A stretch of 48,511 bases of DNA from Erysipelothrix sp. (GCA_012512455.1 JAAZEF010000070.1:1-48511), one strand, 5' to 3'; counted from the stretch's first letter, positions 1 to 48,511 are shown. A program made the numbers and translations. The notes: generated by a model not told the origin, from the sequence alone.

Positions 1-668
1 CCTAAAGCCACATCTTCAAGATAGTATAGACTTTCAACAAGTTGTTGACGATGAGTTTTAAGTCCATAAACATACCCTGAGAATTCTTGACCTAGTGTTA
101 AATTGGTCGCATCTTGGAGGTGGGTTCTGCCTGCTTTTTGAAGATGCTTAAATGATTCTGAAAGTCTCTCTAATTCAGATATCATTGCATCTAATGCATT
201 TAAGACATGATGAGAAACTAAATGTCTAGTCGCAATATGCATCGCTGTAGGAAAGACATCATTAGTTGATTGAGACTTATTGACATCATCATTAGGATGA
301 ATTAAGTTAGTTTGTGCTTTTTGATTTGCTAGATTGGCAATGACTTCATTGACGTTCATATTTGATTGTGTTCCTGAGCCACTTTGATAAACTGATAATA
401 CAAAATGATCATTATAGTGACCTTCTAAAATATCATTACAACTTTCTATAATGAAATCTCTTTTTTCCAAAGTTAAAACACCGACTTCATGATTTGCTAT
501 TGCACATGCTTTTTTCACCTGGACCATGGCCATGATTTGATCGATTGGCATTAACTGTTGCTGAATCGGAAAGTGTAAAAAAGCTCGTTGTGTTTGAGCT
601 CCATAATATTTATCATTAGGTACTTTAATTTCTCCTAAAGAATCTTTTTCAATACGATAATTATTCAT
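1..668 (-). CDS. fumC: Class II fumarate hydratase, N-terminal part (gene runs off the window start)
   Basis: Not in the ORF track because it is cut by the window edge. Reverse translation from ATG at 668 gives MNNYRIEKDSLGEIKVPNDKYYGAQTQRAFLHFPI...QSGSGTQSNMNVNEVIANLANQKA...GRTHLQDA. GSGTQSNMNVNEVIAN is the class II fumarase signature. RBS AAGGAGG upstream. Confidence 0.93.
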   Translation of the reverse strand, partial: MNNYRIEKDSLGEIKVPNDKYYGAQTQRAFLHFPIQQQLMPIDQIMAMVQVKKACAIANHEVGVLTLEKRDFIIESCNDILEGHYNDHFVLSVYQSGSGTQSNMNVNEVIANLANQKAQTNLIHPNDDVNKSQSTNDVFPTAMHIATRHLVSHHVLNALDAMISELERLSESFKHLQKAGRTHLQDATNLTLGQEFSGYVYGLKTHRQQLVESLYYLEDVAL

Positions 669-721
669 AAAACATTCCTCCTTAAGCTCTGATTCATTGT
701 ATCATATTCTTTAAGAGCATA

Positions 722-752
722 AAAAAACAAGGGTTAATTTAACCCTTGTTTT
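722..752 (-). terminator. Bidirectional intrinsic terminator
   Basis: Perfect inverted repeat ACAAGGGTTAA/TTAACCCTTGT flanked by A-run and T-run, just after the XRE gene stop. Confidence 0.8.
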
Positions 753-755
753 GAG

Positions 756-968
756 CTATTTCTCTTCACCGTCATCCAACGTTTCAAAGAATTCGTCAAG
801 TGTCATATCAAGAGTATCTGCTGCTCTCTTAGCTGAACGTAGACTCATTCTAAGTGGATCACGTTTACCGGTCACAAATTTGGACACGGCTGGTTGGTGA
901 ATTCCTGAGTTTTTCGCAAAACGGTATCCCGTCATTTGCTTAGATTCAAGTAATTCTTTGAAGTTCAT
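756..968 (-). CDS. Small XRE-family HTH transcriptional regulator
   Basis: 70 aa; MTGYRFAKNSGIHQPAVSKFVTGKRDP matches a Cro/CI-type HTH. Confidence 0.8.
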   Translation of the reverse strand: MNFKELLESKQMTGYRFAKNSGIHQPAVSKFVTGKRDPLRMSLRSAKRAADTLDMTLDEFFETLDDGEEK

Positions 969-1057
969 GAGTTTCGCCCTCCTTCTGACTTATATTATAT
1001 ATAAAGATTCGATATATTTCCAGTATTTTAATGCAAATTACTTATCAGAAGACTATT

Positions 1058-1723
1058 TTAAAGCGCAACTGCGCACTTCTGGTGCTGTATTTTGCTAATT
1101 GTCACTTTTCCATTCACTATATCTATAGTATTTTCTTTCGCTAATGACTTCAAAGCACGATGTACCGAACGGATATTACACCCTAAAGTGTCCGCCATCA
1201 CTTGATGACTATCTGCGACAACAAATTGTTCATGTTGTTCTAAGTAACGACTGTCGATAGTAAAACTTATGAAATGTTTCACTCTCTCTTTTACAGATAG
1301 ACTGATTAGATCAATATAATGTTGAGCAATAAATGATTGTCTATTAATTAAATTGATAAGAACACGTTGATGAAATTCATGATTCTTTTGCATTAATTCC
1401 ATAAACAGGTCTTTAGCCAAAGCATAAACTAGACACTCAGTAATTGCTTTATAAGAAATTTTATTTTGGGATGGATAAAACAGTTCATAGACCCCAATTT
1501 GATCAAAGTGATGCATCCGATAGACATTTATCACTTGATGTTGATGATGGGCATGCCGATATTCTGCGATAGTACCTTCGAGTAAAAAATAAACAAAACC
1601 TTCGTCTATTAACAGATTGTCATTGCGCCCGATATTAAATGGTGTAAAAGATGATTCATCAATCTCAGTAACACCATAAAAGAATTCATTAAACAGATGG
1701 TTGATTGATAGCATTTTATTCAT
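1058..1723 (-). CDS. Crp/Fnr-family transcriptional regulator
   Basis: Cyclic-nucleotide-binding-like N-terminal domain plus C-terminal HTH (SHQVMADTLGCNIRSVHRALKSLAKENTI). Confidence 0.8.
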   Translation of the reverse strand: MNKMLSINHLFNEFFYGVTEIDESSFTPFNIGRNDNLLIDEGFVYFLLEGTIAEYRHAHHQHQVINVYRMHHFDQIGVYELFYPSQNKISYKAITECLVYALAKDLFMELMQKNHEFHQRVLINLINRQSFIAQHYIDLISLSVKERVKHFISFTIDSRYLEQHEQFVVADSHQVMADTLGCNIRSVHRALKSLAKENTIDIVNGKVTISKIQHQKCAVAL

Positions 1724-1789
1724 CCTTTCATAACATCTGCTATTATACTATGTTAAGGCTGAATAAATATGTTATTTTCTTGTGATTTT

Positions 1790-2419
1790 CTACTGTCCAC
1801 CTTGTTTTAAGTAAGAATCCATCACTCTTTGACCCCAAGATGCATCAATTTGAATAAACGCCGACATCTCAAACTCCCTTAGAATCTGATGATACTTTCT
1901 ATCCGCAATACTGAAGACTTCAGGATCTACTTCTAAAGTAATGCTTTGACCATCATCTAAAAAGAGTGCCAAGAAGAAGCCTTCTTTATCTCTATTAAGT
2001 AACATATGAAGTATATTAAATTGTGGTTCGTTTTGTTTAACAAAATGATGAGCTTCCAACTTCACCAACTCTACAATACGATCATCTAAATCAGAGTTAA
2101 GGATTAGTAATTTCTCTATCAACTCATTTTCACTAGTCACAAGACGAGAATTTAAAGTATCATCTTGTTGTAAAAGCCCAAGTCCTTTATTAAATAACTC
2201 ATCATTTAATTTTTCATTGGGTGGTAAGACATAAATTAATTGTGATTGTTGAGGATACTTAACAATACTTTGATAAATGACACTGTTGACATACCCACAA
2301 TGATCACACTTTAGTGAATAAGGTGCTAAGCTCAGTAACTCATCATATTGAATTGTTTCATAACTCTTAAAATTAATGATATTTTGGCATTGGGGACATG
2401 TTATTTGTATTAATGACAT
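1790..2419 (-). CDS. CpXC-domain protein
   Basis: N-terminal CPQC...CDHC zinc-ribbon-like motif with the ITCPQCQNIINF start typical of CpXC proteins; 11 nt downstream of sbcC. Confidence 0.7.
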   Translation of the reverse strand: MSLIQITCPQCQNIINFKSYETIQYDELLSLAPYSLKCDHCGYVNSVIYQSIVKYPQQSQLIYVLPPNEKLNDELFNKGLGLLQQDDTLNSRLVTSENELIEKLLILNSDLDDRIVELVKLEAHHFVKQNEPQFNILHMLLNRDKEGFFLALFLDDGQSITLEVDPEVFSIADRKYHQILREFEMSAFIQIDASWGQRVMDSYLKQGGQ

Positions 2420-2430
2420 AATTTTCTCCT

Positions 2431-5418
2431 CTATTCATAGTGAATTTCTAACTGACTTCCTTTACTGGATTTAATGACTTCTATCTGATTAGTAATACGC
2501 GATTTTAATTCATCAACATGACTTATCATCCCAACCATTCGACCACTTTCATTCAGTGACATTAGGGTATCAATAGCGCTATCTAAAGAGACGTTGTCTA
2601 ATGAACCAAAACCTTCATCAATAAAGAGCGTATTGATTCGATACCCACCACTCATGGCCGACATTACATCTGATAAACCTAACGCAAGAGATAAGGAGGC
2701 CTTAAACTGTTCGCCGCCTGACAATGTCGTAACCATCCGTGTTGTTGATGTATAGTAGTCAAGTACACCTATTTCTAATCCTTTGGCCCCACGACCCTTA
2801 CTTTCGTTGGCCAAAAGGAAAGTATACCTCTGTTCTGTCATTTTATAAAGATGAACATTGGCAGCTTGTAGCACTTTTTCAAAAGTAATACTTAAGACAT
2901 ATCTCTCAAAGGATAGATATTGTGTCTGTTTACTTCCACTCGCAATCTGACTTAGTTCAAAATATTGCTGGTAGTTTCTCAAACTTTCTTTCATAGATTT
3001 ATTTTCAGGGACCAATTTTGACAACAAATCTTGGGTCAGAGCAATATTGTTAGAAGTTATTTCATTTTGTTTATTCAACTCTACAATTTGCATCTCATGA
3101 TCAACCACTTGTTGTTGAAGCATAGCTTGATCTAATCCTTCTAGTTTTGTCGATAAATCTTTAAGTTGTTCCTTATTAAGTTGATGTAAGATTTCATAGT
3201 CTGTAATTTCTTGTTGATAACTTTCAACCAAAGAAGACTCTATCAAATGTTTCTCAAAGTCTTTATCTAGATTTAATTCTACCACTTTAGCTTCTATTTG
3301 CGTTGTTAACTTCTCTTTTACTTGATTAAGATCTTCTTGATTTTCTTTTGTGTTTTTCAAAGATTGTTCTTTTGATGTAAGAGTTGTTTGAATCTGTTGT
3401 TGTGTATCAAGTATTAATTGATAATCACTACGAATCGATTCAATCTCTTGAGTTGTTTGTTCAATCATTGCTTCATAAGGTTTATTGAGATAAACAATCA
3501 ATTCTTTCAATGAATTTGTTAATTTCATAAAATTATTCTGAGCGATCAAAATATCTTTAGAAATGTCATTTAATAACATCTTTTCTTCATTGAGTTTTTG
3601 ACTCTTTGTCGATAGTAAATCACGATGTGTATTTTCTTTTGACAACACTTCTTTATTTTGTTGAATTTCTTGACTTATCTCATCAATTCTTTGGATAATC
3701 AAAGACTGTTTTGCTTTCAATTTTGATAACGATGAATCATCCATTGTTTCAAATTCTGGATAAAGACTTTGAGATTGACGCATTTCACTAATCTGCAAAC
3801 TTAGTCTTTCGTAAGTTGATTTATGTGTCATTAGCTCTTTATCTAATGCTTCTAAAGTCTCTTTATCTACATGATTCTCATGAAGTGAAGCTAGTTGTGG
3901 ATGGTCAAGTGAACCACACACAGGACATGGCTTACCTTCTTTTAATGTTTGAGCGATTACTCCTGCTAAAGATTCATGAAACTGATGATAACTATGTTCA
4001 TATAGTTCATTCTTTTGTTTTAATAATAGAGAAATTTCATCAAATTGTTTTAATGATGACTTTAGATTCTTCTTTAATTCAAGATATGAACTCAATCTTT
4101 CCACTTGCTTATCAACTTCTATTTTTTCTTCTGATAGTTTTAATAATAATGATTGTAAGTCATTTTGTTTATTTCGTAAATCATCCAATTTCTTCAAATC
4201 TTCTTGGTGTTTAACTTGTTGTTGGCTAAGTGTTGTTAGTGTTTGTTTACTTAGTGTTTGTTGATTAATTAAACTCTTTAACTCTCTTAAAACATCTTTT
4301 AATTCTTGACGTAAAGTCTTGGCTTGTCGTTGTTTCTCTAGTGCACTTTGATATTCATTGATCTTCAAGTAATAGCTATCTAAAGAATCATACTTTTTCT
4401 TTTTTACTTGTAAGTCTTTTACAACCTGTTGATAATTTTGATTAAGTTGAGTTATTTCTGATTGTAATTGTTGTTCTTTAAGACTGTTTTTATTAATATT
4501 TTGCTGATTATCGTTTAGCTTTTCAAGAAATGGGACCATTTGTAAGGATTTATGGTGAAGATTTAACTGTAACTTTTTTTCTTCAATAGAAGGTTTTAAG
4601 TCAGATAATTCTTTTCTTTTTTCTTGTTTTAATTGATAGTCATTAAATAAAGAAAGATTTGAAGAAAAGATGTTTTTTTCTTTCTCTAATGTTTTTAATT
4701 GAGTTTGATTGAGTTGTAATTCTTTCTTTAATTGATCCATCTGTTGTTGGTTGTCAGTGATTACTTGGTCCACTTCATCGATTGCTATATCTTTGATGAG
4801 AGATTGAATAAAGTATTTACTTTTATCCACTTCTTCTCTATATTGCTTAGTTTTCTCAGTTAATGTCGCTTGAAAGGCTTCAATGTCTTGAGTTTTAAAT
4901 AAGTGTCTAAAAATATTTTCTTTTTCTCTACTGCTAGCAAATAACAATTTAACAAATTCACCTTGAGGTAATAAGACAATTTTTCTAAATTGATCCGCAT
5001 TTAGATTGATTAATTTTAAAATATATTCATTGACCTCAGTCAGTTTAGTGCTATTGAAATGTCGTGATTCAAACGATATTTCTTGATGATGTTGTCGTAA
5101 CAAATTGGTCTTTGTGGGACGTATTTGAGCAGGGTAACGTGTCACATGATAAATCTCTTGGTTGATCTCAAACTCTAATTTAACATAAGAGACTTCTTCA
5201 TCTGATGCGTAGTGTGATTTAAGGGAATCACTTTCTCTAACTTCTCCACTAGTGCTCCCATATAAGGCAAAGGTTAATGCATCAAAAATGGTTGTCTTAC
5301 CTGAGCCAGTGGGCCCTGTAATTAAAAAAAGGCCACCAGTTGCTAGTCTTTCAAAATCAATGGAGGTCTGTTGATGGAATGGCCCAAAAGCATTAAGCGT
5401 CATCATTTTCAATCGCAT
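2431..5418 (-). CDS. sbcC: Exonuclease SbcC (Rad50-like ATPase)
   Basis: Walker A GPTGSGKTTIFDALTFALYG, long coiled coil, zinc hook CPVCGS, C-terminal TLSGGEQFKASLSLALGLSD and LFIDEGFGSLD. Confidence 0.96.
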   Translation of the reverse strand: MRLKMMTLNAFGPFHQQTSIDFERLATGGLFLITGPTGSGKTTIFDALTFALYGSTSGEVRESDSLKSHYASDEEVSYVKLEFEINQEIYHVTRYPAQIRPTKTNLLRQHHQEISFESRHFNSTKLTEVNEYILKLINLNADQFRKIVLLPQGEFVKLLFASSREKENIFRHLFKTQDIEAFQATLTEKTKQYREEVDKSKYFIQSLIKDIAIDEVDQVITDNQQQMDQLKKELQLNQTQLKTLEKEKNIFSSNLSLFNDYQLKQEKRKELSDLKPSIEEKKLQLNLHHKSLQMVPFLEKLNDNQQNINKNSLKEQQLQSEITQLNQNYQQVVKDLQVKKKKYDSLDSYYLKINEYQSALEKQRQAKTLRQELKDVLRELKSLINQQTLSKQTLTTLSQQQVKHQEDLKKLDDLRNKQNDLQSLLLKLSEEKIEVDKQVERLSSYLELKKNLKSSLKQFDEISLLLKQKNELYEHSYHQFHESLAGVIAQTLKEGKPCPVCGSLDHPQLASLHENHVDKETLEALDKELMTHKSTYERLSLQISEMRQSQSLYPEFETMDDSSLSKLKAKQSLIIQRIDEISQEIQQNKEVLSKENTHRDLLSTKSQKLNEEKMLLNDISKDILIAQNNFMKLTNSLKELIVYLNKPYEAMIEQTTQEIESIRSDYQLILDTQQQIQTTLTSKEQSLKNTKENQEDLNQVKEKLTTQIEAKVVELNLDKDFEKHLIESSLVESYQQEITDYEILHQLNKEQLKDLSTKLEGLDQAMLQQQVVDHEMQIVELNKQNEITSNNIALTQDLLSKLVPENKSMKESLRNYQQYFELSQIASGSKQTQYLSFERYVLSITFEKVLQAANVHLYKMTEQRYTFLLANESKGRGAKGLEIGVLDYYTSTTRMVTTLSGGEQFKASLSLALGLSDVMSAMSGGYRINTLFIDEGFGSLDNVSLDSAIDTLMSLNESGRMVGMISHVDELKSRITNQIEVIKSSKGSQLEIHYE

Positions 5419-6528
5419 TTAGTTACTCTCACTTTCTTTTAATGTATTAATGATAATTTCGTTTTGTTCTTCACTAAGTTCTTTTTGACTATAATGTTCA
5501 TAGAATTGGGTAAATAGTTTTTGATAATCTAAAGTTTCAATTTTTTCGAGGTTCAAATCAGAAAACGAAGACATGACTTTCTGTAATTGAGTATATTCAA
5601 GACCCATCGCATAGGGATAGCGATGCTTTAAACGATTCATTGCTTCAATTATAAGTTGTGGGTCATCTAGTTCAAAAAACACATAATCATCGGAGTTTCC
5701 TTGCATAATTTCTTCAAAACTTCCTTTAATCACCTTTAGGTCTCTTATAGGTTGTAAATCTCTTGTTTCTATCGAGACTTCTTTATTATCTATGGTCACG
5801 ATTTTAACTGATTTTTTGTGACTAGCTTCTGATTTAGAGTATTTTAAAATTGAGCCACTATAGCCTATTTTATCTCCTGTAACTTTTTGTGAAGCATGAA
5901 GATGACCTAAGGCTACATAATCGAAATCAGAGAAAAGTACACTATCCACAAATTCACTATTTCCTATCGATAATGGTCTTTCTGAATCTGATTCAATTAG
6001 TGATTGGCTATCTTTGATAACATAACCATGATATGTTGCGACATTATTTTTTGAAGCATCCAATTGTAATAATTCCAATTGAGCTTCAAGTGCTTTCTCT
6101 AGATTAGTAATTTCATCATTATCTAAAGCAGCTTTAACTGCTAAGTGATCAGCATATGGAATCAAATAAAAATCAGTATCGCCTATTGAGACTTTTGATA
6201 TATGAACATCTCCTGCTAAAAATATATTCTCTGCTTTTAATAATTGAGAAGCATATTGAACCCTAATGGGACTATCATGATTACCTGCAATAGCAATCAG
6301 TGTTAAATTGTGTTCATGTATTTTATTAAGTGTTTCATTGAATAGTTGAACCGCTTCTTTCGATGGAAGTGATCGATCATAGATGTCTCCTGCCATCACA
6401 ATTACATCCACCTCTTCTTGGTTGGCGATCTCTATGATTTGATCTAGAACAACCTTTTGATCTTCGATCATTGAATATTCGTTAACTATTTTACCTATGT
6501 GCCAATCGGCAGTGTGAAGAAATCGCAT
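5419..6528 (-). CDS. sbcD: Exonuclease SbcD (Mre11-like nuclease)
   Basis: MRFLHTADWHIGK, GDIYDRSLPS, GNHDSP, GHLHASQ phosphodiesterase motifs; directly upstream of sbcC. Confidence 0.96.
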   Translation of the reverse strand: MRFLHTADWHIGKIVNEYSMIEDQKVVLDQIIEIANQEEVDVIVMAGDIYDRSLPSKEAVQLFNETLNKIHEHNLTLIAIAGNHDSPIRVQYASQLLKAENIFLAGDVHISKVSIGDTDFYLIPYADHLAVKAALDNDEITNLEKALEAQLELLQLDASKNNVATYHGYVIKDSQSLIESDSERPLSIGNSEFVDSVLFSDFDYVALGHLHASQKVTGDKIGYSGSILKYSKSEASHKKSVKIVTIDNKEVSIETRDLQPIRDLKVIKGSFEEIMQGNSDDYVFFELDDPQLIIEAMNRLKHRYPYAMGLEYTQLQKVMSSFSDLNLEKIETLDYQKLFTQFYEHYSQKELSEEQNEIIINTLKESESN

Positions 6529-6605
6529 AATGTCTCCTTTAGTTTGTATTATATCAAATCTGTATGCTCTTATGGTATTATGGAAAAAGAAGGAAGGTGG
6601 ACTCC

Positions 6606-7535
6606 ATGATCTCTGTAGGAATTTTGTCGACTGCTAGTGTTGCTTATCGCTTTGTTAAAGCGATAGAACAAAGCGACCTGCTTGTTGTAGATGCTATTGC
6701 GTCACGCTCATTAACTAAGGCTCAACAATTTAGTGAGAAATATCATATACCTAAAGCTTATGGTAGTTATGAAGAATTATTTGAGGATGACGACATTGAC
6801 TTAATTTACATTTGTACGCCTAATCACACTCATTTCACTTATGGACGAAAAGCCTTACTTGCCCATAAACATGTGGTTATAGAAAAGCCGTTTGCGATGA
6901 GTGTATCTCAAGCTACTCACCTATTTGATTTAGCTCGTATCAATAATCTTTTCATCATGGAAGCAATGAAGAGTCTATTTTTACCTGCCACAAATTTCAT
7001 TAAACAAGCCATTCAACAACAAGAACTTGGTCCCTTGAGACAGATTGATATGACCCAATCGATGAACGTAAGACTTCCCAAACATCATTGGATGAACCAA
7101 CCTGTCACGGGTGGTATTTTAACTACTTCTGGTAGTTATACTTTCGAATACATTGATTACTTATTAGAGTGTCCTTTTAATTCAATTAATATTACAAGTA
7201 TTGAGGATGAAAATGGAGTAACTCAACAAGCAAACATTTCAATGACTACCACAGATATCCTTATTACATCACGTTTGGCGATGAATGTACTAACTAACAA
7301 TGAAGCAATCTTTTACTTTGATAAAGGACATATGGTAGTTAAAGATTATTGGAAAGCACAAGAAGTAATTAGTGATCAGACAGTCCATTCTTTCAACACT
7401 GACTATGAAATGATTTATGAAGTGAATCATATTGCGGACTGTTTTGAAAAAGGGCAGCTTTTGTCTTCTATTGCGACAAAAGAGCGTACTCTATTTTCAA
7501 TAGAGTTAATAGAACAATATTACAATAAAGAATAA
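6606..7535 (+). CDS. Gfo/Idh/MocA-family oxidoreductase (paralogue 1)
   Basis: Rossmann start MISVGILSTASVAYRFVKAI; YICTPNHTHF; HVVIEKPFAMS. Start placed at 6606 because of RBS GGAAGGTGG; the track gives 6564. Confidence 0.88.
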   Translation: MISVGILSTASVAYRFVKAIEQSDLLVVDAIASRSLTKAQQFSEKYHIPKAYGSYEELFEDDDIDLIYICTPNHTHFTYGRKALLAHKHVVIEKPFAMSVSQATHLFDLARINNLFIMEAMKSLFLPATNFIKQAIQQQELGPLRQIDMTQSMNVRLPKHHWMNQPVTGGILTTSGSYTFEYIDYLLECPFNSINITSIEDENGVTQQANISMTTTDILITSRLAMNVLTNNEAIFYFDKGHMVVKDYWKAQEVISDQTVHSFNTDYEMIYEVNHIADCFEKGQLLSSIATKERTLFSIELIEQYYNKE

Positions 7536-9598
7536 AGTAAGAATACACTCGCGAATAAAGAAGCGACTAATGAAACTACTGTAATTTGGGTATTGATAGA
7601 TGGACCTGCGGTATCTTTAAATGGATCACCGACAGTGTCACCAATAACAGCAGCTTTGTGTGCATCAGAGCCTTTGCCACCAAAATGGCCAGACTCGATG
7701 TATTTTTTAGCGTTATCCCAAAGCCCTCCGGTATTGGACATAAATAGTGCTAATAATAAACCAGAAAGAATATTACCAACTAAGAAGCCCCCTATCGCAA
7801 GGACACCGCCAAAAAAGCCGACAGCTAAGGTCATCAAGATGGCGAAGGCACCAGCAGGTACTAACTCTTTAAGGGCACCTTCTGTGGCCATTTCGATACA
7901 ACGATTGTAATCAGGCACCACACCTTCTTTACCTTCTTTAAGACCTTCTATTTCGTCAAATTGACGATGGATTTCATCTACTAATCGTTGCGCATTACGA
8001 GTCACACCTTGCATCAATAGAGCACTAAAGACAGCAGGAACTGCGGTACCTACCAATAGACCAAAGAGTACTGAAGGATTCATAACATCAAAATGAGTAA
8101 TAAACAGTTGACCCATTTCAACTAAACCTAATTCAACTGCACTTTCATTAACACTGGTCATAAAGGCAGCCAATAAGGAAATAACAGTGAGCCCTGCGGC
8201 ACCTAACGAGAAGCCTTTGGTGACAGCTTTGACAGTATTTCCGGCACTATCTAATGAATCAGTTATTCTGAGTGCTTCTTCACCTAGATCACACATCTCA
8301 ACTAATCCCCTAGCATTATCGACAATTGGCCCATAGGCATCATTAGAGATAATCATACCGACAATAGATAACATACCTACAGCAGCCAAAGCGATGCCAA
8401 AGAGTGCATACCCTTCACCTAATGGTGCAGCAACATAATAAGATAGCATACTTGCTAAAGCAATCCCAATTAAAGCAGGTAACACACTTAAGAAACCATA
8501 TGACATACCATCAAGAATGGTAAATGCTGGTCCAGTTTTTGACATTTTTGCGACATCTTGGACTGGTTCATACTGATCATTGGTGAAATAATCAGAAATA
8601 ATTCCGATGATGACACCGACCAACAGACCGATGATGGTAGCTACCCACAAGCGCCAATGAATATCAAATATATAGGTTGCTATCCCACTGATAATTAGAA
8701 AGATAAAGGACGTGGAATAAGTGGATAAGTTTAAGGCGTTGGTTGGATTTTGATTCTTGCCCATCTTAGCACTTGATACACCAATAATAGATGCTAACAA
8801 GCCTAAGATAGCAAACACAAATACCACAAAGACTTCTTTGATTCCTAAGGTGACGGCCATTACCAAGGCAGCAGAAAGTGATGCGACATGCGAATCAAAT
8901 AAATCGGCACCCATTCCGGCACAGTCACCAACATTGTCCCCTACATTATCTGCGATAACCGCAGGGTTTCTTGGATCATCTTCAGGGATACCAAGTTCTA
9001 CTTTACCTGTTAAATCAGCTGCGATATCAGCTGTTTTAGTAAAGATACCTCCGCCTGCTTTCGCAAACAAGGCTAAAGAAGAAGCACCGAAACTAAATCC
9101 TAACAATGCTCCTGAATCTTTTGTGAACCAAAACAAAACAACGACTCCTAAGGTTGAAAGTCCGACGACCGACATCCCCATAACAGCTCCTCCACGAAAA
9201 CTTGACATAAAAGAGCGTTCAATATCATAGGTGGCTGCTTCTGCAGTACGCGCATTGGCTTGGGTAGCGACATGCATACCGACCACTCCAGCGACTGCGG
9301 AGAAGATGGTCCCTAGGACATACGAAATGGCGATCACTAAATTATCTTGAATTGTTGAAGACCACAATGGCTTGGGTAAAAAGAGAAAAATCAAGACCGC
9401 GACAATTACTGTGAATCTCGCTAAGATAGTGTACTCTTTTTTAAGAAACGTTCTTGATCCTTGGGCAATTAGTCCACTAATTTCTTTGACTCTTGGGTTC
9501 TCGACATCTTTTTTGATAATCCATCGATAGAAATAAAAAGCCACAACAAAGGATATCAAAGAAACCAAAATGGAAAAAATGACAACTCGATTAATCAT
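7520..9598 (-). CDS. hppA: Membrane-bound H+-translocating pyrophosphatase, K+-independent type by signature
   Basis: M-PPase motifs DNVGDNVGDCAGMGADLFDS, DNARGLVEM, GDTVGDPFKDTAGPSINT. GNTVKAVTKG carries Lys and Thr at the K+-independence positions. Start at 9598 (MINRVVIF) with RBS GGGAGGGAG. Confidence 0.95.
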   Translation of the reverse strand: MINRVVIFSILVSLISFVVAFYFYRWIIKKDVENPRVKEISGLIAQGSRTFLKKEYTILARFTVIVAVLIFLFLPKPLWSSTIQDNLVIAISYVLGTIFSAVAGVVGMHVATQANARTAEAATYDIERSFMSSFRGGAVMGMSVVGLSTLGVVVLFWFTKDSGALLGFSFGASSLALFAKAGGGIFTKTADIAADLTGKVELGIPEDDPRNPAVIADNVGDNVGDCAGMGADLFDSHVASLSAALVMAVTLGIKEVFVVFVFAILGLLASIIGVSSAKMGKNQNPTNALNLSTYSTSFIFLIISGIATYIFDIHWRLWVATIIGLLVGVIIGIISDYFTNDQYEPVQDVAKMSKTGPAFTILDGMSYGFLSVLPALIGIALASMLSYYVAAPLGEGYALFGIALAAVGMLSIVGMIISNDAYGPIVDNARGLVEMCDLGEEALRITDSLDSAGNTVKAVTKGFSLGAAGLTVISLLAAFMTSVNESAVELGLVEMGQLFITHFDVMNPSVLFGLLVGTAVPAVFSALLMQGVTRNAQRLVDEIHRQFDEIEGLKEGKEGVVPDYNRCIEMATEGALKELVPAGAFAILMTLAVGFFGGVLAIGGFLVGNILSGLLLALFMSNTGGLWDNAKKYIESGHFGGKGSDAHKAAVIGDTVGDPFKDTAGPSINTQITVVSLVASLFASVFLLYSLL

Positions 9599-9667
9599 AT
9601 TATCTCCCTCCCTGTACTTAATAGAAGTTAACATTATTGTAACACTCTATTCAGTACATGTAAAGGC

Positions 9668-10108
9668 TTACATCGTCATTTGATAATTTTTTAATAGACT
9701 TTTCTTAATCATAGTGAGAGAATTAATCCCGGCAAGATAATCCGCTTTGGCGGGAAGATAAACTTCGTTCTCTAAACCATGAAGTTGTTCAATTAAATAA
9801 ATGGTTAGTTCTAGTTGTTGTTGAGTGCTTTGTAATAATAATGTGCTGTCTTTTTTGATTCGATATTCCACTAACACCTGATGATCATTCTCTAAGTATT
9901 CTAAAGCCTTATTAATTCCACTTTGACAGATTCCTATTAATGGTTCGTAGTCAAGGTCATTATTATGACTTTTACTTATTTCTAATGACATCTCAATAAG
10001 GGAAAGACCGATTGCTAATTGCATCATCAATCCACACCCACTGGCATAGGTATAATCTTTACTTCTTAAAAGAGATATGAGCTCTTTAAGACTCTTCTTG
10101 ACTAACAA
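9668..10108 (-). CDS. Formiminotetrahydrofolate cyclodeaminase-like protein (short, divergent)
   Basis: Helical 146-aa protein resembling the FTCD C-terminal domain; overlaps and follows the formiminotransferase gene. The Gly-rich PGGGS-like segment is degenerate (YASGCGL). Confidence 0.6.
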   Translation of the reverse strand: MLVKKSLKELISLLRSKDYTYASGCGLMMQLAIGLSLIEMSLEISKSHNNDLDYEPLIGICQSGINKALEYLENDHQVLVEYRIKKDSTLLLQSTQQQLELTIYLIEQLHGLENEVYLPAKADYLAGINSLTMIKKSLLKNYQMTM

Positions 10109-10952
10109 ATCGTTTCAACCAACTTTCTATTATCATATCTTCATTAAATCTAGTAAGTTTTAAGGAAGAGGGGTTCTTGACACATTCTTCAAAGACACAC
10201 CCAATTATTTCTGAGCTTTCTATTAAATCAGTGTGTTGTTGTATTGCTTGATAAACATCATCTAATGATGTCACTTTATAATCACGTAAATTGGTACTTA
10301 CTTGTACCTTTTGTAGACTTTCACAATAAACACCTATGGCACTAACGTAAGCTAGTCCACCAGATGACTCTCTTATTTTTCTTGCGATATCTTTAGCTAA
10401 ATTGATATCTAGAGAATTTAGTGTCACATTATAAGCAATTAAGGGTTTTCTGACACCTACCACTGTCGCACCAGCAGTTGGATGTAATTGTTGACCGAAA
10501 TCAAAAGATATATCTTTATTTTCTAGTCGATTTTTAAGTCCAGAATATCCACCTTTTCGTATCGATGCTAGTTTTCGATCATGAAATGATTTCTCATAAA
10601 GAAAGACTGGAATGTCTAATTTACTAATTTGTTTTGCCAATTGAATTGAATAATCAATTGCTTGTAATGTTGTGATGTTTTGTAATGGTACTAGTGGAAT
10701 CACATCAGTCGCTCCAATAAAGGGATGTTCTCCTTGGTGAGTGTTAACATCGATTAATGTGCTAGCTGTCTTAACAGATTGTACGATAGCTTTCAATAAT
10801 GAAGTGGGTTGACCTAGGACACTGACGACCATTCGATTGTAGTCTTGTGAGCTATTGACATCCATCACCATTACATGCGGTTGATTAAAGCACTCTATGA
10901 TAGAGGCATCATATTCAATTGAATAATTAATTAAGGCTGATAATATTTTCAT
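10086..10952 (-). CDS. Glutamate formimidoyltransferase (FTCD N-terminal type)
   Basis: THQGEHPFIGATDVIPLVPL, RKGGYSGLKNRLE, HPTAGATVVGVRKPLIAYNVTL, IRESSGGLAYVSAIGVYCES. Confidence 0.9.
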   Translation of the reverse strand: MKILSALINYSIEYDASIIECFNQPHVMVMDVNSSQDYNRMVVSVLGQPTSLLKAIVQSVKTASTLIDVNTHQGEHPFIGATDVIPLVPLQNITTLQAIDYSIQLAKQISKLDIPVFLYEKSFHDRKLASIRKGGYSGLKNRLENKDISFDFGQQLHPTAGATVVGVRKPLIAYNVTLNSLDINLAKDIARKIRESSGGLAYVSAIGVYCESLQKVQVSTNLRDYKVTSLDDVYQAIQQHTDLIESSEIIGCVFEECVKNPSSLKLTRFNEDMIIESWLKRFVSQEES

Positions 10953-12871
10953 GGATTTGCTCCTACATAAATGTTATCTAAATAGATTGTATTGTGGTCA
11001 TTAAAGTCGAAGGTAATAGATTTTATCTCTTTGTCTAGCAACTCAACTTGTATGGTTTCTAAGATGTTACTTTCTTGATGGTGATTAAAGACTCTTTCCC
11101 ATTTGGATAATACGATTGGATATGGTGGTAATACTTCCGTAGTAAAAAGGTCTACCTGACGAGTACTTCCATCTTCATATTCTATGTCTACTTTAACATC
11201 TAGCTTATCGTTTTCGTGTGCTATATCAAAATATAGAAAGTCGCCATTAGAATTAATATCAAAGGACAGTTTACTTTCTGGGTTTACTTGCAAAGTAAGG
11301 ACATTGTTCAGTCTAGATTTTTGTGTATCACGATTGTCCATTGTTGCTACTTCGTCCACAAGATTTTCACTACTATAGATTGTTGTTGTTTCAAAATCAT
11401 ATATAATTTGATTTGACCCATGATAGCTTTGTTGAGTTAACCAAGTTTTAGGCAGTTGTGAGCTAAAGGAATGAATATCAAAGAATAGTGATAGATTATC
11501 TTTTGTGACCAATTGATACGCCAAAACATTGACTAATTGTTGTTGATCTTGGGGTGCTATTAAATTAGCGGTATTAGTATTTAGGGCATTAGGTAACCTT
11601 GTATCATACTTTCCCCAAGTGGTATTAAACTGACCATGATTCGCATTACCTACATATAATATTGATTTAAAATAATCTTCTTCAACATTGATTCTTCGAT
11701 ACGTATATTCAGCTCTAAAGGTCCTGACGTCTTGGTCATGGGATCCATGTATGGCCACATAATTAACATCTGTGGGATATTTACGAAGTGAATACTGTTG
11801 ATAGGTTGGGGCGATGGCTAGCAAATTTTCAATATCAAAATCATAATTAAAAATGATGGATTCATTGTCAGGATAATGTTCTAATTGATTAAAGGTACTA
11901 GCGATAACAATGCTTTCACCGCCTCGAGAATGCCCTGCTAGTGTTATGTTTTCAAAACTTATCACATCAGAATATTCGTCTTGTAAATAAGCAATACTCT
12001 CCAATAATAGAATGGCTCTTGCGGCATTATCATCTTTTAAATTCTGATTTAGATAACCATTGAGTGCCCTATGATCTAAGCTCACTACAGCAATTCCTCG
12101 AGCACTAAGATATTCTCCTAAATAGTCATAGCCTAAATAGGAAGGAGTTGGTAACATATGGTTTCCATGTATTATAACCACTAAGGGAACTAATTCCTGT
12201 GCGTCTGGTAAAAACAACCTTCCTGATATTGGAATTTGATCAACACCATATCCTAACATTTTATCGCGACTGTCATAATCTTTGCCTTCTTGATTGCCTA
12301 TTAACCATGATAAATCTACCGTAGATCCAACAAAATCTTTGATTTGATAATCGTATGTTGCTTCAACCTCTATTGTTGAGGCATCTTGAATTACTTGCGG
12401 TATTGTTGAATATACACCCTCTTGTTTAAAGCCACCACCACATTGAAAGCTATAAAAGACTAAGTGAATAACTATTAAAAGAAGACTTGCACTTTTAAAT
12501 AATTTTGGACGATGATCTAATAGCAGTCCTAAACTAATAGTTGATAGACTCATAATGGTTATAATTGTATAAACTCCCCACTGAGGTGTATTGTACATTT
12601 TATATTTTAGTAAGAAATAATAACTGATGAATGTAATAATTATTAAGATGATCATATGAAGCTTAATTGAGAACCAACGACTAGTAATTACATCTATTGT
12701 TTCTATAATTAACATAAATATTGAGAACACTACTAAGGATGCAATGATGAAGATTAAGTTGACATAGTGATGGTAACGATTAAATACAAAAAAAGCACTT
12801 GCTAATAAAGAGCCTAATAAACCGATTAACAATTTCGAGATTCGATGTGGAGCATTAAAAAAAGACTTCAT
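10949..12871 (-). CDS. Membrane-anchored alpha/beta hydrolase
   Basis: Several N-terminal hydrophobic segments, then an alpha/beta hydrolase domain with VVIIHGNHM and nucleophile elbow GHSRGGES; 4-bp overlap with the next gene. Confidence 0.75.
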   Translation of the reverse strand: MKSFFNAPHRISKLLIGLLGSLLASAFFVFNRYHHYVNLIFIIASLVVFSIFMLIIETIDVITSRWFSIKLHMIILIIITFISYYFLLKYKMYNTPQWGVYTIITIMSLSTISLGLLLDHRPKLFKSASLLLIVIHLVFYSFQCGGGFKQEGVYSTIPQVIQDASTIEVEATYDYQIKDFVGSTVDLSWLIGNQEGKDYDSRDKMLGYGVDQIPISGRLFLPDAQELVPLVVIIHGNHMLPTPSYLGYDYLGEYLSARGIAVVSLDHRALNGYLNQNLKDDNAARAILLLESIAYLQDEYSDVISFENITLAGHSRGGESIVIASTFNQLEHYPDNESIIFNYDFDIENLLAIAPTYQQYSLRKYPTDVNYVAIHGSHDQDVRTFRAEYTYRRINVEEDYFKSILYVGNANHGQFNTTWGKYDTRLPNALNTNTANLIAPQDQQQLVNVLAYQLVTKDNLSLFFDIHSFSSQLPKTWLTQQSYHGSNQIIYDFETTTIYSSENLVDEVATMDNRDTQKSRLNNVLTLQVNPESKLSFDINSNGDFLYFDIAHENDKLDVKVDIEYEDGSTRQVDLFTTEVLPPYPIVLSKWERVFNHHQESNILETIQVELLDKEIKSITFDFNDHNTIYLDNIYVGANP

Positions 12872-12973
12872 TTATTAAACCCTTTCTTTTCATCTATTTT
12901 ATCATAATAACCTATGAATGAGATTGTTTCACTGAAAGATAATTGATAGAATAAACACAAAGGAGGCTTTGTT

Positions 12974-13336
12974 ATGACTAAGAAAAAACTAAATGAAGAC
13001 TTATTGGAACAAGAAGAGAGTAGTGCGACTGTAGAAGACTTGTTAATTTCTGGGGATGAATTTCATATGAATCTTGTAGAAAAATCTGATGTTGATTATT
13101 TAGAGGATGCGGCAGATCCTAAATATCAAAAGGAAGGTGTCTTTGGTTCATTAAAAGCTGAAGAAGACCATGAATTTCAAATTAAAGAAGTTGAAGTTGA
13201 GGCGAGTACTGCTGGTGAGGACGATTTGGTCGAAGATGGGGATCAATTCGAAATGAACCTTGTGGAAAAGACAGATACCGGAATGGAAGAACAACCAGTT
13301 CATCCTGATTATCAAAGCGAATTAAAACGTAAATAG
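12974..13336 (+). CDS. Small acidic protein with internal GD-F-MNLVEK repeats
   Basis: 120 aa; repeats EDLLISGDEFHMNLVEKSD...ADPKYQKE and DDLVEDGDQFEMNLVEKTD...VHPDYQSE. RBS AAAGGAGG. Stop is 2 nt before the next ATG. Confidence 0.75.
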   Translation: MTKKKLNEDLLEQEESSATVEDLLISGDEFHMNLVEKSDVDYLEDAADPKYQKEGVFGSLKAEEDHEFQIKEVEVEASTAGEDDLVEDGDQFEMNLVEKTDTGMEEQPVHPDYQSELKRK

Positions 13337-13338
13337 TA

Positions 13339-14307
13339 ATGAAAAAATTTCATTATGGAATAATTTCTGCGGCATCGATAGTCCCTCGTTTTGTGAGTGC
13401 TCTAAATGAATCAAAACATTCCAGAGCCATAGCAATTGGATCGTCGTCACTAAAAAGGTCAGAAAAACTTGCTAAAGAGCTAAAAATTCCGACAGCTTAT
13501 GGTAGCTATTTGGAGATTTATGAAGATCCCAAGATAGATATCGTCTATATTGCCAATATTAATGAGAATCATTTTGAGGAAATAATAAACGCATTAAACC
13601 ATGGTAAACATGTACTTTGTGAGAAACCTTTTGTATTGGATCCCAAACAAGTATCACAAATATTTGATTTAGCTTCAGAGAAAAACTTATTTGTGATGGA
13701 GGCTCAAAAGGCAGTCTTTTTACCGACGACACAATACGTCAAAAAATGTATTGAAAATAAGAAGTATGGAAAGCTTAACCAAATTCAAGTGAGTGCTTCT
13801 TTTGGTAGCCGTTTTGAAAAAGGACACTGGATGTATGATAAACATCAAGGTGGTGCCCTCTTTGGTTCTGGCTCATATATTATTGAGTACTTGTTATATC
13901 TGTTAGATGATCCTAGCTTTGAATATCAAGCATTGACCCATCTTGGTGATAGTGATGAGATTGATGATGTGGCGATTCAGTTTAAGTTTAATCAAGATTT
14001 ACTGGCATCAACCCATCTGACGACGAGAACTCACACTCATAATATTGCTCATTTCCATTTTGATGATGCGATTATTTCGATTAAAAACTTTTGGAAGAGT
14101 CGTAAGTTGAAAATTCACTATCACGATAATCAAGAATCTGATGTGAGAAAATTTTCAAATGTTCCCGAAATGGTTTATGAAATAGAGCATGTCTATGATT
14201 GCATTATGGATAATAAAATCACTTCTCCTTACATGACAAAAAACATCACAGAAAAGTGTGTGACTTTAGTTGATGAAATATATCAAACAACCTTAGAACA
14301 GAGTTAA
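13339..14307 (+). CDS. Gfo/Idh/MocA-family oxidoreductase (paralogue 2)
   Basis: FHYGIISAASIVPRFVSAL, IVYIANINENHFE, HVLCEKPFVL; similar over its length to the ORF at 6606-7535. Confidence 0.88.
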   Translation: MKKFHYGIISAASIVPRFVSALNESKHSRAIAIGSSSLKRSEKLAKELKIPTAYGSYLEIYEDPKIDIVYIANINENHFEEIINALNHGKHVLCEKPFVLDPKQVSQIFDLASEKNLFVMEAQKAVFLPTTQYVKKCIENKKYGKLNQIQVSASFGSRFEKGHWMYDKHQGGALFGSGSYIIEYLLYLLDDPSFEYQALTHLGDSDEIDDVAIQFKFNQDLLASTHLTTRTHTHNIAHFHFDDAIISIKNFWKSRKLKIHYHDNQESDVRKFSNVPEMVYEIEHVYDCIMDNKITSPYMTKNITEKCVTLVDEIYQTTLEQS

Positions 14308-14320
14308 TCTGTTCTTTTTA
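14295..14320 (+). terminator. Intrinsic terminator after Gfo/Idh paralogue 2
   Basis: AGAACAGA gttaa TCTGTTCT followed by TTTTTA. Confidence 0.8.
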
Positions 14321-14362
14321 TTTCTACCTTGTTATGAGGGTCTACATCAATGATCAAATTAT

Positions 14363-14398
14363 AAAAAAAGAGAAAGTTGTATGAAACCTTCTCTTTGA
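14363..14398 (-). terminator. Intrinsic terminator of the pfl operon
   Basis: Hairpin AAAGAGAAaG...CcTTCTCTTT with a T-run on the minus strand. Confidence 0.7.
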
Positions 14399-14401
14399 TA
14401 A

Positions 14402-14635
14402 TTACATTTTCTCGTGCATTGTACGAGAGATAACTTCATCCTGTTGTTCTTTAGTTAAGCGATTAAAGTTTACCGCATAACCTGAAACACGAACAGTCAA
14501 TTGTGGATACAATTCAGGATGATTTTGAGCATCAACTAATGTCTCACGATTGAAGACGTTAACATTCAAGTGATGTCCACCATTCTCAACATAACCATCA
14601 ATCATATTTACTAAATTTTTTACTCTTGAACTCAT
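14402..14635 (-). CDS. grcA: Stand-alone glycyl-radical domain protein (GrcA/YfiD-like); C-terminal piece of split PFL
   Basis: 77 aa; [54 protein letters not shown] with RVSGYAV radical loop. Own RBS AAGGAGA. Confidence 0.92.
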
Positions 14636-14654
14636 ATTTAAATCTCCTTTTTAA

Positions 14655-16652
14655 TTAATCTTTTCCTAATGAACCTGGGACAATCGAGAATGTATTAGAA
14701 ATACCATCACGACTATGTTCATAAGGCAATTTGGCAACTGATTCTAATGAAGCAAGTGCTCCACTACGATCACGTCCATGCATTGGGTTTGCTCCTGGAG
14801 CAAATGGTTCGTTTGCTTTTCTACCATCAGGTGTTGCTCCTGTTTTCTTACCATACACCACATTTGAAGTAATGGTTAAGATTGACATAGAGTGAACTCC
14901 ATCACGGTATGTATGTTGTTTACGAATCTTATTCATAAAGACTTTAACAAGTTCTGCTGCGAGGCTATCAACACGGTCATCATTGTTTCCAAAGAGTGGA
15001 TAATCTCCTTCTACTTCAAAGTCTACCGCAATACCACGTTCATCACGAATTGGTTTAACTTGTGCATATTTAATGGCTGATAATGAGTCAGCAACTACTG
15101 ATAAACCAGCAATTCCTGTTGCGAACAATCTTCTGACTTCGCGATCATGTAATGCCATTTGTGATGATTCATATGAATATTTATCATGCATATAGTGAAT
15201 AATATTCAATGCATCAACATATACTTTTGCTAACCATTCTAATGTTTGGTCATATAAGGTAATGACTTCTTCGTAATCTAGAATTTCACTAGTAATAGTT
15301 TGGAATCTTGGAGCTACTTGATCTCCTGTTTTTTCATCTCTACCACCATTTATTGCATAAAGAAGTGCTTTAGCTAGGTTGGCACGTGCACCAAAGAATT
15401 GCATATCCTTACCGATTCTCATAGCTGATACACAGCAAGCAATTCCGTAATCATCACCCATTTCAATACGCATCAAGTCATCATTTTCGTATTGAATTGA
15501 AGATGTTTCAATTGAAACCTTAGCACAGAACTCCTTGAATCCTTGTGGCAAGTTCTTTGACCAAAGAACTGTCATGTTTGGTTCAGGTGCAGGTCCTAAG
15601 TTTACTAGAGTGTGTAACATTCTAAATGAGTTTTTAGTAACTAATGTACGACCATCTAAGCCCATACCACCGATTGATTCAGTAACCCATGTTGGGTCTC
15701 CTGAGAATAAATCGTTATAGTCTGGTGTTCTCATGAATTTAACTAAACGAAGTTTCATAACAAAGTGATCCATGATTTCTTGAGCCTCTTCTTCTGTTAA
15801 GACTCCTGCTTTTAGATCTCTTTCAAAATAAATGTCTAAGAACGTTGTCGTCCTACCCAGTGACATCGCTGCACCGTTTTGTTGTTTAATAGCTGCTAAA
15901 TAACCAAAATATACGAACTGAACAGCTCCTTGAGCAGTAGTTGCTGGTTGACTAATATCAATACCATAAGCTAATGCCATTGTTTTCATATCTTGTAATG
16001 CACGAATTTGTTCTGAATGTTCTTCTCTTTCAAGAATAAGTTTTTCAGTCATCGTACCTGATAGAATTTCTAAATCATCTTTTTTACCTTGAATTAAACG
16101 ATCAATACCATATAAAGCTACACGACGATAGTCACCAATAATACGACCACGACCATAAGCATCTGGAAGGCCAGTAATAATACCTGCACGACGAGCTGCT
16201 CTAATTTCTGGTGTATAGGCATCGAAGACTCCTTGGTTATGTGTTTTAGCATATTCTGTAAAAATCTTACTTACTTCTTCATCAATCTTAAAACCATAAG
16301 ACTCTAGAGCTTGTTCAGACATTCTAATGCCGCCTGAAGGTTGTAATGAACGTTTGAATGGTTTATCTGTTTGGAAACCAACAATTTTTTCTAAATCTTT
16401 ATTTAGATACCCAGGTCCATGTGACTTGATACTAGAAATAATTGAAGTATCAGCATCTAATACACCACCTGCATCTCTTTCTTTTTGGTTAAGATCTAAT
16501 ACTTGTTCCCATAAAGCTTTAGTAGCCTTAGTAGGTTCTTCTAAAAACTCATCGTTTCCTTCATAAGGTGTGTAGTTTTTTTGAATGAAATCACGAACGT
16601 TGATTTCTTTTTCCCACTCACCACCGACAAAATTCTTCCACGCGTTGCTCAT
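14655..16652 (-). CDS. pflB: Pyruvate formate-lyase catalytic subunit lacking the glycyl-radical domain
   Basis: [34 protein letters not shown] active-site cysteines. Ends at ...[23 protein letters not shown], where full-length PflB continues into the radical domain. Confidence 0.94.
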
Positions 16653-16954
16653 TAATATATCTCCTCTTTCATTTTTGCTTGTATATATAATTCTAAAATC
16701 TCATCTGGTTGATAGCCATGAACCTTACCAACGATTTCTCCTTCGTCAATAAGTACTAAAGCAGGAACTTGTGTAACATCCCAAGCTTTGGCTATTTCAG
16801 GTAATTGTTCATCCATTGGTAATAGATGATACTCAATATTTTCAAACTTTTGTGCGACTCGATGTGCTACTTCACTAAGTGAGTAAGTCGCATCACATGT
16901 ATTACAGGGAACTTCAACTAAGTGCTTCCCTGTAGGGAACAGCAATGTTTTCAC
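16652..16954 (-). CDS. Thioredoxin-like protein within the pfl operon
   Basis: VPCNTC redox motif and [22 protein letters not shown] (cis-Pro region). GTG at 16954 preferred (RBS GAAGGAGA about 9 nt upstream) over the track ATG at 16972. Stop overlaps the pflB start as TAATG. Confidence 0.8.
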
Positions 16955-17678
16955 TTGAATACTCTCCTTCAACTACGATACGATTCGCTAATGCTACCGA
17001 ATCGGCGGTAGGCTCAGGAAGTCCCTCAAGGGGATAAGTCATATTGAGCCGTTTATATTTATCAACACCCATTGTATGGTAAGGTAAGATTTCTACCTTT
17101 TCCACACTTTGAAGTGTATCGATGTATTTTCTTAAATTAATTAAATCATTAGTATCGTCACTATATCCTGGTACCAAGACATGACGAATCCACATAGGTT
17201 GCTTGTTATCACTTAAAAACTCCGCAAAAGCCATCACTGGTTTGTTAGGTTGACCAGTAAGTTCTTTGTGCTTTTCATTATCGATATGTTTAATATCCAA
17301 TAATATTAAGTCAGTTACTTTTAACAGTCTCTTATAACTAGCTTGAGTCATATTAGAGTAGAGATAACCAGAAGTATCAAGGCATGTGTGAACACCTTCT
17401 TCTTTAAGTGCACTAAATAGAGCAATTACAAAATTTAGTTGAACTAAAGGATCTCCACCAGAAATAGTAACCCCACCTTTTTTAATGTACGATTTGTATT
17501 TCCTAACTTCTGAAACAACTTCCTCAACACTATACTCCGTGCCCTCTTCATAAGCCCAAGTATCCGGGTTATGACAGTATAGACATCTTAATGGACATCC
17601 TTGTAAGAAAATAACGAAGCGAATACCAGGTCCATCGACCGTTCCAAAACTCTCGAATGAATGAATTCTTCCTAGCAT
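16914..17678 (-). CDS. pflA: Pyruvate formate-lyase-activating enzyme (radical SAM)
   Basis: GRIHSFESFGTVDGPGIRFVIFLQGCPLRCLYCHNPDTW with CxxxCxxC; VTISGGDPLVQ. Confidence 0.95.
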   Translation of the reverse strand: MLGRIHSFESFGTVDGPGIRFVIFLQGCPLRCLYCHNPDTWAYEEGTEYSVEEVVSEVRKYKSYIKKGGVTISGGDPLVQLNFVIALFSALKEEGVHTCLDTSGYLYSNMTQASYKRLLKVTDLILLDIKHIDNEKHKELTGQPNKPVMAFAEFLSDNKQPMWIRHVLVPGYSDDTNDLINLRKYIDTLQSVEKVEILPYHTMGVDKYKRLNMTYPLEGLPEPTADSVALANRIVVEGEYSSENIAVPYREALS

Positions 17679-17769
17679 TGTTCCCCTCCTTCTTAAAAGT
17701 TACTCTTAACTAACTTTTAGCATATTTATTATAAACGTTAACTAGTGAATTTGCAACAGGTTTGATACA

Positions 17770-17813
17770 TGTAAACGCTTTTATTAGTGGACTTTTCAAT
17801 GATTACGCTTACA
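17770..17813. promoter_or_regulatory. Two cre-like (CcpA) sites upstream of pflA
   Basis: TGTAAACGCTTTTA (17770-17783) and TGATTACGCTTACA (17800-17813) resemble TGWAANCGNTNWCA. Confidence 0.45.
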
Positions 17814-17816
17814 TTT

Positions 17817-17844
17817 AAAAAAGACGAAATTAATCGTCTTTTTT
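17817..17844 (-). terminator. Intrinsic terminator overlapping the stop codon of the 58-aa ORF
   Basis: Perfect inverted repeat AAAAAAGACGA aattaa TCGTCTTTTTT. Confidence 0.85.
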
Positions 17845-18006
17845 CAGTTTGTCTTGTGCTTTTTTTAACAAATTGTGAGCGTTCTTCTTTAACTCTTCAG
17901 CAAGCTCTTCTGTTTTTTCTATAGCTCCTGAATCCTTGGCCTTTTCATAAAGGTCTTCACCTTTATCTTTAAGGTCATCAACTAAATCTTCAAACTTCTT
18001 TTTCAT
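17830..18006 (-). CDS. Small charged amphipathic helical protein (58 aa)
   Basis: Below the ORF-track cutoff; MKKKFEDLVDDLKDKGEDLYEKAKDSGAIEKTEELAEELKKNAHNLLKKAQDKLKKDD; RBS-like AGGTGAG upstream; flanked by its own terminator. Confidence 0.7.
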   Translation of the reverse strand: MKKKFEDLVDDLKDKGEDLYEKAKDSGAIEKTEELAEELKKNAHNLLKKAQDKLKKDD

Positions 18007-18066
18007 TTTAACTCACCTCTTATATATAGTTTTATAATAAAATAGTTCCATTAGCAAATGAAGTAA

Positions 18067-18993
18067 TTATTTTTGAAGCGAAGCTAACATATGCTTCGTT
18101 AAATTATCTAAGTCATATTGACAATTGAAATGCCAATCCTTTTGAGCAATACTAACATCGATACTATTTGGCCAAGACTCCGCAATAGATTGTTTGAGCG
18201 GATCAATCTCATAACTAATTGTAAAATCAGGAATGTATTTTTGAATACTCTCTGCTATCATTTTGGGGCAAACTGACATTGCTGACACGTTATAAGCATT
18301 ACGATCACTTAATAAAGAAGAATCACTTTCCATTAAATCAACAATTAATTTAAGAGCATCTCCCATATACATCATATCTAAATAGGTGTCCTCTTTGATT
18401 GGACAAGTATAATGACCATCTTTGATTGCCGCATAATAAATTTCGACCGCATAATCTGTCGTACCACCTCCTGGTGGTGTAACTGATGAAATGAGTCCTG
18501 GAAAACGTACCGAACGTGTGTCAACGCCAAACACTTGATAGTAATAGTCACATAAAAGTTCACCTGATAGTTTAGAGATTCCATACATAGTAGTCGGCCT
18601 CATGGTCGTTAATTGTGGTGTTTTATCTTTAGGACTTTCATGGCTAAAGACACCAATTGAGGATGGCGAAAAGAATTGTAAGTTAAATTCTTTGGCTATT
18701 TCCAGACCATTTAACAAACCCTGCATATTTACATCCCATGCCAGTTGAGGATTCTTTTCCGCATTGACACTTAAAATAGCTGCTAAATGAATTAATGTAT
18801 CTACTTGATAAGATTCACAGATGTTCCTAAATTTTTCATGATCTAAAACATCTAAGACTTCCATCGGACTACTACAGTTTTCTAAAGTAATATCTGACGC
18901 AATAACTTCTTGGTCTCCATAAAGTAGTCTTAAATATGTTACGAGTTCACTTCCGATTTGACCATTGGCTCCTGTTACTAAAATCCTTTTCAT
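18067..18993 (-). CDS. L-threonine 3-dehydrogenase, SDR/epimerase type
   Basis: MKRILVTGANGQIGSELV; PGLISSVTPPGGGTTDYAVEIYYAAIKDGHYTCPIKEDTYLDMMYM; adjacent to kbl. Confidence 0.88.
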   Translation of the reverse strand: MKRILVTGANGQIGSELVTYLRLLYGDQEVIASDITLENCSSPMEVLDVLDHEKFRNICESYQVDTLIHLAAILSVNAEKNPQLAWDVNMQGLLNGLEIAKEFNLQFFSPSSIGVFSHESPKDKTPQLTTMRPTTMYGISKLSGELLCDYYYQVFGVDTRSVRFPGLISSVTPPGGGTTDYAVEIYYAAIKDGHYTCPIKEDTYLDMMYMGDALKLIVDLMESDSSLLSDRNAYNVSAMSVCPKMIAESIQKYIPDFTISYEIDPLKQSIAESWPNSIDVSIAQKDWHFNCQYDLDNLTKHMLASLQK

Positions 18994-20187
18994 TTAATCG
19001 ATGACTCCTAACTCTAAACCAACTTTTCGATATATTTCAAGTGCCCTATCCAATTGTTCTTTTGTATGAGCTGCCGTTGGCATATTTCTTACACGACCTG
19101 TCCCCATGGGAACTGTTGGAAAAACAATTGCCTTGGCATAAACACCTTCTTCATTGAGTCGTTTTGAAAAGAGTTGGCTTAATTTTTCATCACCAATGAT
19201 ACATGGAGTAATTGGTGTTTGTGAATCACCAATATTAAAACCTAATACCTTGAGACCCTTTTTTAGATAGTTACCATTTTCCCACAACTTATCATGTAGA
19301 TCTGTTGATTCCATTAATATATCAATAGCTTCAATACAGGCGGCTGCGCTTGCTGGAGTTAAGGATGTTGAGAACAAAAATGGTCTAGCTCTTACTTTAA
19401 GCCAATCGATAAGAGCCTGTGATCCTGCCACATACCCTCCTACAACACCTATTGCTTTAGATAGTGTTCCCATTTGAAAATCAACTTCTTTTTGTAAGCC
19501 AAAATGTTTAACAGTTCCAGCTCCTTGTCCCATAACACCTGATCCATGAGCATCATCGACATAAACCATACAATCAAATTCTTTGGCGATATTAACAATA
19601 CTATCCAGCTTCGCTATATCTCCATCCATAGAGAAGACTCCATCGGTAATGATCATTTTCTTAACATACAGATTAGAATCTATTGCTTCTTGTACTTTTT
19701 GTTTTAAATCGTCCATATCATTATGTTTATAAGGAATTATTTTAGCTCTCGATAAACGACATCCGTCAATAATAGAGGCATGATTTAGCGCATCACTAAA
19801 AATAACATCATTTTTATCCATTACAGCTGAGATGGCTCCCATATTACAGTTAAATCCTGATTGAAATGCTATCGCAGCTTCTGTTTGTTTAAATTCAGCT
19901 ATTTTTCTTTCTAATTCATCATGAACATCCATCGTACCATTTATTGTTCTGACGGCCCCTGCCCCAACCCCATATTTCACATTAGCTTCATTGGCTTTAT
20001 CGATTAATCGATGATTATCTGCCAGACCCAAATAGTTATTACTTGAAAGATTTATTAATTGTCTTCCTTCTATTTCAATGACAGGACCATTTGCTCCAGA
20101 TAAAGAATCTATTTTATTGTATAGTCCTTCCTCTTTAAGTTTTGTTAAATTAATTTCTAAAAACTCACTCAATACTTTACTTTGCAT
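18994..20187 (-). CDS. kbl: Glycine C-acetyltransferase (2-amino-3-ketobutyrate CoA ligase)
   Basis: PLP alpha-oxoamine synthase motifs: [42 protein letters not shown]; adjacent to the threonine dehydrogenase gene. Confidence 0.9.
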
Positions 20188-20204
20188 AAAATTCTCCTCC
20201 TTAA

Positions 20205-21266
20205 TTATCGATACATTTCTTTTTCAATTAATTGATTGATTGCTTGTTGATCAAAGGTACCATCTGCTTCAAAATAACTTCTAAATAATGGGTGTATCAT
20301 ATGTTGTACAAATTCAAGATAAAAATCGTAATCTTCTTCTGAACCTAAAGATTCATGAGGTGCTTCCGAAAATGATTGTGAACAATAAGGTAAACGCTTA
20401 TCGACCATTAGTTTCTTTTTAATAGGTGTAATCAGAATCTGCCATTCCGCCTCAAAGTTATATACATATAACAAAGAGTTCACTTCAGAAAACACATCTG
20501 TAAGAGTCGTATGATTTTCATTGCCTCTTGTGGTCGCGAGTATTTCATCGTTAAATTCAAATAAATTGGATATTTCGTCTAATATGTCTCCCTGTTCGTC
20601 TAATGTATAAAAACTATGAATATAGGAGTCAGAGTATTGATAGCCAATTTGTAATAAACGATGAAAGTCATGAAGTGACATATTAGGATGGACATGGAAA
20701 TTTCGTTCCACTCGATAGTTGTCTAATAATAGCTTCGTACTCAACTCAAGAGCTGGTGTTTCACTATATAGATGTGGATATTCTTTTTCTAATAATACAA
20801 AAAAACTATCTTCTTTCTTTTGTTGATAATGAATCCCTTCGTACCAATTCATTTCTTCTATTAATTCACTTTGAAGTATATTTTCATAATCAAAATCATG
20901 AGACCAAGCTTCTAAGTCGCTAAATTTTATATTTAAATGACCTAGTACTTTCTTTGAAGCACTTGGATGAAAAGATAATTGCCCTGGCTTCAATAAATCA
21001 TCAATTACAGATGTATTTACAGATTTACTCTCATAAAACTCACGCATCAAATTATAAATAAAAGGCTCATGTTTATCTTTTTTCGGCTTTTTAAATCCAA
21101 AGAAAATAACCAAATAACGAGATGGAATATGCATCAATAACAACAAATTGCGTCGATTAACACGTTTTAACATCATTGCCCATTGGTTAAAAGATTCGTC
21201 TATTTTTTGACTTTCATGGTCTACTGAAAAATAATCTAATGCTTTTTTGGTCGCAAATATTTTCAT
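20205..21266 (-). CDS. Protein with DUF6933-like N-terminus and pRiA4b ORF-3/IS1096 TnpR-like C-terminal domain
   Basis: N-terminal [13 protein letters not shown]...; C-terminal [27 protein letters not shown] ... [18 protein letters not shown] at 21266 chosen for RBS AAAGGAG. Confidence 0.6.
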
Positions 21267-21405
21267 AGTCACTCCTTTGGTACATTATACTTCATTTTAA
21301 ATTAATCTCATAGAAAATCTAAGTTGTTTTAATCTGAATAATTAAATGGTATTATTACTTTAGATACAACGATTAAATTAATTAAATGAAGCTTGAGGTA
21401 CTCTG

Positions 21406-22794
21406 ATGATTCAAATGCTGAATAGAGACAATTTACGGGCAGTACTAGGGTTTTCGTGTATTTTTGCGTTTACTTTTGTTTTTGTGTTGGAACCTGCACT
21501 AATTCTTCAATTAACAGAGTTCACAAACTTAACAAGATGGAACTTTTATTTCTTAATTATGCCCGCTCATGGCTTGGGACTTATTTTATCAGCAACTTTA
21601 TATAAAAAGACCAAGGGTTCTTTTCAAATGCTTCGCTGGGGTCCCTTATTAATACTAGTATCTTTAACTTTATTCCTATTTAGCCATCTATTTTTCCATA
21701 TTCTCGGATTAATGTTGATCAGTTTTATTTCCGGTCTCATGGTCGCAATGGCAGGTCTTTATATAAGAACCTTTGTAAATAGAGAAAATAGACTTCTGTT
21801 AAGTGCACTTCCCCTAATGTTCACCCATATAATATATGGTATCGTTCGTTTAGTTGCCATTTATACAAGTGTTCAGATTGGTTTAATTGTAATAATATTA
21901 GCAATTGTTTTTGGTTCACACCTCATCGTTTCGATAGGAACTACCTTAAACACTGATAGCAAACCTACCATCCAAAGTATTGCGCCTATTATGACGCTAT
22001 TTGTTTTTATCGTTATCCTTACATTAAATACGACCCTATTTACTCACTTTGTTTATCAAAGTAACCTTATATCAACATCATTAACACTTATCATTAATGT
22101 GGTGATTTATACTTTTGTGATGTTTTTAGTGTATCGATTAATGGGAATCACTAATTTTAATGGATATCTCTATATTCCTATTGCCCTTTTGACACTTTGT
22201 ACACTCGTTTTTAGTTTTCTTGAAGGCTTTTTTGCTGGACCATATATCATTAATTTTTTTATCATCGTTGCGACAAGCTTATTTGATATTGCTTGGTTTG
22301 CTTTACTATCGGAAGTTATTGAAGAAACTTTCTCACCCTTAAGAACATTTGGTTTAGGTATCTTGGCTCGTGTGATTGGTAAAATCACAGGTAACGTGTT
22401 GGCACAGACTATGGTGGTACTGCATTTAGCTAGCTCTCAAATTACAATCTTATTATTAATCGTGATTGTTCTTAACTTATTTTTACTACCTTCATTACGA
22501 TATCAATTATCACTGGTGTTAAAGGATAATGGCTTTGTCAATATTTTCTCGAAAATGAATCCAAAAGAACAAGATCATATCATATCAACTCAACCTTATT
22601 ATGAATTGTTGACAGAGCGTGAAAAAGAAATTCTTCAATTATTACTGGCGGGTAAGTCAAATAAAGACATCGGTAATACTCTGTTTATTGGAGAAAGTAC
22701 AGTTAAAAGTCACGTTAGTAACATATTTGGTAAATTCCAAGTAAATAGTCGAGCTGAAATAATTAGTATTCTATTGGGATCAAAAAATGATTAA
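21406..22794 (+). CDS. Multi-pass membrane protein with C-terminal LuxR HTH
   Basis: About 12 hydrophobic segments (MFS-like size) followed by LTEREKEILQLLLAGKSNKDIGNTLFIGESTVKSHVSNIFGKFQVNSRAEII. Confidence 0.85.
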   Translation: MIQMLNRDNLRAVLGFSCIFAFTFVFVLEPALILQLTEFTNLTRWNFYFLIMPAHGLGLILSATLYKKTKGSFQMLRWGPLLILVSLTLFLFSHLFFHILGLMLISFISGLMVAMAGLYIRTFVNRENRLLLSALPLMFTHIIYGIVRLVAIYTSVQIGLIVIILAIVFGSHLIVSIGTTLNTDSKPTIQSIAPIMTLFVFIVILTLNTTLFTHFVYQSNLISTSLTLIINVVIYTFVMFLVYRLMGITNFNGYLYIPIALLTLCTLVFSFLEGFFAGPYIINFFIIVATSLFDIAWFALLSEVIEETFSPLRTFGLGILARVIGKITGNVLAQTMVVLHLASSQITILLLIVIVLNLFLLPSLRYQLSLVLKDNGFVNIFSKMNPKEQDHIISTQPYYELLTEREKEILQLLLAGKSNKDIGNTLFIGESTVKSHVSNIFGKFQVNSRAEIISILLGSKND

Positions 22795-22810
22795 TCATCA
22801 TTATTTAATA

Positions 22811-22906
22811 CTAAAGTATGAGACGTTTTTTAGATAATTTCATACTTTAGGAGGATGTTATATTCTTGTCTGAGAGCTATACTCACCGTGGGTATAGAGT
22901 TCTCAG
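22811..22906 (+). other. Structured intergenic region (two hairpins)
   Basis: Inverted repeat CTAAAGTATGA (22811-22821)/TCATACTTTAG (22840-22850), then imperfect hairpin CTGAGA-CTATAC/GTATAG-TCTCAG (22870-22906). Confidence 0.5.
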
Positions 22907-22915
22907 GCTCATACA

Positions 22916-22947
22916 TAAAAACCATTCCCACCACAGGAATGGTTTTA
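22916..22947. terminator. Bidirectional intrinsic terminator
   Basis: AAAACCATTCC caccacag GGAATGGTTTT. Confidence 0.8.
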
Positions 22948-23472
22948 ATTTTGATAAATATGGTATGTATCAATCTCTAATATCTTATTAGAGTCCACTA
23001 TTTTTTGTTCATGAGAAACATATTGTCCGCCTAAAGCTAGAACTAGTTTCTGACTTGAGATATTTCTAGAATCCACTGGGTAAACATAATAATCTACTTC
23101 TCTTAACTCATTAAAGGTTTCTATCATGGTTTCTATGGCTTCTTTACCAAAGCCTTGATGGAAAGCTTCTTTTTTTATCCAAATCCCTAGTTCTGGACTT
23201 GAAGTATGTAGAGAGTGAATACCTACTAATCCTATAAATTCATAAGTGTCTTTTGAGATAATCGTCATCACTAAATCTTCAAGTTTTCTTCTTTTAATGA
23301 TACAGGTTCTTATAAATCCTTCTGTTTCTAAAACATTCGCATTTGGATTGGGAAACATATATTTTGTTATTTCTTGAGTAAAATGTTGATAAATATTATC
23401 CGCATCTTTCATTTCAATAGGTCTTAACCACAAACGATCTGATTCTAATAACAGATATTCTAGTGATAACAT
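22945..23472 (-). CDS. GNAT N-acetyltransferase (RimJ/RimL-like)
   Basis: LLLESDRLWLRPIEMKDADNIYQHF; HQGFGKEAIETMIE. True start probably 23472 (TAATG overlap with the uppP stop) rather than the track 23526. Confidence 0.8.
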   Translation of the reverse strand: MLSLEYLLLESDRLWLRPIEMKDADNIYQHFTQEITKYMFPNPNANVLETEGFIRTCIIKRRKLEDLVMTIISKDTYEFIGLVGIHSLHTSSPELGIWIKKEAFHQGFGKEAIETMIETFNELREVDYYVYPVDSRNISSQKLVLALGGQYVSHEQKIVDSNKILEIDTYHIYQN

Positions 23473-24296
23473 TAGCGTAAACCAAAATAGATAAGAACAA
23501 TAAGTCCTAAGACAATACGATACCAACCAAAGATCTTAAAGTCGTTATTCTTAAGATAGCGAATTAAGAAACGGATAGCTACTAACGAAACAACAAAGGC
23601 TACAAACATTCCTATTAACAAATAAGCTAATTCAATTACTTCAAAATTAAAACCAAAATTAACAAGCTTTAATAAGGATGCGCCAAACATGATGGGTATT
23701 GACATAAAGAATGAAAACTCTGTGGCTATAAAACGCGAGGTCCCTAATAACATCCCCCCAATGATAGTTGATCCAGATCTTGAGGTACCTGGTATTAAGG
23801 ATAGTGATTGAAAGACACCTATTAAGATAGCAGTCTTATAATCTAATTGTTTAAAGGATGATATTGTGGGTGTTTGATCTTTTTGTTTATTTTCGATCAC
23901 AATGAATGCTATACCATAAACAATAAGGGCGATGGCGATCACTGGACCATTATAAAAGTGCTTATCAAACCAATCATCAAATAGCACTCCTAAGACACCT
24001 GCTGGTATGCATCCTACAACAACCTTAAACCAAATGTCCCAAGTGTTTAATTTTTCCTGCTTACTCTTTTTATTAGAGAAAGGATTGAGTTTATTAAAAT
24101 ACAACAAGACTACAGCTAAGATAGCTCCTAATTGAATGACTACAAAGAACATTTCCTTAAATGCTGGATTAACATTTAATACGATGAACTCATCGACTAA
24201 TATCATGTGACCGGTACTACTGATGGGTAGCCATTCGGTAATACCTTCGACAATACCTAAAATAATGACTTTAAGAATTTCAATAATTGTTTTCAA
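23472..24296 (-). CDS. uppP: Undecaprenyl-diphosphatase (BacA/UppP)
   Basis: [26 protein letters not shown] and [20 protein letters not shown]. Confidence 0.95.
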
Positions 24297-24310
24297 AAGT
24301 TGCTCCTTAA

Positions 24311-24805
24311 TTAATTGTTTGCGCTATTGGAAGCTGCTTGCTGTGAATCTAATACACAGTCAATGGCGATGACGATGGCTAAGCACATTAATTCATGCTG
24401 GTCATCTTGGATGTCGACATAGTAGGAGTCACCCCATGTAAACCATTCTTTGCGGATTGTGGCAATTCTTTTTCCAAGATGGCTAATATCATAATGATGA
24501 CTTGTCCAATCCCCTTCAATTTCCCATCCGTGTGCGACTAACTCATATTTAGGTCTAAAGAAAGTGAACTTCTTTTCAATATATCCCACTTCTTGTCCAT
24601 GAATACTGATATAAAATTTTGGAAGAAATGAGAAAACTTTTTCTTGAATAAAAATAACTTCTTCTTCATATTGATTATAGACATGATATTTCTTGCCCCA
24701 TGAGAATACTTCTGATTGTGCACTATAGCGGTCTTGACCTTGATCGTCTTTAATAGTAAAGTGTCCTACGAACGAAAACACTTTTTGTTTAAGATGCAGC
24801 TTCAT
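24311..24805 (-). CDS. LURP-one-related (LOR/tubby-like) family protein
   Basis: Repeated KVFSFxxx / [16 protein letters not shown] beta-strand pattern typical of the family. Confidence 0.75.
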
Positions 24806-25103
24806 AATTGGCTCCTTTAATCTATGGAAACATTATAACAAATTTATCGTATTTAAGTGAACTACTGAAAATATTTTCATAAATAGTAAAACCCTCTTGT
24901 TCAGTGACGTTTTTGTAATTTTTGAATAAAAAAATATATTTTAGTATGAACAATTTGTGTGAAGTTATGTGATAAAGTCTCCTAAAGTTTGCCTTTTTAG
25001 AACAAATGGGTTATCATTCAATAGTGTTGAACTAAGTGACAGCTTTGTCACATAACAAACAAGCGAAGAACATTTCGCAAAAAAAACAAACAGAGGTGCT
25101 CGA

Positions 25104-26078
25104 ATGAATAAATCATTACTTACAAAGGGAGTTATTACAGCACTTGTACTTATAGGAGGATGGGCTAGCCCTTCAATCCTAGTAAGCTCACAAGAAGAAG
25201 TAATCCCCGAGGAAGTATTGGTTCCTATGGCTACTATAGCTAATGAACCAGTCCGATTAGAAGTTACAAGCGAAGAAATTATACTTGAATATGGTGATAG
25301 CTTAGATCCACAAAATCTAGTAGTGGCTGGTCGCTATGATTCATTATCGCTTCCTGTTGTAGAAACAGAACAACTTGGGGAACAAGTCTTAACGTTCAAA
25401 GCTAATAAAGGCCTTGATGAAGTTACCTTAACAAAGACAATTTCTGTAGTTGATACCGAAAAACCTGTTTTTACAGAAAAAGCTAGAACAATTAAAGTTG
25501 ATTATGAAGAAGAGTTTGATGTTGAAGTTATCGCTGGTTTCTTCAGTGTAGAAGATAGCGTTGACGGAGAACTAGCTGTCGAAATTGATGGTACATATGA
25601 TGATACTAAACCTGGTGACTATGACTTTGTAGCTTATGCTCAAGATAGTTCAGGAAATCGCGTTGAACATCACTTCGTAGTTAATGTTGCTAAAAAACCT
25701 GAACCTGTTAGAACTTATGAAAGTTATAAAGCTTCCAGTGGTACTAAATACAGTTCATCTAACACTTATGCAGCTGGTTGGTGTACTTGGTGGGTTGCCC
25801 AACGTCGTATTGAAATTGGACGTCCATTACCAAGTGGCTTAGGAAATGCTAACACATGGTTAGGTAGAGCGTCAGCTTATGGTTTACCAGTTGTTTATGG
25901 TCAACCTGCAGTTGGAGCAGTTGTATACCCTTCTTACAACCACGTAGCATTTGTCGAAAGAGTTAATGCTGATGGTTCAATCGTCATTTCAGAGATGGGA
26001 TGGAACTACGCTGCATGGAATCGTAATACACGTACACTTAGTGCTTCCGCAGCAGCATCTTACGGATATATCTATTAA
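25104..26078 (+). CDS. Secreted CHAP-domain cell-wall hydrolase with Ig-like/DUF5011 domains
   Basis: Signal peptide MNKSLLTKGVITALVLIGGWASPSILVSS; Ig-like region; CHAP AAGWCTWWVAQRR...GNANTWLGRAS...PAVGAVVYPSYNHVAFVE. Confidence 0.88.
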   Translation: MNKSLLTKGVITALVLIGGWASPSILVSSQEEVIPEEVLVPMATIANEPVRLEVTSEEIILEYGDSLDPQNLVVAGRYDSLSLPVVETEQLGEQVLTFKANKGLDEVTLTKTISVVDTEKPVFTEKARTIKVDYEEEFDVEVIAGFFSVEDSVDGELAVEIDGTYDDTKPGDYDFVAYAQDSSGNRVEHHFVVNVAKKPEPVRTYESYKASSGTKYSSSNTYAAGWCTWWVAQRRIEIGRPLPSGLGNANTWLGRASAYGLPVVYGQPAVGAVVYPSYNHVAFVERVNADGSIVISEMGWNYAAWNRNTRTLSASAAASYGYIY

Positions 26079-26086
26079 AACTATAA

Positions 26087-26110
26087 ACCAGATGAAAATC
26101 TGGTTTTTTT
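26087..26110 (+). terminator. Intrinsic terminator after the CHAP gene
   Basis: CCAGAT gaaa ATCTGG followed by TTTTTTT. Confidence 0.85.
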
Positions 26111-26193
26111 ATGCAAAAGGCATTTTCAATTAATTAGTTATGTGATAGAATTTATAAGGAAATATTGGCTAATCACGCTAGAAAGTGCAAATT

Positions 26194-26895
26194 ATGAATA
26201 TTACAACTAATGATAATAAGAATTTAGAAACAATCGTTGACAATCAAAAATACTTAAGAGTTCCAATTAAAACACATGTCGTCATGCCTGGAGACAATTT
26301 AATAGAATTATTTAAGCAATATCTACCCAATGAAGATCTTGAAGAAAATGATATTGTTTTTATTAGCGAAAAAATCGTCGCTATCTCTCAAGGACGTGCC
26401 CTTCACATTAAGGATGTACATCCTCGCCCTTTGGCTACCTTTCTTTCAAAGTATGTTACTAAGTCTCCTCATGGTATAGGCATTGGTATGCCTGAGACAA
26501 TGGAAATGGCACTTAGAGAGTGTGGCACATTCAAAATCCTGCTAGCGTCCGCTGTAGCGGCTGTCAGTAAGCTTATCGGCCGTAAGGGTGACTTCTATCG
26601 CATTGCTGGAGATAAAGCACGTGTTATCGATGGGCCTGCTAGCTCTAACATCCCACCTTTTGATCAGTATGTCATCTTAGGACCTAATAATCCTGATCAA
26701 GTGAGTAAAGAGCTGAAAAGTGTCTTTAATAAAAATATCACCGTTGTCGTGGCAGACATCAATGATTTAGGTGGAAACATCCTTGGTAGTAGTGACCCAA
26801 TCAATATTAAACAACTACTTCAAATCCTAAAAGATAACCCACTTGGACAAGGTCACTATGGTACTCCATTAGGTATCATTCGTAAAGTAGCATAA
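26194..26895 (+). CDS. Coenzyme F420-0:L-glutamate ligase-like (CofE-like) family protein
   Basis: VPIKTHVVMPGDNL, ENDIVFISEKIVAISQGR, GDKARVIDGPASSNIPPFDQYVILGPNNP are CofE/FbiB-family-like segments. Start ambiguous (26185 or 26194). Confidence 0.75.
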   Translation: MNITTNDNKNLETIVDNQKYLRVPIKTHVVMPGDNLIELFKQYLPNEDLEENDIVFISEKIVAISQGRALHIKDVHPRPLATFLSKYVTKSPHGIGIGMPETMEMALRECGTFKILLASAVAAVSKLIGRKGDFYRIAGDKARVIDGPASSNIPPFDQYVILGPNNPDQVSKELKSVFNKNITVVVADINDLGGNILGSSDPINIKQLLQILKDNPLGQGHYGTPLGIIRKVA

Positions 26896-26899
26896 CAAC

Positions 26900-26930
26900 T
26901 AAAAGATTCTTATCACTAAGAGTCTTTTTT
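26900..26930 (+). terminator. Intrinsic terminator after the CofE-like gene
   Basis: AAAGATTCTTA tcac TAAGAGTCTTT followed by T-run. Confidence 0.8.
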
Positions 26931-26956
26931 CTTTCAAGAAAATAATTCCTATTTAT

Positions 26957-26964
26957 GTTATAAT
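26957..26964 (+). promoter_or_regulatory. Putative extended -10 promoter for the ATP-grasp/dehydrogenase genes
   Basis: TGTTATAAT (TGnTATAAT), about 90 nt upstream of the ATG at 27054. Confidence 0.5.
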
Positions 26965-27008
26965 TGATATATATCAAGACGTAAGTCAGAAAATACGATA
27001 TTTCAGCA

Positions 27009-27031
27009 ATCACAAGTTTTTTGTGGTTTTT
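27009..27031 (+). terminator. Leader hairpin with U-tract (possible attenuator)
   Basis: CACAA gtttt TTGTG then GTTTTT between the putative promoter and the 27054 start codon. Confidence 0.35.
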
Positions 27032-27053
27032 ACATTTTTCTTTGAAAGGATGA

Positions 27054-28151
27054 ATGAAAATAAGTAAACAATCAATTAACCAAGCTCATCGACTTGAAAG
27101 AATTAGTCGAAAGATTTATCACAGACTTGACCATCAGCGTCTAGCAATTGAAGCAAGACGTAGCTGCAGACAGCAACTAAAATCCATGAATGGTGGATTC
27201 AAGGGTACTAATCAACAATTTCAGAAAGATGTATTAACTTTCTGGAATTCCTATAATATTAAACCTCATAAAATGTGGTTTGATCTCTATGGATTTAAGG
27301 ACCAACGATACAATCCTTACTACATCCCAGAAGATATTTATTGGACTACCATTTATCCCAAAGTAAACAAAGTTGAATTCAGACAAGCTTATACCGATAA
27401 GTGTTTTTATGATCGTTTGTTTCCAACATTAAAACAACCACGTTTTATCCTTAAAAATAGTCATGGTATCCTTTATGATCAACAACACAACATCATAACC
27501 TATGACATGGCCTTAAACTTGTTATCAAAAGAAACAACATTTGTGATTAAGCCTTCGATACATAGTGGTGAAGGGATTGATATCACCTTCTATAAACAAA
27601 GACAATATTCTATTGACAACCTTTTACAATCTTATCAATCTAATTACATCATCCAAGAGATAGCAGACCAACACGAAATTCTTAAATCACTACATCCTGA
27701 GTCACTCAATACTATTCGTATCATTTCTTATCTGTATCAAGGAGAGGTCCATATCTCTTCAGCTATTTTAAGAATAGGTCAAGGTGGTTCTAAATTGGAT
27801 AACTTCACCAGTGGTGGTGTTGCTGTAGCGATAAATGATGATGGTTCTCTACATACTAAAGGTGTCAATGTCTTGGGACAATGGCTAACTCATCATCCTG
27901 ATACAAATATTGAGTTTGAATCAATTACACTACCCAATTACAACAAAGTCATTGAGGCAGTTAAACAAGCTCATCTATTAACACATCATTTTATGATTAT
28001 TGGGTGGGATTTTACAATTGATAAAGATGGTGAACCGCTTTTTATTGAATACAATGGTGCCCCGGGAATGAATCAAATAACTGGTGGTCCCCTTTTTGGT
28101 AAACATACCAAAGAAATACTTAATTCATTATTAATTAAAGGAGGAATTTAG
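27054..28151 (+). CDS. Sugar-transfer-associated-type ATP-grasp protein
   Basis: TFVIKPSIHSGEGIDITFY; ESLNTIRIISYLYQGEVHISSAILRIGQGGSKLDNFTSGGVAVAIN; LFIEYNGAPGMNQ. Confidence 0.78.
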   Translation: MKISKQSINQAHRLERISRKIYHRLDHQRLAIEARRSCRQQLKSMNGGFKGTNQQFQKDVLTFWNSYNIKPHKMWFDLYGFKDQRYNPYYIPEDIYWTTIYPKVNKVEFRQAYTDKCFYDRLFPTLKQPRFILKNSHGILYDQQHNIITYDMALNLLSKETTFVIKPSIHSGEGIDITFYKQRQYSIDNLLQSYQSNYIIQEIADQHEILKSLHPESLNTIRIISYLYQGEVHISSAILRIGQGGSKLDNFTSGGVAVAINDDGSLHTKGVNVLGQWLTHHPDTNIEFESITLPNYNKVIEAVKQAHLLTHHFMIIGWDFTIDKDGEPLFIEYNGAPGMNQITGGPLFGKHTKEILNSLLIKGGI

Positions 28152-29224
28152 TGAATATCGCAATCTTAGGTGCTGGTAATGCAGGAAGTAGTGTTGCTGC
28201 CGATTTAACTTTAAAAGGTCACACAGTCAGTCTTATCAAAACTACAGATTCCATGCATAATGAAAACTACAATTATCTTATTAACAATAAGAAAATTAAG
28301 CTCATCGATAACAACAATATTCAAGAAGTCACTATTGATACCGTGAGTAAAGACTTATCTTTAATTAGAAAAAGTGATGTCATTATCGTTTATATTCAAA
28401 CAAATTATCATGAAGCCTTAATTAAACGAATTAAACCTTATCTAAGAGATGATCATATATTAATATTAAATCCAGGTTATCTTTCTACAGCTTATGTACT
28501 TAAACATTGCTCAAATATAGATTTAACTATTGTAGAAGCTCAAAGTTCTTTTATAGATTGTCGTATTAAAGAACCTGGAACTGTTAAAATAAGCTTTCGT
28601 AATGCCCGTAATCCCTTAGGAATCTATCCACAACATAAGAAAGAACAGACCATCAAGAAACTTGATTTAATAGGTTATCCTTTTGAGTATCTCACTTCAG
28701 TAATTGATGCGGGTTTACACAATCCTAATTTAATTGTTCATACAGTGGGTGCTATTATGAGTGTTCCCCGGATTGAAAAGACTGAAGGTGAATATTACAT
28801 GTATCGTGAAGTGTTTACTCCTAGTGTATGGAATATCGTAGAGGCTTTAGATCATGAGAAAATGAATGTTATGGAGCGCTTAGGTAGTAAAAGAGTACCT
28901 TATCTCCAAGCGTGTAAATATCGAAACACACTGGATGATAGTCGTGATGCTAAGGAAGTCTTTGAGTGGTATGCCCAGATGCCTAATCCTATTAAAGGAC
29001 CTACTCAAGTAGATTCACGTTACATTACAGAAGATGTTCCTCAAGGTCTCGTACTTTTAGAATCACTAGGACGATACTATGGAATAAAAACTCCTGTTAC
29101 TTCTAGTTTAATTAACATTGCGAATGCTGCCCTGCAAGATGATTTTAGACAAAATGCTAGGACAATCAATTCATTGACAAAGAAATCATTAGATTTAATC
29201 TTAGAGGATAGAAAAAGCGGATAA
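28151..29224 (+). CDS. Opine/octopine-dehydrogenase-like NAD(P)-dependent dehydrogenase
   Basis: GTG start after AAAGGAGG; MNIAILGAGNAGSSVAADLTLKGHTVSLI Rossmann motif; IDAGLHNPNLIVHTVGAIMSVPRIEKTEGEYYMYREVFTPSVWNIVEALDHEK resembles the octopine dehydrogenase C-terminal domain. Confidence 0.8.
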   Translation: MNIAILGAGNAGSSVAADLTLKGHTVSLIKTTDSMHNENYNYLINNKKIKLIDNNNIQEVTIDTVSKDLSLIRKSDVIIVYIQTNYHEALIKRIKPYLRDDHILILNPGYLSTAYVLKHCSNIDLTIVEAQSSFIDCRIKEPGTVKISFRNARNPLGIYPQHKKEQTIKKLDLIGYPFEYLTSVIDAGLHNPNLIVHTVGAIMSVPRIEKTEGEYYMYREVFTPSVWNIVEALDHEKMNVMERLGSKRVPYLQACKYRNTLDDSRDAKEVFEWYAQMPNPIKGPTQVDSRYITEDVPQGLVLLESLGRYYGIKTPVTSSLINIANAALQDDFRQNARTINSLTKKSLDLILEDRKSG

Positions 29225-29236
29225 CACCGCTTTTTT
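29212..29236 (+). terminator. Intrinsic terminator overlapping the dehydrogenase stop codon
   Basis: AAAGCGG ataaca CCGCTTT TTT. Confidence 0.85.
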
Positions 29237-29242
29237 ATATGA

Positions 29243-29596
29243 TTATTCCAATTCACCTATGACAGGCAAGTCATCGGTGATGTCTAGGTCATGTGGAGAA
29301 TCATTTTTTAATATATCAGACACATCTTGTCCTGCCATTACGCCATTATGTTCACCATCTGGCCAGGCTGGATTATCAGTGACATCATAAATAATACCAT
29401 CGACCGCAATATATGCCTTATTGCCATCTTTGCCATCAAACTCCGCAAGCTTTTCTAAAGTCATCTTTTCGCTTGTATTACCGTTGTTGTCATTCATATT
29501 GTCATTAGCAGGTGCACTACTACATCCCACTAAAATTAGTGCTCCAACAACTATCAATAACAGCATTAGTAACATCCGTCTTGTTCGATTTGTCAT
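29243..29596 (-). CDS. Cytochrome b5-like heme-binding domain lipoprotein
   Basis: Lipobox LILVGCSS; LEKLAEFDGKDGNKAYIAVDGIIYDVTDNPAWPDGEHNGVMAGQDVSDILKNDSPHD with two conserved His. Confidence 0.82.
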   Translation of the reverse strand: MTNRTRRMLLMLLLIVVGALILVGCSSAPANDNMNDNNGNTSEKMTLEKLAEFDGKDGNKAYIAVDGIIYDVTDNPAWPDGEHNGVMAGQDVSDILKNDSPHDLDITDDLPVIGELE

Positions 29597-29695
29597 CGTT
29601 AGTTTCCTCCTTTCATTTTGCTGGATTCGTTACTAGCTTATTTCCATCATAATCCTCCAACGTACTAATAACCACTATGATGACCATAATATTAT

Positions 29696-29722
29696 AAAAA
29701 AAGGAAACGACTTAGCGTTTCC
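29696..29722 (-). terminator. Intrinsic terminator after ribU
   Basis: GGAAACG acttag CGTTTCC with T-run on the minus strand. Confidence 0.8.
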
Positions 29723-29731
29723 AAATGATAT

Positions 29732-30340
29732 TTATCTAATTAAGGGTTCTACATGTTTTAATAAAATAATAGTTAAAATTGCCACGAAGCCCTGTTTAAC
29801 CACATTGAATGGTACTACCATAAAGAACATCATGGACCAATAATCATGAACTAATCCATTAAGTGAATTCGTAAGAGCAATTAAATCACTCATATTGTAA
29901 CCTAGTACATTCACATAAGCAGGATAGATGATGTAGGCATTGGTAACTAACGCTACGGCTGACATCGTAATCACTGTTGCTGCGACTGCGATAATAGCTC
30001 CTTTGCGATCTTTTTTCATCTTATAAATGAAACCAACTGTTAATGCGATTGAAATACTTAAGACGAGATTCGATAGTTCCCCAATAAATCCAGTCGTAGT
30101 GGGTTTCATAAGAAGCTTGATTACAATCTTAACAAACGAGGTCACTACCCCTGCTAAAGGCCCCAAAGCCATACTGCTGAGCATTACTGGCGTGTCTGAT
30201 AAATCAACTCCCATAAAACTTGGCGCAAATGGTAAAGGAAACTCAAAGAGCATCAAGATGCCTCCTAAACTTCCTAGAACTCCAATTTTTACAAGGGTAG
30301 ATGTGGAAAATAATTCCTTCTTTCTTGTCATAGCTGTCAT
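29732..30340 (-). CDS. ribU: Riboflavin ECF transporter S component (RibU)
   Basis: Membrane protein of S-component type (GILMLFEFPLPFAPSFMGVDLSDTPVMLSSMALGPLAG); directly downstream of an FMN riboswitch. Start at 30340 with RBS AGAGGAG. Confidence 0.92.
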   Translation of the reverse strand: MTAMTRKKELFSTSTLVKIGVLGSLGGILMLFEFPLPFAPSFMGVDLSDTPVMLSSMALGPLAGVVTSFVKIVIKLLMKPTTTGFIGELSNLVLSISIALTVGFIYKMKKDRKGAIIAVAATVITMSAVALVTNAYIIYPAYVNVLGYNMSDLIALTNSLNGLVHDYWSMMFFMVVPFNVVKQGFVAILTIILLKHVEPLIR

Positions 30341-30371
30341 AATAACTCCTCTCAATGTACGTCCTTTTAAT

Positions 30372-30397
30372 TAAAAAAGACCCGACACCTCGGGGCT
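30372..30397 (-). terminator. Terminator of the FMN riboswitch expression platform
   Basis: Minus strand CCCCGA ggtg TCGGG TCTTTTTT between aptamer and ribU. Confidence 0.8.
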
Positions 30398-30420
30398 AAA
30401 AATAAATACAAAACAAGTAT

Positions 30421-30534
30421 TTACCTTCTTCCATCCAGACTTTAACTGTCGCCACTTGAATTTCACAAGTTCAACCACCTAAGTGGCTCGCAGGGTATAC
30501 TGCCGGTGGAGACTTTCACTCCGCCCTGAAGATA
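30421..30534 (-). ncRNA. FMN riboswitch (RFN element)
   Basis: Minus strand CTTCAGGGCGGAGTGAAAGTCTCCACCGGCAGTATACCCTGCGAGCC...GTGAAATTCAAGTGGCGACAGTTAAAGTCTGGATGGAAGAAGGTAA matches the RFN core. Confidence 0.96.
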
Positions 30535-30578
30535 AATATATTATAGTAGCTTGTTAAATCATTGTCAAGCTCATGACT

Positions 30579-31823
30579 TTAATGTGCCTTGAAGACTTCC
30601 CTAATCGCCTTAAAGAATCCCACTCTGTTACCATAATGTAACGTTCCCCAACGATAAATCTTAATGGACAAATAAGCAAACATGATTGTGGTAACAATCA
30701 AAAGAGTCATCGCCAATACCATATCAAAGGTTGAAACGACCGTTAAAAGATAACGTGTTGGCATCGCAATAAAGCTGGTGAATGGAATAATAGAAGCTAA
30801 GCGATTTAAGATACCATCAACATTTTGAATAGACATCATTGAAATAAAGAGTCCAATCATAGCAACAAAAGTAATGGGCATCACAGAGGCAGCTAAGTCC
30901 TCAATACGCGATACTAGTGACCCTAATGACGCATAGATAAACATATATAATAGATAACCAAAGACTGAGAAGAACAGTGTCACAAATACCATATCAAATG
31001 TGAGTGTACTCTCAAAAATCATTAGTACTACTTCTGGATAGGCATCTTTTGCGATAGTGAAGCCAATAAAACCAGATAGTACAATAATTGCTACTTGTAG
31101 TAATGACAAACTTACCACCGCACTTACCTTCCCTAAAATGAGTTGAGTCGGTTTTGTAGAGGTAATTAATAATTCCATAGTACGACTATCTTTCTCTCGA
31201 GCAACACTAGTTGCAATAGAGTTACCATACATTAAGACCACAAAGTAAATGACAAAGGAAAGAACATATGTGATCAGATAGTTACCGACACTATCACGAC
31301 CTAATATAGTTGTTTCACTTTCAATAGGTGTGTTCTCAATTTGTTCAACTGCTTGGGGCTCAATACCTAATTCATTATAAGAACTGTTTCGATATATTTG
31401 ACGTAAAACACTTTCAAAAATACCTTCATAGCTCACAATACCGCGATTAAAATAAATAGCTTCAAATGACAATAAGGAATGTACACTAAAGCCTATTGGA
31501 TGTTCTTCATTTTCAATAGCAGTCTGTAATTGTTCCTTTGTGTCATACAATTGATTTTGTTGAATATTCAATGTTTGAACCAAAACATTTACATTTGTCT
31601 CATCTAATGAAGATAAATCATAACCAGCACTTTCAAATTGTTGTTGATATTCTAAGAAATCATCAGTTTCATCCGAATCTGTATCCTGTAAAACTAATGG
31701 CATAAGAGATACCCCAAAAATTAGAACTGCTAAAATTACTGTTACAACCATCGTTGATTTTTTCTTTAGTAAATCCAAAAACTCAAAACGAAAAACATTA
31801 AAGTAATTACGCATGATGTTCAC
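30579..31823 (-). CDS. ABC transporter permease, NatB-like (ABC-2 type)
   Basis: TM topology with large extracellular loop; SVAREKDSRTMELLITSTKPTQLILGK typical of ABC-2/NatB permeases. Confidence 0.85.
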   Translation of the reverse strand: MNIMRNYFNVFRFEFLDLLKKKSTMVVTVILAVLIFGVSLMPLVLQDTDSDETDDFLEYQQQFESAGYDLSSLDETNVNVLVQTLNIQQNQLYDTKEQLQTAIENEEHPIGFSVHSLLSFEAIYFNRGIVSYEGIFESVLRQIYRNSSYNELGIEPQAVEQIENTPIESETTILGRDSVGNYLITYVLSFVIYFVVLMYGNSIATSVAREKDSRTMELLITSTKPTQLILGKVSAVVSLSLLQVAIIVLSGFIGFTIAKDAYPEVVLMIFESTLTFDMVFVTLFFSVFGYLLYMFIYASLGSLVSRIEDLAASVMPITFVAMIGLFISMMSIQNVDGILNRLASIIPFTSFIAMPTRYLLTVVSTFDMVLAMTLLIVTTIMFAYLSIKIYRWGTLHYGNRVGFFKAIREVFKAH

Positions 31824-32703
31824 TCACCAATCTAACGAATATATCTTGAAGACTCGGCTCATAATAACCAAACTGGGCAATCTCTATTTCTTTACTTAAG
31901 ATTAGATTAAGTAGTTCTTGGTGTTCTAAATCTGAAGTCACAATAACACCCTTATTAGAGACTTCTGGATTAAATTCGGACAGTGTCTGTGCCAACAATT
32001 CATTACTTAAATTATCTGCTTTCACTAGTGCCTTGTTCTTACCTAATTGACGTTTAAGTGTATTTAAATCGCCGTTGACTAGTATTCTTCCTTCATTTAT
32101 CAAAGTGACATCATCACATAACTCTTCTACATATGACATTTGATGTGAGGAAAAGATAATCAATTTATCTTCTTTAGCATATTCCACAATAATATCTTTA
32201 AACATCTGAGCATTCACAGGATCTAAACCACTAAATGGCTCATCTAAAATGATGATATCAGGATCATTAAGGAAAGCTTGAGCAATTTGAATCATTTGTT
32301 GATTACCCTTAGATAAAACTTCTAGACTTTTCTTTTCAAAGTCACTCAGATCAAAACGATTAATCCAATACTTCGCACTCTTTAATGCTTCTTGACGCGT
32401 AGCACCTCTTAAGCGAGCAAAATAGACAAGTTGATCTAGTAAGGTAGCCTTCTGATACATACCTCTTTCTTCAGGTAAATATCCTATTTTATAATGATTG
32501 GGATTAAACACTTTTCCATCTAAAACAAATGATCCGGAATCTTGTTTAAATACATCCACTAAACAACGAATGGTAGTCGTTTTACCTGCCCCATTACGTC
32601 CTAGAAATCCCATAATACGCGATGAATTAACTTCAAAAGTAACTTCATGGAGTATTTTTTTCTTTGAAAAATGTTTAACAATATTTACAGCTTCTAATTT
32701 CAT
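31807..32703 (-). CDS. ABC transporter ATP-binding protein, NatA-like
   Basis: GRNGAGKTTTIRCLVDVF, LSKGNQQMIQIAQAFLNDPDIIILDEPFSGLDPVN. Confidence 0.92.
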   Translation of the reverse strand: MKLEAVNIVKHFSKKKILHEVTFEVNSSRIMGFLGRNGAGKTTTIRCLVDVFKQDSGSFVLDGKVFNPNHYKIGYLPEERGMYQKATLLDQLVYFARLRGATRQEALKSAKYWINRFDLSDFEKKSLEVLSKGNQQMIQIAQAFLNDPDIIILDEPFSGLDPVNAQMFKDIIVEYAKEDKLIIFSSHQMSYVEELCDDVTLINEGRILVNGDLNTLKRQLGKNKALVKADNLSNELLAQTLSEFNPEVSNKGVIVTSDLEHQELLNLILSKEIEIAQFGYYEPSLQDIFVRLVSEHHA

Positions 32704-32751
32704 AAACTTCACCATTCTTATCGTAACATGATAAGAAACTCCTTTTGTAAA

Positions 32752-33021
32752 CTATTGGTTAATTTTAAATGATGATTCTGATTGAAGTTGAATAGTAACC
32801 TCTTCAATTCTATCAATACGAGCAAACCTTATCTTGGTATGTAAACACTCGATAAAATCGCGAATCTTTTGTTGTTCACCTTGGACTTCAATACTCACAC
32901 TACCATCACTATTATTTTTAACCCAACCAACTAAATTCATGGTCTGAGCTAATGAAAAAGATTGATAGCGAAAACCTACTCCCTGTACAAGTCCAAATAT
33001 CTTTAATCTTTTACGGACCAT
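32752..33021 (-). CDS. acyP: Acylphosphatase
   Basis: RLKIFGLVQGVGFRYQSFSLAQTMNLVGWVKNNSDGSVSIEVQG. Confidence 0.93.
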   Translation of the reverse strand: MVRKRLKIFGLVQGVGFRYQSFSLAQTMNLVGWVKNNSDGSVSIEVQGEQQKIRDFIECLHTKIRFARIDRIEEVTIQLQSESSFKINQ

Positions 33022-33022
33022 A

Positions 33023-33469
33023 CTACTTCTCTTTTCTTATTTCTATGATGTGTTCACTAGAGCTTGTGACAAGTTGGTGTGGTTTAAGAATAGTAATTTT
33101 TTCACCACTTGTAAAAAGACACAACGCTACTGTTGATTTACCATTTTTTTGAATATATTCTAAATCCATAATGGATAATAATTGACCACAAGTGACACTT
33201 TGTCCTTCATGTACTTGAGTTAAAAATCCACGTCCCTCTAATTCAATCGTATCAATACCTAAATGTAGTAAGACTTCCATATTATCCTTAGAGACAAGTG
33301 CTAAGGCATGACCTGTAGGAAACACCATACTCACTTCTCCATCAAAAGGAGCCCTTATTTCCCCTTCACTTAAATCTATCGCATACCCATCTCCCATCAG
33401 TTTAAGAGAAAAGAAAGGATCATCGACTTCCTCCAAATAAAGTAATTTTCCAGTAGCAAAAGGTTTCAT
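33023..33469 (-). CDS. PTS glucose-type EIIA protein
   Basis: GDGYAIDLSEGEIRAPFDGEVSMVFPTGHALAL ... EVLLHLGIDTIELEGRGF with phosphorylatable His. Confidence 0.9.
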   Translation of the reverse strand: MKPFATGKLLYLEEVDDPFFSLKLMGDGYAIDLSEGEIRAPFDGEVSMVFPTGHALALVSKDNMEVLLHLGIDTIELEGRGFLTQVHEGQSVTCGQLLSIMDLEYIQKNGKSTVALCLFTSGEKITILKPHQLVTSSSEHIIEIRKEK

Positions 33470-34152
33470 TAGTCAATATCTGACATTTCTATACTAACCA
33501 CAAAACGAGTCTCGATAAGTTTTTTAGATAGTTTATCAAAATCAAAAGTTCGAGGATTATTGAGTCTAAAAACATGAGTATACAACATCTGATCACCTAC
33601 AACATCCACATGAAGACGTTTAGTCTCTAACTCGACTTCACACTCTATGAATATTTCATCTAAAACATCAAACGCATTCGTTTTATTTAAATACTTAATA
33701 ATGACACTACGTGGAGCATCTACTACGACCACACGCTTAAAGAAGATTAAAGTTCCAATCACAAATAAAAACCCAATACTAGCAGTCCAATATGAACCAA
33801 TCCCTATCGCTAAGCCTAAGGCAGCCACCGACCAAATAGAGGCAGCGGTAGTCAATCCTTGAATAGTACGTCTGGTTACAATAATTGCTCCTGCACCAAG
33901 AAAGCCTATCCCGCTTACTACTTGAGCAATCAAGCGTACTGGATCGATACTGATAATATTAGAGTCTAATGACAGAGCATACTGAATCGCTTCTATTTGA
34001 ATAATAGCGATAATCGTAGAAGAGATACCTACTAGAATATGTGTTTTTAACCCAGCACTACTTTGATTAATCTCACGCTCTGTACCAATTAAACCTGAAA
34101 AAAAGAGTGCTATTATTAATTTAACAGTAATTTCAATAATGTTTTCAGCCAT
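33469..34152 (-). CDS. MgtC/SapB-family membrane protein
   Basis: FFSGLIGTEREINQSSAGLKTHILVGISS ... VSGIGFLGAGAIIVTRRTIQGLTTAASIWSVAALGLAIG. Confidence 0.92.
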   Translation of the reverse strand: MAENIIEITVKLIIALFFSGLIGTEREINQSSAGLKTHILVGISSTIIAIIQIEAIQYALSLDSNIISIDPVRLIAQVVSGIGFLGAGAIIVTRRTIQGLTTAASIWSVAALGLAIGIGSYWTASIGFLFVIGTLIFFKRVVVVDAPRSVIIKYLNKTNAFDVLDEIFIECEVELETKRLHVDVVGDQMLYTHVFRLNNPRTFDFDKLSKKLIETRFVVSIEMSDID

Positions 34153-34174
34153 GATATTCACCTCATTTGTTCTA

Positions 34175-35236
34175 TTATATCAAGAACAAGCTTAAAACAA
34201 GAGTCAAACAAATAAATAGGAAAGGACTTTTTTTATATTTAATGAGTCCAATTGATGTTATTACAAATATTGCTATGGACAGGCCACTAGTTAAACTCGT
34301 CATTCCGATGTTAACCAAGACCATAGCCATAAGGGCCAATGAGCCCATTGCTACTCCACTAAGGATCGTTGAGAACCATTTTATTGATTGAAGTCGCTCA
34401 AATATTGAACCTAACAGGAGCACTAATAAAAACGAAGGCAAAAAGATTCCTAAGGATGCGACTAGACCACCTAGAATGCCATGAAATTGATAACCAATAA
34501 ACGTAGCGGTAGTTAATACAGGTCCTGGTGTAATTTCTCCTACTAAAATAGCATCGACAATTTGTGAATTACTAAGGAGTCCCAATGAATTTACAAACTC
34601 TGCTTGTACAAAAGCAAACAACACATAACCACTACCAAATAAGATAAGACCAATCTTAAAAAAGATGAAAAAAAGGCTCATTAAACTGAGCGGTTCTATA
34701 ACAAATAAATTATCTTTCTTAATCTTGGTAGATAGGTAGTAAAGAAGTCCTGCACTTAATAAAACTAGCAGTTCATTCATCTTAAACCAAGCAGCAATTA
34801 AGGCCAAAATAAATATAACAACTTTATTAATATCTTTGATTTGAGACGATAACATTTTGACCAAAGCACTTAATATGATCGCCATCACCACTGGCTGCAT
34901 AGTATTAAAAATAGTCTGAATTTGATCTAACTCATGATAGCGCTGATACAAGAAACCAATGAACATGACTAAAATCATCGCAGGCAAAATAAAAGCAAAG
35001 CCTGCCACTAAGAGTCCCTTTTTACCAGCTCTTTTTTGTCCAATTAACATAGCCATTTCTGTTGAGTTAGGTCCAGGTATTAAATTAGTAAAGCCCAATA
35101 AGCTCAAAAATTCTTCTTGGCTTAACCAGCCTTTATCATGTACAAATTCATTTTCCATCATTGCAATGTGGGCTGCTGGTCCACCAAAAGCAAACAATCC
35201 TAATTTTAAAAAGGTACTAAAGATTTCTATCAACAT
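34175..35236 (-). CDS. chrA: Chromate transporter family protein (two-domain)
   Basis: FLKLGLFAFGGPAAHIAMMENEFV..GWLSQEEFL..PGPNSTEMA and second half FKIGLILFGSGYVLFAFVQAEFV...EITPGPVLTTATFIGYQ. Confidence 0.88.
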   Translation of the reverse strand: MLIEIFSTFLKLGLFAFGGPAAHIAMMENEFVHDKGWLSQEEFLSLLGFTNLIPGPNSTEMAMLIGQKRAGKKGLLVAGFAFILPAMILVMFIGFLYQRYHELDQIQTIFNTMQPVVMAIILSALVKMLSSQIKDINKVVIFILALIAAWFKMNELLVLLSAGLLYYLSTKIKKDNLFVIEPLSLMSLFFIFFKIGLILFGSGYVLFAFVQAEFVNSLGLLSNSQIVDAILVGEITPGPVLTTATFIGYQFHGILGGLVASLGIFLPSFLLVLLLGSIFERLQSIKWFSTILSGVAMGSLALMAMVLVNIGMTSLTSGLSIAIFVITSIGLIKYKKSPFLFICLTLVLSLFLI

Positions 35237-35300
35237 AGTTTTTTCTCCTAATACCAATTCATATTAACACTTAAATTTAATTACAAGATAGTTTGATGCT

Positions 35301-35687
35301 TTAATAACCCTTCTTCAAAGCAATACTAGTCGCACTCTTTATCGCCTCAGCAGAGAGTGTTACCCCCGAAATAGTATCGACATCATAAGTATTCTCTTCA
35401 ATAATCTTAAAGCGTATCGCTTGAGCATCATACCCTAGACCATGATCGTGTTCTAAGATGATTAAATCCTTAATTTCATGATTTTCTACAACGACTTGAA
35501 CATGAGCACTCACTAAATCAGTCACAACTTCTGCTTCATAGGTCCCATCTGTTACTTTCTTCATATCAATTTCTTCATAATGCATAGCCTTGATTTCTTT
35601 TTTAGCATCGCTTTCAAACCAGACCACAAGTCCCACAAGAACAATGATCATTACAACGAGAGCTATTAATAATTGTTTAAATTTCAT
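35301..35687 (-). CDS. Membrane-anchored FMN-binding-domain protein
   Basis: N-terminal TM anchor plus DGTYEAEV...HDHGLGYD...YDVDTISGVTLSAEAIKSATSIAL (FMN_bind motif). Confidence 0.82.
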   Translation of the reverse strand: MKFKQLLIALVVMIIVLVGLVVWFESDAKKEIKAMHYEEIDMKKVTDGTYEAEVVTDLVSAHVQVVVENHEIKDLIILEHDHGLGYDAQAIRFKIIEENTYDVDTISGVTLSAEAIKSATSIALKKGY

Positions 35688-35703
35688 ACTAATCTCCCCT
35701 GAA

Positions 35704-35740
35704 ATTAAAAATGTATGGAATTAAATAACTCCATACATTA
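35704..35740 (-). terminator. Intrinsic terminator downstream of the SPFH operon
   Basis: AATGTATGGA...TCCATACATT followed by TTTTTAATTT on the minus strand. Confidence 0.65.
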
Positions 35741-35755
35741 TTGTAACATAAGACA

Positions 35756-35902
35756 TTACGATGATACAGCTGCTCCGATACCAGTTCCAAGGGCGATACC
35801 AATGGCTATCCATAAACCTAAGTTTTCAGTCATAACCCCTATAGCAACCCCTACAGCAAGGCCAATAGCCGTATAAACACCGATGTTTTTACGTTTCTTC
35901 AT
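35756..35902 (-). CDS. 48-aa Gly-rich small membrane protein
   Basis: Below the track cutoff; MKKRKNIGVYTAIGLAVGVAIGVMTENLGLWIAIGIALGTGIGAAVSS; ATG 3 nt after the SPFH stop codon. Confidence 0.75.
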   Translation of the reverse strand: MKKRKNIGVYTAIGLAVGVAIGVMTENLGLWIAIGIALGTGIGAAVSS

Positions 35903-35905
35903 AAG

Positions 35906-36916
35906 CTATTGATTGTCACTATGGACAACTGGCTGTACATCTTTACTACCCACTAGTACTACCAAAAGATTACTTACTAATTTGGCCTTTTGATCATTAT
36001 CCATATTGACAATATCCTCTGATTCTAGTTTTTCAAGTGCCATATCGACCATTGAGACAGCTCCTTCAACAATCATTTGCTTCGCATCAATAATCGCTGA
36101 AGCTTGTTGACGTTGTAACATCGCTGAAGCAATTTCACTCGCATAAGCTAAGTTGGTAATACGCGCATCCATGATTTCTAATCCTGCGACTTCTACACGA
36201 CGTTGTAATTCTTGTTGTAAATCTTCCGCAACTTCTTGAGAACTGGAACGCAAAGATTTGTTAGAATTACTTTCTGATAAGTCATAAGGATACAAACGAA
36301 CAATATCTCTTAGAGAAGTATCCGCCTGTATTGATAGAAACTCTGTATAGTTATCCACATTAAAGACAGCTTTTGCTGTATTGACAACTCGCCATATTAC
36401 AACAATTCCAATAATAATTGGATTTCCTAATTGATCATTTACTTTCTGTTTCGAATTATTTAATGTCATGGCTTTTAATGAAATCTTTTTTCTAGATAGA
36501 TTAGCAGATGCTGCCATTAATTCTGTAGCAGTTGATGCGCTAGATTCAGCACGCAATTCACCTGTCGAAGTACTCATGGTCGATGGATTAAAAGAGACCG
36601 AGAAAGGATTAACAAAGTAGAGCCCTTCTTTTTTTATCGTTCCATGATAGTCTCCAAACAAAGTAAGGACTACAGCCTCATTGGGCTTAAGAGAGCGAAT
36701 TCCAGCAAAAATAAACGGTGAAACAAACACGATATAAATAATACCTACGATTAAGGGTATAGCTTTCCAAAATGATGGTTCGTAAGTTGATAGTAATGCG
36801 ATTCCAAAGAAAATGGATACAATTGATACTATTATTAAAATAACATTGAGTATTAAAATTGGTAATCCTTTAATTGGATTTAGAATTCTTTCTTGAACTT
36901 CATGTGTTTGACTCAT
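35906..36916 (-). CDS. SPFH/Band 7 domain membrane protein
   Basis: Two N-terminal TMs; AVVLTLFGDYHGTIKKEGLYFVNPF; RRVEVAGLEIMDARITNLAYASEIASAMLQRQQASAIIDAKQMIVEGAV. Confidence 0.9.
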   Translation of the reverse strand: MSQTHEVQERILNPIKGLPILILNVILIIVSIVSIFFGIALLSTYEPSFWKAIPLIVGIIYIVFVSPFIFAGIRSLKPNEAVVLTLFGDYHGTIKKEGLYFVNPFSVSFNPSTMSTSTGELRAESSASTATELMAASANLSRKKISLKAMTLNNSKQKVNDQLGNPIIIGIVVIWRVVNTAKAVFNVDNYTEFLSIQADTSLRDIVRLYPYDLSESNSNKSLRSSSQEVAEDLQQELQRRVEVAGLEIMDARITNLAYASEIASAMLQRQQASAIIDAKQMIVEGAVSMVDMALEKLESEDIVNMDNDQKAKLVSNLLVVLVGSKDVQPVVHSDNQ

Positions 36917-37682
36917 ATAATAAGTCCTCCTTCTTGTTAATGTAAATTGCGATAATTACAACAAAGACATCAATAAATGTTCTTAATAATAAATCAATGA
37001 TATCATTGTCGAACACTAGTGGCATAAAGAAATTAAATAAAAATAAATTGATTCCAAATAACATCAATAACGAGATAATTTTTGACACTCTAGGTTGTAT
37101 GTAATGACTATACCAAATCATTACTAATGACACAACAACCCCTGTCATTGTAGCCCATATAATTGTTTCAAATGTTTTTGAATCATAACTTGAATAAATA
37201 TCTATTACCAAGTATTGAAACAACCTTCCTAAAACAAAATAATTAGTAATACTTATAATGATTTTCCAATTGCGATTTGACCATTTAATAGGACGGCTCT
37301 CTTTGGTTTTAGCTACCAACAAACCTAATAATATGCCCATTACCATAAGAGCCATGCCATCGGCCAAAGGATAAGTAATGACATCTAAGGCATTAACATG
37401 AGGAAGTGGCTCCCAAAGATAAATTGTCCAAATTAGAGTTAATGACAATCCATATAACAGACCCTGCTTTATACGATGACCACCTATTTGATCTTTAATT
37501 AAATCGAATAACTTCGCTAATACGGTATAAGCTATGATGCCATAGATAGTAAAAGCTACGGGCATTGTATTAGTTTTAGCAAATAGTGATGGTTCTAAGA
37601 TTGAAGGAGGTCCTACAGGAATTAATAATTGGCCACCAATTCTAATTAATGTTGTAATTATTCCAATTAATAAGTACTTCAT
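36900..37682 (-). CDS. Multi-pass membrane protein of unknown function
   Basis: 260 aa with about 7-8 hydrophobic segments; overlaps the SPFH gene start by 17 bp. Confidence 0.65.
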   Translation of the reverse strand: MKYLLIGIITTLIRIGGQLLIPVGPPSILEPSLFAKTNTMPVAFTIYGIIAYTVLAKLFDLIKDQIGGHRIKQGLLYGLSLTLIWTIYLWEPLPHVNALDVITYPLADGMALMVMGILLGLLVAKTKESRPIKWSNRNWKIIISITNYFVLGRLFQYLVIDIYSSYDSKTFETIIWATMTGVVVSLVMIWYSHYIQPRVSKIISLLMLFGINLFLFNFFMPLVFDNDIIDLLLRTFIDVFVVIIAIYINKKEDLLYESNT

Positions 37683-37779
37683 ACTTCACCTACTTATCTA
37701 ACCTTATTATATCTTATGATTAGATAGTTAATGTTAAGATTTTGTAATAAAAGTGACAAGTCATAGTTGGCACTCATAT

Positions 37780-38310
37780 TTATAAATTCAATACTCCTCT
37801 AAATCCACGAGATGCATAATAGGAATCTGCCCCATTATGATAGATGAAGACTCGATTGTAGCGTCTATCTCCAAAAAGAGCACCGCCTAATTTACGTAAC
37901 TCCACAGGAGTATCAAGCCATGTAGAAGTTGATAAATCGACAGGCATTATGGATTGGAGAATAAAATACTCTTCTTCAGTTAACAAACGGATACCAATTT
38001 CATTAGCCACATCTTTTGCGCTATTAATAGGTTTGTTCTTTTTACGTTTATCCAAGGCTTCTCGATCATAACAAAGTGAACGCCGTAATGTCGGACTTTC
38101 CAAAGAGAAGTCTACATATACTAATTCACCATGTAAGACCATTACATCGGGTTGTCCCCCTGTCTCTTCCATTGCCAAAAGGACACTGAGCTTATAATCA
38201 TTTAAGCGATTGGTAACTTGTTGCCATTGGACACCTTCATGTCGATAGCTATTTTCCTTAAAACGCTCCTCTAAGACTGTTAATAATTGAGCTTGATTCA
38301 CATAAACCAC
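37780..38310 (-). CDS. DUF4256-family protein
   Basis: VLHGELVYVDFSLESPTLRRSLCYDREAL ... LDTPVELRKLGGALFGDRRYNRVFIYHNGADSYYASRGFRG. Confidence 0.82.
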   Translation of the reverse strand: MVYVNQAQLLTVLEERFKENSYRHEGVQWQQVTNRLNDYKLSVLLAMEETGGQPDVMVLHGELVYVDFSLESPTLRRSLCYDREALDKRKKNKPINSAKDVANEIGIRLLTEEEYFILQSIMPVDLSTSTWLDTPVELRKLGGALFGDRRYNRVFIYHNGADSYYASRGFRGVLNL

Positions 38311-38354
38311 CTCTTCTTTAAATTAATTATTTCATGATTATCTACTTGGTAACA

Positions 38355-38900
38355 CTATTTTGCATTAATATATTCAATTTTATTTAGGTCAGGTGTATGA
38401 GGTGTAAACTCTTTAGCGGGATGACCTACTAAAATAGTAGTGCCAAGTTGCCATTGATGATTGATTCCTACCTGTTGTTGAAATTGTAAATTTTCAAAAG
38501 GAATCCTTGCCATACCACAATGAACAGAGCCCAGTCCTAAAGATGTGGCAGCTAACACAATATTTTGAGCCACAATACCCACATCAAGATCAGCATTATC
38601 TTTCTTTAAGATAACAAACATTAAAGGAGCATTGTAAAACAAATGACCTCCTCTTTCCATAAAGCGATTATAAGCACTTGGGTCTTCTTGTGCTTTTAAA
38701 ACTCGCATTCCCTCATCATCCATTGCATTAATGAGTTCTTTATCTTTGATGACCACAATCTTCCAAGGTTGAAGATTTCTAGCACTTGGAGAACAGACTC
38801 CCGCATAAGCAATCTTCTCAATTATTTCATCAGCAATCATATCGTCACTAAAAGCACGACAAGATGCTCTGTTTTCAATAGTCATTAGTACTTCATTCAT
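38355..38900 (-). CDS. Nitroreductase-family protein
   Basis: IENRASCRAFSDDMI, AGVCSPSARNLQPWKIVVIKD, NIVLAATSLGLGSVHCG. Confidence 0.9.
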   Translation of the reverse strand: MNEVLMTIENRASCRAFSDDMIADEIIEKIAYAGVCSPSARNLQPWKIVVIKDKELINAMDDEGMRVLKAQEDPSAYNRFMERGGHLFYNAPLMFVILKKDNADLDVGIVAQNIVLAATSLGLGSVHCGMARIPFENLQFQQQVGINHQWQLGTTILVGHPAKEFTPHTPDLNKIEYINAK

Positions 38901-38968
38901 TATTATTCAATCCTTTCTTGATTCTTATTATAACATGGTACAATTCACCTATATAGGAGGTTTTTAAA

Positions 38969-39448
38969 ATGATTCATAAAGATGATATCCAACATCTTAG
39001 GCGATGTGTAGAATTAGCTAAAGAGGCCTTATCAAAAGGTGATCAACCTTTTGGTTCACTTTTAGTTTCCCAAACAGGAGAAGTATTATTTGAAGACCAT
39101 AATCATATAGCAACAGGTGATTTCACTCAACATCCAGAATTTGCGATAGCACGATGGGCAGCACAGAATTTAAGTCCACAAGAGCGCGCATTAACAACCG
39201 TCTATACCTCAGGTGAACATTGTCCAATGTGTAGTGCTGCTCATGGCATGAATGGCTTAGGACGAATTGTCTATGCAAGTTCGTCAAAGCAATTTAGAGA
39301 ATGGTGTAAAGAGTTTAATGTTTCAAGTGGTCCTATCTATAATTTAAGCGTTGAAGAAGTGATTAGAGATCCTCAAGTCGATGGACCTGTTGAAGAATTT
39401 GCTGAGGAAATTAAAGAACTTCATCGACAATATTTTTCAAAATTATAA
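38969..39448 (+). CDS. Nucleoside/cytosine deaminase-family protein
   Basis: KGDQPFGSLLVSQ, HPEFAIARWAAQ, YTSGEHCPMCSAAHG zinc site. Confidence 0.85.
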   Translation: MIHKDDIQHLRRCVELAKEALSKGDQPFGSLLVSQTGEVLFEDHNHIATGDFTQHPEFAIARWAAQNLSPQERALTTVYTSGEHCPMCSAAHGMNGLGRIVYASSSKQFREWCKEFNVSSGPIYNLSVEEVIRDPQVDGPVEEFAEEIKELHRQYFSKL

Positions 39449-39508
39449 CTTTTATTGAAGTTTTACTGTCGAGCTTGTATTATTAACTCAGTGATTGGAG
39501 GCTATAAT

Positions 39509-39898
39509 ATTAAGAAAAGTATTTACATGTTAGTGGGATTAATTAGTCTTGGGATAGGGTTTGTGGCCGCCATTGTACCACTGTTACCAGCCTTTCCTTT
39601 TCTATTAATTGCAGCACTAAGTTTTGGACGCTCTTCCGATAAACTTTATCATTGGTTCATTTCAACCAAATTATATAAAAACAACCTTGAGTCCTACTTG
39701 TTAAAGAAAGGTATGACATTCAAAGCAAAAAGAAATCTTATTGTCACTGCAACCTTAACGATGAGCTTAGGCTTTTTCATGATGCATCAAGTACCCATTG
39801 GTCAGATTATTTTAGGAGTTGTGTGGATTGCCCATTTAATATATTTTTTGTTTGGTGTTAAGACAATTAATGAAGAAGTTGAATGTGAATCATGTTAA
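39509..39898 (+). CDS. DUF454/YbaN-family inner membrane protein
   Basis: GLISLGIGFVAAIVPLLPAFPFLLIAALSFGRSSDKLYHWF. Probable non-ATG start (ATT at 39509) after GGAGG; the in-frame ATG at 39527 has no RBS. Confidence 0.75.
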   Translation: MKKSIYMLVGLISLGIGFVAAIVPLLPAFPFLLIAALSFGRSSDKLYHWFISTKLYKNNLESYLLKKGMTFKAKRNLIVTATLTMSLGFFMMHQVPIGQIILGVVWIAHLIYFLFGVKTINEEVECESC

Positions 39899-40809
39899 CT
39901 CAAGAACAATTTGATAACTTTGTAAATCAATTAAAAGATGACAATTTACATTATTTATTGATTAAACAGGATAATCAAGTCTTTAGACACGCTTTTAATG
40001 ATAAGACGACCCCCTCCGATGTACGCAGTATTGCCAAGACAGTCTTGGCTCTTTTCTGTGGAATGGTCATTGACAAACATCATGATTTTAATATTGATAC
40101 CTTGGTTTGGCCATTTTTAGAGCCCATTGTTAATTTAAGAAATCAAGATAATTTGTTTTACTTAAAACAACTCAAAATAAAACATTTATTAAATCACACT
40201 ATCGGCTTTGACCAAGTACTATTGATGAGAAATGATATCAAAGAACTTGATCCTTATTCTTTAGTCGATTTGGTTGTCAATACACCAATAACATATCATC
40301 CTGGAAGTCATTATCTTTATTCTAATGCCGGCTTTTATTTGTTGGCCATTGTTTTAGAACGTTATTTGAAACAAGATTTATTAACAGTCATTCAACACCA
40401 ACTTTTTGATCCCTTAGATATTAAAGATTTTCACTGGCAACATTATGGTCATTATCTCGCTGGAGCAACTAAACTTTTCTTAATGCCAGAAGACCTTCTT
40501 AAAATAGGTGAAGTCTTACTAAACAATGATCAAAGCTTAGTTTCATCAGACTGGATACAATTCTTAAAAAAGATAACTGTATTAACCCCTAAGAATGATA
40601 CACCTACCCATCAATATTTTAGAAGATACGGATATGGCAGTGGCATGTGGGTCAATCACCAAGATCTTTATTTTGGACATGGTACTGATGGTCAAACATT
40701 AGTGATGATACCCGATAAAAAAGCCATCATAATTACGATGGCTCAACAAAGAAATGTAAAACATCTTGAAAGTGTTATTGATCAAATTATTTCTGCGTTG
40801 TATCAATAA
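39892..40809 (+). CDS. Serine hydrolase (class C beta-lactamase-like)
   Basis: SxxK (SIAK), YSNAGFYLL (YxN), HGTDGQ. Confidence 0.8.
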   Translation: MLTQEQFDNFVNQLKDDNLHYLLIKQDNQVFRHAFNDKTTPSDVRSIAKTVLALFCGMVIDKHHDFNIDTLVWPFLEPIVNLRNQDNLFYLKQLKIKHLLNHTIGFDQVLLMRNDIKELDPYSLVDLVVNTPITYHPGSHYLYSNAGFYLLAIVLERYLKQDLLTVIQHQLFDPLDIKDFHWQHYGHYLAGATKLFLMPEDLLKIGEVLLNNDQSLVSSDWIQFLKKITVLTPKNDTPTHQYFRRYGYGSGMWVNHQDLYFGHGTDGQTLVMIPDKKAIIITMAQQRNVKHLESVIDQIISALYQ

Positions 40810-41500
40810 GTAATTGCTTAGTCTCTAAAGCATTTAATAGTCGCCATTTACCAACAGGTAAATCGTTAAGATGAATATTCATAATACGAATGCGTTGTAA
40901 GTGTATTACTTGGTACCCCAAGGCAGTGCACATTCTACGAATTTGTCGATTTAATCCTTGAGTAAGGGTGATTTTAAAAGATGTCTTGTTGATTTGTTTT
41001 ACCTTACTTTGATAAGTGACAGTATATTCGTTTTTGACAGGATTATAAATTTTGACACCCTCTCTTAAGTTGTTTAAGAAATCTGGTGTCACTTTTTTAT
41101 TAACACTCACAAGATAATCTTTTTCATGATTGTTCTCTTGTGCTAATATTTGATTTACAATTTGACCATCATTTGTTAATAAGATAAGTCCTTCTGAGTC
41201 TTTGTCAAGACGTCCGACGGGAAAAATCCTTTCTGGATAATTGATAAAATCGATGATATTACCCTTTATGTTTCTATCCGTGGTACACGTGATACCTTTA
41301 GGTTTATTAAGTATTAAATAAATGGCCTGTGGCTTTTGTGCTAAGAGTTGACCATCGATTTTCACAATATCATTCTCTTGTACTTGTTGTCCAATAAGTG
41401 CCAGGGTACCATTGATAGTCACACGACCATTTTTAATTAATTCATCTGCTTCTCTACGGGAACAATAGCCTGTAGAGCTGATATAGTTGTTGATTCTCAT
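40787..41500 (-). CDS. RsuA/RluF-family pseudouridine synthase
   Basis: S4 domain RINNYISSTGYCSRREADELI; YLILNKPKGITCTTD; FPVGRLDKDSEGLILLTNDG. Confidence 0.93.
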   Translation of the reverse strand: MRINNYISSTGYCSRREADELIKNGRVTINGTLALIGQQVQENDIVKIDGQLLAQKPQAIYLILNKPKGITCTTDRNIKGNIIDFINYPERIFPVGRLDKDSEGLILLTNDGQIVNQILAQENNHEKDYLVSVNKKVTPDFLNNLREGVKIYNPVKNEYTVTYQSKVKQINKTSFKITLTQGLNRQIRRMCTALGYQVIHLQRIRIMNIHLNDLPVGKWRLLNALETKQLLIDTTQK

Positions 41501-41544
41501 TCCTAGATTCTAAACCTATTCATTCTTTATTGCAACATATAAAA

Positions 41545-42219
41545 CTATCCACGCAAGGATAAGATGCCATCGACTATCACATATACCTTGTCACAATACT
41601 CTAACATTCGCTCATCATGAGTCACCATAATGGTCGCTTTCTTTTGTTCCTTAGTTTCTTTAGCTAAGAGTTTAACAACCTCATAAGCTCTACTTGTATC
41701 AAGGCTAGCAGTAGGTTCGTCCGCAAAGATAACGGATGGTTGATGATAAAGAGCTTTCGCAATGGCACTTCTTTGACGTTCTCCGCCAGAGAGTTCATTG
41801 GGATACTTATCCTTAAGCTTCTGTACATCTAACTTTTCAAACAATTCATTCATCCAATTTTGATCAATCGCTGTTTTTGTTATTTTATTATATAAAATCA
41901 TTTGTTCTTTAATAGATAGAAATGGGATGAGATTAGAAGCTTGTAAAATAAATCCAATGTTATCTAAACGAATTTTTGATTTCTCTTTGACATCTAAATC
42001 ACTAAAAGGCTGACCATTCAAAAAAACTTTACCAGTTGTGGGTTTCTGAAGACCACCTAGAATGGTGAGAAAAGTTGATTTACCTGACCCTGATGGTCCC
42101 ACAATCCCTATTAATTCACCTTCAAAGGCCTTGAAATTTGTTTCTTTAAGAGCATTTATTACCTTATCACCTTGTAGAAAATCTTTGGTGACACCTACCA
42201 TTTCAATGAGTGTTTTCAT
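41545..42219 (-). CDS. ABC transporter ATP-binding protein (HrtA/LolD-like)
   Basis: GIVGPSGSGKSTFLTILGGLQKPTTG; LSGGERQRSAIAKALYHQPSVIFADEPTASLD. Start at 42219 with RBS TGGAGG. Confidence 0.9.
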   Translation of the reverse strand: MKTLIEMVGVTKDFLQGDKVINALKETNFKAFEGELIGIVGPSGSGKSTFLTILGGLQKPTTGKVFLNGQPFSDLDVKEKSKIRLDNIGFILQASNLIPFLSIKEQMILYNKITKTAIDQNWMNELFEKLDVQKLKDKYPNELSGGERQRSAIAKALYHQPSVIFADEPTASLDTSRAYEVVKLLAKETKEQKKATIMVTHDERMLEYCDKVYVIVDGILSLRG

Positions 42220-42220
42220 A

Positions 42221-43285
42221 TTAACCTCCAATTGCTTTCAAAGGATCAATCTTTAATACCGCATTAACAGAGAACAGTGCTCCAAATAAAGCAAAGATAA
42301 AGAAGGCGATAGTAATGATGGAGTAGAATAATAAATTTGTAGCAAATGGAATGATATCAGATAAGAAAAATCCGGTGAGAGTCGTGGATACTAACCCTAT
42401 CACTATCCCAAAAGCAACTAACAAGAATGTTTGTAAAATAACTGAGCTACCAATGTATCTATTCGATATTCCTTGAGCTTTCATAACACCAAACATACTA
42501 GTCTTTTGTATCGTTAAGACATAAATAAAGATACCTAAAACAAATGCGGTGATGATTATTAAGAAAATAATCATTACCGAAAAAGTTAATACTTGAGCAG
42601 TATATCCTGGAAGAGTTGAAATATATTCATCAGGACTATAACTCATTAGCTCACTATCTAGACTTGAAATATCTCCTTTTATTATCACACCACTAAATAA
42701 ATCGGGTGTGTTTTCTGTTCCATATCGATAGGCTTGCCAAGTATCTAAACTCATATAAACAACTGGCGCACTTTGATAGGTTGTTGATTTAGAGAAACCA
42801 ATAATCTCATATTCTTCATCACTACCTGTAACCTTAAAAGAATCTCCAATGTCATAATTTTCTTTCTTTAAAGATTCATCAACAATGACCTGATTACCCT
42901 CTAATGTTAAATCCTCGATAGGTTTAATGAAACTATCATCATCAATACCAAAGAAATAAACATCTACTCGTGAGGCTAGTACATCGTCTGCTTTAGGGTT
43001 ATTGATAACTGCAGGAAATAGACCTAATTTTGTTTTTGTCTCAGAGCTTACAATACTATCGTAATCTGTGATGTCCATATAGGACATCATCATGTTGTCA
43101 TTAGCATCTACCGTGAGTACAATATGGTCTGAGTCCCATTTTTCAATGGCATTTGTATAAGATGATGCTAGTCCGTTAGCTAAAGATGTTAGAAAGTAGA
43201 CTAAATAACTAACGAGGATGATGACGATAATAATTAAAGCGAATTTTGTTTTAGAATATTTTAATTCCTTAAATGCTAGAAACAT
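42221..43285 (-). CDS. ABC transporter permease, FtsX/HrtB-like
   Basis: N-terminal TM, large extracytoplasmic domain, three C-terminal TMs; FLAFKELKYSKTKFALI resembles HrtB-type permeases. Confidence 0.82.
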   Translation of the reverse strand: MFLAFKELKYSKTKFALIIIVIILVSYLVYFLTSLANGLASSYTNAIEKWDSDHIVLTVDANDNMMMSYMDITDYDSIVSSETKTKLGLFPAVINNPKADDVLASRVDVYFFGIDDDSFIKPIEDLTLEGNQVIVDESLKKENYDIGDSFKVTGSDEEYEIIGFSKSTTYQSAPVVYMSLDTWQAYRYGTENTPDLFSGVIIKGDISSLDSELMSYSPDEYISTLPGYTAQVLTFSVMIIFLIIITAFVLGIFIYVLTIQKTSMFGVMKAQGISNRYIGSSVILQTFLLVAFGIVIGLVSTTLTGFFLSDIIPFATNLLFYSIITIAFFIFALFGALFSVNAVLKIDPLKAIGG

Positions 43286-43296
43286 ATTGTAACCTC

Positions 43297-43785
43297 TTAT
43301 TGGTCGTTATTGGCCAATACCTTCTCAATATCTTTTGCGATAATACTTGGTTTAATTCTTGGAGAATAGCGTTTAATGACTCGACCATTACGGTCAATTA
43401 GAAACTTAGTGAAATTCCACTTAATTCTTCTGTTTAGAAATCCTCTTTCATGTCGTTTGAGATACGTATAGAGAATTGATTCATCAGGTCCATTGACTTC
43501 AATTTTTTGAAATCTTTTGAAACTTGTTTTGAAGTTATCGACACAAAACTGATCAATTTCTTCTATTGATTCTGGCGCATTTTCCCCGAATTGATTACAA
43601 GGGAAATCAAGTACCTCAAATCCTTTATCATGAAATTGTTGTTGTAATGATTCTAATCCTTCATATTGGGGAGTGAAGAAACACTTTGTCGCGGTATTAA
43701 CAATTAATAAGACTTGTCCTTGGTATTGTGATAATTCGACAACTTGATTATGGATGTCTTCCACTCTTATTTGATATAAACTCAT
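43297..43785 (-). CDS. Glutathione peroxidase-family protein (Cys-type)
   Basis: NTATKCFFTPQYEGLESL, VLDFPCNQFGENAPES, IKWNFTKFLIDRNGRVIKRYSP. Confidence 0.92.
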   Translation of the reverse strand: MSLYQIRVEDIHNQVVELSQYQGQVLLIVNTATKCFFTPQYEGLESLQQQFHDKGFEVLDFPCNQFGENAPESIEEIDQFCVDNFKTSFKRFQKIEVNGPDESILYTYLKRHERGFLNRRIKWNFTKFLIDRNGRVIKRYSPRIKPSIIAKDIEKVLANNDQ

Positions 43786-43855
43786 AGCCTACCTCCTATT
43801 TATGATGTTATAACTCTATGATAACATATTTATATAGTTAATGGTGTTACCCAAA

Positions 43856-43886
43856 TAAAAAAAAAGATTTGTAAATTACAAATCCT
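43856..43886 (-). terminator. Intrinsic terminator after the methyltransferase
   Basis: GATTTGTAA/TTACAAATC followed by T-run on the minus strand. Confidence 0.8.
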
Positions 43887-44838
43887 TCTTTTTATTTTTA
43901 ATTTTATTTTGAATATTTAAAGTGTTTCTTTCCCAAAAAACGCCATCAGTATAACCTTGAATTTGAGATTCGCTATCCGCAAGCTCTAAGCGATATTGTG
44001 CCCATGCACAGTACTGTTTATTTTGTTCAATACCTATATATTTTCTATTTAATTTCTTTGCGACCACAGATGTTGTCCCTGATCCTAAGAAGGGATCTAA
44101 AATAACATCTCCTTCATTACTACTGGCTAAAATAAGTTTGGCTATCAATTTTTCTGGCTTTTGAGTAGGATGGGCTGTGTTCTATGGCATTGACCAATAG
44201 GGAATTGTAATATCATCCCAAAAGTTAGAAGGATGACTATTTCTAAAATTACCATCACTTGTTTCTTCCCAATCTTTAGGTTTTCCATCTTTTCTATAGG
44301 GAGCAATTACTTTTTTTCTTACTTTCACATCATCTACATTAAATACATAATCATTACTTAAGGTTACAAACCAAATATCTTCCATCGAGTTTTTCCAGTT
44401 TCTTTTGGCTCCACGACCTTTTTCACGTTGCCAGGTAATTCTGTTTTGAATAATGAAATATTCGCTCAGTATTTGACCAATAACAATACTTGATTCCCAA
44501 TCACAACAGACATACATGGTTCCAGTGTCTTTAAGTAACCTCATTGTTTTCTCAACCCATTTTCTGGTGAAGTTTGTGTATTCCTCACTGTTTTGTTTGT
44601 CAAAAACGTGTCCGTGATAATTCTTAGTAAGATTATAGGGAGGGTCAACTATTAACAAATCAACACTTTTTTCTGGTAACAAGGATAGAACTTCAAAACT
44701 GTCTCCACAAATTGTCATATTGATAACAGAGGATAAATTTGTTATTTCATTTGCTTTCACTATCTCTTTGAGATATTTTTTTCCTGTCGATAAATTGAAA
44801 TCTATAGTTTTATTACGATGTGATTTGTTTTTTTTCAT
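43876..44838 (-). pseudogene. Site-specific DNA methyltransferase (DPPY type) interrupted by an in-frame TAG
   Basis: Frame from 44838 has ICGDSFEVL..LLIVDPPYNLTKNYHG..WKNSMEDIW..PYWSMP-TAG(44182-44184)-NTAHPTQKPEKLIAKLILASSNEGDVILDPFLGSGTTSVVAKKLNRKYIGIE. Both ORF-track pieces are in the same frame. Confidence 0.85.
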
Positions 44839-44897
44839 GTGTTCCTCCATTTAAATTATATCATCATTGATCACATTTAAAAAGTGTTTCATATCGT

Positions 44898-44925
44898 ATA
44901 AAAAAACAGGTTGATTAGACCTGTC
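44898..44925 (-). terminator. Intrinsic terminator after the Na/Pi cotransporter gene
   Basis: ACAGGT...ACCTGT followed by TTTTTTT on the minus strand. Confidence 0.8.
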
Positions 44926-44927
44926 AT

Positions 44928-46613
44928 TTATATCGTTTGAAGTGCTTCTATCTTACTACCCGTAGTTGAGCGTATTGAGAAGGCAATGTTGACTATGTGA
45001 TCTGAAATTCTTTGGAGTGAGAACAGAACTGAGTACACACTCTTAGATAATTCAACTGGATACATACCTGAGTTAAGTCTAACGACGTGTTCATCTCGTG
45101 TTTGTGTAATTAAATTAATAATTTCTTTATGTAATTCAGATATTTCAAAGAAATTCTCTGGACTCCTTCTGGTGAAGGCATCAAGACCTAAATCATATAA
45201 GCGAGAAATATGTTCATAAATAGCACTCAATTCTTCTTTTGTTTGTTCTAAAAACTTAACATCATTTTGTTTCATATCATTAGTTTCTTTTATTAACAAT
45301 ACCGCATAGTCACCTAGGCGCTCGATATCATTTGCTGTATGATGCAGACCACCGATAAGTTTTTCATCAGCAGGTGTTTTAGACTTAGTGGAAATCTTGA
45401 TTAAAAAGTCAGTGAGTTTAGCTGTTAAGAAATCGATTCGATATTCCGCATCCGCAATCACTTTACTCTCACTCATATCTTCGTTCATTAACGAATTAAA
45501 GGAGCGATTGAGATTTCGTTGTGCAATCTGAGCCATATCGTTTAATTCTTTAAGAGCCTGTTCAATGGCGACTGCTGGTGTTTGTAAGAAGCGCTCATCA
45601 ATATAGGATACTTCTTCAAGTTTTTGATACTTATCTTTAATGACTCTAGTTACAAAATCCACCAGTGGATCTAGGAATAACAATAAAATAATAGTATATA
45701 GTGTGTTGTAGATTAGATTATAAGTTGCTAGTGAGAACTGGGGATTACCCGGAAATAATGTCTCAAAGAAGTTTGTAACAGGAGCTCTAAAGATAATTAA
45801 TAAAATCGTGAACATGACTGCACCGATAACGCTCGTTAGTACATGGAATAAAGCAATTCTTTTACCATTCGCATTCGTGGTGAGTGATGCCATAATACCA
45901 TCTGAACATGTACCAATATTTGCACCCATCATTAGAAAGAAAGATTGATCGATGTTATTGATGACTCCTGTGGCCAAAAAGGCGATAAATACACCAGATG
46001 CGGCTGAGGACGATTGAATAATTGCCGCAAACATTAAACCTGCTAAGACTAGTAGTATCGGATTCTGCATAATTTCATATTGGAAAATCTTTGATAGTTC
46101 GATACTCAATAGTGAATCTGAACCACCGATGGCCAGTTCCATAACTTCCAAACCGATAAATAACATACCAAATCCAATTAAGAATGGAGCTATTTTATTT
46201 AGAAACTCATTATTGGTCGAAAAGATAATTAATACTCCAACAAATGCGACCGCAGAGAAAACAGCACTGATGCTGAATCCACCTTTACTTATCCCTGACA
46301 AAGCAAAGATAAAGGCTGTAAGTGTCGTTCCAACTTTGGTACCTAAAATAAATCCTGATCCTTGTTTAACCGTTACAATATTGGCATGTGCCAAACCAAC
46401 AGTCATTATGGATGATGCGGATGATGATTGTACTAAGGCAGTGGACACAATCCCTATCAGGTAGTTGATAGTCCTATTCTTGTTAATCTTCTTAAATAGA
46501 TTACGTATGCCTGACCCTGTACTTCTTTCTAGTCCTGAACTCATCTGTTTCATTCCAAACATAAAAACAGCGACTCCACCTAGTAATGTTAATAAACTCA
46601 TGACAATTTCCAT
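44928..46613 (-). CDS. Na/Pi cotransporter family protein with PhoU-like C-terminus
   Basis: GVAVFMFGMKQMSSGLE, ALVQSSSASSIMTVGL, AIIQSSSAASGVFIAF repeats; C-terminal PhoU-like helices. Confidence 0.93.
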   Translation of the reverse strand: MEIVMSLLTLLGGVAVFMFGMKQMSSGLERSTGSGIRNLFKKINKNRTINYLIGIVSTALVQSSSASSIMTVGLAHANIVTVKQGSGFILGTKVGTTLTAFIFALSGISKGGFSISAVFSAVAFVGVLIIFSTNNEFLNKIAPFLIGFGMLFIGLEVMELAIGGSDSLLSIELSKIFQYEIMQNPILLVLAGLMFAAIIQSSSAASGVFIAFLATGVINNIDQSFFLMMGANIGTCSDGIMASLTTNANGKRIALFHVLTSVIGAVMFTILLIIFRAPVTNFFETLFPGNPQFSLATYNLIYNTLYTIILLLFLDPLVDFVTRVIKDKYQKLEEVSYIDERFLQTPAVAIEQALKELNDMAQIAQRNLNRSFNSLMNEDMSESKVIADAEYRIDFLTAKLTDFLIKISTKSKTPADEKLIGGLHHTANDIERLGDYAVLLIKETNDMKQNDVKFLEQTKEELSAIYEHISRLYDLGLDAFTRRSPENFFEISELHKEIINLITQTRDEHVVRLNSGMYPVELSKSVYSVLFSLQRISDHIVNIAFSIRSTTGSKIEALQTI

Positions 46614-46647
46614 TGTTCTTCTCCCTTAAACAAATATGGATTGTTGA

Positions 46648-47115
46648 CTACTTCTTTATCCATAGCATTTCTTCATATTCATCAAGTCCCTTATAGACAA
46701 ATCCTACAGATTGCCAAAAGTTAATTGACTCTTTTTGATGACTATTTAACTCATAGTAGATTGCCCCATCAGACTTTGTATAAGCTTCTAAAGACTTAAA
46801 GCATTCTACTCCTAAACCTTTACCTCGATAGTTATTAAATAACCAATAATCTAAAATGAAGCACTTACCATCTTCACTTTGATAGGTATTATATTGAGCT
46901 GCCCCAATACGGTGATTATCTTTCACAAAATAGATCATATGATGTTTATCTTTATCTCTAATCATATGAGATTTTATTATTTCGCGATACTCATCCCCAG
47001 AGAAATAATCAATGTCTTCTTGAGACGTGATAAATTTCCCTTCTATCAAGTACTCTATATGAATTTTGAAAAAATCTTGGATATTTTCAACAGGAATTTC
47101 CTCAATTCCTATCAT
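46648..47115 (-). CDS. GNAT N-acetyltransferase
   Basis: YWLFNNYRGKGLGVECFKSLEAY; ELNSHQKESINFWQSVGFVYKG. Confidence 0.85.
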   Translation of the reverse strand: MIGIEEIPVENIQDFFKIHIEYLIEGKFITSQEDIDYFSGDEYREIIKSHMIRDKDKHHMIYFVKDNHRIGAAQYNTYQSEDGKCFILDYWLFNNYRGKGLGVECFKSLEAYTKSDGAIYYELNSHQKESINFWQSVGFVYKGLDEYEEMLWIKK

Positions 47116-47274
47116 GCATTAATCTCCTTCAAAGTTATACCATAATTCCATTATAATTCCTATGATATTTATGTGTGGACAATATTAAAATAGTATGTGA
47201 ACTAATTTTTTGCACAAAAAACATTTATAATTAAACTTCTCATATATCTGCTCTTTTGCGCTTATATTTTACCA

Positions 47275-47301
47275 TAAAAAAGGCTCATAAAGAGCCAAAA
47301 A
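47275..47301 (-). terminator. Intrinsic terminator
   Basis: GGCTC ataaa GAGCC followed by TTTTTTA on the minus strand. Confidence 0.7.
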
Positions 47302-47417
47302 GCAATAATAAAACAATAGTTTTATATGTGGTTTTTTAATGATATTTCACAAGATATTTTATACTGTCACCTTATGGCTTTTTTACTTTTACACAATTAT
47401 ATGGACTTTATCTTATA

Positions 47418-48511
47418 TTACTGAAATAAATCATTAAGGTTTTCTGACATTGTCGGATGAGTAAAGATTTGATTCGCAAGAGCTTCTGCTGGTATTTGAT
47501 GATCCATCGCCAGTTTGATAATATTGATAATTTCTTCTGAACCTTCGCCTAATAAGCTAGCACCTAAAATTTGGTTATTCGCTAAATTAATTACAGCCTT
47601 AAACAATCCTCTTTGATCTTGATTAACATGAGATCTAGGCATCTTTGAAACAGGTATCATATTGACCTTAGTAGAATAACCTTGTTCTTGTGCCTGTGCT
47701 AAAGTGAGACCAACTCGCGATAACACAGGATCAATAAAGATTGAATATGGGATATTTTGACGATTTAAAAGTGTATGATGACCATTAATTATTCTTGAAT
47801 CATCTAACGACATATAAGTAAACTGCTCTTTTCCTCTAACATCACCTAAAGCAAATATGTTAGGAACATTGGTCTCTAAATATTCATTTGTCTTAATACC
47901 ATTTCTCTCATTGAGTTGTATATCTGTATTCTCTAGTTTTAGACTCGAAATAGCAGGCTTACGACCTGTCGCAATCAACACCGCATCAAAGGATTTAACT
48001 TGATCGACATTAAATCTAAGATGGACCTGTGATTCATCACAATTAATGCCCAAAATATTAGAATCAAAAATAATTTTAATCCCTTGATCGTTAAAAATCT
48101 TCATTACTTCTTGTCTAATCTCAGGTTCTTCATTTCTTAAAATTTCTGAATTTGCTTCAAATAAGGTAACTTTTGATCCTAATTTCTGATAAATGTTCGC
48201 AAACTCTAAACCAATGGGTCCCGCCCCTATTATCGCCAGGGACTGAGGTTGATTTTCTAACTCTTGAATCATCGTTGAATCATAGACAAAGTCACATTCT
48301 TTGATATTTGGTATGTCTGGCCAGATGGGTAGTGATCCTGTATTAATAAAAATTTGAGGTGCACTAATTTCAAGTTGATCATTGTCAACAGATACCATCA
48401 ACTCATAATTATTTTTAAATGATGCCTGCCCAAAGATAATGTCAACATGATCTTCACTCGCTAGATTTTGATAGTTCGCCCCATTGAGTTTCTCAACCAC
48501 CACATCACGAC
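47418..48511 (-). CDS. FAD-dependent pyridine nucleotide-disulfide oxidoreductase, N-terminus beyond window
   Basis: SLAIIGAGPIGLEFANIYQKLGSKVTLFE, AVLIATGRKP, IFALGDVRG, IFTHPTMSENLNDL. The frame stays open past the track start to the window end. Confidence 0.9.
   Translation of the reverse strand, partial: RDVVVEKLNGANYQNLASEDHVDIIFGQASFKNNYELMVSVDNDQLEISAPQIFINTGSLPIWPDIPNIKECDFVYDSTMIQELENQPQSLAIIGAGPIGLEFANIYQKLGSKVTLFEANSEILRNEEPEIRQEVMKIFNDQGIKIIFDSNILGINCDESQVHLRFNVDQVKSFDAVLIATGRKPAISSLKLENTDIQLNERNGIKTNEYLETNVPNIFALGDVRGKEQFTYMSLDDSRIINGHHTLLNRQNIPYSIFIDPVLSRVGLTLAQAQEQGYSTKVNMIPVSKMPRSHVNQDQRGLFKAVINLANNQILGASLLGEGSEEIINIIKLAMDHQIPAEALANQIFTHPTMSENLNDLFQ

Follow-up and report, generated by a model that had tools for sequence, protein, structure and literature searches.

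The best-matching described relative of the dehydrogenase considered here is the opine dehydrogenase of Arthrobacter sp. 1C (CENDH/ArODH; PDB 1BG6; Pfam: PF02317), which has the same length, His-Asp dyad, and active-site tryptophan and shares about 23% identity with it in structural alignment; the Arthrobacter enzyme was discovered singly, and many members of our dehydrogenase's clade have an ATP-grasp gene as partner. In Providencia O-antigens, sugars carry opine-type amino acids in amide linkage, alanopine in O35 and N-epsilon-(1-carboxyethyl)-lysine in O14 (PMC10609480), as would be expected from an opine dehydrogenase acting with an amide ligase; these are, however, Gram-negative O-antigens, and the likeness noted here is one of chemistry. 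Teichuronopeptide/TupA-type loci and ATP-grasp peptide-ligase operons (PMC4431377) resemble one branch of our loci, which likewise combines several ATP-grasp ligases, including a TupA-like one, with CapA and Mur-ligase-like genes and a UDP-sugar dehydrogenase; that branch adds an opine dehydrogenase, whereas our starting copy has no polymer genes. The opine metallophores (staphylopine, pseudopaline, and yersinopine) have the opine dehydrogenase fold in common with our enzyme, with 6c4t, 6c4n, and 6c4l among its Foldseek matches, but our loci carry an ATP-grasp ligase instead of recurring CntL-type synthase or transport genes. CofE (F420-0:gamma-glutamyl ligase) shares its PF01996 domain with a neighbor of the gene pair, which scores 32 bits against a CofE equivalog cut-off of 181 and is not part of the operon; no F420 pathway was found in its genome.

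Chemists have long recognized opine-type substituents on the O-antigens of some Gram-negative bacteria, but the literature searched describes no genetic route in which an opine dehydrogenase is combined with an amide ligase. Searches of non-subscription literature returned neither work joining octopine dehydrogenase and ATP-grasp with polysaccharide or O-antigen nor, under its family names, work naming ATPgrasp_ST. The enzyme types are familiar; their recurrent coupling, its two genomic contexts, and a testable product appear new.

A Putative Two-Gene Operon

We call the whole 48,511-nucleotide stretch of Erysipelothrix sp. DNA that was analyzed (JAAZEF010000070.1) the window. It carries three plus-strand genes, encoding a CofE-like protein, an ATP-grasp protein, and a dehydrogenase (Table 1), and their open reading frames and Pfam scores agree with the coordinates given in an earlier sequence-only reading. 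We read the ATP-grasp and dehydrogenase genes as an operon because base 28151 is common to both and GGAGG precedes the dehydrogenase GTG: the ATP-grasp stop TAG occupies 28149-28151 and the GTG begins at 28151, a one-base overlap that the earlier reading had correctly pointed out. Beyond the pair, on the minus strand, an FMN riboswitch (30419-30537) lies 5' of a gene for an ECF-type riboflavin transporter subunit (29732-30355), an ordinary arrangement.

Table 1. Features of the gene pair and its surroundings, with zinc transporter genes from related loci (window coordinates unless a locus is named)
Feature	Position	Strand	Detail
Terminator-like hairpin and T-run between CHAP and CofE-like genes	26085-26106		
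Short CofE-like protein, neighbor outside the unit	26194..26895	+	PF01996, 58.6 bits
Terminator-like hairpin between CofE-like and ATP-grasp genes	26902..26931	+	11-pair stem, -11.3 kcal/mol, then TTTTTT
ATPgrasp_ST amide ligase (predicted)	27054..28151	+	PF14397, 365 aa, upstream member of the pair
GGAGG ribosome-binding site of the dehydrogenase, within the ATP-grasp gene end	28140..28144	+	sequence
Octopine/opine-type NAD(P) dehydrogenase (predicted)	28151..29224	+	PF02317, 357 aa, second gene of the pair
Hairpin and TTTTTT after the dehydrogenase, candidate terminator	29215..29238	+	six-pair stem, -7.4 kcal/mol
ZIP gene, downstream of cassette	L043:7572-8378		
ZIP gene, upstream of cassette	L051:7595-8317		
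ZIP gene, upstream of cassette	L078:6705-7517		

The CofE-like Neighbor

The sequence-only reading had proposed that all three genes form one pathway yielding a glutamylated or opine-type metabolite, and the genes are indeed present and co-stranded within 3 kb. They do not, however, behave as one unit. The CofE-like gene looks like a separate transcription unit because a terminator-like hairpin with a T-run lies on each side of it. Its product of about 233 residues (open reading frame 26185-26895, with the ATG at 26194) exceeds the PF01996 cut-off of 25 bits, scores only 32.2 bits on TIGR01916 against an equivalog cut-off of 180.65, and falls under every CofE cut-off. The gene accompanies none of the 51 dehydrogenase loci described below (0/51); its homologues (45-57% identity) occur in few relatives, where they have unrelated neighbors and, in all the relatives inspected, stand solo. 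Except in the window's genome, the CofE-like and dehydrogenase families are found in different genomes within the class, so that their distributions are almost disjoint, and the one genus with both has only a divergent dehydrogenase, distant from the CofE-like gene. On terminators, distribution, and cut-offs we reject the CofE-like gene as a third pathway member. We consider a three-gene pathway very improbable, and a glutamylated product is without support because the CofE-like gene lies outside the unit.

The same reading had noted no visible F420 biosynthesis gene, and our results agree that no F420 pathway accounts for the CofE-like gene. Besides this gene, no F420 genes were seen within the window, and genome-wide searches of the window's genome, done family by family, gave no TIGR03551 match for CofH. 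The genome's only CofD-family gene is, by context, YvcK, because it sits between RapZ-like and WhiA-like genes; on these two families, CofH and CofD, an F420 pathway is rejected.

A second PF01996 protein of 409 residues is encoded in a housekeeping-gene neighborhood of the same genome (G000:C43:9904-11040; loci L021 and L093), which thus holds two unlike CofE-fold proteins (~410 and 233 residues, the latter at window 26194-26895); both types recur in relatives. Separately, a lone, divergent opine-type dehydrogenase, ~28-30% identical (L090:7673-8749 and L091:8501-9583), occurs in a genus belonging to the same family and adjoins transposase fragments in one genome.

A CENDH-Type Dehydrogenase and an ATP-Grasp Ligase

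The dehydrogenase has a Rossmann N terminus, and its top Pfam match by far is PF02317, the opine-dehydrogenase alpha-helical domain (147.2 bits against a cut-off of 30). Arthrobacter 1BG6 is its best sequence match (phmmer E 4.5e-30), and the AlphaFold model (pLDDT 92.9) superimposes on the two-domain fold of 1BG6 with a Foldseek TMq of 0.84, compared with 0.69-0.76 for octopine dehydrogenase and about 0.69-0.75 for metallophore dehydrogenases. His197 and Asp295, invariant in 50 alignment rows, align with His202 and Asp297 of 1BG6, which we take to be its dyad. Trp227 is invariant in the 47 closest rows. A His-Asp dyad and a tryptophan are common to opine dehydrogenases (PMC10787698), and from the alignment we infer that His197/Asp295 and Trp227 are the corresponding residues. 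The enzyme is probably a member of the CENDH-type opine dehydrogenase family, predicted to carry out NAD(P)H-dependent condensation.

Foldseek also relates the fold to ketopantoate reductases and mandelate dehydrogenases, and opine dehydrogenase reactions are reversible (PMC6033044), so that the enzyme might break opines down or, on another substrate, catalyze a ketopantoate-reductase-like reaction while the ATP-grasp enzyme ligates ordinary amino acids. We regard this as unlikely: PF02317 dominates the Pfam matches, the dyad and tryptophan are conserved, and a biosynthetic ligase as partner and a setting among biosynthetic genes favor the synthetic direction.

The ATP-grasp protein matches PF14397 at 142.2 bits (cut-off 31.4) and is encoded by the sole PF14397 gene in its genome. 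Residues K116, K166, R222, R240, D319, E332, and N334 are invariant in 30 homologues and present at the window, and the catalytic-type residues predicted from this alignment are intact. The best Foldseek matches of its AlphaFold model (pLDDT 89.6) are RimK, tubulin-tyrosine ligase, BacD, and Ddl (D-Ala-D-Ala ligase), all of them peptide or amino-acid ligases that couple carboxylates to amines. TM-scores are low overall (about 0.4), and the fold therefore does not indicate a substrate class. The family name ATPgrasp_ST denotes a sugar-transfer association, a matter of context and not a sequence criterion. Sugar-transfer or polysaccharide genes do neighbor ATPgrasp_ST in 17-20 relatives and two further loci, and the scanned flanks at the window are of other kinds. 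Remoter ATPgrasp_ST genes sit in capsule-type loci without the dehydrogenase, on a Lactococcus garvieae plasmid and in another genome (G537).

Recurrence and Co-divergence of the Pair

A profile built from two dehydrogenase sequences, and from no other gene, was scanned against 84,980 species genomes and identified 51 loci, which, having been found in this way, are not a random sample. Nearly all are from Firmicutes; one is labeled Anaerolineaceae and comes from a 3.9-kb contig that could be mis-binned. ATPgrasp_ST directly adjoins the dehydrogenase in 33 of the 51 loci (repeats removed), almost always just upstream, and with repeats kept, 31 of 55 dehydrogenase loci have a same-strand ATPgrasp_ST within 400 bp, with two upstream fusions in addition (in L066 and L072 the adjoining ATP-grasp is part of a longer fusion protein). 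The gap between the genes ranges from -4 to +140 bp across the 27 loci measured, with overlap in four. The remaining 18 loci have no adjoining ATP-grasp, a contig end explaining a few, and at six loci a single ATP-grasp has two or more complete dehydrogenases around it.

Frequent side-by-side placement cannot be chance, even in a set of 51 loci that is not a random sample, because both families are rare: among 392 genomes of the phylum, only the window's genome is positive for the dehydrogenase clade, and only that genome and one other for the ATP-grasp clade. The two proteins also diverge together (Mantel r 0.825, p 0.0002; 24 loci). The signal persists within the branch of stand-alone cassettes (r 0.48, p 0.009) and is nil within the branch found in polymer clusters (r -0.03; 9 loci), so overall co-divergence reflects the split between the two branches plus the stand-alone branch. 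Comparison across Firmicutes shows the predicted operon of ATPgrasp_ST and a CENDH-type dehydrogenase to be recurring and co-diverging, which upholds that part of the sequence-only reading which joins these two genes. A phage-borne or plasmid-borne cassette was rejected: the viral_contigs scan gave no relative, and plasmids hold distant homologues of each gene singly, with the pair not found.

Two Genomic Contexts

At 17-20 of the 51 loci, either both genes or the dehydrogenase form part of a surface-polymer cluster; most of these loci come from rumen or gut Lachnospiraceae and Oscillospiraceae, others from Cerasibacillus and Ruminococcus flavefaciens. These clusters encode a Bac_transf sugar transferase, Wzy_C, a flippase, a UDP-sugar dehydrogenase, and a DegT aminotransferase, together with CapA/PGA_cap, Mur-ligase-like, and TupA-like proteins and up to five ATP-grasp genes. 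At two loci (L048, 8996-11994, and L050) the dehydrogenase, with no ATP-grasp, lies between UppP-like and undecaprenyl-phosphate-translocase-like genes, a possible lipid-carrier link.

In about twenty other loci, mostly from digester Clostridia, the cassette is stand-alone, its neighbors being unrelated genes, and is often arranged as dehydrogenase–ATP-grasp–dehydrogenase, with the two dehydrogenases of the trio separate on the tree. These loci are the nearest kin of the window, which belongs to the same branch. The window dehydrogenase groups with the upstream-type paralogue (support 95/100), though it lies 3' of its ATP-grasp; it sits on a long branch, and an alternative grouping is not rejected (AU p 0.118). 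Broken remnants of an upstream dehydrogenase before the ATP-grasp gene (L035:8639-8842 and L040:2900-3232) suggest that the trio has repeatedly lost its first dehydrogenase.

No polymer genes were found beside the pair at the window or at the ~20 close-kin loci, and the window's genome (97.6% complete) has no match to the capsule-priming transferase PF02397; for these two reasons the polymer link is not directly transferable to the window. The stand-alone setting, with no glycosyltransferase or flippase nearby, and the missing PF02397 speak for a free small-molecule product, namely an opine-amide that would serve in metal chelation, osmotic balance, or nitrogen storage instead of as an envelope substituent, the capsule loci then having recruited like enzymes to a different end. 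At three digester loci a ZIP zinc transporter gene shares its strand with the adjoining stand-alone cassette (Table 1), a hint of metal handling, as in opine zincophores, noticed after many families had been viewed; two of the three are 74% identical and may represent one lineage, and the third belongs to a different ZIP subfamily. Set against a free product, the cassette has no recurring neighbor of nicotianamine-synthase-like, exporter, or importer type, and the dehydrogenase is nearer CENDH than the staphylopine-type enzymes. We give a free product an appreciable but minor chance. The staphylopine-type metallophore mentioned in the sequence-only reading fits poorly: the best match is 1BG6, metallophore dehydrogenases rank lower, and CntL-type synthase and transport partners do not recur.

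A Proposed Opine-Amide Pathway

We propose that opine synthesis is coupled to amide ligation and that the acceptor belongs to the cell envelope in the window's copy too, a reading that we judge about as probable as its opposite. The dehydrogenase would form an opine by reductive condensation of an amino acid and an alpha-keto acid; pyruvate is the commonest keto-acid partner in the family. With ATP, the ATP-grasp enzyme would form an amide bond between a second molecule and either the opine or the amino acid from which it is made, so that ligation could come after or before opine formation. In the 17-20 capsule-type loci the acceptor would most likely be a surface polymer (a uronic acid, an amino sugar, or a polyamide), with products resembling teichuronopeptide-like or opine-amidated polysaccharides. 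The window's stand-alone copy might perform like chemistry on another envelope acceptor, which is the weakest step. For this copy we favor an envelope product marginally over a soluble metabolite, in view of the polymer-cluster context of the sister branch.

More generally, we tentatively describe a Firmicutes opine-amide pathway in two forms, stand-alone and capsule-embedded, that would pair an ATP-grasp amide ligase with one dehydrogenase, or with two specialized ones around it, and yield a product class undescribed in these bacteria; we put its probability a little short of even. The recurrence of the operon and its polymer-cluster contexts make an "opine-type metabolite or cell-surface modification," as the window was originally interpreted, the best class of reading. 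The operon is small and conserved, occurs in bacteria of the rumen, gut, and digesters, and has its dehydrogenase in culturable genera as well, so that the proposal is testable with two purified enzymes; in Firmicutes genomes the operon could also mark the presence of polymers or metabolites that contain opines.

ATP-grasp and Mur-ligase-like enzymes of one polymer cluster carry C-terminal BspA-type leucine-rich repeats (PF13306; L066:5789-8866 and L066:13628-15382), and similar long genes are present in L072; such repeats are odd for enzymes expected to be cytosolic.
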